Program-made: the position numbers and the translations under genes
The notes under the pieces: generated by a model
What the model was told of the DNA's origin: nothing
Databases searched by the model: none
The model's input: the letters and a program-made list of their open reading frames with translations, nothing else
In this document: piece by piece, positions 1 through 64,000 of the stretch
Layout of the letters: each line of letters opens with the position of its first letter
Numbering within the stretch: position 1 is the stretch's first letter
NCBI GenBank assembly: GCA_015485665.1
Contig: WFTC01000001.1
Coordinates: 28,576-92,575, forward strand
From: Candidatus Altimarinota bacterium
GTDB taxonomy: Bacteria > Patescibacteriota > Gracilibacteria > UBA1369 > 2-02-FULL-48-14
DNA length: 64,000 bases
Reading direction: 5' to 3'

Positions 1-1328
1 GAGGTTAAAACGCCTTGAGCTGCATGCATTCCATGAATATCTTCGGGGCTGGTCTCCTTCCTTACCAAAATTACATTTTCACCTTCTTCATTTGCTTCAT
101 AGGCTTCATCCGCTGTTAGAACTATCTTTCCAGATGCCGCTCCAGGAGATGCAGGCAAACCTTTTGCAATAATTTCACGATTGGCTTTTGTGTCAATGCT
201 TGGATGCAAAAGAGTATTCAGTTGTTTAGGATCTATGCGCAAAAGAGCTTCTTTCTTGGTTATAAGACCTTCATTCACCATATCTACAGCAATCTGCAAA
301 GCTGCTGCCGCTGTTCGCTTTCCTGTCCTTGTTTGGAGAAAAAATAGCCTACCTTCTTCAATGGTAAATTCAATGTCTTGCATATCTTTGTAATGATCTT
401 CAAGTTTGGCTTGAATTTGAAACAGCTCTTCATAGAGTTTTGGCATACATTCTTTCAAAGCCTCAATTTTTTGAGGAGTTCGTATTCCGGCAACCACATC
501 TTCACCTTGAGCATTAATCAGAAATTCTCCATAAAACTTTTTTTCACCTGTGGCAGGATTTCTTGTAAAAGCTACACCAGTTCCGGAGCTATCCCCCATA
601 TTACCGAAAACCATGGCTTGCACATTAACTGCAGTACCCATGTTATGTGAAAAGCCATTTATATTACGATAATCAATGGCTCTTTTATTGTTCCAAGATT
701 TAAATACAGCTTCAATGGCAAGTCGTAATTGTTCTTTGGGATCTTCCGGAAAAGAAATCTTTTTGCGTTCTCTGACAATTTTTTTAAAAGTGGAAACCAA
801 AGACTTAAGATCTTCCGAGCATAACTGAGTATCTTCTTTTATGCCACGTTTTTCCTTTAATTCATCCATAGCTTTTTCAAAATGATGATGCCCTATTCCA
901 AGCACTACATTTGCGAACATTGCAACGAATCGCCTGTAAGCATCATAAGAAAAACGTTCATTGCCGGTCTTTTCAATCAAAGCTTGAACAGTGGTGTCAT
1001 TCAGTCCCAAATTCAAAATTGTATCCATCATTCCTGGCATTGATACACGAGCTCCGGAACGAACGGAAACAAGCAAAGGATTTTCTGCAGAGCCAAAATA
1101 TTTTTTCATTTTATGCTCCAGCTCATCCAGTTTTTCTGATAACTCTTCAGAATATCCAAGAGGGTAACTTTCGTTCCTTAAAAAATAATTACATACTTCG
1201 GTTGTAATTGTGAAACCGAAAGGCACTGGTAAGCCCAATTTTGTCATTTCCGATAAATTAGCCCCTTTGCCTCCAAGGAGATCTTTCATAGTCATATCTC
1301 CTTCGGAGAATGAATAGATATGCTTCAT
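1..1328 (-). CDS. ppdK: Pyruvate, phosphate dikinase, partial (runs off the left edge)
   Basis: Reverse-strand translation from 1328 reads MKHIYSFSEGDMTMKDLLGGKGANLSEMTKLGLPVPFGFTITTE...SVRSGARVSMPGMMDTILNLGLND...FTRNPATGEKKFYGEFLINAQGEDVVAG; typical PPDK N-terminal domain. Absent from the ORF track because it is truncated. Confidence 0.95.
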   Translation of the reverse strand, partial: MKHIYSFSEGDMTMKDLLGGKGANLSEMTKLGLPVPFGFTITTEVCNYFLRNESYPLGYSEELSEKLDELEHKMKKYFGSAENPLLVSVRSGARVSMPGMMDTILNLGLNDTTVQALIEKTGNERFSYDAYRRFVAMFANVVLGIGHHHFEKAMDELKEKRGIKEDTQLCSEDLKSLVSTFKKIVRERKKISFPEDPKEQLRLAIEAVFKSWNNKRAIDYRNINGFSHNMGTAVNVQAMVFGNMGDSSGTGVAFTRNPATGEKKFYGEFLINAQGEDVVAGIRTPQKIEALKECMPKLYEELFQIQAKLEDHYKDMQDIEFTIEEGRLFFLQTRTGKRTAAAALQIAVDMVNEGLITKKEALLRIDPKQLNTLLHPSIDTKANREIIAKGLPASPGAASGKIVLTADEAYEANEEGENVILVRKETSPEDIHGMHAAQGVLT

Positions 1329-1341
1329 GTTATGGTTCAAA

Positions 1342-2586
1342 TTAGCCGCGACGAGTTTTAATAGCTTTTTCGAGTCGCTTCATCGCGGTGATAAAAGCTG
1401 CGACCCGATAACTACAGTTATATTTTTTAGCATTGATAGATACATTCCTCCAAGCATCACACATTTTTTCTTTCAATTTTTCATGTACTTCTTTACTGCT
1501 CCAGTAGTAATTCATCTTGTTTTGCACCAACTCAAAATAACTTACGGTAACTCCTCCGGCATTAGCCAAAATGTCAGGTATAACATCCACTCCTTTTGCA
1601 GATAAAATATCATCCGCTTGCGGGGTGATTGGACCGTTAGCAAGCTCAACAATCACTTTTGCATTTACAGCTTCAGCATTGCCTTCATGAATCTGATTTT
1701 CCATGGCAGACAAAATCAAAACATCACATTCCAAAGTCAGAAGTTCTTCATTCGTAATCATAGAGCAAGATTGTCCCGCCATTAGGCATTCAGATACTTT
1801 GCCTTGCTCAGCTTTACAATTTAATGCCTTTTTAGGTTGAAGCCCATCTTTACAATATAGAGCTCCTTTGGAATCTGATACAGCAATTACTTTAAACCCT
1901 GCATCATGCAAGATATGAGCTACATGAGAGCCTGCATTTCCAAATCCTTGTACAACCACGCTTTTACCTCCAATTTTTTCAGAATTTTCTTTCAGGTATT
2001 CTTGCAAAACGAATATACCACCTTGTGATGTTGCATCGGCACGACCTTCAGAGCCTCCTACAGCAAGCGGTTTTCCGGTTACAACGCCGGCTATGTTTTT
2101 ACCTTGCAGCTTTGAGTATTCATCCATAATCCAAGCCATAATCTGCGGATTTGTGTAAACATCCGGAGCAGGAACATCTTTTTCAGGCCCTATAAAAGGT
2201 GAAATATGCCTTGTAAATTCACGAGTGAGACGCTCAAGTTCAGCCTGTGACAGCTCCTTGGGATTCACAATAACACCACCTTTACCACCACCAAGAGGAA
2301 TATTGACAACAGAGCATTTCATAGTCATCCAAGTTGCAAGAGCTTTAACTTCATCAATGTCAACATTGGGATGATAGCGAATGCCTCCTTTGTAAGGACC
2401 TCTTGCGCTATTGTGCTGAACTCTCATGCCACGGAAAATGCGTAATGTTCCATCATCCATTTTAACTGGTAAGCTAACCTCAATAATACGCTCCGGATTT
2501 CGTAAAATAGACCCCACTTTGGGATCCAAATTCATAAGTTCCGCCGCTTTATCAATTTGCGATAATGTATTTTTGAATAAAGACAT
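1342..2586 (-). CDS. gdhA: Glu/Leu/Phe/Val dehydrogenase (glutamate dehydrogenase)
   Basis: QHNSARGPYKGGIRYHP, PLGGGKGGV, DVPAPDVYTN and a Rossmann VQGFGNAGSHVA motif. Confidence 0.93.
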   Translation of the reverse strand: MSLFKNTLSQIDKAAELMNLDPKVGSILRNPERIIEVSLPVKMDDGTLRIFRGMRVQHNSARGPYKGGIRYHPNVDIDEVKALATWMTMKCSVVNIPLGGGKGGVIVNPKELSQAELERLTREFTRHISPFIGPEKDVPAPDVYTNPQIMAWIMDEYSKLQGKNIAGVVTGKPLAVGGSEGRADATSQGGIFVLQEYLKENSEKIGGKSVVVQGFGNAGSHVAHILHDAGFKVIAVSDSKGALYCKDGLQPKKALNCKAEQGKVSECLMAGQSCSMITNEELLTLECDVLILSAMENQIHEGNAEAVNAKVIVELANGPITPQADDILSAKGVDVIPDILANAGGVTVSYFELVQNKMNYYWSSKEVHEKLKEKMCDAWRNVSINAKKYNCSYRVAAFITAMKRLEKAIKTRRG

Positions 2587-2629
2587 ATAGATGGGGAAAT
2601 TATCAGAAAAGATCGCCTTCAGTCTAAAG

Positions 2630-3175
2630 TCAATGACTCAGCCAGTCAAAGAAATATCCCAAAAAACTTCGTGGCTTGCGTCTTTCTTGTTCAAGTTCCT
2701 TTTGTAGCTTTTGAACAATCTCAATCATTAACATAAGTTCACGATGATGCGATTCCATCAGTTTGGCAAGTTCTTTTTTGTCAATACCATCTAAAATGGC
2801 TTGTTTATGTGGCTGTTTCCCGTGTTGATTAATCAACATTTTATTTTGACTAGTCAAACTGGAGTTATCCGCTTGTAATTGAGGTTCAATAGACTTTTCC
2901 ACAGGGGTTTTATACAACATTTTACCACCTTCGACTGAATCGGTTTTTACTGCTTTTTTCTTGACTTTCTCAATATTCTTATTTTTTCCTTTGCTCTCAA
3001 TAGAGGTCAAAGGAATGACATAATGAAAGCCTTGAGGCGTGGAAATACGTGTTGCTAACAGGTTACCATTTTTTATCATTCGCCTTATGGTTTGCGGTGA
3101 TTTGCCCAATTTTTGGGCAGCTTCTTTGATTGTAATAAACTCCTCGTTCATGTGGGAAGTATGATTAGACAACAA
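2630..3175 (-). CDS. MerR/excisionase-like helix-turn-helix protein with coiled-coil and aromatic C-terminus
   Basis: N-terminal EEFITIKEAAQKLGKSPQTIRRMIKNGNLLATRI HTH; C-terminal HRELMLMIEIVQKLQKELEQERRKPRSFLGYFFDWLSH. Confidence 0.75.
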   Translation of the reverse strand: MLSNHTSHMNEEFITIKEAAQKLGKSPQTIRRMIKNGNLLATRISTPQGFHYVIPLTSIESKGKNKNIEKVKKKAVKTDSVEGGKMLYKTPVEKSIEPQLQADNSSLTSQNKMLINQHGKQPHKQAILDGIDKKELAKLMESHHRELMLMIEIVQKLQKELEQERRKPRSFLGYFFDWLSH

Positions 3176-3193
3176 AGTGTCGCCTTATCACAA

Positions 3194-3418
3194 GTGTATA
3201 GGCGAAATATGGCTTTATGTAAAGGAAAATAGCACTTTGTATAGGCGCCGACTAGTCAAAATTATACAACATTGTATAGGCGAAATGTTGATTAATCAAC
3301 ACGCCCGATTTTGACTAGTCAAAAGGGCTTTTAAACCTGTTAATTTTGACTAGTCAAAACTCATATTTTGACTAATTGACAAAAATTCGCCTATACAAAT
3401 TTTGACTAGTCAAAATTT
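3194..3418. repeat. Clustered palindromes TTTTGACTAGTCAAAA / GTTGATTAATCAAC plus TTGTATAGGCG repeats
   Basis: TTTTGACTAGTCAAAA at 3309-3324, 3344-3359 and 3400-3415; CGACTAGTCAAAA at 3249-3261; GTTGATTAATCAAC at 3287-3300; TTGTATAGGCG at 3237-3247 and 3272-3282, inverted CGCCTATACAA at 3388-3398, and GTGTATAGGCG at 3194-3204. Confidence 0.9.
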
Positions 3419-3493
3419 AAGATTTGTCTATGTCGGTGCTTGGTTTATTTACTTAAAATTTGATAAGCTGCATGCGGATTTATTTTTTCTATC

Positions 3494-4045
3494 GTGGACG
3501 ATATACGCCTTTCTTGGGACCTGCTCATATTAGTTTTTTTCGCTCTTGTTATAGCATATAGCTTCATTATTGGGCGTAATCAGGCTTTAAAGGTTATTAT
3601 TTCATCTTATATGGCAGTTTTAACTGCGGACGGCATATCAGGTCTTTTTGAAAATTACTTACTTCCCGCAGCACCTGCCCTGCAAGGAGAGGCAGGCGAG
3701 CAAACCTTAATACTGATGAAAATGTTTCTTTTTGTGCTTGTGATGGTTGTTTTGGTAATAAAAGGAGGGTATAGGGTGGATTTATTGCCTGAGAGTTCTT
3801 TATTGACGCGTTTTTTATCAAATTTTAGCTTTGGCTTTCTTTGCGCAGGGTTAATGGTAAGCACGCTTTTGGTTTATCTGACAGGAGGTTCTTTTGTGAC
3901 AGGTACGGTTCAAGCGGCAATGGATACCAATCTTTATAAAGAATCTGAGATGGTGCGTTTGATGATAGATAATTACAGTTTATGGTTCGCTTTACCGGCA
4001 ATAGCAATAGTCTTGGTGAGCTTTTTTGAACCGAGAGAAGTTTAA
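3494..4045 (+). CDS. Hypothetical multi-pass membrane protein (CvpA-like character)
   Basis: 183 aa with several hydrophobic segments; no decisive motif. Confidence 0.6.
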   Translation: MDDIRLSWDLLILVFFALVIAYSFIIGRNQALKVIISSYMAVLTADGISGLFENYLLPAAPALQGEAGEQTLILMKMFLFVLVMVVLVIKGGYRVDLLPESSLLTRFLSNFSFGFLCAGLMVSTLLVYLTGGSFVTGTVQAAMDTNLYKESEMVRLMIDNYSLWFALPAIAIVLVSFFEPREV

Positions 4046-4099
4046 ATGCCCTGAAAAATTTCTCTTGCGTCTTGATCATTAGATCCCTAAAATGCCGAT

Positions 4100-4174
4100 G
4101 GGTCAGTAGCTCAGGGGTAGAGCAACAGCCTTTTAAGCTGATGGTCGTGGGTTCGATTCCCACCTGACCCACCA
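4100..4174 (+). tRNA. tRNA-Lys (anticodon TTT)
   Basis: GGGTCAG...CTGACCC acceptor stem, CAGC-CTTTTAA-GCTG anticodon arm, GGTTCGATTCC T-arm, encoded CCA. Confidence 0.95.
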
Positions 4175-4281
4175 CTTTTCAACAAGACAAAATAGACAAG
4201 ACCGTCTACAAAATCATTTTTCTACAGGTTCGTATAAGACAAAAAAGCGCTATATACTTTTCCACAATACTTTGTGCGAAA

Positions 4282-5400
4282 CTAAAAGAATCCGCCTTTT
4301 TCATTTACATCAATACCACTTATATCAGCTAATTGCTTATATAGGCTTTTTTCTTTGCGTGAAAGTTTTTTCGGAACATCAAGTAAAATTGTTACAAGGT
4401 GATCACCTTTTTTGTCTGAATTGAGAGTAATGGAGCCCTTTCCTTTCAATGTGAATACAGTGCCGTTTTGCGTTCCTGATGGGATTTTAAGCGATTCTTT
4501 TCCATAAATGGTATCTACCATCACTGTGGCACCCAAAACACCTTGTAAGAGGTGAATATTCTCATTTGAATATATATTGGAATTTTCTCTTGTAAACTTT
4601 GGATGGTCCGCAACGCGCACATATAGGTAGAGGTCCCCGTATGGGCCACCAAAAAGACCAGCTGAACCTTTTTCTCTCATACGAATGCGCGCACCACTCT
4701 CAATGCCAGCAGGAATTTTAACACTTATTTCTTTCCTTTGATTTGTGCGCATGCGCCCTTTGCAAGTTTTACAAATTTTTTCTGGAATTTCTCCTCGTCC
4801 ATTACACTTGCGACATGTATGCAGACTACTTATATTTCCAAGAATAGTCTGCCTTGTACTTCTGATTTGACCTGATCCGTTGCAGTCCACACATCTTATA
4901 ATTTCATGGCCAGGTTCAACTCCACTGCCTTTACAGCTTTCACAATTATCCGGTTTTGTAATTTCCAGATGCTTGATGGTACCAAATACAGCTTCTTCAA
5001 ATTTGATTTCAATTTCAGCTTCAATATCACCTCCTCGCATAGGACCTGGCTTTTTTGCCGATCTTCCTCCAAAACCTCCACCACCACCGAAGAAACTTTC
5101 AAATATATCTGCAAAACCATTGAATGCACTGGGATCAAAATCACCTCTTCCTCCGGAGAAGCCTGCACCAACAGAGCCAAATTGATCGTATTGTTGACGC
5201 TTTCTTTTATCTGAAAGCACCTCATAAGCAGCTTGAATTTCTTTGAATTTCGTTTCAGCTTCTTTATCTCCGGGGTTTTTATCGGGATGATATTTTTGCG
5301 CAAGTTTACGGTAAGCCTTTTTTATTTCCGTTTCACTTGCGGACTTATCCAATCCTAAACTTTTATAGTAATCTGTCATAATTTTATTTAAGGTACACAT
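4282..5400 (-). CDS. dnaJ: Chaperone DnaJ
   Basis: [37 protein letters not shown]-domain with HPD, Gly/Phe region, CxxCxGxG repeats. Confidence 0.95.
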
Positions 5401-5521
5401 ACTTTATATATTTTTCTTTTTTTATCAATAAGTATAGTGCAATATTTTAAAATAAAAGCAATCTATTTAATGAAAAGTTTTGCACAATGTAAATTTTGCC
5501 TTATACATGCCTTTAATTGAG

Positions 5522-5773
5522 TGTTGATTAATCAACATTTTTTGTGTTGCCTAGTCAACATTTTGACCACTTGCGAAGTATGTGGAAAACTGCAATTTAA
5601 TCTGTTGTATACAATAAAAACCGCCTATACATTTTATATTATACAATATCTGACTTATGATTTTAAATTGAATTAAATAATTTTTAGCTATAAGTCAATA
5701 GTCAAAAAATGCCTTTATAAAGCGCTAAAATCAAATCTGACTAGTCGAAAAAAAGCTGGTAAGTTAGTCAACA
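5522..5773. repeat. Second cluster of the same palindrome/repeat family
   Basis: TGTTGATTAATCAACA 5522-5537; TGTTGCCTAGTCAACA 5545-5560; TTGTATACAA 5605-5614; CGCCTATACA 5622-5631; TCTGACTAGTCGA 5736-5748; TTAGTCAACA 5764-5773. Confidence 0.8.
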
Positions 5774-6208
5774 CATGCTGTATATATGCCTTCTACATGT
5801 CAAGTTTGACGCTTTTGTCTATTAAAAAGACTTGAAACTGTGGACAGTATTGGTAAAATCACTCGGACTTAAAATTGCAGAAATTAACCTGTAGTAAATT
5901 AAGATCATGCTTATCTTGAATGTCAAGTGAAAGCGTGAAACAAAGCAGGCTGTCTAGACGTTATAAGAGTCAGTCCGTGCCAAAAAAATCTACGAACTTT
6001 AGAAGCTTCGCTCTTTGAAATCTCGGTAATAGGCGGCACAGCCGTCATTCGCACTAATTGTGCATTTAAGATTCTTTATTATATACATGCGAAGCCACTG
6101 CTCTCTTTAGGTCGAAGTAGTGGTGAGAAAACAAAGACCTTGCTTATTCTTATTTGTGCTTATTCTGTACATTCTGTTGTACATACTTATTTATTAATTA
6201 CAAAAGCT

Positions 6209-9200
6209 ATGGACATTTCTTTCGTATTTCGAAAGTTTAGAAAGTCCATTTCCGGATTCACAATCCTTGCACTCCTTGCTACATTCTTTAGCTTCGGAGT
6301 AGCTCAAGCATCTACTTTCTCAGATACCGAAGGGCACTGGGGAGAAGCGTACATTGATGCGCTTTATGATGCAGGAGTAGTTTCAGGTGATGAAGGAAGT
6401 GATACTTTCAGACCAGACGATACTTTGAACAGAGCCGAACTTGCAAAAATGCTTGTTGAGGCTTACACGGAAGGTCTTGTAGATGGGGCTTCAAACCCAT
6501 ACTCAGACGTTTCCGAATCGGACTGGTTCATTGACTATGCAGCTTCTGCTTACTCTTACGGTATTATGACCGGAAATGGTGATACTGGTAACTTTGACGG
6601 AGCTGAAACTGTAAACAGAGCAACTCTGATTCAAGCTGTTTACAATGCAGCCGGTCTTACAGCCACTGGCAAAGACCTTCCTTTCGACGACGTTATGTCA
6701 TCTGACTGGTACTACGATGCAGTAGATGCCGGTTACTGGTGGAGCGTTATCGATGGTGAAAGCGAAAACACTTACAACCCTGCCGGAGACGCCACTCGTG
6801 CGGCTGCAGCAAAGGTTATTTATAATGGTTGGTACCCTGTGGAACGTGATGGAGGTGACACCGACACCACTGATGACACAGGCGCAACTGACACCACAGA
6901 TACAACCGACGATACTACTGATACAACTACATCAACTTCTACTCTCAACTTGAGCATCGCTGCAGATACACCTGCAGGAGAAACGCTTCCAAGTGGAGCT
7001 ACTTCAGTTGAAGTTTTTGCTTTTGATGCAGTTGCTGAAGGGGACGATGTCAACATTGACAGCATCACCTTTAATCAAGAAGGTGTAGCTTCTCTTCCTG
7101 CAGATCATGCAGTATATGTATACGCTGAAGTAGATGGAATGAATACAAGAATGTCTTCAGGACAATCTGTGAATTCTTCTACTCATGATATCACTTTCAA
7201 CAACCTTGATATTGAAGTTGCGGAAGGTGAAACGGTTCGCGTATCTGTTCGTGTTGATGTTGGAACTGTAAGCTCTACAGGAGAATTCGCGTTCCAAATA
7301 GAATCAGCTGACATGGTTGATGCTGACGGAGCTGATGTAGCCGGAGATTTCCCAATCTTGGGTGAAAGCTTTGATCTTTCAACTACTGCAGCTGGAACTC
7401 TTACAATTGAGAAGAACGGATCCATTGACAACCCTCAATTGGGTGAAGACAGTGCAGTCATTTCCAAGTTTAAAATGACAGCTGCCACTGAAGCCGCTGA
7501 CCTTCAAGAACTTGGTGTATACATTTCAGGTTCTGTGAACACAACTGATATGGCTAACTTCAAGCTCTACGTGAGTGGTGAAGATGAACCTATCGGGATG
7601 GTTGATATGGTAGATTCTCTTGATGTAGCAAGATTCACCGGTCTTGATTATCAAATCTCAAAAGGTGGAACAAAGAGTTTCTACATCACAGCAGACTTCA
7701 ATACAGGTCGTACAGACGATACCGTTAAGGTTTACATTGATGAAAGTACGGATGTACTTGCAACAGGTGATCTATACGGATTCGGTATGGCTATAGACAG
7801 AACACTCTATGATGGTAATGCGGATGCTTGTGCTTCCACATCTTCAAATGATTGTTCTTACTCAACTCTTGAAGGTGGAGATATAACTATTTCTTCCGAT
7901 GGACCAAATGCAATGGATATCGCCATCAATGGTGATGACATCGTTCTTTTGAACTTTGATATTGCAGCTGTAACAGACGTTACTTTCAAGAACTTCCCAA
8001 TAGGACTTCTTGTTTCAGAAGCTACAAATGCTTCAGGTCTCTTGAATGATGATGGAACAACAAGTACAGGAGCTAACTTCACTGATATTAAGATTGTTAA
8101 TACTGAAACCGGTGAAGAAATCTTCTCTTCAGTAGATTCAGATGTATTCACAACAGGATCTATCGGAGGAACAACTGTTGCCGTTGGAACAGATGATGCT
8201 CAAGCTTACTACCTCTACACAGATGATGTTGAAATGTCTGCAGGGGATGAATTGAGCCTTGCTTTGACTGTTGATGTTGAAAACAACACTAATCTTGATG
8301 GAGACACTATTGTTGCTTCTTTGCAACTTGGATCTTCTTATCCTGAAGTTAGAGACAGCAACAACAAAGTGCTTTCTAATTCAAGCTACCTAGTACCTTC
8401 TTCTGCTATCACTTCAAAGACTCATACACTAAGATCTCCTTCTCTATCACTTGCTTTGGCTTCTACGCCTGTAAGTGACACTTTTGTTAAGGGATCTGAA
8501 GATGTTCCATTTACTGGAATTGTATTCACTTGTGGAGATGCTTCCGACTGTAGAATCACAGACCTTACAACACAAGGTTACCTTGATGATGATACAGATG
8601 ACGGAACTGATAACTGGCAAGCTTCTTCTTCCACAGCTACCGACAACGGAACTGTTCTAAATTCCTACGTTGGTTCAATCTGGTTGGAAGATGGAGATGG
8701 TAATGTTGTTGACGGACCTGAATCCGTAAGCGGCACTACTTTTGCAACTACTTTCTCTGACATAGACTGGACTCTTGCAGCAGGTGAAACCGCTATCCTC
8801 TACATCATGGGGGATCTAAGTTCAGATTCTTATAAGAACAGTGATGGAGAATATATTGCCTTTGGTATTGATTCTACTTCAGATGTAACCGTTGAAGATG
8901 AAGATGGAAACACCTTCACTCCAACAGGAACTGTAAATGACACCGCTTCCGGTTCTACAGATCCTTCAACTTATGTAACAGTTTCTGAAGGTGGTTCATT
9001 GACAATTGCCGTTTCAGGTAATAAACCAAATGAAGACATTGTTGTTGCCGGTACTGACGGTGTGGAAGTATCTAAATTCAAATTCACAACAACAGATGAA
9101 GCTTTCTTGGTAACTGATCTTGCACTTAACGCACGTCAAAGTGGTGTTGCACCTGCTAATATCGGTGACTACGACAATAACATTCAAGAAATCACTATTT

Positions 9201-10807
9201 CTTACCCAAATAGCAATGGTGATACTGAAGAAGCTACAGGCTTCCTAACAAACGGAACCGCTAAATTCACAGGTTTGAACTTTTACATTCCTGCAGATGA
9301 TAATGCGGAAATGACAGTTGCCGTTGATGTAAACACAATTGAAGCAGGTGCTTCTGCTAGTGAATTCATCGAACTGAACATTGCATTCAACAACTTTGAA
9401 GCTATTGCACAAGGTTCTGGTGAAACTTACAATGCATCTAAGTACGACTCTACAGTTGCTTCAAACTCAGATCTTGACTTTGGAAATGTTACGTGGACAA
9501 GCACTTCTGTTGCTCTAGGTACAACATCTTCTGCTCTGACTCTTGGTTCTACTGCCACGATCACAACAGCAGATCTTAATGTTACTCTTCCTGTTGGAAC
9601 TCTTGTATTGGTTGATAATGATGGTTCTTTTGATTCAACAAACTCAACCATCTTCGTCCTTACTTCACAGTATGATGATGGAGATACAACTCTTACAGGT
9701 ATGGTGATTGATGATGCTGATACAACACCTGCAAATACAGACAATGTCTACTACTCACTTCCAGGTACTGGTTACTTCACTGCTACTGAACGAATGCATG
9801 TTCAAGAAACCAAGCCTACGCTTGCTTTGAATGCTTCTTCTCCAAGTGGAGTTCAATCAACTAATACAAATGCTCAACCTTTCATTGTTGATGTAACTGC
9901 AGATGCTGCTCAAGATGTAACTCTTCGCTCTGCTGTTTACTTGGATGGTACTTCTGATCTTGATGTAGAATTCAATGGTGTTGATGCTGAAGTTGGACCA
10001 AGTTCTACTCAGTACCTCTCAGGTATTGATACTTCATCTATTAGAGTATCTCTAAATGGTCTGTCAGATAATGACTGTTGGTACACAGATACCGGTTATG
10101 ATCTTAGCAACTATGCTAGAATCAGCGCTTGGTACTATGTAACCGATGATACTACATTAAGCAATGATACCTTTACTTCTGCAAGATACGTTCTTGCTAC
10201 GGATGGTAATGGAGATGCTACAGCAAACACTGAAGTAGCTCTTGATACTGCTACTAACTTGACTGAAGGTGCATGGACTTTCCGTGACGCTGCTCTCTCT
10301 GCTACAGCCGGAGACCAATATCTTGGATTCTGTTTGGCTGGTGCTTCTGAAGCAGGTGATGCGGGAGATTACCTATACCTTGATGAAGTTAAGGTTTACA
10401 ACGAAAAGATTACACTTGACATCAGTGGTTCAGGATCTCTTGCAGCTTCTGATGGAGCTCAAGGTCTTTACGTGAAACTAAAGAACGGAGGTACTACTGA
10501 AGCTCATGGTTTCATTGACCAAACAAGCACAAGTGCTGCAACCGTTGTATTGATTCCAACAATCGCACAAGGCGATATTGAAATCACTGAGGGACAAACT
10601 GAAACTTACGCATTTGAGATGGATACTACCACTCTCATGAATGTGACAAGTAATGATGACTTCCTCACACTCTCTATGGATATGGGTACATCTACGGATG
10701 GAACCATTTCAGCTGGAGATTTCTGGTGGTATGATGATAACGAGACAGTTAAATGGCTCGGAGACGTTTCTACCACAACGCTCAGCAGTAATACTCTTAC
10801 TTACTAG
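6209..10807 (+). CDS. Large SLH-domain surface (S-layer-like) protein
   Basis: Signal peptide-like N-terminus from ATG 6209 (MDISFVFRKFRKSISGFTILALLATFFSFGVAQAS), then three SLH repeats (FSDTEGHWGEAYIDALYDAGVVSGD...FRPDDTLNRAELAKMLVEAY), then a Thr/Asp-rich beta-type region. The track start at 6140 is probably too early. Confidence 0.88.
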   Translation: MDISFVFRKFRKSISGFTILALLATFFSFGVAQASTFSDTEGHWGEAYIDALYDAGVVSGDEGSDTFRPDDTLNRAELAKMLVEAYTEGLVDGASNPYSDVSESDWFIDYAASAYSYGIMTGNGDTGNFDGAETVNRATLIQAVYNAAGLTATGKDLPFDDVMSSDWYYDAVDAGYWWSVIDGESENTYNPAGDATRAAAAKVIYNGWYPVERDGGDTDTTDDTGATDTTDTTDDTTDTTTSTSTLNLSIAADTPAGETLPSGATSVEVFAFDAVAEGDDVNIDSITFNQEGVASLPADHAVYVYAEVDGMNTRMSSGQSVNSSTHDITFNNLDIEVAEGETVRVSVRVDVGTVSSTGEFAFQIESADMVDADGADVAGDFPILGESFDLSTTAAGTLTIEKNGSIDNPQLGEDSAVISKFKMTAATEAADLQELGVYISGSVNTTDMANFKLYVSGEDEPIGMVDMVDSLDVARFTGLDYQISKGGTKSFYITADFNTGRTDDTVKVYIDESTDVLATGDLYGFGMAIDRTLYDGNADACASTSSNDCSYSTLEGGDITISSDGPNAMDIAINGDDIVLLNFDIAAVTDVTFKNFPIGLLVSEATNASGLLNDDGTTSTGANFTDIKIVNTETGEEIFSSVDSDVFTTGSIGGTTVAVGTDDAQAYYLYTDDVEMSAGDELSLALTVDVENNTNLDGDTIVASLQLGSSYPEVRDSNNKVLSNSSYLVPSSAITSKTHTLRSPSLSLALASTPVSDTFVKGSEDVPFTGIVFTCGDASDCRITDLTTQGYLDDDTDDGTDNWQASSSTATDNGTVLNSYVGSIWLEDGDGNVVDGPESVSGTTFATTFSDIDWTLAAGETAILYIMGDLSSDSYKNSDGEYIAFGIDSTSDVTVEDEDGNTFTPTGTVNDTASGSTDPSTYVTVSEGGSLTIAVSGNKPNEDIVVAGTDGVEVSKFKFTTTDEAFLVTDLALNARQSGVAPANIGDYDNNIQEITISYPNSNGDTEEATGFLTNGTAKFTGLNFYIPADDNAEMTVAVDVNTIEAGASASEFIELNIAFNNFEAIAQGSGETYNASKYDSTVASNSDLDFGNVTWTSTSVALGTTSSALTLGSTATITTADLNVTLPVGTLVLVDNDGSFDSTNSTIFVLTSQYDDGDTTLTGMVIDDADTTPANTDNVYYSLPGTGYFTATERMHVQETKPTLALNASSPSGVQSTNTNAQPFIVDVTADAAQDVTLRSAVYLDGTSDLDVEFNGVDAEVGPSSTQYLSGIDTSSIRVSLNGLSDNDCWYTDTGYDLSNYARISAWYYVTDDTTLSNDTFTSARYVLATDGNGDATANTEVALDTATNLTEGAWTFRDAALSATAGDQYLGFCLAGASEAGDAGDYLYLDEVKVYNEKITLDISGSGSLAASDGAQGLYVKLKNGGTTEAHGFIDQTSTSAATVVLIPTIAQGDIEITEGQTETYAFEMDTTTLMNVTSNDDFLTLSMDMGTSTDGTISAGDFWWYDDNETVKWLGDVSTTTLSSNTLTY

Positions 10808-10828
10808 TAAGATCACTACTTTGAGTTA

Positions 10829-10867
10829 AAAAAGCCCCCCCCCATTTGAGAGGGGGGCTTTTTTTTA
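10829..10867 (+). terminator. Rho-independent terminator
   Basis: AAAAAAGCCCCCCCCCATTTGAGAGGGGGGCTTTTTTTT directly after the SLH gene. Confidence 0.93.
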
Positions 10868-10914
10868 TTGGAAAAAGCTTTATAATAATTGTGAATTTAA
10901 CTTAAACAACAAAA

Positions 10915-11493
10915 ATGAAAAAAATATTAATTTCCGTGTTACTATTGACTTTATTTTTGACAGCTTGCAGTCAACAAACAATTAATTGGGATATTTCACA
11001 TGATAATATGCCTGAAGAAGTTGAGGCATTTCACAGAGAGCAATTGGAAACATATTTGGCTTTATTGGAGGAGGATCCTTACAATAAAGATTACTTATTT
11101 GAGGTTGCTTATCGTTACGGGAAATTAGGCGACGGCAAGAAATCTGAAGAATATTATCTTAAAGTTTTGGAAATTACTCCTAACGATCAAACTACTCTTA
11201 ACAATCTTGCAAATCTTTATGAAGAAGTTGGAGATTATGAGCAAGCCTCAATTGTTATTTCAGATTTATTCAACTTGAATCAAACAAGCGTTGAAGTTGT
11301 GCGTGATACGGTTCGTATTCTTTTGAAGGCAGGCAAAGATATTCAAGCTCAAGATGCACTTGAAATTTTTGCAAGAGAGATAGGGGATAATGCAAATACT
11401 GAAGAAATGACGCAGTTTATTAGTGATACATTTCAAAGCATTTTAGACTATAGGGAAGCAAATGGCATTGAAACTAAATTTATAAAACAATAA
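10915..11493 (+). CDS. TPR-repeat lipoprotein
   Basis: Lipobox-like LLTLFLTACS; TPR-like DYLFEVAYRYGKLGDGKKSEEYYLKVLEITPNDQTTLNNLANLYEEVGDYEQA. Confidence 0.8.
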   Translation: MKKILISVLLLTLFLTACSQQTINWDISHDNMPEEVEAFHREQLETYLALLEEDPYNKDYLFEVAYRYGKLGDGKKSEEYYLKVLEITPNDQTTLNNLANLYEEVGDYEQASIVISDLFNLNQTSVEVVRDTVRILLKAGKDIQAQDALEIFAREIGDNANTEEMTQFISDTFQSILDYREANGIETKFIKQ

Positions 11494-11502
11494 CTTGACT
11501 TT

Positions 11503-13053
11503 ATGAAAATTTCACAGCTTGGTGTAAAAGCCTTTATCATTGCATTATTTATTATAAATATTGCTTACGCAAGTCCGGTCATAAATTCAGATGAAGATCA
11601 AAGTTTTGATAAAAATCAAATCTCAACGCAGCTAAGAAATATTACTATTAGTGAAAGTGAATATGATCCAATGATTATTGCAGGAGAGATTCGTATTACT
11701 TTACCTTCAAATGTTGAGATAATTTTTGATGATGAACGTAGCGAAGAAGAGATATTGCTTTATGGAACAGCTGTAGATAATGGTAGGCTTGAAGAGAAAC
11801 CGCAAATTGAATGGGAAGATAAAGATAAAACTTTGGTCATACCTATATTGCAGGATTTTGAGGAAGGTGAATGGTTTGTCATTACAAAGCTTTATGTTGA
11901 AGGATTTAATGAAGCATCTACATCATCAGGTTCAATTACTTTGAATGTTTCCGGCAGCAATGAGATTTACACTGATTCAAAATATCTATACGTCAAATCA
12001 AGCAGCTTAAATGACACAAATAAGCCTGAAATGCCAAGCAATATTGTGCTTAATTCCACAGATGAAGGTGTGCAAATTACTTGGGAAGATCCGACTGACT
12101 TGGATGTGAGTCAAATTCATATTTTAAGGGGGGTAAATGAATTTCCTGTGGGTGGTACTTATTATGAGCTTGTAGCTCCAGGGGTTGAAATGTTTATTGA
12201 TGAAGATCTAAATGAAGGAGATGTTGTATCTTACATTTTAAGAGCTTCAGACGGGCGTAACTATAGTGATAATTCAGAGGAAATGAGCATTACTTATATT
12301 AAGCCTGCAAATGAGGAGGCGGAAGATGTTGATGAAGAAGAGCCAAGTACAGGTATTGAAGAAGAAGATCTTGGGGCGGAAGATGTTGATGAAGAAGAGC
12401 CAAGTATAGATCTTGAAGAAGATATTTCAATTGAAGAGGAAGATACTGAAGAAATTGGGATAATAGAGCCAGCTCCTTATTTTTCAGACATGGATGGTCA
12501 TTGGGCTAAATTGGCGGTGGAAAGTATGGCAAGCTTAGATGTGATTTTTGGAGATCCTGATGGAACTTTTCGTCCTGATGATGCTTTGAATCGTGCAGAA
12601 GCCGGAAGTTTGATTGCACGTCTTTTATATTATTTCTTTGATATGCAAGAAAGCACCTACCTTCCTTTTAGCGATGTGAGTGGAGATACTTGGTATTTTC
12701 AAGATTTGGGGAGTCTATATTTTTACAATATTGTTTCAGGTAATCCGGACGGCACTTTTGAGCCTGCGGAAGATATAAACAGAGCGGAGTTCTTAACAAT
12801 GGCGCTTAATTTGTACATCAAAGTTTTTGGAGAGCCTTTAGATGAAAGCTCCAATGAAATAAATTTTGCAGATATAGACGAGGATGATTGGTTTTTCCCT
12901 TATGTTGATTTGGCTGCTCAAGCAGGATGGGTGAGTGGTTACGATTGTGATCTTGGTACATGCTTTAAAGCGGATCAAGTAATAACGCGAGCAGAAGCAG
13001 CGCAAATGCTATACAACATGTTTTATGGCATATTGGGTGGGGAGGAATTTTAA
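11503..13053 (+). CDS. SLH-domain protein with Fn3-like region
   Basis: Signal peptide, Fn3-like [23 protein letters not shown], acidic linker, three C-terminal SLH repeats ([41 protein letters not shown]). Confidence 0.85.
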
Positions 13054-14168
13054 AGTAGTTTTATTTTATCCACTCTTTCCCAAGTAAAGTTTGGAAGATT
13101 GCGTCCAAAGTGACCATAGCTTGCGCTTTGAAAGTATATAGGACGTCTCAGCTTCAGGTGTTCAATAATACCTTTAGGTGTGAGTGGAAATTTTTCTTTT
13201 ATCAATTTTGCTAAATCTTCGTCTGAATCACTGCCGGTTCCGAAAGTATTTACAAAAACTGAAATTGGTTTAGCTATGCCTATGGCGTAAGATAGCTGGA
13301 CTTCACAGCGTTCAGCCAGCCCTTGCGCAACTAAATTTTTTGCTATGTAACGAGCCATGTAAGCTCCGCTTCTGTCTACTTTTGATGGATCTTTTCCAGA
13401 GAAGCAGCCGCCTCCATGGCGACCTATTCCGCCATAAGTATCTACAATTATTTTTCGTCCGGTCAGTCCACAGTCGCCGGGAGGTCCGCCGATAGTGAAG
13501 CAGCCTGTTGGATTTATATGAAAAATACTGTCATCACGCAGCCATTCTCCACAGACAGGTTCAATAACATGAGCTTTTAAATCTTTTATTATTTGCTCCC
13601 TTTTAATATCCGGATCATGTTGAGCGGAAAGTACAACAGTATGCACGTGAGATGGGCTACCATCGGCACTATATGCAATGGTAACTTGGCTTTTTCCATC
13701 AGGACGTAAATAATCAAGAATTTTTTCTTTGCGAACATGGGTCAATTTTTGACTCAGTTTATGGGCAAGATAAATTGGAAGTGGTAAATAAGCTTCGGTT
13801 TCATTTGTTGCATAGCCAAACATCATGCCTTGATCTCCAGCTCCGCCGCTGTCAACTCCGCTTGCAATATCCAGACTTTGTTCATTAATTGAAGTCAACA
13901 CGGCGCAAGAAGAAGCATCAAATCCGTACTTTGCATTGTCATACCCAATATCATGGATTACTTGGCGTGCAATTTTCGGTATATCAACATAAGTGCTTGT
14001 ACTTATTTCTCCTGCAATTAAAACCAGTCCTGTTGTCACCATAGTTTCACAAGCCACACGTCCTTGCGGATCTTTACTTAGTATATCATCTAAAATTGCA
14101 TCTGAAATTTGATCGGCGATTTTGTCAGGATGACCTTCTGTAACAGATTCAGAAGTAAATAGAAGCAT
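13050..14168 (-). CDS. metK: S-adenosylmethionine synthetase
   Basis: [63 protein letters not shown]. Confidence 0.97.
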
Positions 14169-14189
14169 TTTTCAAACAGTATTATTAAT

Positions 14190-16124
14190 TTAATTGTAAC
14201 AAGCTTCACACAGCTTACTTAAGCTTAAATATTTAATTTGACTGTGATCTTCCATCAGGGATAGCTTTTGGGCTAAAACACTAAAATTTTCACCTGCAGC
14301 ATGAGGATGTTCCTCATGTGAATAAAACTCCCAGTCACTTGCTTCAAAAACAATAAAAGGAGGAAAAGAGTGTGCCTTCCAAAAAGCTTGAATATGTCTT
14401 ATTGAAGCTAATAATTCATCTTCACTCATATTCAACAAATTTTTAAGATCCATGCGCAAGTAACTAGCAAAAGGCAAGGCATACCGCCACTCCAAAAGAC
14501 TTACGGGATCTTCTGAAACAGGTAAATACTCAAAACCATATTCATGGATTATATCCAGCATAGTTTCGTTTATTTCTGTTTTAGGACGAAGCATTCTTAT
14601 ATTTTGAAGGTTTTTTGCGGCAAGATTATCTTGTAATTGCCTTAATGCTTTACGTTGAGCTGGTAAGTTTTTCCAACTTTGTCTACTGGGAATCAAACCT
14701 ATTTCATGACCCATTTTTTGTAATTCTTTTATTGTTTCAGCCCACATATCCAGCAAAGCTTCATCAAAAAATAAAGTTAATTTTATTTCCAGAGTATCTG
14801 CAAATTCTACGGTTCGTTGTAAAAAATCTTCAGTATTTTCATCATTTGCAATGTTCAAGCTAAGGCAGAAATAAAGTCTTTTTTTCCCCTTCATATTCTT
14901 TGCCCATTTCCTGTCTCTTAATTTAATAAAAGGAATAGACCAAGGCATAAGTTTTTTTCTTTTTTCTACTTTTCCTTTGTTTTTATCTAAAATCGCTTCA
15001 TAAAGTTTCAGATGTTTTTCTACACTGTTTTCCCAGTTATATTTTTCTTCAATCAGAACACGGCTGTATTTTCCCATTTGTGCAAGTTGGGGATTGAGTG
15101 CAAAATATTCAATATAATAGGCAAGTTCATTAACATCTTCCGCCGGAACTATGTAACCGTTTTGATTGTCTAGGACAAGCCTTCGCACATCTCCAACGTC
15201 TGTGGCAAGAATTGGCAGCGAAGCGGCACAAGCTTGAAGCAAGCCTTGAGGTAGACCATCCCAACGTGAAGGCAAAACAAAAAATTGGCTATTTTTGAAA
15301 AGTTTAACAAGGGAGTCTTGACTTAGCTTACCGTAAAAACGTAAATATTTTGATATCTCCAAATCTTTCGCCAGATTTTTCAAATTGGCAAGCTCCGGAC
15401 CTTCTCCTATAATATGAAAGACAAAATCTTTGCGTGACTGAATGAATTCAGCAGAGGATAATACTTTTTGCAATGCTTTAAGCAGATTATCCACACCTTT
15501 ATTATGGTTGAGAGAACCAACATATAAGGCTGCAAATCTGTCTTGATTGACTTTATTTTCAACTTTATCAAACTGGACCGTATCTATACCATCAGGAATG
15601 AATAAGATATTTTTATTTATGTTTTTAAGTTTTAAAAACCTTTCCGTAACAGAGATTTCATGATCGTATTTGGTTTCAAGAAACATTATACGGTGCAATA
15701 TTTTTCTAATACTCCGACCTCGCATAAAAATTGCATGGTCATGAATCGTTAAGACTGTCGGAATACGAGTTATCCATGATGCACATTTCATGATTATAGC
15801 GCTAAGTGCATCATGTGCATGATAAATACGATAAGAGCGCCATGAAAATAGTAAGCGACAGAAAAGTAATAGGGCAAAGAGTAAAGACCACTGTGTAAGT
15901 CTGTGTATGCGAACACCCTCCAGATTCTCCACAGCTTTTTCTTCTTTGCTAAGACTTCCTTGCATTGATTTGGTAAATATATCAACTTCATAGGCATATT
16001 TTTTTGATAAAGCTTCAGCTAATTTAGCCACATGCACTTGTTTACTGCCATCAACCGGAAACCATGTGTCAATCATTATGGCTATACGGATTTTTTCCTT
16101 CCTAATTTTCCTGATTTTCATCAT
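14190..16124 (-). CDS. Glycosyltransferase family 4 fused to a C-terminal polysaccharide-deacetylase-like domain
   Basis: GT4 features (IGEGPELANLKNLAKDLEISKYLRFYGKLSQDSLVKLFKNSQFFVLPSRWDGLPQGLLQACAASLPILATDVG) followed by a NodB-like fold segment (LTLFFDEALLDMWAETIKELQKMGHEIGLIPS). Confidence 0.8.
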   Translation of the reverse strand: MMKIRKIRKEKIRIAIMIDTWFPVDGSKQVHVAKLAEALSKKYAYEVDIFTKSMQGSLSKEEKAVENLEGVRIHRLTQWSLLFALLLFCRLLFSWRSYRIYHAHDALSAIIMKCASWITRIPTVLTIHDHAIFMRGRSIRKILHRIMFLETKYDHEISVTERFLKLKNINKNILFIPDGIDTVQFDKVENKVNQDRFAALYVGSLNHNKGVDNLLKALQKVLSSAEFIQSRKDFVFHIIGEGPELANLKNLAKDLEISKYLRFYGKLSQDSLVKLFKNSQFFVLPSRWDGLPQGLLQACAASLPILATDVGDVRRLVLDNQNGYIVPAEDVNELAYYIEYFALNPQLAQMGKYSRVLIEEKYNWENSVEKHLKLYEAILDKNKGKVEKRKKLMPWSIPFIKLRDRKWAKNMKGKKRLYFCLSLNIANDENTEDFLQRTVEFADTLEIKLTLFFDEALLDMWAETIKELQKMGHEIGLIPSRQSWKNLPAQRKALRQLQDNLAAKNLQNIRMLRPKTEINETMLDIIHEYGFEYLPVSEDPVSLLEWRYALPFASYLRMDLKNLLNMSEDELLASIRHIQAFWKAHSFPPFIVFEASDWEFYSHEEHPHAAGENFSVLAQKLSLMEDHSQIKYLSLSKLCEACYN

Positions 16125-17062
16125 AGAAGTGGTGAGTCTTCCGCTTTAAGAGAGCTTTTCAGGGCATGAAGAGCAACTTCCAATTGTTCATCTGTTGGTT
16201 CTTTTGTTGTCAGCTTTTGAATCCAAAGTCCGGGTAAAGATAAAAGTCGCATAATAGGATTATTTTGCTTTTTAGAGCTGATTTTTAAAAATTCATAACT
16301 TACGCCGGCAATCAAAGGGATGACCGCTATTCGTAATGCCAACATGCTTTGGAAGCTTTCAGCCGGCGGTAGCACAGTATAAACCAAGATACTCATTAAA
16401 ATCACAATGAAAATAAAACTTGTGCCACACCTCGGATGGAAACGACTTTGTTTTCTGGCATTTTCAATATTTAGCTTTAAACCTTGCTCGTAAGTCCTTA
16501 TGGATTTGTGTTCCGCTCCATGATATTGAAATACGCGCCGAATATCTTTTAGCAGGCTGATTAATAAAATATAGCTGATAAAGATAAGAATCTTAACAAT
16601 TCCATCTACAGCATTGAAGAGCAGATAATATCTTTCCAGTAATGGTAAAAATTCGGCAAGTTTTCCGGCTATCCAAAGCGGTATGAATTTAACGAGAAAT
16701 AAGGTGAAAGCCAAGGTGCCCAGTACATAGATTATTGTAAAAATACTTGTTGCAAGCTTCATTATGAAACTCTGGTGTTTTAGCTCTTTTTCATGCTCGC
16801 CAAGAAAAACATCATTTGAGTAGTCCAATGCTTTAAATCCTATATTCATTGATTCTGCCAGATGAACAATTCCACGAATCAAAGGCAGATTCAAAAAGCT
16901 CATTTTGTGAATAAGGCTATTAAATGAAGTTTGCTTTGTATGGATCTTCCCTTTTTCATCACGAACACTAACAACCCAAAAGTTTGGAGATCTCATCATT
17001 ACCCCCTCAATCACGGCTTGCCCTCCTATTGCAAAGTCTATCTTTTCAGCTTTTTTTTCCAT
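16121..17062 (-). CDS. DUF1385 (YqhQ-like) membrane protein
   Basis: IGGQAVIEGVMMRSPNFW...YHGAEHKSIRTYEQGLKLN...RFHPRCGTSFIFIV. Confidence 0.9.
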   Translation of the reverse strand: MEKKAEKIDFAIGGQAVIEGVMMRSPNFWVVSVRDEKGKIHTKQTSFNSLIHKMSFLNLPLIRGIVHLAESMNIGFKALDYSNDVFLGEHEKELKHQSFIMKLATSIFTIIYVLGTLAFTLFLVKFIPLWIAGKLAEFLPLLERYYLLFNAVDGIVKILIFISYILLISLLKDIRRVFQYHGAEHKSIRTYEQGLKLNIENARKQSRFHPRCGTSFIFIVILMSILVYTVLPPAESFQSMLALRIAVIPLIAGVSYEFLKISSKKQNNPIMRLLSLPGLWIQKLTTKEPTDEQLEVALHALKSSLKAEDSPLL

Positions 17063-17135
17063 TGTGGCTATTTTGCCAGATTCTCTTTTGTGAGACTAGT
17101 CAAAGTGTTAATATGGACACGCTTAATACATATTT

Positions 17136-17936
17136 ATGTTTAATTCATATTTGTATAAATTCTTTCTCTTAATAGCATCACTACTACTAATAATAATGCC
17201 TTTTTTAGTTTTACTTCTGATTATTGTTTTATTCAATATTCGTCAGATTAACGAATATCAGCATGGTATTTTGTTTACATTTGGTAAATTTTCAAAAGTT
17301 CTTAATCCAGGTTGGCACATTGTATTGCCAATTTTTCAATCCATTAAGAAGGTGGATTTGAGAGTGCGCACTGTAGATGTTCCAACTCAAGAAACGCTTA
17401 CCAAAGATAATATTTCAGTTGGAGTAAATGCTGTGCTGTATTTTAAAGTGCGTGATGCGCAAAAAGCCATAATTAATGTGGAAAATTTTTATTATGCAAC
17501 ATCTCAATTAGCTCAAACAACAATGCGTAATTCAGTTGGAGAGGTTGTTCTTGACATATTGCTTTCAAGTAGAGAGGACATTTCTGAAAAGATCAGATCT
17601 ACGGTAGATCAGCTTACCGATGAATGGGGGATTGAAGTTGTCAATGTGGAACTTAAAGACATTTTAATTCCCCATGGAATGAAAAGAACAATAGCCAAAG
17701 AAGCTGAAGCGGAAAGAGAAAGACGGGCAATGATTACAAAAGCACAAGGAGAAATTGCGGCTGCTAAAAATCTTAAGAAGGCAGCTGAGTTACTTGGAAA
17801 GGTGCCCGGAGCTCTGCATATACGTACATTGCAGTCAATTAACGATATTTCTTCAAATCAATCCAATACCACAGTTTGGATGGTACCCGTTGAAATGATG
17901 GATGCTTTTGCTTCCATGGGAGTTAAACGGAAATAA
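17136..17936 (+). CDS. SPFH/band 7 (stomatin-like) protein
   Basis: N-terminal TM, RQINEYQHGILFTFGKF...NPGWHIVLPIFQSIKKVDLRVRTVDVPTQETLTKDNISVGVNAVLYFKV, EAEAERERRAMITKAQGE. Confidence 0.95.
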   Translation: MFNSYLYKFFLLIASLLLIIMPFLVLLLIIVLFNIRQINEYQHGILFTFGKFSKVLNPGWHIVLPIFQSIKKVDLRVRTVDVPTQETLTKDNISVGVNAVLYFKVRDAQKAIINVENFYYATSQLAQTTMRNSVGEVVLDILLSSREDISEKIRSTVDQLTDEWGIEVVNVELKDILIPHGMKRTIAKEAEAERERRAMITKAQGEIAAAKNLKKAAELLGKVPGALHIRTLQSINDISSNQSNTTVWMVPVEMMDAFASMGVKRK

Positions 17937-17938
17937 TT

Positions 17939-18739
17939 ATGAAGCACTTTCGTGTTATTACATATCCTTTATCTTACAGGATTACAGAGCCGATCATGAA
18001 TGCCTCTTTTCAAGAGATGGGCTTTGAGGGTAAATATGATTCAAAAGAGGTGAGCGAGGAAGGTTTAGAGGAAGAGATAAATAAGCTCAAATCAGGAGAG
18101 CTGTACGGCATATCACTCTTTACTCCGCATAAAGGACCGGCTTTGGAGTTTTGTGATGAAATTTCAGATGAAGCAAAGCATATTGGAGCTGTAAATTATA
18201 TTCAAAAGAAAGGAGAAAAATTAATTGCTTACAATTTGGATTGGGAGGGTGCAATGCGTGCAATAAGGCAAAAAATGCCGGATATTTCAGGAAAAAACAT
18301 GCTGGTTTTGGGTGCTGGAGCTGCGGGTAGAGCTGTGGCTTATTTTGCCCGTGAAGAAGGTGCAAATGTTATTTTATGGAATCGTACTCCTGAAAAGGCA
18401 AAATCTTATGCTGAGCGAATTTCCATTGATTGGATTGAAGATCTTACATATTTAAAAAGCTCGCCTCAAATCATTGTCAATGCCACACGTTTATCTTGTC
18501 AAGATAGACAACAGAGTCTTCTGCCATTCATTTTATGGGAAAAAGTGGAACTGGCAATGGAGTCCGTATGCAGGTCTACAAGTTTATTTTTAGAAGAGGC
18601 AAGGGCTATGAATGTGCAATATTTGATTGAAGGAGAGGATTGGGCGAGACATCAGATGAATGCTCTTCTCAGGCATATTTTGGACAGGGAAATGGAAGAA
18701 AGTCTCATGCAGAATATAATTCATGAAGTTCTTAGATAG
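17939..18739 (+). CDS. aroE: Shikimate dehydrogenase-like protein
   Basis: YGISLFTPHK (cf. NVTxPHK), AVNYI, NLDWEGA (cf. NTDxxG), MLVLGAGAAGRAVAYFAREEGANVILWNRTPEKA. Confidence 0.8.
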   Translation: MKHFRVITYPLSYRITEPIMNASFQEMGFEGKYDSKEVSEEGLEEEINKLKSGELYGISLFTPHKGPALEFCDEISDEAKHIGAVNYIQKKGEKLIAYNLDWEGAMRAIRQKMPDISGKNMLVLGAGAAGRAVAYFAREEGANVILWNRTPEKAKSYAERISIDWIEDLTYLKSSPQIIVNATRLSCQDRQQSLLPFILWEKVELAMESVCRSTSLFLEEARAMNVQYLIEGEDWARHQMNALLRHILDREMEESLMQNIIHEVLR

Positions 18740-19199
18740 AATCTTCATCTTGTCTGGCAATCAAATAACCCATCAAAAAAACGCCACTTAATATCCATAC
18801 ATCGGATAAATTAAAATTAGGCCACCAATAAATTTTTATAAAGTCCACAACATATCCAAGACGAACTCTATCTATAAGGTTACCGAGTGCGCCGGCAAGA
18901 ATCATTGATAAAGAAGTGAGATGCCATTTGTCTTGCCATAATTTTTCTTGAATCGCAAGATAAGTACCCATTCCAAGTATAGCCATGCTGAAAAGAAAAA
19001 TTATCCAAGTTGGCAGATCAATTCCAAAAACAATTCCATCGTTGTAAACAAGCTGCCATCCAAAATCTACTCTATCCCCCAAATTCAAAGAAGAGACTGC
19101 TTTAAACTTACTTGCCTGATCAATCACAAGCAAAATACCGGTTGTGATGCTGAAACGAAGCCATAATTTATCCAGAATTGTGCTTGAGATTTCTTTCAT
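18732..19199 (-). CDS. lspA: Lipoprotein signal peptidase II
   Basis: IDQASKFKAV, VYNDGIVFGI, LAGALGNLIDRVRLGYVVDFI, NLSDVWI. Confidence 0.93.
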   Translation of the reverse strand: MKEISSTILDKLWLRFSITTGILLVIDQASKFKAVSSLNLGDRVDFGWQLVYNDGIVFGIDLPTWIIFLFSMAILGMGTYLAIQEKLWQDKWHLTSLSMILAGALGNLIDRVRLGYVVDFIKIYWWPNFNLSDVWILSGVFLMGYLIARQDEDSI

Positions 19200-19245
19200 C
19201 TCCTACAAGATAAACAGAGCTGAGAAAAAAGTCCAAGCAGGTATA

Positions 19246-19274
19246 TTGACAAAAAGCACAAAAATATATATTAT
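19246..19274 (+). promoter_or_regulatory. Sigma70-type promoter for the repeat protein
   Basis: TTGACA (19246-19251), 17-nt spacer, TATTAT (19269-19274); start codon at 19308. Confidence 0.55.
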
Positions 19275-19307
19275 AGACTATATTGAGCAAAATTACTGAC
19301 GCTGCTT

Positions 19308-21788
19308 ATGCATACAAATACAGAACAGACGCCGAATGAACCGCTGCAACAAGAGAGTGTTTTTGATGAAAAAGGAAAGGAAAAAGGAAAAAAAGTATCA
19401 GGTGTTATGAGTAGAATTCGTAATAAAGTTCAGGCGCTGCTTATGCATACAAATACAGAACAGACGCCGAATGAACCGCTGCAACAAGAGAGTGTTTTTG
19501 ATGAAAATAAAAATGAACAAGGGAATGAACAAGGAAATGAACAAGGGAGTGAACAAGAGAATGAACAAGGGAGTGAACAAGGGAGTGAACAAGAGAGTGA
19601 ACAAGGGAATGAACAAGGAAATGAACAAGGGAGTGAACAAGAGAATGAACAAGAGAATGAACAAGAGAATGAACAAGAGAGTGAACAAGGGAATGAACAA
19701 GGGAATGAACAAGGGAATGAACAAGAGAGTGAACAAGGGAATGAACAAGGGAATGAACAAGGGAATGAACAAGGGAATGAACAAGGGAGTGAACAAGGGA
19801 ATGAACAAGAGAGTGAACAAGGGAATGAACAAGGGAATGAACAAGGGAATGAACAAGGGAATGAACAAGGGAGTGTGTTTAATGGAATTAAGGATATTAT
19901 GCGTATACCGCACACATTAAGAACAATTCCTTTGCGGGAATTTTTATCCGGTCTTGATAGGGGTAATCTGCAAAATGCCCTCTCTTCCATTTTAACCTTA
20001 AGTGATGCATGCGCTTTAGATGACACTACAAAACAAGATATTCTAAATATATGTGGATTCTCAAAAGCGCCAACAGCGCAAGTATTTTTCTCTCGTCTGA
20101 GAGAACTGATTGTGCTTATGCAACATGTTGTACATTTACCTGATTTGCGTAGTAAAAATGGATGGAAACAAGTTATGGGTCGTGAGTCTGCTGACAATAG
20201 TAATAAAAACGTGGCTGATAATGTTGAACTGTATATGAAAGCATTGCATAATATTGTGAAATTCTTTACAGGAGATGAATCTTTAGAGTTACCAGAGTCA
20301 AATACAGGTGTTAGCTTGAAAAAGCGGGCTCATTCACATTTAATGTGGAAGAATCATTTTAAAGCCTTGAGAGAATGTGATAGTGAAAAATATGATTCAA
20401 TCTTTGAAAATGAAAAAGGAAATGAAAAAGGAAATGAAAAAGTATTAGGTATTATGAGTCGCATTAGTAATAAAGTTCAGGCGCTGCTTATGCATACAAA
20501 TACAGAACAGACGCCGAATGAACCGCTGCAACAAGAGAGTGTTTTTGATGAAAATAAAAATGAACAAGGGAGTGAACAAGAGAATGAAAAAGGGAAAGGG
20601 AATGAAAAAAGAAAAGGGAAAGGAAAAGGGAATGAAAAAAGAAAAGGGAAAGGAAATGAAAAAGGAAAAGGGAAAGGGAATGAAAAAAGAAAAGGGAAAG
20701 GAAAAGAGAATGAAAAAAGAAAAGGGAATGAAAAAAGAAAAGGGAAAGGAAAAGGAAAGGAAAAAGGGAAAGGAAATGAAAAAGGGAAAGGAAATGAAAA
20801 AGGGAAAGGAAAAGGAAAGGAAAAAGGGAAAGGAAATGAAAAAGGGAAAGAGAATGAAAAAGGGAAAGGAAAGGAAAAAGGAAAAGGAAAGGAAAAAGGA
20901 AAAGGGAAAGGAAATGAAAAAGGGAAAGGAAATGAAAAAGGGAAAGAGAATGAAAAAGGGAAAGGAAATGAAAAAGGGAAAGGAAATGAAAAAGGGAAAG
21001 GAAATGAAAAAGGAAAAGGGATAAATAAGCTTGTATTAGCTTATCTTGCAGCGGTTACAACTGAATGGACGTTTAGAACAGGAAGGACATGTGTTAAAAC
21101 AGGCTATGGTGTATCACGGTCATTTGCTAGATTAATAAAGGAGTCTGTTAGTACACCATTTGAATGTGCTGTAGAAAGCAGTCGTCAATATGGGGAAAAA
21201 GGATTGAGTATTATGTATCCTCCTAAAGAAAAATCATCCGAACATACATGGCCAAAACATATGGCTCGTAAGGTGGTGCGAGTACTTGCTGCTGCTGCTT
21301 TGGCACCTCCTTTATCTGTTGTAGGATTTGCTGTAGGAGGAATCAATGGTGCGATAAATGGTATGAAAGAAATTCCTTCTAACGTTAGTGATGCTTTGAA
21401 TGAAGTTAGTGAAGGTGTTAGAGAGGCAATTGTGGACAATACAAAGAATGCTGTCACTTTGGCTGGATTTAGGGCATTCCTGCCAAGTACATTACTGCCA
21501 AGTAATATAAAGAAGCCAACAGTTGGAGAAATAATGGAACTGGAGAATGTATGGAAAGAATTTAAGCCCGATGTTTTACGGGCTTACAATGCAAGTACAA
21601 AGAACAATCAGTTCGAAAGATTCATGGATGCCCTATCAGTCTTGAGTAGAGATGATCTTCTTAAATTAACAAATACAATTGTTAATACTTTTGATCTTGC
21701 CGAAGGAGAAGAGCTGCGTGCCACACTTTGGAGTGTTTTCCCGTTTATATTAAGTAACTTAATTGGTGGGGACGCAGAGAAAACATAG
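19308..21788 (+). CDS. Repeat-rich protein with triplicated MHTNTEQTPNEPLQQESVFDE module and NEQG / KGNEK low-complexity tracts
   Basis: 826-aa ORF; three in-frame exact module copies (ATG at 19308, 19443, 20490) and non-repetitive folded-looking segments between and after the tracts. Confidence 0.8.
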   Translation: MHTNTEQTPNEPLQQESVFDEKGKEKGKKVSGVMSRIRNKVQALLMHTNTEQTPNEPLQQESVFDENKNEQGNEQGNEQGSEQENEQGSEQGSEQESEQGNEQGNEQGSEQENEQENEQENEQESEQGNEQGNEQGNEQESEQGNEQGNEQGNEQGNEQGSEQGNEQESEQGNEQGNEQGNEQGNEQGSVFNGIKDIMRIPHTLRTIPLREFLSGLDRGNLQNALSSILTLSDACALDDTTKQDILNICGFSKAPTAQVFFSRLRELIVLMQHVVHLPDLRSKNGWKQVMGRESADNSNKNVADNVELYMKALHNIVKFFTGDESLELPESNTGVSLKKRAHSHLMWKNHFKALRECDSEKYDSIFENEKGNEKGNEKVLGIMSRISNKVQALLMHTNTEQTPNEPLQQESVFDENKNEQGSEQENEKGKGNEKRKGKGKGNEKRKGKGNEKGKGKGNEKRKGKGKENEKRKGNEKRKGKGKGKEKGKGNEKGKGNEKGKGKGKEKGKGNEKGKENEKGKGKEKGKGKEKGKGKGNEKGKGNEKGKENEKGKGNEKGKGNEKGKGNEKGKGINKLVLAYLAAVTTEWTFRTGRTCVKTGYGVSRSFARLIKESVSTPFECAVESSRQYGEKGLSIMYPPKEKSSEHTWPKHMARKVVRVLAAAALAPPLSVVGFAVGGINGAINGMKEIPSNVSDALNEVSEGVREAIVDNTKNAVTLAGFRAFLPSTLLPSNIKKPTVGEIMELENVWKEFKPDVLRAYNASTKNNQFERFMDALSVLSRDDLLKLTNTIVNTFDLAEGEELRATLWSVFPFILSNLIGGDAEKT
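19512..19876 (+). repeat. 12-bp tandem repeat tract (RATGAACAAGRG-type), encodes (G/E)(N/S)EQ
   Basis: About 30 imperfect GAATGAACAAGG / GAGTGAACAAGA units. Confidence 0.95.
20555..21020 (+). repeat. Purine-rich tandem tract (GGAAATGAAAAAGGGAAA-type), encodes KGNEKGK
   Basis: About 465 nt of almost pure A/G repeats in 6-nt multiples. Confidence 0.95.
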
Positions 21789-21837
21789 AAAACAAAAACA
21801 TAAACCTATAGTATGAGAGCGTCTTTTGAGATATTCT

Positions 21838-23073
21838 ATGGCTAGATCCCGTCCAAAAAAATATGATCATATACTTCTGTTAGCCGTATTGGCTCTTTTA
21901 ATGATAGGCATTGTTATGATCACAAGTATAGGCGTGCCTAAGTCAATTCGCATTTCCGCACCGGATTTAGCTTATCCGGACTGTGGAGATGCTACTGTAG
22001 ATTGTTATTTGATTTTGAAAAATCATGTTGTGCGTGTTGCTTTGGGACTGATTACCATGCTGTTTACATGGAAGATTAATTATCGTTTTTGGAAGAATAT
22101 ATCACCACTTATTTTTGGAGTTGGAGTGGCGCTTTTGACTTTTGTACTTTTCGGAGGTGATGACAACAATACTTTTGCAACCAGTTGGATCAATTTACCG
22201 GGTGTTCCTTTTGTAAATTCACTTCAACCATCGGAGATTGGCAAATTCGCAATGATTCTTTATTTGAGTTATCTCTTTTCAGAGAAAATTTCAAAGGCTC
22301 AGCTTGAAGATTGGAAGGAAGGTTTTTTAAAGTTCACAATGATTGCCGGAAGTATTATAGGATTGGTTGTATTGCAGCCTGATTTCGGATCCGCTTTGGT
22401 TATGGTTGTAATTGCCGTTGTGATATATTTTTTAGCGGAAGCACCATTGAAACATTTTCTTGTAGGTGGAAGTATTGTGCTTTTTTTAATCATGATCGCT
22501 GTGAGTACTCAACCTCATATTCGCAAAAGAATAAATGCTTATTTAAACCCAAGTCCTGAATGTACGGAAGAAGATTGTTGGCAGACTCGTCAAGCCAATA
22601 TTGCAATAGGGTCAGGAGGATTTTGGGGTAAGGGATTGACTCAAGGCATACAGAAATCATATTGGCTGCCTCAGGCATCAGATGATTTTATTTTTGCAGC
22701 TTCAGCTGAAGAATTAGGATTTTTCCGTACAACATTAATCGTATTATTGTATTTTTTAATAGCGTACAGAGGCTTTCAAATTGCAAGTCACGCTCCAAAT
22801 AAATTTGCAATGCTTACTGCATCCGGCATAAGCAGCTGGATTTCAGCTCAAGCTTTCCTTAATATAATGGTAAACACTGCACTTGCTCCGATTACAGGAG
22901 TAACATTGCCTTTCATGAGTTATGGAGGCTCATCCATGCTAACAACTTTGGCGGCGATCGGAGTTCTTCTGAATATTTCTCAATTTACCAAAACATATGC
23001 ATATCGTTCTGACGGGGGGCGGCACCGCCGGACACGTCGTTCCCAACCTCGCTATCGCAGACGCTATAGCTGA
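21838..23073 (+). CDS. ftsW: FtsW/RodA/SpoVE family cell cycle protein
   Basis: Multi-TM; LQPSEIGKFAMILYLSYL, LQPDFGSALVM, ASDDFIFAASAEELGF, TGVTLPFMSYGGSSML. First plausible start ATG 21838. Confidence 0.93.
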   Translation: MARSRPKKYDHILLLAVLALLMIGIVMITSIGVPKSIRISAPDLAYPDCGDATVDCYLILKNHVVRVALGLITMLFTWKINYRFWKNISPLIFGVGVALLTFVLFGGDDNNTFATSWINLPGVPFVNSLQPSEIGKFAMILYLSYLFSEKISKAQLEDWKEGFLKFTMIAGSIIGLVVLQPDFGSALVMVVIAVVIYFLAEAPLKHFLVGGSIVLFLIMIAVSTQPHIRKRINAYLNPSPECTEEDCWQTRQANIAIGSGGFWGKGLTQGIQKSYWLPQASDDFIFAASAEELGFFRTTLIVLLYFLIAYRGFQIASHAPNKFAMLTASGISSWISAQAFLNIMVNTALAPITGVTLPFMSYGGSSMLTTLAAIGVLLNISQFTKTYAYRSDGGRHRRTRRSQPRYRRRYS

Positions 23074-24034
23074 ATTAAATCCTGAAGTAAAAATAAGTTA
23101 TATAGGTTCCAACTCCGGAATGGAGCGCAGACTTGTAGAGAGGCATGCATTGCCATTTAAAGGTATAACATCCGCAAAGTTAAGACGCTATTTTTCCTTG
23201 CAAAATTTTATTGATTTTTTCAAGCTGCCAATAAGCTTGTTTCAAGCAATGGTCCTTTTAAGAAAAATGCAAGCCGATGTACTTTTCAGTAAAGGAGGTT
23301 TTGTAGCTTTGCCGCTTGTATTGGCTGCCTATTTAAATAAAGTGCCAATAATTATTCATGAATCAGATGCCATTTTGGGTTTAACAACACGCATTTCAGC
23401 TCCTTTTGCAACAAAGATATTGTTAGCATATCAAAGCGTGGAGGCGGAGCTTAAATCTTACAAAGACAAGGTGGAGGTTTGCGGCAGTCCGATTCGTGAA
23501 GAAATTATCAAGGGTGATAAAGAACTGGGAATGCAGATAACAGGCTTTTCAGGGGAAAGACCTGTACTTTTGGTAATGGGTGGTAGTAGCGGATCGGCTC
23601 AAATCAATCAAATCATCAAAGAAGAAAAAGAAAAATTGATGGAAACTTTTGACGTAATTCATATTACGGGTGCAAGACACGCAAAAGACTCAAAAGAAGA
23701 ACATTATTGGTCTTGTGGCTTTGTTTATGAAGAAATTGCCCATTTATACGCAATTGCAACCCACGCTTTGTCACGTGCGGGTGCAAATACTTTGGCTGAA
23801 TTGGAAGCTTTAAAAATACCTTGCTTGCTTTACCCTTTAGGCTTGGAGAGCAGCCGAGGAGATCAAATTGAAAATGCAAAGTATATGGCTTGTAAATACA
23901 ATTTTATGCAAGTTGCGGATGAAGAAAAGTCCGCTTTGTCGCAGCTTATTTTGCTTCCAAAACGCAATGATCATGTAAAGGAATCTTATGTTGCTAAACA
24001 TATTGCTCAGATATTGCTGGGAGTGAATGAATAA
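22997..24034 (+). CDS. murG: UDP-N-acetylglucosamine--N-acetylmuramyl-(pentapeptide) pyrophosphoryl-undecaprenol GlcNAc transferase
   Basis: MHIVLTGGGTAGHVVPNLAIADAI, HESDAILGLTTRISAPFA, VMGGSSGSAQIN, SRAGANTLAELEALKIPCLLYPL. Confidence 0.95.
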   Translation: MHIVLTGGGTAGHVVPNLAIADAIAELNPEVKISYIGSNSGMERRLVERHALPFKGITSAKLRRYFSLQNFIDFFKLPISLFQAMVLLRKMQADVLFSKGGFVALPLVLAAYLNKVPIIIHESDAILGLTTRISAPFATKILLAYQSVEAELKSYKDKVEVCGSPIREEIIKGDKELGMQITGFSGERPVLLVMGGSSGSAQINQIIKEEKEKLMETFDVIHITGARHAKDSKEEHYWSCGFVYEEIAHLYAIATHALSRAGANTLAELEALKIPCLLYPLGLESSRGDQIENAKYMACKYNFMQVADEEKSALSQLILLPKRNDHVKESYVAKHIAQILLGVNE

Positions 24035-24089
24035 ATTTGCTAAGCTCAAACCATGAGAATTTACTTTCATAAGTCCATATCTTAGCTTC

Positions 24090-25127
24090 ATGAAACTGGG
24101 CATACAAGGATGGTTTCTGGCGCAGCCTCATACAGGAATAGGCAAACACTGCTTGGGGCTTTTAAGGGAAATTGCAAGGCGTCCAAATGTGCAAGCTGTT
24201 ATTCCGGTACCTATGCCAATGAATCATATTGGAATTCCAAAGCATTGGATTAAAGTTATACGGCCAAAGTGGTGGCTCTTTCATGCTTCTTTGAAAAAAT
24301 GGTATTGGGAGCGTTATCAAGTCCCCCGTTTTTTTTCCAAGCAAAGACTGCAGTGGGAACTTTACCCTTACCCTTGTCCACTTCCCGAGCATTCGTCATC
24401 TCTCAGAGCCATGACTGTGCATGATACCATTTTATGGACTGATAAGCGCTATATGAAAGGATTTTTGAAATCTAATTATCATAGAGCTTCAAAACATACT
24501 TTGGTAAATATGGATAAGCTGTTTTGTGTTAGTGATGCGACAAGAAAAGATTTAAATATTCCATCTGCAATTTTGCTGCCAAATGCCGTAGAGATACCTA
24601 AAGAACTAAACAATACAGATCATAAAAAAGATCTTGTTTATTTGGGAGGTTATGCTCTGCACAAACAAGTACCTTCACTTATAAAAGCTTTTAGTTTTGT
24701 AAGGAAGAATCAACCTGAAACAGGACTGATTTTACTTGGTGAAGCGCATCACAGATCTATTTATTACCCTCAAGTACCGGATTGTGAAGGCGTGACTCGC
24801 ATGGGAACACTCACAGATAGGCAAATTTATTCCATTTTAAGTTCCGCCTTTGCTTTAGTGCATTTTTCAGACAGTGAAGGTTTTAACATGCCTCTTTTGC
24901 AAGCAATGTCTGTTGGATGTCCGGTTATTGCAAGGGATTTACCGGTTAATTGTGAGGTTTCTCACGGGAAAGCACTGCTTTTAAAAAATCCGGATGGACC
25001 ATCTTTGTTGAAAGCAATAAAATATATACGCAGACACAGAGAAGATATAATTCAAAGTCAATTCAAGGCCGCCGGAAATTATAGTTGGAAAAAATCGGTG
25101 AATATTTTACTTGAAAATTTGCGATGA
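24090..25127 (+). CDS. Glycosyltransferase family 4 protein
   Basis: MTVHDTILWTDKRYMKG, LVYLGGYALHKQVPSLIKAFSFVRKNQPETGLILLGE, ALVHFSDSEGFNMPLLQAMSVGCPVIARDLPVNCEV. Confidence 0.88.
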   Translation: MKLGIQGWFLAQPHTGIGKHCLGLLREIARRPNVQAVIPVPMPMNHIGIPKHWIKVIRPKWWLFHASLKKWYWERYQVPRFFSKQRLQWELYPYPCPLPEHSSSLRAMTVHDTILWTDKRYMKGFLKSNYHRASKHTLVNMDKLFCVSDATRKDLNIPSAILLPNAVEIPKELNNTDHKKDLVYLGGYALHKQVPSLIKAFSFVRKNQPETGLILLGEAHHRSIYYPQVPDCEGVTRMGTLTDRQIYSILSSAFALVHFSDSEGFNMPLLQAMSVGCPVIARDLPVNCEVSHGKALLLKNPDGPSLLKAIKYIRRHREDIIQSQFKAAGNYSWKKSVNILLENLR

Positions 25128-25720
25128 AAAGAAAATTAAAATTTCCGGGGCAAAAGAAAGGTGAAGAAATTCAAGTGCTGGTTCGTAAGCACTGGATAAT
25201 TGATGTGAAAGTGGCGATGATGTTTCTCATTTTCGCTATAGTTCCTTTTGCAGCTGCTTTACTTGGAAGTATGCTTTATTATGAAGGGGGTCTACCAAGT
25301 AATATGAAGAATTTTTTATTGGGACTCATGATATTTTGGGTTTATTGCCTTATGGCCTTGGTAATGATTTATGTTAAATGGCTTAATGAAGAATTGGATG
25401 TGATTATTGTTACGAATGAACGTATACTTTCTCATGATCAAGTAGATTTGTTTCATAGGGAGATCTCAGAAACAAGCATTGCACAAGTGCAAGATGTGGT
25501 AGGTATTGAAAAAGGATTTTTCGGTCATTTGTTTAAATATGGTACTTTGCGCATGCAGACTGCGGCTCAGCATATAGTTTTTGAAATTCATAATGTAAGT
25601 CGCCCTTATGAAACCGCAAGGAACATTCTTGACTTGAGAGATAAGTATCTGGATAAAGAAAAATTTGAATCTCCAAGCCCTTTAAATCATACAAATTCTC
25701 AATCAACCTTTAAAGTTTAA
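25124..25720 (+). CDS. PH domain-containing (bPH2/YdbT-like) membrane protein
   Basis: Two TM segments, then DVIIVTNERILSHDQVDLFHREISETSIAQVQDVVGIEKGFFGHLFKYGTLRMQTA. Confidence 0.82.
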   Translation: MKRKLKFPGQKKGEEIQVLVRKHWIIDVKVAMMFLIFAIVPFAAALLGSMLYYEGGLPSNMKNFLLGLMIFWVYCLMALVMIYVKWLNEELDVIIVTNERILSHDQVDLFHREISETSIAQVQDVVGIEKGFFGHLFKYGTLRMQTAAQHIVFEIHNVSRPYETARNILDLRDKYLDKEKFESPSPLNHTNSQSTFKV

Positions 25721-26196
25721 TGGAAAATTTTCTTCTTCTTCTAATCGCCATTTTATTACTACTTTTTATTTGGCTTATGTGGGCACGTCAAATATTGATC
25801 AGTCATTTGCGCTCTTTTCAACGCCGTGATGAACTTCTGCGTCGTGATTATCAAAAGAGGAGAGATATGGTACCTTATTTGCTTGAAAGTTTTCGCAGTA
25901 ATGCGGAAGTGGGGACAAAATGGCATGAACTTTTGGAAGCAAGAAAGCGATTTCATACCGAGGAAGCTCTCAGTTTAAAAGAAGAAGAATCTTTTGAAGA
26001 GAAACTGAACACATTTATTCAAGAAAATGACATTTATGATATAAATTATCTTGAAGCGGAAAAAAATATTCTGAAGATGAATGAGACAATAGATCTTGCA
26101 AGAAAAGAATGGAAGGCTGAGTATGATTACTTTTTAAGCCTGAAAAATAGCTTTCCCTATTCTTTAGCCTCTGTTATTTTCAAGATCCGAATCTAA
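25720..26196 (+). CDS. LemA-like protein
   Basis: N-terminal TM, LLRRDYQKRRDMVPYLLE, ARKEWKAEYDYFLSLKNSFPYSLAS. Confidence 0.65.
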   Translation: MENFLLLLIAILLLLFIWLMWARQILISHLRSFQRRDELLRRDYQKRRDMVPYLLESFRSNAEVGTKWHELLEARKRFHTEEALSLKEEESFEEKLNTFIQENDIYDINYLEAEKNILKMNETIDLARKEWKAEYDYFLSLKNSFPYSLASVIFKIRI

Positions 26197-26200
26197 GGTT

Positions 26201-27562
26201 ATGAAATATTTCATTCAAACTTACGGCTGTCAGATGAACACTTCTGATTCCGAGCGTTTGGCAAGTGTTTTGGAGAGATTGGGTTATGAAAAGGCAAGTG
26301 AACTGCAAGAAGCGGATTTTTTGGCTTTCAATACTTGCTCCGTACGTCAGAAAGCTGAAGATAGAGTGCTCGGATTGCGCCCTAAACTTCTTGAGCTTCG
26401 TGAACAAAATCCAAAAATCATTTTTGCAATTACGGGATGTATGGTTAAAAAAAGTTCCACCAAAAATGATATGGCTAAAAAAGATGAATTGCTTCGCAGA
26501 ATGCCGGAAGTTGACATTGCTTTTCGGATTGAAGATGTAGCAAAGCTTCCGATTTTTATCTCCAAAATTGACGCAGATTTAGAGTTTAAAGACAATTTGG
26601 ACGATGGAACTTTGGAAAATTATTTTAAAATCGCACCTCGTAAAGAAGCGAATTATTCTGTTTTTGTGCCGGTCATGACAGGTTGCGATAAGTTTTGCAC
26701 TTATTGCATAGTACCCTACACAAGAGGCAGAGAATATAGTCGTGATTTTAATGAGATATTGGATGAGTGCAGAAAACATGTGGAAGAGGGTGCGCTTGAA
26801 ATTACATTGGTAGGGCAAACCGTGAATACTTATGGCTTGAGTTTTAATGACCGTAAATCTGGTAAATTCAATGACTTTAAAATGAATCCTTTTGCAGCCT
26901 TACTTCGTGAAGTGGACAAATTAAAGGATAAAGGTCTTAAACGACTTAGATTTACTTCACCTCATCCGAGAGATTTCCATGATGATATAATTGCAGCAAT
27001 GGCTGAGTGTGAAACTTTGTGTCCTTATTTTCATATGCCAGTTCAATCCGGAGATAATCGTACTTTAAGACGCATGAATCGCAATTATACAATGGAAGAA
27101 TATATTGAAATACTTAGCAAAATACGTAGCGCCATACCTAGAGTTGCTATTTCTACGGATATTATTGTTGGCTTTTGTGGTGAGACGGAAGAAGAATTTG
27201 AACGTACTTATGAAATGTATAGGCGTTTACAATGGGATTGGTGCTATTTGGCCCGTTATTCTCCAAGAAAAGGAACTTATTCAGAGAAAAAGCTTAAAGA
27301 TGATGTTCCTCCGGATGAAAAAGCGCGTAGATGGCATAAGCTTAATGACTTAATGATGAATATAGCTGCCGGCAAAGCACAGTCACTTGTAGGTCAAACT
27401 CTTAATGTTTTGGTGAATACGCAGATAGGCGAGACTTGCAGTGGCAGAACAGATTCTTTCAAAGAAGTAAAGTTCAAATCGGGACGTACTTTGTTGGGGC
27501 GAATTGTGCCCGTCAAAATAACTCACACAAAAGGTATAGAGATATTTGGCGAATTGGCTTAG
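26201..27562 (+). CDS. miaB: tRNA (N6-dimethylallyladenosine) methylthiotransferase MiaB
   Basis: YFIQTYGCQMNTSDSERL, MTGCDKFCTYCIVPYTRGREYSR radical SAM motif, FHMPVQSGDNRTLRRMNRNYT, C-terminal TRAM-like region. Confidence 0.95.
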   Translation: MKYFIQTYGCQMNTSDSERLASVLERLGYEKASELQEADFLAFNTCSVRQKAEDRVLGLRPKLLELREQNPKIIFAITGCMVKKSSTKNDMAKKDELLRRMPEVDIAFRIEDVAKLPIFISKIDADLEFKDNLDDGTLENYFKIAPRKEANYSVFVPVMTGCDKFCTYCIVPYTRGREYSRDFNEILDECRKHVEEGALEITLVGQTVNTYGLSFNDRKSGKFNDFKMNPFAALLREVDKLKDKGLKRLRFTSPHPRDFHDDIIAAMAECETLCPYFHMPVQSGDNRTLRRMNRNYTMEEYIEILSKIRSAIPRVAISTDIIVGFCGETEEEFERTYEMYRRLQWDWCYLARYSPRKGTYSEKKLKDDVPPDEKARRWHKLNDLMMNIAAGKAQSLVGQTLNVLVNTQIGETCSGRTDSFKEVKFKSGRTLLGRIVPVKITHTKGIEIFGELA

Positions 27563-29604
27563 CAATCCAGAACTGCTTTAATTCTTCTAATACCGGCGGA
27601 ACTGGATTGTTCTTTTATGATTTTAAAACTTTTGCCAAGTTGACCGGTATGTTCAACATGAGGACCACCACAAATTTCTTTTGAGAAATCTCCAATGAAA
27701 TAAACTTTTACTTTACCTTTGAGTTCTCCTTCATATTTGTCAATAAAAATCCCTGTTGCTTTTAGGTCACGTGCTTCTTGCACGCTCATCTCTTTAAAGC
27801 TTACAGGATAGTCTGCGGCAATAGCTTTATTTACTATATTTTCAATTTTTTCAATTTCTTCCTGTGTAAGTTTTTGTTCATGATTAAAGTCAAAGCGCAA
27901 ACGCTTTGCTGTGATATTTGAACCTTTTTGTTCAACATGAGGTCCAAGCACGCGCCGTAAAGCCTCCAGCATCAAATGTGTGGCTGTGTGTAGTTTTTTA
28001 CTTGCTTCGCTATGGTCAGCCAAGCCTCCTTTAAACTTAGCTTTGGCTCCCGCTCTTGATTTTTCTTGATGTTTTTCAAAAGCCTTATTGAAGGCTATTT
28101 CATCTACCTTTATTCCTTTTTCTTCTAAAATTTCCTTAGTCATCTCAAAGGGGAAGCCATGTGTTTCAAAATAATAAAATGCTCTTTCTCCACGCAAAGA
28201 CCAAGCTTTTTCTTGCAGTTGTCTTGCCATTTTTCTAACTGTATCTTTCACATCCAATTCCATGTTAGAAGCTTTTGCTTTATATTGCGCCCTCATTTGG
28301 GCAATTAAAGGTCGCAAGTTTTGATTGAACACTTTAAGAGCATCTTTTTCCGCAATTATTTGAGAAACGGCGTTTAAACTCATTTCCAATTCAAGTAATT
28401 TTGATGAATTTGATAGGCGATTCAGAGCTTCTGCAATTCTTTCAATATCACGATCTATTTCCGCTTCACCACTTATCAAGGATTTTTGAAATTTAGTTTC
28501 TTCTTTCTCAAGAGCTTCAATAATACGCTTTTCATTCTTTTTCAGTTCAGGATACATTTCAGAATAAATTTTAATGTAAATGCCGGCAATTTGAGCTGTG
28601 AAAGCTTCTTTAATGCCGAGTTTACGTCCATGGCGAATTGCTCTGCGAATAAGTTTTCTCAGCACATAAGCTTGATCTGTATTAGCGGGAGTTACGCCAC
28701 GCTCATCTCCAATAATGAAAGTGGCACTTCTGATATGGTCCGCAATGACACGTTCACTTATGAGATTTGATACCGACTGCAATTCACAAATTCTTTCCAT
28801 TGCCGGACGAAACAGCTCTGTTTCATATGCAGAGTCTTTGCCCTGTAAAATTGCGGTTATGCGCTCAAGCCCCATGCCGGTATCAACATTTTTTTGTTTT
28901 AATTCTTCAAAACTTCCCTCTTTATTTTTATAAAACTGCATAAATACATCGTTCCATATTTCCACCCAAGGAGTATCATCATCTGCGGGTTCGGTGTCCC
29001 ACATTTTATCTATTTCATCTGAATTATAGTAAAAAATTTCCGAATCGGGTCCGCATGGTCCTGTAAGTCCGGCAGGACCCCACCAATTTTCTTTTTTATT
29101 ATAAGAAAAAATACGTCTTTTTTGATTCTCCCAAGCATCTTCATTTCTTACAAAACCAAGTGACTCCCAAATTTTTGCCGACTCTTCATCATAAGGTGAG
29201 TCTTCATCTCCTTTGAAAACAGTTACGGCTAATCTGTCCGGATCCAAGCCCAAACCTCCCGATTCAGTTGAATTTGTTAAAAATTCATAAGACATTTTAA
29301 TTGCTTCTTCTTTGAAATAGTCTCCCAAAGACCAGTTTCCAAGCATCTCAAAGAATGTAAGATGAGTTTTATCTCCAACTTCATCAATGTCTCCGGTGCG
29401 CACACATTTTTGGACATTGACAAGGCGCTTTCCTTCAGGGTGTTTTTCTCCCATTAAATACGGCACTAAAGGGTGCATTCCCGCAGTTGTAAATAAAACC
29501 GTGGGATCGTTTTCCGGAATCAAGCTTGCGCCTAAGATAGCTGCATGATTGTGCTTCTTCGTGAAGAAGTTAATATAAGCTTTTCTTATTTCAGATGCTT
29601 TCAT
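27559..29604 (-). CDS. alaS: Alanyl-tRNA synthetase, short form
   Basis: LFTTAGMHPLVPYLMGEKHPEGKRLVNVQKCVRTGDIDEVGDKTHLTFFEMLGNWSLGDYFKEEAI; editing motifs HTATHL and CGGPHVEHTG; ends directly after the editing region. Confidence 0.95.
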   Translation of the reverse strand: MKASEIRKAYINFFTKKHNHAAILGASLIPENDPTVLFTTAGMHPLVPYLMGEKHPEGKRLVNVQKCVRTGDIDEVGDKTHLTFFEMLGNWSLGDYFKEEAIKMSYEFLTNSTESGGLGLDPDRLAVTVFKGDEDSPYDEESAKIWESLGFVRNEDAWENQKRRIFSYNKKENWWGPAGLTGPCGPDSEIFYYNSDEIDKMWDTEPADDDTPWVEIWNDVFMQFYKNKEGSFEELKQKNVDTGMGLERITAILQGKDSAYETELFRPAMERICELQSVSNLISERVIADHIRSATFIIGDERGVTPANTDQAYVLRKLIRRAIRHGRKLGIKEAFTAQIAGIYIKIYSEMYPELKKNEKRIIEALEKEETKFQKSLISGEAEIDRDIERIAEALNRLSNSSKLLELEMSLNAVSQIIAEKDALKVFNQNLRPLIAQMRAQYKAKASNMELDVKDTVRKMARQLQEKAWSLRGERAFYYFETHGFPFEMTKEILEEKGIKVDEIAFNKAFEKHQEKSRAGAKAKFKGGLADHSEASKKLHTATHLMLEALRRVLGPHVEQKGSNITAKRLRFDFNHEQKLTQEEIEKIENIVNKAIAADYPVSFKEMSVQEARDLKATGIFIDKYEGELKGKVKVYFIGDFSKEICGGPHVEHTGQLGKSFKIIKEQSSSAGIRRIKAVLDC

Positions 29605-29711
29605 GAAAACTTATTGAAAGGGATCAAATTTTATCATGAGCCGGCAAGATGGACAAACTCTGGCTGAATTTGTCCGCTTCTGGCATAGTCAAGACACGCT
29701 TCATTGAGATT

Positions 29712-31103
29712 ATGTCGCACTCAATATCTTCATTTCCAAAGCGGTTTTACACCTTTCTTTCAGAGACTGTATTTTTATTATCTTTTCTGGCAGCTTTTTC
29801 TTTTGTTGCTCTTGCCTTTTTTTCTCGCATAAACTCATTGTCCAATCTTGCAGAGTATCTGCCTGAAAATACTCAAGCTTTTTTTGTGGTGAATACGCAA
29901 AAATATATTGCAAGTTCAATTTCTGATATGCCCAATTTTTATTGGCAAGATTTTTTTGATCAAGATCCACTAACTTTAAAATGGTTCAAAAGAGATATTG
30001 CGCTTGCATGGCTTAATAACGAAATTGTGGGTTTCATTGAAACACGCTCCATTTCACAGGCCGATAATTTTATGGAATCTACCTTGCTTGAAGGTGAAAA
30101 ATTTATAAAAAATGGAAATATCAGTTGTTATGATGAAGAATTTTTCAAATGTTTTACATATCGTGGAGATTTTTTGGTATTTGGATCCGGTAATGCGCTT
30201 TCAAGTTTGGAATCTGGATTGGAATCTGAAAGTTCTTACATAAATGTGCGTTCTCGTTTGCCATACAAAGGAGATTTTTTCGCCTATATAAATTTTAAAA
30301 ATATGGAGCGAAATTCAATGACTTTACTTAGTGAGTATCTTCCGGAAGTCTTCCCAACTTTTGGAATTTCCATTAAGATGAAACTTGGAGAATGGGATGC
30401 AGAATCTTTTCTTGCAGTAGATAAATCTCTCTTGAAAGGAGATGCGCTTTTCAGACCGAATTTTACTTTGCAATCTAAAATTGCATCTTTAATACCACAA
30501 GACTCGGCTTTGAAGTGGTCTGGTGTGGAAGCCGGAAGTTTTATATTATCATTGATGGATAATCTTCCTGATTTGGATCTTCCTGATAATTTGGAAGCGA
30601 TATTTAAAAATTACACTTCTTTATTGGATGGCGAGCAGACACTTTCATGGAAAAGTGACGGAGGTTTTTTATGGATTTTGGAAGTTGATGATCCAAAGTC
30701 AGATTTGACTCTCGGCTTGAAAGATGAAATTGTTTCTTATTTTACAAGTAAAGATCCAAATCTAAGACCGGAAATAAAAACTTACTATGACGATGAATAT
30801 TATTTGCTTGAATCGAAAGAGGGCAAAATTTATTTTGCGGCAATGCAAGATATAATATTACTTTCACAAAATAAAGATGACTTTTTTTCAATTTTGGACA
30901 GCTTGCGATATAGTCAAGACAGAAGCAAAATGGAAGAGCAAGTACCTCTTTTAAGTGGTGGTCAACAAAGTTTGAGTCTAGACATGACTATACTTCAAAA
31001 ATCACCTATAATGTCTACGCTCTTCAAAAGAGAAGGATCATTGACCGCCGGTGTAAAAATTTTTGATGACGGTTTTTACTTCAGATCTCACTTTGTATTT
31101 TAA
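29712..31103 (+). CDS. DUF3352-like membrane-anchored protein
   Basis: N-terminal TM then LAEYLPENTQAFFVVNTQKY...; probable start ATG 29712. Confidence 0.6.
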   Translation: MSHSISSFPKRFYTFLSETVFLLSFLAAFSFVALAFFSRINSLSNLAEYLPENTQAFFVVNTQKYIASSISDMPNFYWQDFFDQDPLTLKWFKRDIALAWLNNEIVGFIETRSISQADNFMESTLLEGEKFIKNGNISCYDEEFFKCFTYRGDFLVFGSGNALSSLESGLESESSYINVRSRLPYKGDFFAYINFKNMERNSMTLLSEYLPEVFPTFGISIKMKLGEWDAESFLAVDKSLLKGDALFRPNFTLQSKIASLIPQDSALKWSGVEAGSFILSLMDNLPDLDLPDNLEAIFKNYTSLLDGEQTLSWKSDGGFLWILEVDDPKSDLTLGLKDEIVSYFTSKDPNLRPEIKTYYDDEYYLLESKEGKIYFAAMQDIILLSQNKDDFFSILDSLRYSQDRSKMEEQVPLLSGGQQSLSLDMTILQKSPIMSTLFKREGSLTAGVKIFDDGFYFRSHFVF

Positions 31104-33209
31104 ATGGATAAGCCCATCAAACTTGAAATCGGACCTGAAGGGGGGCAAGAGGAAGAAAAGTTTCCGACTTTGTCTCAGTATTTGTTAAATCTGAAAACTC
31201 TTGACAGAGAAAAAAAACATAAAGCTGCGGAGCATGTCAACTTGAACTTAAAAGAAGAAATTAAAGCGGCTCAATCTCAAGAAAAAATTTGTATTGTAGG
31301 AGAGTGGTCAGAATCTAAACAAGGGCTTGGACGTTTACCTATGATTGCTGCTGCTTTACTAATAATTATATTGCTCAATATGGGGCAGCTAATGTTTTTG
31401 GGTAAACAGGCTGGAGGAGAGACTTTAGCTCTGGCTGGAGAAGCTTTTACTACCATGCAAGATGCAGGGCGAGCATTTATATCTGGAGAGGATGGCGCAG
31501 ACCTATATCTTTTTGATAAAGCTGCCAGTCTTTTGGCTCAAGTGGAAGAAGAAGCCGCGCCTCTTTTGGCACATTCATCATCTTGGCTTAAAGAGCCGAA
31601 TGAAATTAAAAGTATAAGAGCTCTTTTGGATGCAGGATATCTATTCACGGAGATCGGAGCTCATGCATCGGAAGCCAGACAAATGCTTGAAAATTTACCG
31701 GAAGAATCTTCACTTACAGATTATATAAAATTGGTAAGTGATGAACACATAAGTCCGGCAGCGGAAGGCATTTCCATAATTAATTCTTTACTTGCAGATG
31801 TTGATTTAGGAAATACTCCTTATCAAGATTCATTTATTGAGTTTCGCAAGAGCTTTGAAGAAGCTTCAGCCATATTTGACCTTTGGATGGAGGCGAGGGA
31901 TCCGGTTTTAAGTTTTTTGGGAGGTGATCTGCCTCAGCATTATTTGATCTTATTTCAAAATAATGATGAAATGCGACCGGGTGGAGGATTTATAGGCAGT
32001 TTTGCAATTGCCGAACTCAATGATGGACGGCTGACCAATTTGGAATTCAATGATGTATATGATTTTGATAATCGTTACTTTGAAGATGTAAAAGTGCCTA
32101 TTCATGAATTACGTCAACTCACTGAGCAATGGAGGCTTAGAGACAGCAATATTTCCGTTGATTTTCCAAGCTCGGCAAAATTTGCTATGGATTTTTTGGA
32201 TAAAGAAGGAGGTCCCGGTGTAGATGGTGTGATTGCTGTCAATTTGTCAGCTGCTCAAGCTTTAATGGAAGTAAGCGGTGATTTAAAGGTGCCAAATATT
32301 GACAAAGCCATTTCTGCTGAAACATTTCCAATTGTTTTAAGTACTTTGGTGGAGGCGAAAGTTTATGGAGATTCTTCGCCGAAAGCGATTCTTGAAGAAG
32401 TTTTGAATGCATTTAAGGATAGAGCTTTAAGTGAAGATGTCAGAATGGATGTAGGACGTGTTCTTTTAGAGCAAATGAGAAAAAAACAAATTTTGATTTA
32501 TCACAAAGATCCAAAGATTCAAAAGTTTATTGAGTCCATGGGTGTTGATGGATCTGTGCAAAAACTTGGTGAGCTTGAAGATGATTTTTTCATGCCGGTA
32601 TTCACAAACATAGGTGGAAACAAAACGGATCGTTATATTGAAAGCACAATAAACCATGATACTTACCTGATGGATGACGGATCTATGGTGCTTGCAGTAA
32701 ACATTGAGCGTAAACATAATTTTACTGAAGCCACTCGTGCTTGGATTAAATCTACAATGGAGGGCTATGGATTTACTATGTGGAATGAAGGCCTTTGGAA
32801 TATAATGGGTGATGATATAAATGAAACCGGTATACGCTTATATTTGCCTGAAGGAGTGCGCTTTTTGGAGGCAAAGGGGCTTTTGAAAGATGACCTTCAA
32901 TTTTATTATGACGAGTCCATGGATTTGTCTTATTACTATACTGAAATGAGAGTTCCTCCAGGGGAAAGTAAATCTTTTACAGTATTTTTTGCTCTACCAT
33001 GGAAAATAGGAGAAGATTTTGATGAATATAATTTCAAGCTTTACAAGCAGCCCGGATTGAAAAATGTGACTTATACTAAAAAAGTATATGCGCCAAATCG
33101 TATGATGTTGTCTGCTTATCCTTTTGCAACTGAGATTCAAGCAGATGCAGATTATGTTTTAAGCGGACCTTTCAACAATGATATAGACATTACTCTATTG
33201 TTTAAATAA
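31104..33209 (+). CDS. DUF4012 domain-containing membrane protein
   Basis: FQNNDEMRPGGGFIGSFAIAELNDGRLTNLEFNDVYDFD; N-terminal TM. Confidence 0.85.
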   Translation: MDKPIKLEIGPEGGQEEEKFPTLSQYLLNLKTLDREKKHKAAEHVNLNLKEEIKAAQSQEKICIVGEWSESKQGLGRLPMIAAALLIIILLNMGQLMFLGKQAGGETLALAGEAFTTMQDAGRAFISGEDGADLYLFDKAASLLAQVEEEAAPLLAHSSSWLKEPNEIKSIRALLDAGYLFTEIGAHASEARQMLENLPEESSLTDYIKLVSDEHISPAAEGISIINSLLADVDLGNTPYQDSFIEFRKSFEEASAIFDLWMEARDPVLSFLGGDLPQHYLILFQNNDEMRPGGGFIGSFAIAELNDGRLTNLEFNDVYDFDNRYFEDVKVPIHELRQLTEQWRLRDSNISVDFPSSAKFAMDFLDKEGGPGVDGVIAVNLSAAQALMEVSGDLKVPNIDKAISAETFPIVLSTLVEAKVYGDSSPKAILEEVLNAFKDRALSEDVRMDVGRVLLEQMRKKQILIYHKDPKIQKFIESMGVDGSVQKLGELEDDFFMPVFTNIGGNKTDRYIESTINHDTYLMDDGSMVLAVNIERKHNFTEATRAWIKSTMEGYGFTMWNEGLWNIMGDDINETGIRLYLPEGVRFLEAKGLLKDDLQFYYDESMDLSYYYTEMRVPPGESKSFTVFFALPWKIGEDFDEYNFKLYKQPGLKNVTYTKKVYAPNRMMLSAYPFATEIQADADYVLSGPFNNDIDITLLFK

Positions 33210-33220
33210 GAAAAATATCA

Positions 33221-34924
33221 TCAGAAATTTTTCCGTTTAAAAAGACTTTCCAGTTGGTCAAAGCTCAGTTTAATCATAGCTGGACGTCCATGCGGACAAT
33301 GTTCACAATGACTGGTATTTTCCATGTCTCTTACAAGAGCCTGCATTTGAATTAAACTTAAAGTATCTCCGAATTTAATAGCCCCTCTGCATGCGGTAAA
33401 AGTCAGTAGAAATTCTTTTAAATTTTTACTGTGATTTTGTTTCCATGTTTCAGCAATATCTGTAAGTATATCTTTCAGAAGTGATTCCGGCTTACCTTTG
33501 CCGAGTCCCGCCGGCACGGCTCTGAGAATAAAACTTTTTTCGCCAAAAGATTCAATTTCAAAGCCAATTTTACTGAGTGTATCTCCATATTCTTCAATGA
33601 GTTTTATTGCTTCAATACCCATATCTATTTCCAAAGGAGTAAACAAACTTTGTTTAAGTGGACTTTCTTTTTCCAGAGCTTCCATCAGCCTTGCATAACG
33701 TATGCGTTCATGTGCAGCATGTTGATCTATTAAAACCATTCCTTCTTCACTTTCAGCAACAATGTAACTGAGTGCAACTTGAGCTATGGGGCGGATTTTC
33801 ATATCACCAATTGTAAAAATATTTTCCGATGCCATATCTTTATCTAAAGCAAGTTGCAAATTTGGCTTACTTTGAAAATATCTTTGTGAAGTGAAAGTAT
33901 TAGCCGAACTTTCCAAAAGATTCATAGATGGGCTTAATGAATTGCTTTGCAGCGCATGATACAAAGAACCTCTCACGGCTCTATACATTTCTTGTTGATT
34001 TACAAATTTAACCTCAGTTTTTCTTGGATGAACATTTACATCAAGCAGTTGAGGATCCATGTAAATGTTCAATAGGAACCAAGGATATTTCTCGTGCATG
34101 AGTAAAGAATGAAAGGCTTCTTTTACGGCATGGTTTATCAGTCTACTTTCAATGCAACGACCGTTTAAGAAAATAAATTGATATTTTTTGGATCGCCGTG
34201 CAAGTTCAGGTTTGCCAACAAAGCCTTTGATTATCAAATTGGATTGATGGTATCTGACAGGTATCAATGCTTGTAAAGTGTCTCCACCATACAAGCTGCG
34301 AATTCTTTCCTCCAGTGTCTGGCTTGGCAAGTCAAAGACTTTTGAAGCATCTTTCATAAGCCTGAATCCAACTTGTGGATGAGCCAATGCCATGTGAGAG
34401 ATCATTTTCAATATATGTAAATATTCTCTTGATTCACTTTTCATATATTTACGGCGAGCCGGAGTATGTTTAAAAAGTCCTCGTACACTTATATCTGTAC
34501 CTTTAGGACAGCCACTTATTTCATGGACTTTCATTTTCCCTCCATCAATAATGTAATGCACACCGGTGCGCTTTCCCTCTTGACGGGAAAATAATTCAAC
34601 ATTTGCAATGCTTGCAATGCTTGCAAGAGCCTCACCTCTGAATCCCAAGCTTTTAATTTGGAACAAATCATTCAAAGAACTCAGTTTGCTGGTGGCATGT
34701 CTTTCAAAGGCCATAGGCGCATCTTCAAAAGAAATTCCGCATCCGTTATCCACTACTCGTATCTGTTTAAGACCTCCATTTTCAACTTCAATGCTTATTT
34801 GAGTAGAGCCGGCATCTAAACTGTTTTCCAGTATTTCTTTTAGAGCCGAAGCCGGTCTTTCTATAACTTCACCGGCTGCAATTTGGCTTATAAGCTCATC
34901 ATTGAGAATATGAATCCGTGTCAT
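33221..34924 (-). CDS. mutL: DNA mismatch repair protein MutL
   Basis: IAAGEVIERPASALKEILENSLDAGSTQI, GFRGEALASIASI, DQHAAHERIRYARLME, CPHGRP. Confidence 0.97.
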   Translation of the reverse strand: MTRIHILNDELISQIAAGEVIERPASALKEILENSLDAGSTQISIEVENGGLKQIRVVDNGCGISFEDAPMAFERHATSKLSSLNDLFQIKSLGFRGEALASIASIANVELFSRQEGKRTGVHYIIDGGKMKVHEISGCPKGTDISVRGLFKHTPARRKYMKSESREYLHILKMISHMALAHPQVGFRLMKDASKVFDLPSQTLEERIRSLYGGDTLQALIPVRYHQSNLIIKGFVGKPELARRSKKYQFIFLNGRCIESRLINHAVKEAFHSLLMHEKYPWFLLNIYMDPQLLDVNVHPRKTEVKFVNQQEMYRAVRGSLYHALQSNSLSPSMNLLESSANTFTSQRYFQSKPNLQLALDKDMASENIFTIGDMKIRPIAQVALSYIVAESEEGMVLIDQHAAHERIRYARLMEALEKESPLKQSLFTPLEIDMGIEAIKLIEEYGDTLSKIGFEIESFGEKSFILRAVPAGLGKGKPESLLKDILTDIAETWKQNHSKNLKEFLLTFTACRGAIKFGDTLSLIQMQALVRDMENTSHCEHCPHGRPAMIKLSFDQLESLFKRKNF

Positions 34925-34981
34925 AAGGGTAGCATAACCTCAGACTTGACCATGGGCAAGGCTTGTGGCAGTCTTTTCCAT

Positions 34982-36187
34982 ATGACAAAGGTAAATTTAG
35001 ATGCAAAAAAAGAGCGACACGAGAAGCTCTATGAAGGACAATATCAAAGCAAGCTGGGTAAAATCTGGTTCCATACGAAGCGTGCTTTGAAAAGAATTTT
35101 GCATTTTTTGCGCCCTTCCAGAAAGAAATTGTCGCATTTTATGCATCCACTGGATCATTTGCCTGCTCCAAAACGCCTTTATACGCAAATGGTTTTGTGG
35201 AGCTTGGGCTTACTTATTTTAAATTCAGTGAATATAAGTAGTGCCGCTTATCTTGGAGGTGAAGGTGTTGGTGCTCAATATGATTCTTTGGCTCTTGATA
35301 TTGAAAATTATTTGACAAATGAAGATGGATATTTGATTAAAAATATGCCGCTGGAAGGAGAGGCGGTATACGATATGGATAGGATTGAGCGTGTGGTTTA
35401 TGAAGTACAACCTGGAGATACACTTTCTTTAATTGCATACAGATATGGTCTTTCCGTGGATTCATTGCGTTTTGAAAACGATGCCATTGCAAATACGGAC
35501 AAATTAAAGCCTGGACAAGAATTACAGATTCCACCAAAAGACGGTGTTTACATCAAAGTGGAATCAGGAGATTCCTTGCTTGAACTTATGGAAAAATATG
35601 ACGGGAAGCTTGAAGAAACAAAAATGTTTAACGGGATAGATGGTGATAATGACTTGGTTGCCGGAAAGGAAATATTCATTGTTGATGGATCTTTACCACA
35701 GAGTGTTAATACTTACATCGCGGCAGCTCCACCTAGCACTTCTCAAGCTGATACAACTGAGGTGGACCATTCTCTTCCAGCTGTAACACAATACAATATC
35801 ACACCAAGTGCGGAAGGCTGGATTCGTCCTGTGCCGGGTGTTATAACTCAAGGTTACAGTGCTTCACATTATGCCTATGATGTTGCAGATAGAAGCAGGC
35901 CACCTGTTTTAGCGGCTGCATCAGGTACAGTTGTTACTGCAAGTAATGGAGCTTGGAATGGAGGTTATGGAAATTATGTGATTATAGATCATGGTAACGG
36001 ATATCAAACTTTATATGCGCATACAGAGATTGTTTATGTGAATGTTGGAGATTATGTTGAGCAAGGTCAAGTAATTGCAAAGATGGGTAATACTGGACGG
36101 GTATATGGTGTAACCGGAATTCACACTCATTTTGAACTTAGATTCAATGGAACTAAACTTTCTCCAAGTGTGATGGGTGTGTGGTAG
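34982..36187 (+). CDS. LysM / M23 peptidase family protein
   Basis: LysM (YEVQPGDTLSLIAYRYGLSVDSLRFEN) and M23 (HYAYDVADRSRPPVLAAASGTVV...GNYVIIDHGNGYQTLYAHTE...HTHFELRFNG). Track start 34883 overlaps mutL; ATG 34982 is likelier. Confidence 0.9.
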   Translation: MTKVNLDAKKERHEKLYEGQYQSKLGKIWFHTKRALKRILHFLRPSRKKLSHFMHPLDHLPAPKRLYTQMVLWSLGLLILNSVNISSAAYLGGEGVGAQYDSLALDIENYLTNEDGYLIKNMPLEGEAVYDMDRIERVVYEVQPGDTLSLIAYRYGLSVDSLRFENDAIANTDKLKPGQELQIPPKDGVYIKVESGDSLLELMEKYDGKLEETKMFNGIDGDNDLVAGKEIFIVDGSLPQSVNTYIAAAPPSTSQADTTEVDHSLPAVTQYNITPSAEGWIRPVPGVITQGYSASHYAYDVADRSRPPVLAAASGTVVTASNGAWNGGYGNYVIIDHGNGYQTLYAHTEIVYVNVGDYVEQGQVIAKMGNTGRVYGVTGIHTHFELRFNGTKLSPSVMGVW

Positions 36188-36207
36188 AGCTTTACAAACA
36201 GTTTTTT

Positions 36208-36438
36208 ATGAAAACTATTTTCCAATTTTTAATTCGTATTTATCAGAAGACGATTTCACCTGATCATTCTTGGGTTAGCTATAAATTTCCGGGTGGCTAT
36301 TGTCCTTTTAGACCAACTTGTTCTCAATATGCTCATGATGCAATTGGCAAATATGGGGTTATAAAAGGGTGTGTTAAAGCTGCATGGCGTATTATAAGAT
36401 GCCATCCTTGGACTAAAGGAGGTCTTGATTTACCGTAA
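36208..36438 (+). CDS. yidD: Membrane protein insertion efficiency factor YidD
   Basis: LIRIYQKTISPDHSW...CPFRPTCSQYAHDAIGKYGVIKGCVKAAWRIIRCHPW. Confidence 0.95.
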   Translation: MKTIFQFLIRIYQKTISPDHSWVSYKFPGGYCPFRPTCSQYAHDAIGKYGVIKGCVKAAWRIIRCHPWTKGGLDLP

Positions 36439-36478
36439 AATCATGTCTAAAATCCGCCTCGGACTCTAATCTGGCATT

Positions 36479-38050
36479 ATGAAATCTCAAATTGAAGACC
36501 TGCAGCCCGTTCGGCGAGCACTTTTAAGCGTTTCTGATAAAAGCAAAATCATTCCTCTTGCCAGAAAGTTGCATGAACATGGTGCCGAATTATTATCTAC
36601 AGGAGGTACTGCACGAGTTTTGCAAGAAGCCGGTTTGCCTGTTACGGAAGTATCTCAATACACGGGTTTTCCGGAAATGATGGGAGGTCGTGTTAAGACT
36701 TTACACCCTTTCATACATGGTGGCTTATTGATGCGACGTGGAGAAGATGATGAACTTGCTAATGCAAAGGGCATTAAAGCAATAGATATGGTGGTTATAA
36801 ATCTTTATCCTTTCAAGGAAACAATTGCAAAAGACGGGGTGAGTGAAGAGGAAGCGATAGAACAAATTGATATTGGCGGTCCCAGCATGCTTCGCAGTGC
36901 GGCTAAGAATTTCAAGTGGGTTACGGCGCTCACATCAATTAGTGATTATGAATTGGTGATGAAAGATTTGGATGAATTTAAGGCTGTAACTTTTAAGACT
37001 CGCCGTAAATTAGCAATTGCAGCTTTTGAGAAGACTGGAAAATATGATAAAGCCATTGCAAATTACCTTAGTTATCATGGAGAAGCGCCAGAACTTTTGG
37101 ATCTTAATTATGAGAAGGTAATGACTTTACGTTATGGAGAAAATCCACATCAAAAGGCAGCTTTCTTCAGAGATCCAGCAGATAATTTTCCAAATGTAAG
37201 CAATGCAAAAGTTCTGCAAGGAAAACAGTTATCTTATAATAACATTATAGACATAAATGGGGCTCTTGAGCTTGTGAAAGATTTTACATTGCCAGGTGCA
37301 TCTGTAATTAAGCACACCAATCCTTGCGGCGCTGCCACGGCATCCTGCATTGATGATGCTTTCAAGCTTGCATATGCAGTTGATCCTCTTTCAGCTTTTG
37401 GCTGTATTATTGCTTTAAATAGAGAGTGTACGGAAAACATAGCAAGATACATTATTGAAAATAAACTTTTTGTGGAAATTGTTGTTGCTACAAGTTTTCA
37501 TCCTGCAGCTTTGGAACTTTTTTCTAAAAAGAAAAATCTTAGACTGATTGAGACGGGAGAGTTAAGAAAAAATCCGAATTTACGTGATATTAAATCTGTA
37601 GCTGGAGGCATACTTGTTCAGACAGCAGATCAGTATGTTGTCAGTCAAGAAGATATAAAAGTTGTCACGAAAATTCAGCCAGATGATGAACAGATGGAAG
37701 CCCTGCTCTTTGCTCGTATATTGGTCAAACATGTTAAATCAAATGCGGTTGTTTTTGCTAAACAGCATGACAAAGGTGGTTGTGTGGTAACCGGAATAGG
37801 TGCCGGTCAAATGTCCAGAGTGGACAGTGTGATAATAGCTCGTCGTAAAGGAGGAGACTCTGTAAAAGGTTCTGTTTTAGCTTCAGATGCTTTCTTCCCT
37901 TTCCCTGATGCTGTAGAAGAAGCAAATAGTGCAGGTGTGAGTGCAATTATTCAGCCAGGTGGATCCATTAGAGATGAAGCTGTAATTGCCAAAGCAGATG
38001 AATTGGGTATAGCAATGGTATTTACCGGAATAAGAAGTTTTAAACATTGA
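36479..38050 (+). CDS. purH: Bifunctional AICAR transformylase / IMP cyclohydrolase
   Basis: ALLSVSDKSKIIPLARKLHEHGAELLSTGGTARVLQEAGLPVTEVSQYTGFPEMMGGRVKTLHP; KHTNPCGAA; FFPFPDAVEEANSAGVSAIIQPGGSIRDEAVIAKADELGIAMVFTGIRSFKH. Confidence 0.97.
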   Translation: MKSQIEDLQPVRRALLSVSDKSKIIPLARKLHEHGAELLSTGGTARVLQEAGLPVTEVSQYTGFPEMMGGRVKTLHPFIHGGLLMRRGEDDELANAKGIKAIDMVVINLYPFKETIAKDGVSEEEAIEQIDIGGPSMLRSAAKNFKWVTALTSISDYELVMKDLDEFKAVTFKTRRKLAIAAFEKTGKYDKAIANYLSYHGEAPELLDLNYEKVMTLRYGENPHQKAAFFRDPADNFPNVSNAKVLQGKQLSYNNIIDINGALELVKDFTLPGASVIKHTNPCGAATASCIDDAFKLAYAVDPLSAFGCIIALNRECTENIARYIIENKLFVEIVVATSFHPAALELFSKKKNLRLIETGELRKNPNLRDIKSVAGGILVQTADQYVVSQEDIKVVTKIQPDDEQMEALLFARILVKHVKSNAVVFAKQHDKGGCVVTGIGAGQMSRVDSVIIARRKGGDSVKGSVLASDAFFPFPDAVEEANSAGVSAIIQPGGSIRDEAVIAKADELGIAMVFTGIRSFKH

Positions 38051-38065
38051 TTAAAAACATATTTA

Positions 38066-38806
38066 ATGTCATTGGCTGAAGCTGTCATTTTGGGGATTAT
38101 TCAGGGGATAACTGAATTTTTACCAATTTCTTCATCAGGTCATTTGATTTTAGTGGAAAGTATACTTAAACTTGAAGTGTCAAGCTTGAAAAGCTTTGAT
38201 GTGACTGTGCATGTTGGCACCTTATTGGCAATTCTTATTTATTTTAGAAAAGACCTTTTAGATGCAAGACGCTTTCCATGGTTAATTTTGGGAAGCATAC
38301 CGGCTGTTTTAGTTGGATTCTTTTTGGAAGACTTTATTGATTCCATATTTAGAAGTGCTTTTGCAGTTAGCATAATGATGCTTATTACAGGATTTTTATT
38401 TTTCATTTCAGAGTCACTTTCTTTTAAAGCTAAAGATTCAAAACTCAATATAAAAAATGTGCTTTTAATAGGTCTTGCTCAAGCATTTGCAATTATTCCG
38501 GGAGTTTCAAGAAGCGGATCAACTATTTTTGCCGGAACGCTGCTTGGAATGAAGCGTGAAGAGGCTGCCAGATTTTCTTTTCTGCTCGGATCAATAGCAA
38601 TTGCAGGTGCAGGTTTGCTCACAGCTTTAGATATTGAAAGTGCGCCTATAAATTTGGAAATTTTATTCACAGGCTTCTTAAGTTCTTTCCTTGCAGGATT
38701 TTTTGCAGTGAAATGGCTTATGACTTACTTAAAACAACATTCACTTAGAATTTTCGGTATGTATTTAATGTTTATAGCCCTGTTAACTCTACTTGTATTG
38801 AAATAA
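38066..38806 (+). CDS. uppP: Undecaprenyl-diphosphatase
   Basis: EAVILGIIQGITEFLPISSSGHLIL; IPGVSRSGSTIFAGTLLGMKREEAARFSFLL. Confidence 0.96.
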   Translation: MSLAEAVILGIIQGITEFLPISSSGHLILVESILKLEVSSLKSFDVTVHVGTLLAILIYFRKDLLDARRFPWLILGSIPAVLVGFFLEDFIDSIFRSAFAVSIMMLITGFLFFISESLSFKAKDSKLNIKNVLLIGLAQAFAIIPGVSRSGSTIFAGTLLGMKREEAARFSFLLGSIAIAGAGLLTALDIESAPINLEILFTGFLSSFLAGFFAVKWLMTYLKQHSLRIFGMYLMFIALLTLLVLK

Positions 38807-38841
38807 AATGCTAAACTTGATAGAATCTTGGAAAATTCAAT

Positions 38842-39867
38842 ATGAACGATATTTCAAAATACGCAATTGCAACCTTGGGGAGTCATACCGCTCTTCAGAT
38901 TCTAAAGGGAGCTCAAGATGAAGGTTTGAAAAGCATAGTAATTTGCTCGCAAAAATCACGTCGTGTTTATGAAAGTTACGGTGTTGCTGATGAGATTATA
39001 GAGATTTCCGACTACCAAGATTATTTTCGTATTGAGGAGCGTTTGATAGAGCAGCAGGCTGTTGTGATTCCCCACGGGTCTTTTGTAAGTTATGTTGGGG
39101 CTGATCGTATTACTGCGGAAATGAAAGCCATGTATTTCGGATCCAAAGGCATTTTAAGATGGGAATCTAACAGAGAAATTGAGCGAGAATGGTTAAAGAA
39201 AGCCGGAGTTAATGTACCAAAAGTTTTTAGAGATTCTTCTGAAATAGATAGACCTGTTATTATTAAATTTCATGGTGCAGGTGGAGGTTTTGGTTATTTC
39301 ATTGCTCATACTCCGGAGGAATTTCATGAAAAAATTAAAGAGTTTCCAAATCAAGATGATTATGTAATTCAAGAATATGTAGTTGGAGTGCCGATGTATG
39401 TGCATTATTTCTATTCTCCTCTTAGTGGTGAATTGGAAATAATGAGTTTTGATAAGAGATATGAATCTAATGCTGATTCCATAGGACGAATTGCAGCTCG
39501 CGATCAGCTTGATGCGGACCTTCACACCAGCTATACGATTACAGGAAATATTCCTGTGGTTGTCAGGGAATCTTTATTGCCAATGTTTTTCCATATAGGT
39601 GAGCAGGTTATAGAAGCTTCAAAATCACTTGAAGGAGTTCCAAAAGGTCTTTATGGTCCATTTTGTCTAGAAGGAATAATAGATCCACAGCTTAATTTCC
39701 GTGTTTTTGAGATATCTGCGCGTATAGTTGCAGGTACAAATCCTTATACTCATGGATCCCCTTATTCTTGGCTTCGTTACAATATACCTATGTCAACCGG
39801 AAGAAGAATTGCTCGTGAGATAAGGCAGGGGATTGAAGAAGGTCGTTTGGAAGATTTACTTGGATAA
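38842..39867 (+). CDS. purP: Archaeal-type PurP (formate-dependent FAICAR synthetase) family protein
   Basis: ATLGSHTALQILKGAQDEG, VVIPHGSFVSYVG, FGSKGILRWES, DKRYESNADSIGRIAARDQL, TGNIPVVVRESLLP, GPFCLEG, FEISARIVAGTNPYTHGSPYS match remembered archaeal PurP proteins closely. Confidence 0.88.
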   Translation: MNDISKYAIATLGSHTALQILKGAQDEGLKSIVICSQKSRRVYESYGVADEIIEISDYQDYFRIEERLIEQQAVVIPHGSFVSYVGADRITAEMKAMYFGSKGILRWESNREIEREWLKKAGVNVPKVFRDSSEIDRPVIIKFHGAGGGFGYFIAHTPEEFHEKIKEFPNQDDYVIQEYVVGVPMYVHYFYSPLSGELEIMSFDKRYESNADSIGRIAARDQLDADLHTSYTITGNIPVVVRESLLPMFFHIGEQVIEASKSLEGVPKGLYGPFCLEGIIDPQLNFRVFEISARIVAGTNPYTHGSPYSWLRYNIPMSTGRRIAREIRQGIEEGRLEDLLG

Positions 39868-39877
39868 CAAATTCAAA

Positions 39878-41035
39878 ATGGACATTTCAAACATTCTTGC
39901 CGGATACGATAGAGAAAATCTAACAATCGCAGTACTTGGAGGGCACAGCGCTTTGGATATATGTGAAGGAGCCAAAAGAATGGGCTTTCGCACTTTGGCT
40001 GTATGCCAAAAAGGTAGAGAGCTTACTTATTTGAAATATTTTCGTACCAGAGGTGAAAAAGGTTGTATTGATGAAGTTATGCTTTTGGATAAATTTTCAG
40101 ATGTATTGCGGGAAGAGAATCAAAAAAAGCTAAGAGAAATGAATGCAATTTTTATTCATAATAGGTATTTTTGGGTTTATTTTGATGACTTTAAGGAAGT
40201 TGAGGAGAATTTTAAAGTACCTATTTTCGGAACAAGAAAGATGCTCCGTTTGGAGGAGAGAGATGTTCCGGGAAATCAATATGAATTGCTTGCAAAAGCC
40301 GGCATAAGAACACCAAAAATTATTCGTTCCGGCGGAAGTGACATCAGTGATGAAATTTTAAAAGATAGTTTGGATAAGCATTTTTTAACCAATCAAGGCC
40401 TACCTCTTCTTGTTAAGGCTGCGGAAGAAGAGCGTTCTTATGAACGTGATTTTTTTCTTATAACTTCCTCTGAAGATTATTTCAAAGAGAGGGAAAAACG
40501 TAATCCTGAATTTGTCAATAATGCGACCATTGAAGAATATGTAATAGGACCTCAAATAAATTTTAATTATTTTTATTCCGTTTTGAATGATGAATTGGAA
40601 ATTATGGGTACAGACACTAGAAGGCAAAGCAATTTGGATGGATTTTTGAGATTGAGCGCAGTGGAGCAAATGCAGCTTTTAAATAAAGGTTTTCAACCTT
40701 CAATGGTGGAAAATGGACACATTGCTTGCACCACAAAAGAATCCATAATTGAAAAAATGTTTCTCTTGGGAGAGAAGTTTCTTGCAATCAGCAAGAAAGA
40801 ATGCAAGCCGGGCATAATAGGTCCTTTCGCATTACAGGGTGCCTATGTTTCGGAGCAGGGCAAAGAAGAAATGGTAGTTTTTGATGTTTCAATGCGCATT
40901 CCGGGCTCCCCCGGGACACGCTTCACTCCACACACAACTTATCTTTGGAGAAGACCAATGAGCTATGGTGAACGCATTGCATTGGAGATTCAAGAAGCGA
41001 TTGATTCTGCTAGACTAGCAGAAGTGCTGACTTAA
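39878..41035 (+). CDS. PurP family paralog, divergent
   Basis: NLTIAVLGGHSALDICEGAKRMGF, IFGTRKMLRLEER, IEEYVIGPQINFNYFYSVLNDELEIMGTDTRRQSN, GPFALQG, FDVSMRIPGSPGTRFTPHTTYLWRRPMSYGERIALEI. Likely start ATG 39878. Confidence 0.8.
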   Translation: MDISNILAGYDRENLTIAVLGGHSALDICEGAKRMGFRTLAVCQKGRELTYLKYFRTRGEKGCIDEVMLLDKFSDVLREENQKKLREMNAIFIHNRYFWVYFDDFKEVEENFKVPIFGTRKMLRLEERDVPGNQYELLAKAGIRTPKIIRSGGSDISDEILKDSLDKHFLTNQGLPLLVKAAEEERSYERDFFLITSSEDYFKEREKRNPEFVNNATIEEYVIGPQINFNYFYSVLNDELEIMGTDTRRQSNLDGFLRLSAVEQMQLLNKGFQPSMVENGHIACTTKESIIEKMFLLGEKFLAISKKECKPGIIGPFALQGAYVSEQGKEEMVVFDVSMRIPGSPGTRFTPHTTYLWRRPMSYGERIALEIQEAIDSARLAEVLT

Positions 41036-41062
41036 ATTCAATTCTTATATTATTAATAAAAT

Positions 41063-42346
41063 ATGAAAGCATTATTGCTTGCTGCGGGGCGCAGTAAAAG
41101 AGCCAAACCCATTGAGGATAAGAATTTTCTTAAATTTTGCGGAAAAACTTTATTGGAGTTTCAATTGGAATCTTTGCACGAAGCAGGTTTTAATGATGTT
41201 TTAATAGCGGCAGGTGTTCACAACCTTAAAAAGGTGGAGCAAATAGCAAAAACATACGGAGCTCTTGTTATTCGGCAGGATGACCTTGATGAAGGCATGG
41301 CGGGAGCTATTTTAGCAGCAGCGCCATATTTGGATGATGCTCTTATGATAGTCTCAGGCAATGATATTGTAGATGTTTTAGCTTATTCAGATATGCTCAA
41401 AGCTCGTAAATCAGGTGCTGATGCCTATATTTTGGCTCGTCAAATGGATACATATTTCCCTGGAGGTTATTTAAAAGTGGAAGAGGGTCGCATTGTTGAT
41501 ATTATTGAAAAGCCGGGTGAAGGCAATGAACCTTCAAATTTAGTGAATATAGTTCTGCATTTTTTTATGAAGCCATCTAGCTTAATAAGTGCAATTCAAT
41601 CCATCAGTACAGATAAAGACGACCGTTATGAACAGGCATTGGCAAGTCTTATGAAAAAACAAGTCTTTGAAGCTGTTATTTATGAAAAATTCTGGCAGCC
41701 TGTAAAATTTCCTTGGCATGTTTTGGATTTAATGCCTTTTTTCTTAGATAAAATGCAAGCTTTCATACATCCATCAGCTGAGATTGCATCCACAGCTATA
41801 TTAAAAGGGAAAATTTACATTGAAGAAGGTGTAAAAATCTTTGATCATGCCATCATTCAAGGTCCTGTTTATGTTGGAAAAAATACGGTTATCGCCAATC
41901 AGAGCTTGCTTCGTCAATCAATTTTGGGTGAAAATTGTGTGCTTGGATTTGGAACGGAAATTGCAAGATCTTTTATTGGTGATGATGTATGGTTTCACAG
42001 TAATTATATTGGTGATACCGTCATGGGTAACAATAACAGCTTTGGAGCGGGTGCAATTTGCGCCAATCTCAGACTGGATGAAAAAGAGATATTAAGTTCA
42101 AAGCGCAACAAGCTTGGACCAATATTGGGTGATAATATACGTGTAGGTGTCAATGCAAGTTTAATGCCGGGAATAAAAATAGGCTCCAATACAATGATTG
42201 CTTCAGGCACTCTGATTGATATAGATATACCAGCCGGAAAATTTGTCAGTTTAAACAATAATTTGAACATACGAAATAACCGAGTCAGCATGGAAGATAC
42301 AGCTCGTTCAACTTTTAGGGCTGCTCAAACTCCACATCTCCATTGA
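41063..42346 (+). CDS. Sugar-phosphate nucleotidyltransferase with left-handed beta-helix (GlmU/RfbA-like)
   Basis: MKALLLAAGRSKRAKPIEDKNFLKFCGKTLLEFQLESL; IIEKPGE; hexapeptide-repeat C-terminus. Confidence 0.88.
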   Translation: MKALLLAAGRSKRAKPIEDKNFLKFCGKTLLEFQLESLHEAGFNDVLIAAGVHNLKKVEQIAKTYGALVIRQDDLDEGMAGAILAAAPYLDDALMIVSGNDIVDVLAYSDMLKARKSGADAYILARQMDTYFPGGYLKVEEGRIVDIIEKPGEGNEPSNLVNIVLHFFMKPSSLISAIQSISTDKDDRYEQALASLMKKQVFEAVIYEKFWQPVKFPWHVLDLMPFFLDKMQAFIHPSAEIASTAILKGKIYIEEGVKIFDHAIIQGPVYVGKNTVIANQSLLRQSILGENCVLGFGTEIARSFIGDDVWFHSNYIGDTVMGNNNSFGAGAICANLRLDEKEILSSKRNKLGPILGDNIRVGVNASLMPGIKIGSNTMIASGTLIDIDIPAGKFVSLNNNLNIRNNRVSMEDTARSTFRAAQTPHLH

Positions 42347-42596
42347 TTTGGCACTGACAAGCAAGTCTACTGTTTTCATCAGCAAAAGGATGTGATTCAA
42401 GAGTGAATTCTTCAACTTCTGTAACAGGAGTAAGCTTGTCTTGCCCCGACTTTATTTGAACAAGACATGTTCCGCACATTCCACTGGCGCAACCAAAGGG
42501 AATACCAAGTCCGTTCGTATCAGATACATCTTGGAATTTATCTCCTTCATTGCATTGAGCGCTTTGACCGGTAGTTATATTTTTTACAGTTGGCAT
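42315..42596 (-). CDS. 2Fe-2S ferredoxin
   Basis: GIPFGCASGMCGTCLVQIKSG...SRLACQCQINGDVEFEQP. Confidence 0.9.
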   Translation of the reverse strand: MPTVKNITTGQSAQCNEGDKFQDVSDTNGLGIPFGCASGMCGTCLVQIKSGQDKLTPVTEVEEFTLESHPFADENSRLACQCQINGDVEFEQP

Positions 42597-42614
42597 ATAA
42601 TAAGGTTAAGTGTT

Positions 42615-43541
42615 CTACTTTGTACATGGATTTTCACCGATTTTCAAGAGTCCCATTCTTTTTGCAACTTTTTGTCCTGTTGGAGTGGTGGCCAAACCGC
42701 CAAGTGCAGTTTCTTTGATTCTTGGGCTCATCATATCTCCAACTTCTCGCATAGCACGCACAACCTCATCAAAAGGCACAAAACTTTTAATTCCCATAAA
42801 AGCCATATCTGAAGCAGACATGCTGAAAACAGCAGCTATACCGTTTCTTTTAATGCAAGGCACTTCCACAAGACCTCCAATCGGATCGCAGGCAAGACCT
42901 ATCATGTTTTTCAATGCAAGTGCTGCAGCTTGCAATGTTGTTTCAGGTGAAGCTCCACGTACTTCGGTCAGTGCCGCAGCAGCCATTGCACTTGCGGAGC
43001 CAACTTCAGCTTGACAGCCACCAGCTGCACCTGAAAGCGTGGCGGTATTTGCAATAATCACGCCTATTGCGGAAGCTGTAAGCATCATGTTAATCAATTC
43101 CTTTTTTGAAAGAGAAAATTTGTATTTTGCTCCATACATAACCCCAGGAAGTACGCCGGCGGCACCGGCTGTTGGGAATGCTAAAATCACTCCCATGCGT
43201 GCATTATTTTCACCTGTTGCAATGGCACCGAGCATTGCACGAATTGCAGCTTCATTAAGAAGTAGAGAATCAGCATATTTATCAAATTCATTTATATGTT
43301 TCACCAAAAACGCTGTGCTTTCTCCAGCCATTTTACTTGGAGATACTTCAGGTTTTTCAATTGATGCATTGATTCCATTAAAAATTACATCCAATCTCTC
43401 CAAAAGTTTACTCATTATAGGCTCTCTCTTTTTTGAAGAAATTTGCATTTCATAACGGAGCATAATCTCCCAAATTGGAGAATCATGTTCTTTGCAAAGT
43501 TTTAGAAGTTCTTCACTGTTTCTAAATATAAAAGAGTTCAT
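42615..43541 (-). CDS. sdaAA: L-serine dehydratase, alpha subunit
   Basis: VILAFPTAGAAGVLPGVMYG, GCQAEVGSASAMAAAAL, IGLACDPIGGLVEVPCIKRNGI. Confidence 0.93.
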   Translation of the reverse strand: MNSFIFRNSEELLKLCKEHDSPIWEIMLRYEMQISSKKREPIMSKLLERLDVIFNGINASIEKPEVSPSKMAGESTAFLVKHINEFDKYADSLLLNEAAIRAMLGAIATGENNARMGVILAFPTAGAAGVLPGVMYGAKYKFSLSKKELINMMLTASAIGVIIANTATLSGAAGGCQAEVGSASAMAAAALTEVRGASPETTLQAAALALKNMIGLACDPIGGLVEVPCIKRNGIAAVFSMSASDMAFMGIKSFVPFDEVVRAMREVGDMMSPRIKETALGGLATTPTGQKVAKRMGLLKIGENPCTK

Positions 43542-44224
43542 CGGCTTATTTTTTTAAGAGCTCGAACAAAAACAATACCTTCTTTAGATTCCAATTCCAT
43601 TATTTCATCAAGAGCAAGTTCTTTTTCAAGGCTCAAAACGCTAAGAACTTTATTATCTCCCGCAAAATAAGAGCTTTGCATATTAACTATGCGAATTCCT
43701 TTTTGACCTAAAAATCCTGTGCTTTTTGCAAGCATTCCAGGTAGGTTTTTATTTTCAATTATTATTGTAAAAAAATTATCCGTACTATTGCCGGTCAGTC
43801 TTATATCAAATCCGTTGATGCGATTTATCTCAATATTACCACCTCCGATAGAGGATGCAATCACGCTCATTTCTCGCTTTTCGTTGCGTAATCTTATTTT
43901 GACTGAATTAGGATGAAAACCGCTTCCCAGATCACCCTTTGTAAATTTATATTTAAGGCCGATTTCATCTGCTATATCAAAGGACTTTTTTATTTTTGGT
44001 TCATTTGGTGGGAATTGCATAATGCCACCAAGAAGTGCTTTGTCTGTGGCATGACCTTTATAAACATCACCGAAAGAGCCATGTAAGAGAAAGTGTACTT
44101 CATCAGGTTTTCCATCAAAAATAGCTCTTGCAAACTGACCTATCTTTGCAGCACCGGCAGTATGCGAGCTGGAAGGACCGACCATTATCGGACCTGCAAT
44201 ATCAAATAGAGAAAATGGACTCAT
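43538..44224 (-). CDS. sdaAB: L-serine dehydratase, beta subunit
   Basis: SLFDIAGPIMVGPSSSHTAGAAKIGQFAR; C-terminal ACT-like region. Confidence 0.93.
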   Translation of the reverse strand: MSPFSLFDIAGPIMVGPSSSHTAGAAKIGQFARAIFDGKPDEVHFLLHGSFGDVYKGHATDKALLGGIMQFPPNEPKIKKSFDIADEIGLKYKFTKGDLGSGFHPNSVKIRLRNEKREMSVIASSIGGGNIEINRINGFDIRLTGNSTDNFFTIIIENKNLPGMLAKSTGFLGQKGIRIVNMQSSYFAGDNKVLSVLSLEKELALDEIMELESKEGIVFVRALKKISR

Positions 44225-44455
44225 AATTTTGAACTAGTATCCGAATTGAACACCTTTTTAAAGTTGCATGCAAGTTTACAGTATGACTGTGAGATTTATA
44301 TTCACTACTTGCTGTATGAGAATGTCATTTTACTATAATAGTATAAGAGCACCTTTTTATGAGTTTGTCTAATTAATAAACTTGCAAATTCTGCATAGGC
44401 AGATATAATTACATGAAACCTTAATAAAGGATTCATAAATAAATTTCTGCTTTGC

Positions 44456-44745
44456 GATGGCGATGAATGACCCCATTGCCCGCGAGAGTTAATGGCTCTC
44501 AACTCCGTTCTGTGAAGAGAATTTGAGACTTAGGTCTCTCTCGCTTCACAACAAAGAACAGCCTTGGACCGGCCAAAAAGCATTCCAAAGTGAGGCAGAT
44601 GAAAAACAAAAACAAAAGTAGGATGGTCTCTACTTTAAAACCGGCCTTTCCTCCACTAGCGGCTCAGTGACTTAAATCCTCATTGATAGCCAGGAAGAAA
44701 GACCGGTTTCTTTATTAAGTTTAGGCTCACCTAATAAAGTGATTG
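44456..44745. ncRNA. Putative structured RNA (multi-hairpin intergenic region, unknown class)
   Basis: Consecutive stems: GAGAG/CTCTC 44484-44500; GTTCTGTGAAG/CTTCAC..GAAC 44507-44559 with inner GAGAC-TTAG-GTCTC; AAAGTAG/CTACTTT 44615-44636; AAACCGGCCTTTCCTCC/GGAAGAAAGACCGGTTT 44638-44709; CTTTATTA/TAATAAAG 44710-44739. Confidence 0.4.
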
Positions 44746-44761
44746 CATAGACTTTCTTATA

Positions 44762-46036
44762 TTACTCTGTAGTGCTAAATGGGTTTATATATACAGCTTT
44801 GTCGCCCAAAGCTTCTTCAATACGTAAAAGTTGGTTATATTTGGCAATCCTATCTGTCCTTGATAAAGATCCTGTTTTAATTTGACCACACTCCATTGCG
44901 ACAACAAGATCAGCAATCGTTATATCTTCTGTTTCACCTGAACGATGTGAAACAATTGCTCGCCATTTTGCATCATGAGCCATATGGATTGCATCCATAG
45001 CTTCCGTCATGCTGCCTATTTGATTTACTTTTATCAAGATTGCATTTGCTGCATCTTCCGAAATAGCCCTACTGAGGAATTTTGTATTTGTAACAAGAAA
45101 GTCATCTCCCACTATTTGTATCTTTTTGCCAAGTGCTTTATGGAATTTTTTCCATCCTTCCCAATCATTTTCATCAAGACCATCTTCAATGGAAACGATA
45201 GGATAATCACGCACCCATTTCTCCCAAAGTTCTATCATTTCATCACTTGTTTTGCAGCCACCTCCACTTCGTTTGAAATGGTACATTCCACCTTCAAACA
45301 TTTCACTTACTGCGGGATCTAAAGCAATGGCGATATCTTTACCTGGCACATATCCGGCTCTTTCAATAGCTGCTACAAGGAAATTCATAGCTTCTTCGTT
45401 GCTGCCAAGATTCGGGGCAAAACCGCCTTCATCACCAACACTTGTTGAATGTCCCGCTTCTTTCAAGAGTTTTTTCAAAGCATGAAAGGTTTCAGTTCCA
45501 AAACGAAGCGCCTGAGTAAAGCTGGCGGCTCCCAACGGCACAATCATAAACTCTTGAAAATCAACACTGCTGTCAGCATGGGATCCACCGTTTATTACAT
45601 TCATCATAGGTACAGGCATTCTTGATGCTTTAGGGTTCAAATGCTCCCACAGCATCATATTTTTCTCATTTGCAGCAGCATGTGCAGCTGCCATGGAGAG
45701 ACCTAAGATTGCATTTGCTCCCAGTCTGGATTTGTTTGGAGTGCCGTCAAGTTCAATCATTGTCATATCTAAAGTTTTTAAATCTTGCACATCCATTCCT
45801 TTCACTCTCTCAAAGAGTTCTGTATTAACATTATTAACCGCATTCATCACTGAAAGCCCATTGAATATGGATGGATTGCCGTCTCTCAGTTCGCAAGCTT
45901 CGTGCTCACCTGTAGAAGCACCGCTTGGCACAATTGCACGACCAAATCCCGCTTTTGTTGTAACTTCAACTTCAACAGTGGGGTTTCCACGTGAGTCCAG
46001 AACTTGTCGTGCATGTACTTGTGTAATGGCAGTCAT
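44762..46036 (-). CDS. eno: Enolase
   Basis: [74 protein letters not shown]. Confidence 0.98.
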
Positions 46037-46125
46037 GAATTTAGGTTAAGATCGCTTGGATTATAGCATTTCTACCTTCGCGGGTGAAATTATGATAAGA
46101 TTGCTTCGATTTAATTAAATTATTT

Positions 46126-46767
46126 ATGGATATTATTTGGCACGGACATTCTTGTTTTACTTTGAAAGGGCAGGATGCAAAAATTATTTCAGACCCTTAT
46201 TCAGGTTTAGGTATATCATTACCTTCTTTTAAGGCTGATGTTGTCAGCTATGGAGATATTCTTGCAGAGAAAGAAGGTGAACGTTTAGTTGTTGAAGATG
46301 CGAAAGTTCTTGACTGGCCCGGAGAGTTTGAAGTTTCCGGAGTAGACATTGAAGCTTTCAGTGCAAAAGAACATGCAAAGGAAGGCGGAGTTCAAGGTGC
46401 AGAAGTGATAATTTTCGTTTTTATGCTTGATGGCATTAAAATTTGTCATTTGAGTGGGTTAAGTCATGAATTGTCGGATGAACTTTTGGATCATATTGGA
46501 GATATAGATGTTCTGCTTGTACCGGTTGGTGGTAATATTGTTTTAGATGGGCGGAAAGCATATTCAGTGGTTGAATCAATAGAGCCACGTGTAGTGATAC
46601 CAATGTATTTTTCTGATGGGAGCACTAATTTGGAAATAAAAGGATGTGAAGAGTTTTTAAAGGTGATCGGCCGAACGGAAATGGAAGCCAAAGAGAAAGT
46701 GTCTCTTTCTAAGAAGTCTTTGCCCGATGGAGTAATGGAGTTTGTAAAGCTTATACCTCAAGCTTAG
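46126..46767 (+). CDS. MBL-fold metal-dependent hydrolase-like protein
   Basis: MDIIWHGHSCFTLKGQDAKIISDPYSGLG; UPF0173-like architecture. Confidence 0.82.
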   Translation: MDIIWHGHSCFTLKGQDAKIISDPYSGLGISLPSFKADVVSYGDILAEKEGERLVVEDAKVLDWPGEFEVSGVDIEAFSAKEHAKEGGVQGAEVIIFVFMLDGIKICHLSGLSHELSDELLDHIGDIDVLLVPVGGNIVLDGRKAYSVVESIEPRVVIPMYFSDGSTNLEIKGCEEFLKVIGRTEMEAKEKVSLSKKSLPDGVMEFVKLIPQA

Positions 46768-46938
46768 AGAGCCAGTAAATTGCTATCTGAGCTTCTATAA
46801 ACTGCACGTTTGGTGTATGGCTTAAAACGCCGCAAAATGCCATGCAGTTTACTTGTTTTTCCAAGTAGGAAAACACGATCAGTTGAGACGTGAAACTTAC
46901 GTTTCGCTCTTTGTTTAAACATAGGGATATGGGTTAAA

Positions 46939-47550
46939 TTAATACATTCGGATTACAGTTGTTACAACACCTTGTATTTGTAGATACTCATTGGCGTGTA
47001 TATCTGAATATTCCGGGTTTTCGGCTTGAAGCCAAATCTTTCCTTCTTTGCAGCGATAACGTTTCACAGTATTTTCGCCGTCAATCAAAGCAATAACAAT
47101 GTCTCCATCTTTTGCTCGCATTTCTCTATTTGCAATTACAAAGTCTCCTTCGAGGATACCTGCATTGATCATACTGAGTCCTGTTACTCTCAATGCGAAG
47201 GAGCCTTGCGGTTTTTTAAGCATATCACTCCCGACTTCAAAATAATCAATTACATGTTCTTCAGCCAAGCTCGGTCCTCCCGCAGGTATTGTACCTAAAA
47301 CAGGAATTTTAATGAGATTATTTGCAGCATTTAACTTTTCTTTTACGGAATTAAGAAGAGCGATTCCTCTTGGCGTGTCATCTTTTGAGAGATAGCCTTT
47401 TGTTTCCAAAGCCTTCAAATGTTTGAGAATGCTGTTATCGCTTTTTACGCCGAAATGCTCTCGCATTTCTCTGATGGTGGGGGATTTGCCATAGCCTAGC
47501 TGATAAGATTCTATATATTTCAGCACAGCCTCTTGTTTTTCTGTAATCAT
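46939..47550 (-). CDS. lexA: LexA repressor
   Basis: N-terminal HTH SPTIREMREHFGVKSDNSILKHLKALETKGYL; cleavage region IPVLGTIPAGGPSLAEE; catalytic Ser in GLSMINAGILEGDFV and Lys in GENTVKRY. Confidence 0.95.
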   Translation of the reverse strand: MITEKQEAVLKYIESYQLGYGKSPTIREMREHFGVKSDNSILKHLKALETKGYLSKDDTPRGIALLNSVKEKLNAANNLIKIPVLGTIPAGGPSLAEEHVIDYFEVGSDMLKKPQGSFALRVTGLSMINAGILEGDFVIANREMRAKDGDIVIALIDGENTVKRYRCKEGKIWLQAENPEYSDIHANEYLQIQGVVTTVIRMY

Positions 47551-47558
47551 TTTTGATG

Positions 47559-47597
47559 GGTGAGTGTATCCTCAATATAGGTGAGTAAAAGCTCACC
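47559..47597 (-). promoter_or_regulatory. Two tandem dyads upstream of lexA (candidate SOS boxes)
   Basis: GGTGAGTGTATCCTCAAT (47559-47576) and GGTGAGTAAAAGCTCACC (47580-47597), both GGTGAG-N6-CTCA. Confidence 0.65.
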
Positions 47598-47779
47598 GTC
47601 AATTCTTTTAAACTTGATTTTTCTTTTAACTATGTCAAAAATATATTTTATAGGCTTTCCTGTATTTACACTTCAAGTACATTACTGGTGCTAAGAAATA
47701 GAGCGTAGACCCCTATCTACACATCATGTTCATGGGCAGCGTATTTTGTTATGAATGTATTTCATTGCTGCACATATGC

Positions 47780-48244
47780 TTATTCATCAGACTTTAGTAA
47801 AAGTTTTTCAAGTAATTTTTGCAAGAAAGACCATGACTCTTCGTTCATAATATCATGAAGAGGGATATTTTTACTGTCATGTAATTCCAGATTGGAGACT
47901 TTGGGTTTTGATTCTTGATTTTTGTCAAAAGCAAAGAGTCTCAAGCTATGGATACACTCTTTTGCTATTGCAAACTTAATTTTAAGTTGAGCATGATTTC
48001 TTTCCAATTCATCAAGAATGCAAATCGGATCATTTGCATAATAGTAACGACATGTCTCTTTTTTTTCATAATTTACGTAACCTTTTTGCATTAATGATTC
48101 CAGTACTGCATAAATACTTACACGCTTCATGTTCAAACGTTTTGCCAGTGTGCTGACCGGAGAACACCCTCTACGTAAGAGCATCATGTAAACCAAGGCT
48201 TCTTTAGTTGAAAGACCAATAGCAATAAGCGCATTCAACAACAT
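47780..48244 (-). CDS. TrmB-like HTH transcriptional regulator (short)
   Basis: ALIAIGLSTKEALVYMMLLRRGCSPVSTLAKRLNMKRVSIYAVLESLMQKGYV. Confidence 0.75.
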   Translation of the reverse strand: MLLNALIAIGLSTKEALVYMMLLRRGCSPVSTLAKRLNMKRVSIYAVLESLMQKGYVNYEKKETCRYYYANDPICILDELERNHAQLKIKFAIAKECIHSLRLFAFDKNQESKPKVSNLELHDSKNIPLHDIMNEESWSFLQKLLEKLLLKSDE

Positions 48245-48610
48245 AATAGACCTTGAGTCAAATCCATGTCAATGATATCAAGAGGTTTTTGCAAATGTCT
48301 AGTTTTTACTGTTGTAGAATGTGATAAACAGTAAATACTTGCAATTTGAGTAATTTAATGGTAACCATCAATCCATCCCCCGAATTATAAAACAAAATGC
48401 CCTTCATAGTAAGAGTAATTTATATGATTTATATAGTGAAGTCGAAAAGAGTTTAGGTGGATTTAGTGGAGGTAATAACTGGTTTATTTTTTGAATGAAA
48501 TGTAGTGTAAGATTTTATTGGTCGTGGCAAAAAGTGTTGACGTAATCAGGGTGATTGGTCTGGGAAATTGCTTAAGAGGTGCTATAGAAGTAGTATTTGA
48601 TTAGCTTCCA

Positions 48611-49393
48611 TTGATTTGGATATTGACATCAATAAAAGAGGTGAAAGAGGCCGAACAGACATTTTTAATCCTGCAGAAGTTGGGATTTTCCCTTAAGGAG
48701 GCAAAGGTGTACACGGCATTGCTTTGTTTAAGGGAGGCGCTTGCGAGCAGTTTGGCTAGGAGGAGTGGATATTCTAGGAGTACAGTTTATACTGTTTTGG
48801 ATAGGCTTAAGAGTAGGGGTTTAGTTTCTGTTATCAGAAGGAAAGGCTATAAGTATTATAGAGCGCTTTGTTTGGAAGGCTTTTTGTTTTGTGAGGAGAA
48901 GAGATTGAAGGAGAGAGAGGAGGAGCTTTTAAGATTTAGGGAGATAATGCCTATGTTAATGGATGTAGGTGGTGGATATGAGAGTCCTTGTTTTTCTTTA
49001 TATACCGGTATGGAGGGTGTAAAGAGGGTTATGGAAGATGTAATTGGTGCCGGAGGAGAGCTTTTATTTATATGTGATATAGCAAGGGGATTGGATAGTT
49101 CTTTGGGGGAATATTTTGATGAGCACTTTAGGTGTCGATTTGATCTTGGGATAGATAAACGAGGGATAATTGGAGGAGGATATGAAGGATATGAATATAT
49201 TTGTAATGGTATAGATAAGATTTTGAATGTAGGTGTAAGATTTGATAGTGACATAAACATTTATGACGATAAGATAGCATTCATTTCTTACATGGATGAA
49301 GTTGCATGTATTATAGAAGACGCTCATATAGCCAATGCACAAGCAAAGATTTTCAACATGCTTTTCACTTTGGCAGATTCTGCGGGTCAATAA
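48611..49393 (+). CDS. TrmB family transcriptional regulator
   Basis: LQKLGFSLKEAKVYTALLCLREALASSLARRSGYSRSTVYTVLDRLKSRGLVSVIRRKGYKYYRA. Start uncertain (TTG at 48611 or GTG at 48641). Confidence 0.82.
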   Translation: MIWILTSIKEVKEAEQTFLILQKLGFSLKEAKVYTALLCLREALASSLARRSGYSRSTVYTVLDRLKSRGLVSVIRRKGYKYYRALCLEGFLFCEEKRLKEREEELLRFREIMPMLMDVGGGYESPCFSLYTGMEGVKRVMEDVIGAGGELLFICDIARGLDSSLGEYFDEHFRCRFDLGIDKRGIIGGGYEGYEYICNGIDKILNVGVRFDSDINIYDDKIAFISYMDEVACIIEDAHIANAQAKIFNMLFTLADSAGQ

Positions 49394-49413
49394 AACGCCA
49401 AAAAGTCAGATTT

Positions 49414-49489
49414 TGGTGCTCCCACCAGGACTCGAACCTGGAACTGCTCCTTAGGAGGGAGCCATTATATCCAGTTTAACTATGGGGGC
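49414..49489 (-). tRNA. tRNA-Arg (anticodon CCT)
   Basis: Reverse complement GCCCCCATAGTTAAACTGGATATAATGGCTCCCTCCTAAGGAGCAGTTCCAGGTTCGAGTCCTGGTGGGAGCACCA; anticodon loop CTCCTAA; one acceptor-stem mismatch. Confidence 0.93.
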
Positions 49490-49628
49490 TTGATTGCACA
49501 TTAATTGAAATAGCGAAGAAATTGAAGATAATCCTATTTTTCAGAACTTGATCAAGGTCCATTCTTTGCGAATTTATCAATTTTTGCCCTAGAATAAGCT
49601 CTCTTTAAAATATATCAAAATTTTTCTC

Positions 49629-52217
49629 ATGGAAAAGCTAACTCCCATGATGCGACAATATCAAGAAATTAAAGCTAAACATCAAGATGCTATTTTACTA
49701 TTTCGTTTGGGGGATTTTTACGAAATGTTCGGAGGGGATGCACTTGAAGCTTCAAAAATTCTGGATATTACACTTACCTCTAGAAATAAAAATCACAATG
49801 CCGTTCCAATGTGTGGAGTTCCTTATCATGCCGCAGAGAATTACATCGCAAGACTTACAAAAGCTGGAAAGAAGGTAGCAATTTGTGAGCAAGTATCTGA
49901 CCCTTCATTGCCGGGAATTGTAAAGAGGCAAGTTGTTAGAGTTGTCACGCCGGGCACAAGTTATAGTGATCAAGTTTTAAGTAATAAGGCAAATCACTTT
50001 GTTATGGCTTTATTTCCGAGGAAAGATTATTTTGGCATGGCATTTGCCGATTTATCAACCGGACAGTTTTATGCTTCAGAATTTCAAGGTGTGGAAGTTT
50101 TAAAGGCTGAATTGGTCCGTCTTGACCCTGTTGAATTACTTGTACCTCAAGATCATTATGATGAACCATCATTTCGTTCGTTATTGGCGGAAACAACGCA
50201 GGCAACATTATCTTCATGTGAGTTTTATGAAGATGGAGCAGGCTTTATAAGGAAACATTTTCAGTTAAGTAATTTGGAAGGTTTCGGATTGGCAAATCAT
50301 CCTTTTGCAACACAGGCTGCGGCTTTGCTGCTTCACTATTTGTTGGAAACACAAAAAGAAGGGTTAACTCACATTGAACGTATTCAAAGCTATCATCGTG
50401 AAAGATGGATGTTTTTGGATGAAGCCACAGTACGCAATCTAGAGATTTTTTCAAGTTTTAGAGGACAAGGCAAAGACACCACTCTTTTGTCTGTTTTAGA
50501 TAAGACAAAGACATCAATGGGAGGTCGTTTATTAAGGCGCTGGATTGCTCAACCCTTGTTGAAAACAACGGAAATCAAAGCTCGTCATGACGCTGTAGAC
50601 AATTTTGTCAAAGACGACAAACTTCGTCATGATTTAATTGAAAATTTGAAACATCTGACAGATTTGGAGCGGGTCTTGGCACGTTTATCTGCAAAGCTTG
50701 GAAATGCTCGTGATTTGCGCAGTTTGGCAATATCTTTGGAAAAAGTTCCGGAAATACAAAACTTGGCTCTTTCCGCTCGTTCAAGACAAATTTTGTCTTT
50801 GGGAGAAAAGCTAATCCCTCTTCCGGATCTTACAAGCAATATTTTAAATGCAATTGTTGAAGATCCTCCACTTAAGTTGACTGAAGGATCTTTGTTTAAA
50901 GAAGGTTTCAATAAAGAGCTGGACTCTCTAAAAGTGATAATGAAAGATGCTAAAAAAGGACTTTTGGATATTGAAATGAAAGAACGTGAAAGAACAGGCA
51001 TTAATTCTTTAAAAATAGGTTACAATAAAGTTTTCGGCTATTACATTGAGATTGGAAAGTCGCATTATGAGAAAGTTCCTGCAAGTTATATAAGAAAACA
51101 GACTTTAAGTTCTGCAGAACGCTATATCACACCGGCTTTGAAAGAGTATGAAGAAAAAGTGCTAAATGCTTCAGAGCGTATCCGACACTTGGAATATGAG
51201 TTGTTTACTTTATTGCGAGATAAGCTTCTTGAGTATATTCATGATATTCAAACAAATGCACAAGTTTTAGCTGAGCTTGATGTACTTATTTCTTTTGCAC
51301 AATGCGCAATTAATGGGAATTACTGCCGTCCGGAGCTTGTGAAAGAGCGAGTCTTTGTAATTGTAAACGGACGTCATCCTGTAGTTGAGCGTATGAATTT
51401 TGCTGGGAGTTTCGTTGCAAACGATACTCAACTCATTGAGGATGAGTGTAATATCAAACTTATTACTGGACCGAATATGAGTGGAAAATCCACTTATTTG
51501 CGCCAAGTTGCGCTAATAGCTCTTATGTCGCAAATAGGCTCTTTTGTACCTGCCGAGCGCGTTCAAATGCAGGTTTTTGACCGTATTTTTACTAGAGTGG
51601 GTGCCAGTGATAATCTGGCGGGAGGGCAGTCCACTTTTATGGTGGAGATGCAAGAGTCTGCAAATATTTTAAATCATGCAAGCTCACGTAGTCTTATTAT
51701 ATTGGATGAAGTTGGGCGTGGCACAAGCACTTATGATGGTTTGAGCATAGCTTGGTCAATGCTTGAATATCTGCATGATCGTATAAAAGGATTTACTCTT
51801 TTTGCTACTCATTATCATGAGCTGATTTGTCTTGCAGATAAGCTTAAATATGCGGAGAATTTTTCAATTGATGTTGAAGAGACACAGAAAGGTGTGATTT
51901 TTTTGCATAAAATAAGACATGGTGGAGTACATAGAAGCTATGGAATTGAAGTTGCCAAGCTGGCAGGATTACCAAGTTGGGTAACTGAAAGAGCTGGAGA
52001 AATACTTCATCAATTGGAATCTAAAAAAGCTTTGCAAAGGGCGCAAGTGCCAAACAATCAATTGGATTTGTTTTCCACTTCTATGTTGCAGTCAAGGGTA
52101 TCAGGAAAATTAACCCACCCCGCTCTTGAGCGTCTTAAAAAGATTCAGCCTGAGAATATGACACCTCTTGAGGCACTCAATATTCTAAGTGAACTGAAAG
52201 AGTTGAAAGATGAATAA
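49629..52217 (+). CDS. mutS: DNA mismatch repair protein MutS
   Basis: MEKLTPMMRQYQEIKAKHQDAILLFRLGDFYEMFGGDA; ITGPNMSGKSTYLRQVALI; LDEVGRGTSTYDGLSIAW. Confidence 0.98.
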   Translation: MEKLTPMMRQYQEIKAKHQDAILLFRLGDFYEMFGGDALEASKILDITLTSRNKNHNAVPMCGVPYHAAENYIARLTKAGKKVAICEQVSDPSLPGIVKRQVVRVVTPGTSYSDQVLSNKANHFVMALFPRKDYFGMAFADLSTGQFYASEFQGVEVLKAELVRLDPVELLVPQDHYDEPSFRSLLAETTQATLSSCEFYEDGAGFIRKHFQLSNLEGFGLANHPFATQAAALLLHYLLETQKEGLTHIERIQSYHRERWMFLDEATVRNLEIFSSFRGQGKDTTLLSVLDKTKTSMGGRLLRRWIAQPLLKTTEIKARHDAVDNFVKDDKLRHDLIENLKHLTDLERVLARLSAKLGNARDLRSLAISLEKVPEIQNLALSARSRQILSLGEKLIPLPDLTSNILNAIVEDPPLKLTEGSLFKEGFNKELDSLKVIMKDAKKGLLDIEMKERERTGINSLKIGYNKVFGYYIEIGKSHYEKVPASYIRKQTLSSAERYITPALKEYEEKVLNASERIRHLEYELFTLLRDKLLEYIHDIQTNAQVLAELDVLISFAQCAINGNYCRPELVKERVFVIVNGRHPVVERMNFAGSFVANDTQLIEDECNIKLITGPNMSGKSTYLRQVALIALMSQIGSFVPAERVQMQVFDRIFTRVGASDNLAGGQSTFMVEMQESANILNHASSRSLIILDEVGRGTSTYDGLSIAWSMLEYLHDRIKGFTLFATHYHELICLADKLKYAENFSIDVEETQKGVIFLHKIRHGGVHRSYGIEVAKLAGLPSWVTERAGEILHQLESKKALQRAQVPNNQLDLFSTSMLQSRVSGKLTHPALERLKKIQPENMTPLEALNILSELKELKDE

Positions 52218-52261
52218 TTCTCCAGACAATGTTTCTCAGTTTAAGTAAGGACTTTGGAGTA

Positions 52262-52360
52262 CGGCCCGGAGCGGTGCACTTGGATTTAGAAAATAATCCT
52301 AGGGCATTAAAGACTTGGCCAAGCGGCCCGGAGCGGTGCCGCAGGATTATTTTCTAAATC
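52262..52360. repeat. 18-bp perfect inverted repeat interleaved with 16-bp direct repeat
   Basis: GATTTAGAAAATAATCCT (52283-52300) / AGGATTATTTTCTAAATC (52343-52360); CGGCCCGGAGCGGTGC at 52262-52277 and 52324-52339. Confidence 0.95.
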
Positions 52361-52413
52361 ACTTGCTTTGAAAACAAACCCATGCTAAGCTCCGCTCGCT
52401 TTTATTTCTGTCT

Positions 52414-52449
52414 TTCAGGCTGACAGTAACCTGAAGGTATAACCCATAC
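52414..52449 (+). promoter_or_regulatory. rpsF leader hairpins (candidate ribosomal-protein autoregulatory element)
   Basis: TTCAGG-CTGACAGTAA-CCTGAA (52414-52435), then GTAT-AACCC-ATAC (52437-52449), immediately before ATG 52453. Confidence 0.45.
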
Positions 52450-52452
52450 AGT

Positions 52453-52941
52453 ATGAAGTATGAAATCATGTTAATCTTGAATCCTAAGCAAACTAATAAA
52501 GAGCTTAATGCTGTTTTATCGGAGGTTAAAGATGGACTTGCGGAGCATGGTTATAAGATTGTTGATGAAGATATTTGGGGTAACCGTGAACTTGCATATA
52601 AGATTAAAGGATGTGCTTCAGGTTACTACGTCATTTTAAACTTCACTGGAGATCCTGCAGGTATGAATGGCTTTAAAAAAGATCTTGCACTTATGAATGG
52701 TATTCTTAGAACTCTCATTCAAAAGGTTGCTGATGATTACGTTTTGCTTAGATATGAAGATCTGCAAACAACTAAAGCCGGTGATGCCGGAGCTAAGCTT
52801 AGTAAGCATGCTGAGGAATTAAGTAAGAAAGTTGCGGGAGGAGGAAAGTTGGATGACAATAAAGACACATCGGAAGAAGATAAAGAAAAGCTTGATGAGC
52901 AGCTTAAAGCCATCATTGACGATAAAGATATTGATGTTTAA
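52453..52941 (+). CDS. rpsF: 30S ribosomal protein S6
   Basis: MKYEIMLILNPKQTNKELNAVLSEVKDGLAEHGYKIVDEDIWGNRELAYKIKGCASGYYVILNF; first gene of an rpsF-ssb-rpsR operon. Confidence 0.95.
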   Translation: MKYEIMLILNPKQTNKELNAVLSEVKDGLAEHGYKIVDEDIWGNRELAYKIKGCASGYYVILNFTGDPAGMNGFKKDLALMNGILRTLIQKVADDYVLLRYEDLQTTKAGDAGAKLSKHAEELSKKVAGGGKLDDNKDTSEEDKEKLDEQLKAIIDDKDIDV

Positions 52942-52965
52942 TTTTATTCTTAACTTAGCAAAAAA

Positions 52966-53475
52966 ATGCGAAGTGTTAACAAAGTGATTCTCATTGGGAA
53001 CTTAACTCGTGTTCCCGAACTTAAAACCACATCAAGTGGACAAGCCATCGTCACTTTTGGTCTTGCGACAAACAGGCAATGGACAACGAGTAACGGTGAA
53101 AAACGCACATCTGCCGAATTTCATGAGTGTGTGGCATGGGCAAAGTTGGCTGAAATATGTAATACCTATTTGAAAAAAGGTATGCTTGTTTATGTTGAAG
53201 GTTATTTGAAGACGAGAAGTTGGGATATGGAAGACGGTACAAGGCGTTTCAGAACGGAGGTTGTACTTCAAGATATGATTATTCTTGAAAAGAAAGGAGA
53301 TGAAGATAATGATCAATATCTTGCAGAAGATTTCAATATTGATTCTGATTCTACGAATATGATGAGTGAAGATATTGCACAAGCCCCAGCTTTGGAAGTT
53401 AAACATAAGGAACAAGAAGATATGGGGTCCGGAGCTGATCTCAGTGCAAATTTAGATGATGATAATATGTTTTAA
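52966..53475 (+). CDS. ssb: Single-stranded DNA-binding protein
   Basis: [39 protein letters not shown]; acidic tail ending DDDNMF. Confidence 0.97.
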
Positions 53476-53495
53476 TTCTGAAAACTTTAAATATT

Positions 53496-53714
53496 ATGAC
53501 TAAAAAAGTTAAACAGCAAAAAACACAGAGGCCACCTCTTCCAGCTTATATTGATTATAAGGATGTTGAGTTGCTTAGAGCCTATCTTTCCGTTTTTGGT
53601 AGGATTGTACCTCGTTACTACACAGGGGTAACTCTAAAACAACAAAGAAATTTGGCTCGTGCAATTAAACTTGCTCGTGAAATGGCACTGTTGCCTTATA
53701 CAAGCAAATATTAA
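53496..53714 (+). CDS. rpsR: 30S ribosomal protein S18
   Basis: [55 protein letters not shown]. Confidence 0.97.
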
Positions 53715-53727
53715 AACATGACTTTTA

Positions 53728-53760
53728 CAAAAAGCCCCACCTATATGCTGGGCTTTTTGT
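53728..53760 (+). terminator. Rho-independent terminator after rpsR
   Basis: CAAAAAGCCCCACCTATATGCTGGGCTTTTTG. Confidence 0.88.
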
Positions 53761-53910
53761 GAATATATTTTTCAGAAAAATATAAAAAATACTCATTGAT
53801 TATTTCATTGAGAATGTAAAGAAAAAGGCTTCGTAAGTTTGAATCTCGGACTATTGAAAAAAAACTGTAAATATGCTAAAATCATTAGATAAAAAAGATA
53901 AAAAAGACTC

Positions 53911-54414
53911 ATGGCAAAGAAAAGTACTATCGGTAAAAATGCATTTGAAGATACACTTTTTGGCTGGAATGCTCCGGAATTCATTCGTTATGAAAGAGGA
54001 TGGAGGTGGTATCTAATAATGTCTGTTTTGGACATTGGACTAATTGTTTATGCTTATTTTACAGGTTCTTGGAGTATGGCACTTGTTTTTCTTCTTTTGC
54101 CTCTTGTTTACATATTGGAATCTCGTAAAAAGCCTAAATTAACTCAAGTTTCTTTATCATCTTGGGGTATTAAATTCGGCATCATTGAATTGCCTTATAC
54201 TGAGATTAAACAGTTTTGGATTCATCATAATCCTCCTCATTTGGATGAATTGCATTTACGAACCAATAATAAACTTCATCCTCACTTGGCTATTCCTTTG
54301 ATGGGAGCGAGTCCTGTTTTGATTAGACAATATCTGCTTACACAAGTTCCGGAGTGGGAAGGAAAAACAATATCATTTATAGATTGGCTTACTAGATTTT
54401 TACGCTTACATTGA
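53911..54414 (+). CDS. Hypothetical two-TM membrane protein
   Basis: FGWNAPEFIRYERGWRWYLIMSVLDIGLIVYAYFTGSWSMALVFLLLPLVYILESRKKP; ends overlapping the next gene. Confidence 0.7.
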   Translation: MAKKSTIGKNAFEDTLFGWNAPEFIRYERGWRWYLIMSVLDIGLIVYAYFTGSWSMALVFLLLPLVYILESRKKPKLTQVSLSSWGIKFGIIELPYTEIKQFWIHHNPPHLDELHLRTNNKLHPHLAIPLMGASPVLIRQYLLTQVPEWEGKTISFIDWLTRFLRLH

Positions 54415-56003
54415 TGTCTTTACCTACAAACAAAGAACGATTTGAATCTGATCTGAAGGAACTCAGAAAAGATTTTCATGGGAAAATGACAAATCTGGAA
54501 ATAGATTCTGTTCCTCTTTCTATCAAATGGGATAGGAAAGATAGACGAGCTGATGATCTTGGTAATCTGGATAAATGGGGAAAAACCTTGATTGATAAAG
54601 TTTCAGAGGAAGCGCAAAAAATCTTTGAATCTGGAAATATAAAAGAAGCTCATGAAGAAGAAGAGCTTATGCGCATCACAAAACGTGCTATGACAAAAGC
54701 TGTGGAACGTTTCGGTACGGTTTTGGGAAGTTTCCAAAATGGCGAAATCGCCAATAAAACTCAAGTTGATGAATTTTGGCAACGTGCAGCAGTAGTGCTT
54801 TGGAGTATTGATGAAAAGGCTCTTATGCTTGAGAGTGCAAAAGAAGAGGCATTACCGGATCCTGTTGTATTGGCTTTTTATAAAAGCATTGAAAGTCACA
54901 TTCCAAGTGATTATACGGCTATTGTTGAAAGAATTTTAAAAGATGAGCTAAAGCCTGAAGATAGGGAAATTATTGCTGATAAATTTCTCAGACTTATGGG
55001 TGGAGATTCTCTTACAAAAATTTACTCGGAATCAACAAAAGATATAAGAACGGGAGAAGTTACTTTACTTTTATTGAATTTAAATAAAAATACATCTGAA
55101 AAACGTAAAGTGATTGAAATAATTACTGCAAAACCGGGAGGTCCGGCTGCAATTATGCATTTGGTTGTGGGCGATTTTATATCGGCAGCCGAAGGTGAAC
55201 AGTATATTCAAAGGCAGCTGACATATGAGCAAGATCCGGACAGAATTGAAGCATTTAAACAAGTCAAGAATTTCATTCTGGGGGAATCCATGAGTAAAGT
55301 TCAAGAGATGCAGGCGAATGCTAAAAAAGAAATTAGGGAAAGAGCAAATTTTATTATTGGAAATAAAAATCAAGCTGCCGCCAAGCTCAGTTATTCAGGC
55401 TTAGGTTCACTTTATTTGAAAAGTATTGCCACGGGCGCTCTGGGACTTATGGTTATGGCAAATTGGAAGCAGCCGGGTAAACTTATGCGCAATCCTGTTA
55501 CATGGGCAGCTTTGGCAACTGGCTCTCTTGCCGCTGAAATGGATAAGAGTGATATTGGTATTTGGCCAAAGCCAGGAACATATTTATCAAAAATTGCTCA
55601 AGATAAAAATAAAATGGAAGAAGGTGCATTAGATAGCAAATTTAGAGCTTTTGACAATGATTTGCTTAATAATGTTAGCACTGCTGAGCTTTATTACAAT
55701 TTGATACCTGAGGTACGTAAAGCCACACTTGACCAATTGAATAAAGGAATTCCTCTTCATGAAGTTGAAATAAAACTTGATGCCATTGGTATAGATTATA
55801 AAAAACTTGATAAGCGCTTTAGATTAAGAGGTAAAGCAGATATTGAAGATCATTTTACAAAATGGACACGCAGTTTTTTTCTTGAAAAAGGTCTTAATAG
55901 ACCGGGTGAAAATCAACAAAAGAATTATATGAATGAACTTCGCCGTAGTCGTAAGATAGATGGCACATGGAAAACTTATAACCTTTCTAAAGCTTTATTA
56001 TGA
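54411..56003 (+). CDS. Hypothetical protein, mostly helical with a short TM-like segment
   Basis: 530 aa, 4-nt overlaps with both neighbours; start TTG at 54411 or ATG at 54414. Confidence 0.7.
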   Translation: MMSLPTNKERFESDLKELRKDFHGKMTNLEIDSVPLSIKWDRKDRRADDLGNLDKWGKTLIDKVSEEAQKIFESGNIKEAHEEEELMRITKRAMTKAVERFGTVLGSFQNGEIANKTQVDEFWQRAAVVLWSIDEKALMLESAKEEALPDPVVLAFYKSIESHIPSDYTAIVERILKDELKPEDREIIADKFLRLMGGDSLTKIYSESTKDIRTGEVTLLLLNLNKNTSEKRKVIEIITAKPGGPAAIMHLVVGDFISAAEGEQYIQRQLTYEQDPDRIEAFKQVKNFILGESMSKVQEMQANAKKEIRERANFIIGNKNQAAAKLSYSGLGSLYLKSIATGALGLMVMANWKQPGKLMRNPVTWAALATGSLAAEMDKSDIGIWPKPGTYLSKIAQDKNKMEEGALDSKFRAFDNDLLNNVSTAELYYNLIPEVRKATLDQLNKGIPLHEVEIKLDAIGIDYKKLDKRFRLRGKADIEDHFTKWTRSFFLEKGLNRPGENQQKNYMNELRRSRKIDGTWKTYNLSKALL

Positions 56004-57136
56004 GTTATTTGGACAATATAGACAGCTTGGTGACCTTCAAAAAAGATATTTTAAAACCTTTGCTTCGTGGTGCTTCAATAGATTCATTACCTTGGCAGGA
56101 AGGTTACAGGGAAATGTATGAAAAATGGGCAGCTGTATATGGTGATGCGATAATAAAAATGGATGCTGACGATCGTTTACTTAGTTTCACGGACTTTATC
56201 CGATCTGAAAATTTACGGAAAGGTAAAGCTGCAGCTGAACAAATTTCAAATCAAATGCTTAGTCGTAAGTTTGCAAAGCAGGTAAGTCGAGGACAATTTC
56301 TATGTATACAAGATAAAACGGGAAGCTTTGATCGCATTATCACGCGTGATCAATTAGAAAAGATGGAAAATCCGCTCAGCTATACTGTTTCGGACACATG
56401 TGCTGGGGTGACTGCAAATTGGGAAAAAATCTGCAATGAGCAAAGCGCATTATTATTTGCTGAAAAATTGAGAGAACAACACTTTTTAGTGCAAAGCATA
56501 GAGGCTGGACCAATTTTTAAAGCTGAGATTGTGCATCCAAAAATGGGACTTTACACGGTAAGTGTTGATTTGGAGCAAGATTTAAATAAAATGTTGGTTT
56601 TTACATTCATAAATTCTCAAGGAGAAAAAAGGGAAATTTCCATGAATAGATTTGGATATGCTTATGAAATAATTGAAGAAAAATTTAGAGATTATTCAAT
56701 AGAAACAGGCACAACTTTTTTGAAAACTGGCACTGCAAGTCTAATGCTAAATGATGCGAATCTTATAGCTGCTGAGCAAGCTGCAATTGCCGCAAGTGAA
56801 GCTGCAATGGCTGCATTAAGTGTAAAAGCGGCACAAGACGAGGCGGCAATATCTGGCAAAGTTCCACAAGAAACTTTATTTTCAGGTTTGGTGGTGCCGA
56901 ACTTTCAAGCGGCAAAGGCTAATTTGCATGCTCGTTTAAAAGAAGAAAAGTCCAGAACAAAATTGCAAAAACAAGCTACAGCTGCTTTTGAGGCAAAAGA
57001 GAATTATAAGTCTCGCATTGATTCATGGCGCAGAAAAGATAAAAAAACCAGAAATAGGGCAATGATTGCAACTTTTGCTATTGTGTTTGCTTCAGGCACT
57101 GTGGGCACTTTGATGTCATGGATCATCACACGTTAA
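56000..57136 (+). CDS. Hypothetical protein with C-terminal TM
   Basis: 378 aa; RNRAMIATFAIVFASGTVGTLMSWIITR at C-terminus. Confidence 0.7.
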   Translation: MSYLDNIDSLVTFKKDILKPLLRGASIDSLPWQEGYREMYEKWAAVYGDAIIKMDADDRLLSFTDFIRSENLRKGKAAAEQISNQMLSRKFAKQVSRGQFLCIQDKTGSFDRIITRDQLEKMENPLSYTVSDTCAGVTANWEKICNEQSALLFAEKLREQHFLVQSIEAGPIFKAEIVHPKMGLYTVSVDLEQDLNKMLVFTFINSQGEKREISMNRFGYAYEIIEEKFRDYSIETGTTFLKTGTASLMLNDANLIAAEQAAIAASEAAMAALSVKAAQDEAAISGKVPQETLFSGLVVPNFQAAKANLHARLKEEKSRTKLQKQATAAFEAKENYKSRIDSWRRKDKKTRNRAMIATFAIVFASGTVGTLMSWIITR

Positions 57137-57145
57137 TAAGTCTTC

Positions 57146-59158
57146 ATGTTTAAAAAAATAAAAAATATTCTGAAAAAATTATTTCCCTCTGATACATCAA
57201 AGCAGAGGCGAATCATAATGCTATCAATTGCATTGTTCATGTTTATGCCTGATCTTGCACATGCTGCGAATGCTTCATCTGAAGTGGAGACTTATCGTGA
57301 AATAGGCAGTTTATTGAATATTGCACTTGGATTATTGCAATCTTTAATGTGGCCTTTTCTTATTTTTATAGGAGATTTGATGGATGTGGATTTAATCACA
57401 GGTCCAGGCATGGAAGAGAGATTATGGGCTATTTGGGTTCAAATACGTGATCTTGTGAACATTTGTTTTGTTATTTATTTACTGGTTATTGCACTTACAA
57501 ATACTTTGGGAATCGGGGGCGGCGAAGGTAATCTTGCAATGAAAACCGCATTACCTAAGCTTGTAATAGGTTTAATCATTGTCAATTTTACTTTTGTAGC
57601 TGGTAAAGTCGTAATTGATGTTTCCAATGTGGCAACTACTGCAGTTTTTGCACTTCCGGAGCTTGTAGACACTTTTGACATGTCTGATCAACGTGATTCC
57701 TTGGCAAAGAATCTTTGTGTACCTGAAAGTGGTGGATATTACTCTTATGATGATGAAAATACGCCTGTATTTACAAGAATTTTTTGTGAAACTGATGAGG
57801 ATGAAACAAAATATATTGAAAAACTGAGTTTAAAGTCTGAAACAGAATATTTCGCTTCAATGAATAAGAGTAATATAGCATTGGTTATGGCTGTAAATAT
57901 GGGTGCTGTAAACTCTCAAAATTTATTGAAAGCAAACGCAATAAATAATTTGGGTGATCTTATTGAGAATTTCAGTTTGTCAGTATTAATGACATTGGTA
58001 ATGGTGATTGCTTACATTACCTTGGGCTTGGTGTTATTGGCTCGTGTTGTGGTTTTATGGTTGGTATTGGCATTTTCTCCAATAGGTGTATTGATTTTTG
58101 TTATCCCTCAAGTAAAAGAATGGCTCGGAGGCGGAGGTGATGTGGTTCAAAAAATTGTTAAGCATTTATTGGCGCCAGTTATTATCGGAGTGGCAATGAC
58201 GGTTGGTTATGTGATGATAGATGCATATGACGGTATTGTTGGAAATAGCTCATCTTCAGTTGGAGGTGCTAGTGGAGGAGCAATTATTTTTGACAATGTA
58301 CTTTTTTCGGGAGTGAGTGATATCTCACAGCTACTTATCTCAGTGGCAAGTGTAGTGGTTGTATGGGTTGGAGTTTTTGGTGCTGCTTCCGACACCTTAG
58401 CTGGCTTCGCCACAAATGCCATCAAGGGACTTGGAGAAACTGCAGGGAAGGGATTGGCAAAATTACCTTTGCAAGCTGCCGGAATGCCTGTTCCTGTTTT
58501 TGATCAAGATACAGGCAATATATCAAAGGAACGTATTTCCGTATTGGATATGTTTCAAGCAGGTAAAAATCGTTTTGACAATTTTCGTTATGGTCAAGAT
58601 GAAGCACAAAATGAGAAAATCGGAAAGGTGTTCGGGAGTAAATTTCAGCGTAATTTTACAAATGCGAATGCAGACGATAAATTGACTAGATTACGCACAC
58701 AAATGCAAGGCAAGGATTCTTTGAGTGACTCTGATTTACAAGCGATTATAAGTGAATTTTCAGACATTGCCAGAAATAATAAAGTTAAAAATCAAGGAGC
58801 TTTGATCAGTGAACTTAGGCAAAAAGTTGATGAAGTAAAGAGTACGAAAAATGTGGCATCTTTGGCATCTTGGATAAAGAACAATGAAGATAAATTTGAA
58901 ATGGATGATGATGCGAAACAAGCATCAAGACGATTTAGAGAGGAAGTGCTAAACAGATCTACTTACCAAGCAGATGAAGATGGTGTAGTCGCTGCACCAC
59001 AAGCACCAGCACCAGCACCAGCACAAGAATCTCCACAAGCACAAGCACCAGCACAAGAATCTCCATCAGCACCAGCACAAGAATCTCCACAAGCACCAGC
59101 ACAAGAATCTCCACAAGCACCTGAAGATGGTGATGAAAATGAGGACAATAATAATTAA
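57146..59158 (+). CDS. VirB6/TrbL-like polytopic membrane protein with Pro/Ala/Gln repeat tail
   Basis: Signal/TM N-terminus, IWVQIRDLVNICFVIYLLVIALTNTLGI...LPKLVIGLIIVNFTFVAGKVVIDVSN, further TMs, C-terminal (APAQESPQ)n. Confidence 0.6.
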   Translation: MFKKIKNILKKLFPSDTSKQRRIIMLSIALFMFMPDLAHAANASSEVETYREIGSLLNIALGLLQSLMWPFLIFIGDLMDVDLITGPGMEERLWAIWVQIRDLVNICFVIYLLVIALTNTLGIGGGEGNLAMKTALPKLVIGLIIVNFTFVAGKVVIDVSNVATTAVFALPELVDTFDMSDQRDSLAKNLCVPESGGYYSYDDENTPVFTRIFCETDEDETKYIEKLSLKSETEYFASMNKSNIALVMAVNMGAVNSQNLLKANAINNLGDLIENFSLSVLMTLVMVIAYITLGLVLLARVVVLWLVLAFSPIGVLIFVIPQVKEWLGGGGDVVQKIVKHLLAPVIIGVAMTVGYVMIDAYDGIVGNSSSSVGGASGGAIIFDNVLFSGVSDISQLLISVASVVVVWVGVFGAASDTLAGFATNAIKGLGETAGKGLAKLPLQAAGMPVPVFDQDTGNISKERISVLDMFQAGKNRFDNFRYGQDEAQNEKIGKVFGSKFQRNFTNANADDKLTRLRTQMQGKDSLSDSDLQAIISEFSDIARNNKVKNQGALISELRQKVDEVKSTKNVASLASWIKNNEDKFEMDDDAKQASRRFREEVLNRSTYQADEDGVVAAPQAPAPAPAQESPQAQAPAQESPSAPAQESPQAPAQESPQAPEDGDENEDNNN

Positions 59159-59163
59159 TATCT

Positions 59164-62100
59164 ATGATAGAAAAATATAAAATCAGATATATTTCTCCAT
59201 CAAAAAATCCTTTCTTGGGAGAGGATAAATTGCTTTTTCTACATTCTCCGGAGCCAGATGTGCCACAAGTTACCGCATCTGAACGCTTTCATGCTGAAAT
59301 TCAAAGTGGTTTACAGCCTGAATCTGCTGGAGAATTCATTAAATTATTTCCGGATGATGATATCAAAGAAGAGCTTCAAGCAAGTATTGATGATTATCAA
59401 TTCTTAAGAGGAGGCTTGACTTATATAGAAAGAATTAAGCGTTATTTAGAATCAAGTACAGATGGAATTGATACAGGGCATCTGCCTTGGTCAAGAAGCG
59501 TGGATGCAATTGCGGAATCATTTGCTCAATTGGAAGAGCAAGTAGATAGCTTGAATTTGAATATTGATCAAAGCATATTGAGAAATATACGTAATGAACA
59601 AGAGAGTGAGCAAAGGAGACAAATGGTGGAAATATTCAATGATTCATATGAGAGAATTCAACAAGAATTGAATGAAAAAACTCAAAAAATACATAAGCTT
59701 TATGTTATAATTTACATGGAAAAATATGATGAACTTGCTGCAAAATGGGAAGGTGCACCAAACATTTATAAAAATTATGCTGCACATAAAAAAGCGATCT
59801 ATCAAGAGTGTAAAAATCATTTGATGGAAGAAATAGAAAAGCAAATTCCTATTGGTGAAGAGGATAAGCTCTTGCAGATGTTGAAAAATTATAAAAATAT
59901 ACTCTCTCGTGAAGAGAGGGAGCTTATTTCTGCACTTTCGGAAGTCAATAATGAGGTTGATATTTCCACTCTTCGTATGGATTTAGATCAGTTAAATACT
60001 CGCAAGAATAAGGAATTTGAATCTTCATACGGTATTTATATATATAAAATAAATGCAATTTTATCACGATTGATTGAAATTGAGAGAGAAATTCAAAACA
60101 GTACGGAATTGGATGATACGGAACGTATTTCTCGTCTTAAAAAGATAAAAGATCTTAAGGAAGGTTATGAAAAGAATTTGAGGCAAGCGGATGAGTTTAA
60201 AGCTACCGATTTTAGTGATCCAAATCCTTTTATGGAGAAAAATGAAGATGGAGAGTATGTTCCTAAAAGCGTGAAAGGTATAGATGGTAGTGATGTGCCT
60301 ATGCCTAAAGGTTTGAAGGATAGAGTGGAACTTATGCTTTCAGGTTTTTTACCACCTGATGTAGTCAATGTTTTGGCAGATGGAATAAAAAAAGAAATAA
60401 GACAAATTAACGCTGCAATTGACGGATTCATTGATGATGTAGAAAATAATCTGGATACAACCCTTATAGGATTGCAAAATGAAAGTATTGAAGGCCCAAT
60501 AACAACGCCGAGCTGTAGAATAGATTACAGCGTTGTTTGGATGTCTCCATTAGATGTGTGGAAAATGATAGAGAATGCAGGAGAGTCTTTTAAACGTTCT
60601 TTTGAAAGAACTAGGCAGCGTAAAGTTGGAAAAGTTGGAAGTGTTATTACTAAGTCTTTGGAGCATTTGAATTGGGGTCCATTTGCACATTTTTCAGTTA
60701 TACCGGGAGATTTGGATAAGTTGCAAACTCGTGCTGAAAATGAAGCTGTATCACATTATCAAGAGGACTATAAATCAAATGATGATATGTCTGTTATTTC
60801 ATTGCTGCATAATGCTAGGAATCAAGATCAATTCAAAGCGTGCATACAGTTGCTTGCTGAAAGAGGGCGTGTAAATTGGTTTGATCCTCGTTTTTTAAAA
60901 CAGTTGAACGCTTTTCAAAATATTGTACATTTTGATCTTACAAAAGAAGCCACTTATCATGCAAAAGAGACTGAATTTTACCGTTCATTGGAAATAGCGC
61001 TGGATGCGATTTACGGAGATGCGGACTTTTTTAGAAATATGCAGGCACAAAATCAATCTGCTTATAATTCCGGAAAAGAAAAATTCAAGTCTGAATTGAT
61101 AAATATGTCACGTGCACGGGGAGGGCTGCAAAAAGTTGCTGTTGAAATGCTTAAAGAACATTGGCAATCAGGAGGCAATTCTACGGTAAACCCTCAGAAA
61201 TTTGAATATGTTATAGAGCTTGGTGTTATGGAAGGTGCTGTACAGCCTGCGGAAACAGGTCTATATTTTCTTATTCAAGCTGCACATTGCGGGCTTTTAC
61301 CATTTGAGCGTTTACATGCAATTTATGCAAATCATAGTAATGACATTCCTTATTTGGAAATTTTCAATGAAGGAGTGTTCAATGCAGAGATATTAAAAAA
61401 ATGGGCAAGTATTGATCCTCCACCTGATTCTTTTGAAACTTTGGCAGCAATGAAATGCCCTCATAAATTTATGAGATGGTTCCATACATTTGTTATGCAT
61501 CATCCTCGTGTGCGTAATCGTTGTGCCAAAGTTATATCCGGAGGTCGCAATATGGATTCTGATCTTCAGGCCTTATTCCTTTCTTATGCTTCAGAAAACT
61601 CTGTAACAAATTTACTTACCGTACATGCGGATGGTTCACATGCTGAAGAGTGGTTATTGAATAATGCATCGCAGTTTCAACTTTTTGCTTTACATAATAC
61701 GATAACCACAATGGATGAAATGGAGGATGAAAATGAAGGTAAATTTGATGGAGTTGATCCTAAAGTAGAATTGAGCAATATCATTTCCGCTTTTATTAAA
61801 TGGGATTCTGTAATGAGCAATAGAATGTATAACAACAGACGAATGGTTCGCTGGACAGACTCTTTAAAAAAACAAGGGCCACGTTCAGGATATTTCTTTG
61901 AAGGTATATATTGGGATGGTAAGAATGAGCACTATAAAACTACTTACGGATATGCATTGAGAGCGAGAGAAATAATAATGCAATTGGATGAAGAACTTTT
62001 TTCAATTATCTTCAAACATGGTGAGCCAAGCATTGCTGATGTGGAAAGAGTTGTTCAAATAGCCAGAGAAAAGTACCAATATAATTTTGATGGTAATCCA

Positions 62101-62334
62101 CCAAGTACAGCAGATAAAATGTATGAACAAATTGCGGGTTTGATCGGCGCTGTTATTGCTAAACAAAGCATTTCAGGAGGAACTTTGCAAAGCTTGAGTG
62201 CCAAAATCAAATCTGAAAATGAACAATTTTTTCAAGAAAACAAAATTTTGAAAGAAGATATTTCTTTTTATCCGAATCTTTCAGTAACTAATCGGTCTCA
62301 AGAGAGCGATTTCCAATTTCAACAAGCAGCCTAG
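59164..62334 (+). CDS. Large hypothetical, predominantly helical cytosolic protein (1056 aa)
   Basis: Continuous ORF 6 nt after the preceding gene; charged helical N-terminal half, no recognised motif. Confidence 0.75.
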   Translation: MIEKYKIRYISPSKNPFLGEDKLLFLHSPEPDVPQVTASERFHAEIQSGLQPESAGEFIKLFPDDDIKEELQASIDDYQFLRGGLTYIERIKRYLESSTDGIDTGHLPWSRSVDAIAESFAQLEEQVDSLNLNIDQSILRNIRNEQESEQRRQMVEIFNDSYERIQQELNEKTQKIHKLYVIIYMEKYDELAAKWEGAPNIYKNYAAHKKAIYQECKNHLMEEIEKQIPIGEEDKLLQMLKNYKNILSREERELISALSEVNNEVDISTLRMDLDQLNTRKNKEFESSYGIYIYKINAILSRLIEIEREIQNSTELDDTERISRLKKIKDLKEGYEKNLRQADEFKATDFSDPNPFMEKNEDGEYVPKSVKGIDGSDVPMPKGLKDRVELMLSGFLPPDVVNVLADGIKKEIRQINAAIDGFIDDVENNLDTTLIGLQNESIEGPITTPSCRIDYSVVWMSPLDVWKMIENAGESFKRSFERTRQRKVGKVGSVITKSLEHLNWGPFAHFSVIPGDLDKLQTRAENEAVSHYQEDYKSNDDMSVISLLHNARNQDQFKACIQLLAERGRVNWFDPRFLKQLNAFQNIVHFDLTKEATYHAKETEFYRSLEIALDAIYGDADFFRNMQAQNQSAYNSGKEKFKSELINMSRARGGLQKVAVEMLKEHWQSGGNSTVNPQKFEYVIELGVMEGAVQPAETGLYFLIQAAHCGLLPFERLHAIYANHSNDIPYLEIFNEGVFNAEILKKWASIDPPPDSFETLAAMKCPHKFMRWFHTFVMHHPRVRNRCAKVISGGRNMDSDLQALFLSYASENSVTNLLTVHADGSHAEEWLLNNASQFQLFALHNTITTMDEMEDENEGKFDGVDPKVELSNIISAFIKWDSVMSNRMYNNRRMVRWTDSLKKQGPRSGYFFEGIYWDGKNEHYKTTYGYALRAREIIMQLDEELFSIIFKHGEPSIADVERVVQIAREKYQYNFDGNPPSTADKMYEQIAGLIGAVIAKQSISGGTLQSLSAKIKSENEQFFQENKILKEDISFYPNLSVTNRSQESDFQFQQAA

Positions 62335-64000
62335 ATCTGAAATCTTCAAAGCTTAAAGACTCTTGTTTTTTACTTCGGTAATTACGTGCCGATACACTTT
62401 TTGCATTAACTTCTTTCTCTCCAACAACCAAAATCCAAGGAGTTTTGGACTTTTCGGCATTTCTGATTTTTTTTCCAAGACTTTCACTACTTTCATCAAT
62501 ATCCACACGCACACCATCTGCATGTAGCTTACTAAAGAGCTTTTTGGCGTAATCCTGAAATTTATCAGAAAGGGTGAGAATTACAACTTGTCGAGGTGCC
62601 AACCAAGTGGGGAAAGCACCTGCAAAATGCTCAATCAAAAATCCTATGAAGCGTTCATGTGTGCTTAGCGGTGCCCGATGAATGCATATAGGTGTTTTCG
62701 CTTTACCATTTTTGTCCGTATAGCTTAAGGCAAACTTTTTTGGAACTGAAAAATCAAGTTGATTTGTTGCAAGAGTAAATTCACGTCCTATGACAGACCA
62801 TATTTGTACATCTATTTTTGGTCCATAGAATGCAGCTTCGTCTTCTACTTCTACATACGGAACTTTGCTTGATTCCAGAGCATCACGCACTTGCTGTTCG
62901 GTTTGTAACCATAGTTCAGGTTCATTAACATATTTCACCCCCAATTTTTCAGGAGAGTGTTTACTTAGCCTCATTTGATATTTTTCAATACCGAAGAGTT
63001 TGAAGTATTCCATATACATTTCAATTACTGCTTTAAACTCATCTTCAAATTGTTCTTCGCTGCAATAAATATGTGCATCGTTCATGCATAGTGAGCGTAC
63101 TCGCATCAGTCCCAGTAGTGCGCCACTGTCTTCATAACGGTAACAATGACCATATTCCGCATAACGAACAGGAAGATCACGATAACTTTTTGGTCTTGCG
63201 GCAAAAATCTTATGATGATGTGGACAATTCATAGCCTTTAAATAGTAGCTTTCATTGTCCATTGCCATTGGAGGAAACATACTGTCCGCATAATAAGGCA
63301 GATGACCTGACCGTAAGTAGAGTTTATCTTTTGCAATATGGGGAGAGCGTACCCTTGCATAACCGTAACGGCGTTCTGTTTCTTTAGCCAAACGTTCAAT
63401 TTCCTCCACAATTATTGCACCATCCGGAAGCCAAAGCGGTAATCCAGGTCCAATTTCATCATCAAAGGCAAATAAATTCAGTTCTTTCCCAAGTTTTCTG
63501 TGGTCTCTCTTTTTTGCTTCTTCAAGCATTTTCAGATGAGCTTTAAGCTCCTCTTTACTTTCAAAAAGCACACCGTAAATTCTTTGAAGTTGAGGTCGCT
63601 TTTCATCTCCTTTCCAGTAAGCTCCCGCAATTTTCGTAAGTTTGAAGTAGCCTATAGATTTTGTTGTATCTGTATGCCCACCTCTGCAAAGATCTACAAA
63701 TGCGATTTCACCGTTTTTCCTGTGATTTTCATAAAGTGTTAGTTCTTTCCCTTCACCAAGAAAGTCTTGCGCCAATTCAATTTTAAATGGCTGATTTGCA
63801 GCTTTTAAAAACTCCAATACTTTTTCTCCTGTACTTTCAACTCGTTTAAAGGCTTGAGCTTCTTTTTGAATTTCTTTCATTTTTTTCTCTAAAATTTCAA
63901 GATCTTCGGGTATAAGAGTACGGGGAAGCTCAAAATCATAATAAAAGCCGTTTTCTATTACAGGGCCAACGCCCAATTTGGCATCAGGAAACATTTGCAA
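62288..64000 (-). CDS. thrS: Threonyl-tRNA synthetase, partial (N-terminus beyond window)
   Basis: DLCRGGHTDTTKSIGYFKLTKIAGAYWKGDEKRPQLQRIYG; YLKAMNCPHHHKIF; FYGPKIDVQI; APLSTHERFIGFLIEHFAGAFPTWLAPRQVVIL. Confidence 0.97.
   Translation of the reverse strand: MQMFPDAKLGVGPVIENGFYYDFELPRTLIPEDLEILEKKMKEIQKEAQAFKRVESTGEKVLEFLKAANQPFKIELAQDFLGEGKELTLYENHRKNGEIAFVDLCRGGHTDTTKSIGYFKLTKIAGAYWKGDEKRPQLQRIYGVLFESKEELKAHLKMLEEAKKRDHRKLGKELNLFAFDDEIGPGLPLWLPDGAIIVEEIERLAKETERRYGYARVRSPHIAKDKLYLRSGHLPYYADSMFPPMAMDNESYYLKAMNCPHHHKIFAARPKSYRDLPVRYAEYGHCYRYEDSGALLGLMRVRSLCMNDAHIYCSEEQFEDEFKAVIEMYMEYFKLFGIEKYQMRLSKHSPEKLGVKYVNEPELWLQTEQQVRDALESSKVPYVEVEDEAAFYGPKIDVQIWSVIGREFTLATNQLDFSVPKKFALSYTDKNGKAKTPICIHRAPLSTHERFIGFLIEHFAGAFPTWLAPRQVVILTLSDKFQDYAKKLFSKLHADGVRVDIDESSESLGKKIRNAEKSKTPWILVVGEKEVNAKSVSARNYRSKKQESLSFEDFRSRLLVEIGNRSLETD

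Follow-up and report, generated by a model that had tools for sequence, protein, structure and literature searches.

The locus described here raises the question of whether a small helix-turn-helix (HTH) protein, encoded within a dense array of palindromes, acts in chromosome tethering or segregation or merely regulates its own neighbourhood. A literature search found no description of chromosome segregation in the ultra-small Patescibacteria, and that question becomes testable where one conserved protein is paired with DNA sites that are well defined and clustered. The window, i.e. the whole stretch of 64,000 nucleotides that was analyzed, belongs to a genome of 860 kb (100% complete, 23 contigs), and the coordinates of its relevant features are collected in Table 1.

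The HTH gene had been recognized in an earlier reading of the letters of the window (the sequence-only reading) and is present, although its length was given there as 181 amino acids, which corresponds to a TTG start at 3175; a start at the ATG at 3151, giving 173 amino acids as in homologues, is probably correct. An AlphaFold2 (AF2) model based on 54 sequences comprises a winged HTH (wHTH) at residues 1 to approximately 47–50 (1–50 confident, with pLDDT about 90–95), a variable and disordered linker (approximately 58–115), a helix at 125–158 (pLDDT mostly >90 in this monomer model) and a separate C-terminal helix at 163–172. In the corresponding 54-sequence alignment, residues K17, S18, Q20, T21, R23, R24, T38, P39, Q40, G41, Y44 and W170 are invariant. 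The top PDB match in Foldseek was the RacA-DNA structure 5i44 (probability 1.00, target TM-score 0.63, 27% identity, E 8e-3), closely followed by BldC and phage Xis, the modest E value arising because the small domain alone aligns; a sequence search with the HTH protein gave no match to RacA. By this modelling the protein is a MerR-type winged HTH with a RacA-like fold, and helix 125–158 is a predicted coiled coil between the HTH and the tail. The tail reads PKKxWYxFWK in most families and RKPRSFLGYFFDWLSH in the window protein, and its lipid-binding score (HELIQUEST-type, cut-off 0.68) was above threshold in 97% of 93 homologues versus 24% of control (internal) windows. This basic aromatic tail type is unique among the 884 ORFs of genome G053, and the conserved C-terminal tail is predicted to form an amphipathic, membrane-targeting helix. 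The AF2 model, tail score and invariant W170 agree with the layout of HTH, linker, coiled coil and aromatic tail put forward in the sequence-only reading, and the resemblance to RacA suggested there is matched by the top fold hit.

Matches of the HTH to TIGR01764 and to PHROG excisionases could point to a mobile-element remnant, with an excisionase-type protein and arm-type repeats. Such an origin is very improbable for a single-copy chromosomal gene conserved order-wide in fixed synteny, for which no phage match was found, the single viral-contig match spans 34 HTH residues only, and the sole plasmid match (pCALKR01) is partial. The pCALKR01 protein has a similar HTH, a coiled coil and a KKKGLFSFLRRQ tail, a layout that favours the tether reading given below.

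Every palindrome and TTGTATAGGCG site listed in the sequence-only reading was found in place. When the variants are aligned, TTGACTAGTCAA, TTGATTAATCAA, TTGTATAGGCGA and CCGACTAGTCAA appear to represent one 12 bp pseudo-palindrome, YYGNNTANNCRR, with TTGAYTARTCAA as its best form and a design of central TA and arms YYGNN/NNCRR. The proposal that the two palindromes share one pattern was retained, but TTGTATAGGCG, which had stood apart, was rejected as a separate motif and merged into YYGNNTANNCRR. In the whole 860 kb genome TTGAYTARTCAA occurs exactly seven times, all seven at window positions 2825–5535 (2.7 kb), and a reversed-pattern control gave no match; the sites thus cluster at the HTH gene and are not evenly scattered. 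Five of the eight genomic copies of TGTATAGGCG likewise lie at the HTH/dnaJ locus of the window, four of them near the HTH promoter (3195, 3238 and 3273 on the plus strand, 3388 on the minus strand), and three of these four are full TTGTATAGGCG sites. For the relaxed site YYGNNTANNCRR, counted over the 64 kb window, 12 of 22 matches fall within 3.5 kb, whereas 20 Markov-1 shuffles never gave more than five in any 3.5 kb. The sites form three zones: A at the HTH promoter, with a further partial palindrome at about 3366; B in the HTH linker coding sequence; and C in the dnaJ/S-layer (SLH) intergenic region 2.3 kb upstream. Zone C (5524–5748, upstream of dnaJ), which the sequence-only reading did not include, contains TTGATTAATCAA, TTGCCTAGTCAA, CGCCTATACA and CTGACTAGTCGA.

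Table 1. Genes and candidate binding sites in the part of the window around the HTH gene
Feature	Position	Strand	Remarks
Glutamate dehydrogenase	1342..2586	-	conserved neighbour, 27/40 loci
HTH gene	2630..3151	-	173 aa from ATG; Pfam HTH_17 E 1e-7, AF2 model, 54-sequence alignment
Zone B TTGATTAATCAA	2825..2836		inside TGTTGATTAATCAACA palindrome 2823-2838, HTH linker coding sequence
Zone B TTGACTAGTCAA	2846..2857		within TTTGACTAGTCAAA 2845-2858; encodes LTSQ
Promoter-like TTTACA-N17-TATACA of HTH gene	3195..3223	-	read from sequence
Zone A TGTATAGGCG	3238..3247	+	
Zone A CCGACTAGTCAA	3248..3259		partial palindrome; the fourth, partial copy of the sequence-only reading
Zone A TTGTATAGGCGA	3272..3283		
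Zone A TTGATTAATCAA	3288..3299		inside TGTTGATTAATCAACA palindrome 3286-3301
Zone A TTGACTAGTCAA	3311..3322		inside palindrome 3309-3324
Zone A TTGACTAGTCAA	3346..3357		inside palindrome 3344-3359
Zone A TCGCCTATACAA	3387..3398		
Zone A TTGACTAGTCAA	3402..3413		inside 22-bp palindrome 3397-3418
Membrane-protein gene	3494..4045	+	product of 183 aa without a Pfam family; conserved neighbour, 33/40 loci
dnaJ	4282..5400	-	conserved neighbour, 29/40 loci
Zone C TTGATTAATCAA	5524..5535		upstream of dnaJ
Zone C TTGCCTAGTCAA	5547..5558		
Zone C TGTATAGGCG	5622..5631	-	
Zone C CTGACTAGTCGA	5737..5748		
SLH-domain protein gene	6140..10807	+	divergent from dnaJ; bounds zone C

Homologues of the HTH gene were observed in 72 of 77 Peregrinibacteria/Peribacteria genomes and are thus order-wide, with none detected in G209 and G235, two good-quality genomes of the order. 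Outside the order no convincing homologue was found, weak HTH-type matches having E values no better than 1e-6; the named homologue loci are mostly from Candidatus Peregrinibacteria/Peribacteria MAGs, a few carrying less specific or doubtful labels. Conservation of the motifs near orthologues, an expectation of the sequence-only reading, was borne out. Across 23 genomes (counts compiled by hand, relatives' genome sizes rounded) there are 96 perfect sites, of which 41 fall no more than 10 kb from the HTH gene where 1.76 were expected; in the window's own family all 15 of 15 do so. Compared with 900 control palindromes the target came top in four intervals, namely the promoter zone, -4 to -0.4 kb, the gene itself and +4 to +10 kb. 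When all 4096 palindromic half-sites were scanned without bias in the upstream regions of 67 non-redundant homologues, TTGAnTAnTCAA was recovered, with TTGACT, TTGATT and TTGAGT enriched 45-, 29- and 58-fold, respectively, and otherwise AAAATT alone (6-fold). Zones A, B and C all recur across the own family, the zone B word TTGACTAGTCAA being shared by the HTH linkers of two genomes (G001, G002) and taking the form TTGACTAATCAA in that of G003, and in another family (G025, G041) CGCCTATACA-type sites occupy comparable places. The extended cluster is not universal among relatives, many of which, including families f7, f13 and f14, have promoter-proximal sites alone or no perfect ones.

Sites within the gene were compared with 1000 synonymous-codon shuffles, none of which reached the observed number. 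The HTH genes (n = 65) contain 39 relaxed sites against a shuffle mean of 9.6 and maximum of 17, and those of the own family contain five TTGAYTARTCAA against a mean of 0.53. There is therefore DNA-level selection for sites within the HTH gene. In the own family these sites occupy the linker, which otherwise varies, and impose the peptides LTSQ and SPIQ on it.

The best reading of the locus, given about an even chance of being correct, is a DNA-membrane tether that oligomerises, regulates its own gene and has a centromere-like cluster of sites, favoured because the combination of wHTH, coiled coil and tail matches RacA, RocS, pSK1 Par and TubY. We infer that the HTH protein binds the sites, that its tail binds the membrane and that tethering serves chromosome segregation. 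The MerR/RacA-type wHTH protein would occupy 12 bp pseudo-palindromes (YYGNNTANNCRR, best TTGAYTARTCAA) clustered inside its gene and close by. Once bound, its molecules would oligomerise via the coiled coil, and the basic aromatic tail would attach the protein-DNA complex to the membrane. This part of the chromosome would thereby become a membrane-tethered, centromere-like site, with promoter-covering sites repressing the HTH gene.

The chief alternative is that the protein regulates transcription purely locally, with strong autoregulation, and that its tail aids oligomerisation alone, a possibility that falls somewhat short of probable. Operators at the HTH promoter, within the gene and at the dnaJ promoter would then control, by cooperative binding or looping, the dnaJ–membrane protein–HTH–glutamate dehydrogenase–PPDK cluster, a gene order which is widely kept with the SLH gene divergent. 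No feature is shared more widely than the promoter-proximal sites (at -15 to -90 in many families), and an autoregulator stays viable because they are the only one found across most families. In addition, the CGCCTATACA site at 3195–3204, that nearest the HTH gene, overlaps the -10 box of the promoter-like sequence, an arrangement seen also upstream of the G002 HTH gene and nearly so in G003; zone C occupies a promoter-like place upstream of dnaJ, and HTH_17/MerR domains are common in regulators. However, where dnaJ has been relocated the sites stay with the HTH gene and none is present in the readable upstream regions of dnaJ, far sites, zone C aside, lie mostly inside genes (PPDK, glycosyltransferase) and rarely at other promoters, and a local repressor would not usually combine a coiled coil with an invariant basic aromatic tail while lacking a ligand domain. 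A few of the relatives' sites fall between convergent genes. The multi-pass membrane protein encoded at 3494–4045 could be a partner of the tail.

The closeness of a MerR-like HTH gene to dnaJ, and the own-family sites upstream of dnaJ, would also suit an HspR/HrcA-type chaperone-operon repressor acting at dnaJ. This is barely credible as the sites do not follow dnaJ, and a dnaJ regulator was rejected on their absence from the readable upstream regions of relocated dnaJ genes; moreover, every perfect site of the own genome lies at this locus, and therefore none at chaperone genes elsewhere. In G022 (L277, contig C64), the HTH gene of which is on a different contig, four YYGNNTANNCRR sites lie within 290 bp downstream of dnaJ, about 2.2–2.5 kb after its start.

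The DNA-membrane tether that we favour has several counterparts. The pSK1 Par protein forms a single-protein partition system, with a wHTH, coiled coil and tail, and has centromere repeats upstream of its own gene. Repeated sites directly upstream of the gene are likewise present and conserved here, but pSK1 Par is plasmid-borne and contains DUF536, whereas the window sites are chromosomal and are found inside the gene and at distances of kilobases as well. RacA of Bacillus subtilis, a DNA-membrane tether (PMC6593407), provides the best fold match to the DNA-binding domain and shares the coiled coil and multiple dispersed sites. The sites of RacA reach their highest density close to the origin, and RacA is anchored by DivIVA, whereas the window cluster lies at its own gene with no oriC link found, and anchoring would be direct via the tail. 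A MerR-like HTH, coiled coil and lysine-rich amphipathic membrane-binding C-terminal tail also occur in TubY of type III plasmid partition, which works with TubZ/TubR (PMC7762940); in contrast, no TubZ/TubR-like protein is present among the conserved neighbours of the HTH gene. RocS of Streptococcus pneumoniae (PMC11500499, PMC13042908) is alike in starting with a MerR-like wHTH, continuing with a coiled coil and ending in an amphipathic membrane helix, as well as in its similar length and chromosomal location, and works without ParA. No site cluster at rocS is reported in the text consulted, and the tail sequence differs, the tail here being aromatic and W-rich in most families. RocS also carries DUF536/RocS-like_C, whereas DUF536 (PF04394, three conserved glutamines) is missing from the window protein's listed matches (E up to 5) and from the 25 families that the 54 homologues hit most often; as DUF536 was undetected, RocS/Par membership is not claimed.

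Clustering of sites near oriC, as suggested in the sequence-only reading, was not supported. Although G000, G044 and G049 have an origin-like minimum of cumulative skew approximately 3 kb upstream of the HTH gene, skews of plus-strand and minus-strand genes are similar on both sides of the locus in most genomes, and orientation-corrected skew has no switch at the locus. Linkage to oriC is unsupported because gene orientation explains the local change in GC skew. There is no switch at the HTH gene in G027, G021, G052, G030 and G005, and DnaA boxes near the locus are neither enriched nor clustered; on both grounds an oriC at zone C was rejected. The 998,424 bp single contig of G053 (C1, L143–L192) has one GC-skew sign in every 10 kb block, with no switch. 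A one-sign skew is likewise described for the Microgenomates genome Ch65, with unidirectional replication proposed, and an ordinary skew for Peregrinibacteria (PMC7143001).

Profile searches of the own genome detected no ParA, ParB or SMC, and the ParABS signature (a ParB with ParB_N together with a ParA ATPase) was not found in it. ParB_N (PF02195) is absent from 20 of 25 genomes, the own genome included; the five positive genomes contain three frames of 440–460 aa, which from size alone look like methylase fusions, and others of 245 and 636 aa. AAA_31 ParA (PF13614) exceeded the cut-off in five of the 25 genomes and is absent from all six of the own family. With the SMC_N profile no full SMC was found in the 25 genomes, the matches being RecF-sized (350–470 aa), UvrA-sized or transporter-sized, with identities drawn from size and profile coverage. 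The tested genomes of the order thus mostly have no detectable ParA/ParB and no SMC. It is conceivable, if rather less than probable, that segregation or anchoring independent of ParA, ParB and SMC is performed order-wide by one RacA/RocS-like tether, with a centromere in and around its own gene, partly in linker coding sequence, and possibly with an HTH/coiled-coil/transmembrane (TM) partner whose gene is close by in several families. If true, the RacA/RocS/Par/TubY theme of MerR-like DNA-membrane tethers would extend to the candidate phyla radiation.

This possible partner is a second conserved protein of the order, with HTH_17, a coiled coil and a C-terminal TM helix (cluster 11). In seven of 40 loci its gene is no more than 10 kb from the HTH gene, for example at about +8.9 kb in L055 (G019) and about -7.8 kb in L043, and in G053 it is some 18 kb away (C1:275643-276290). 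Binding of the sites by another protein such as a second HTH regulator, with the HTH gene as one target, is unlikely as the sites track the HTH gene through families and rearrangements and occur inside it, making this gene the common denominator. The conserved proximity of the cluster 11 gene would nevertheless fit such a binder, as would a 500 bp stretch, partly inside this gene and partly behind it, that holds six YYGNNTANNCRR sites in G012 (L197:1681-2580). One of these six encodes LTSQ in the linker of the HTH/coiled-coil/TM protein.
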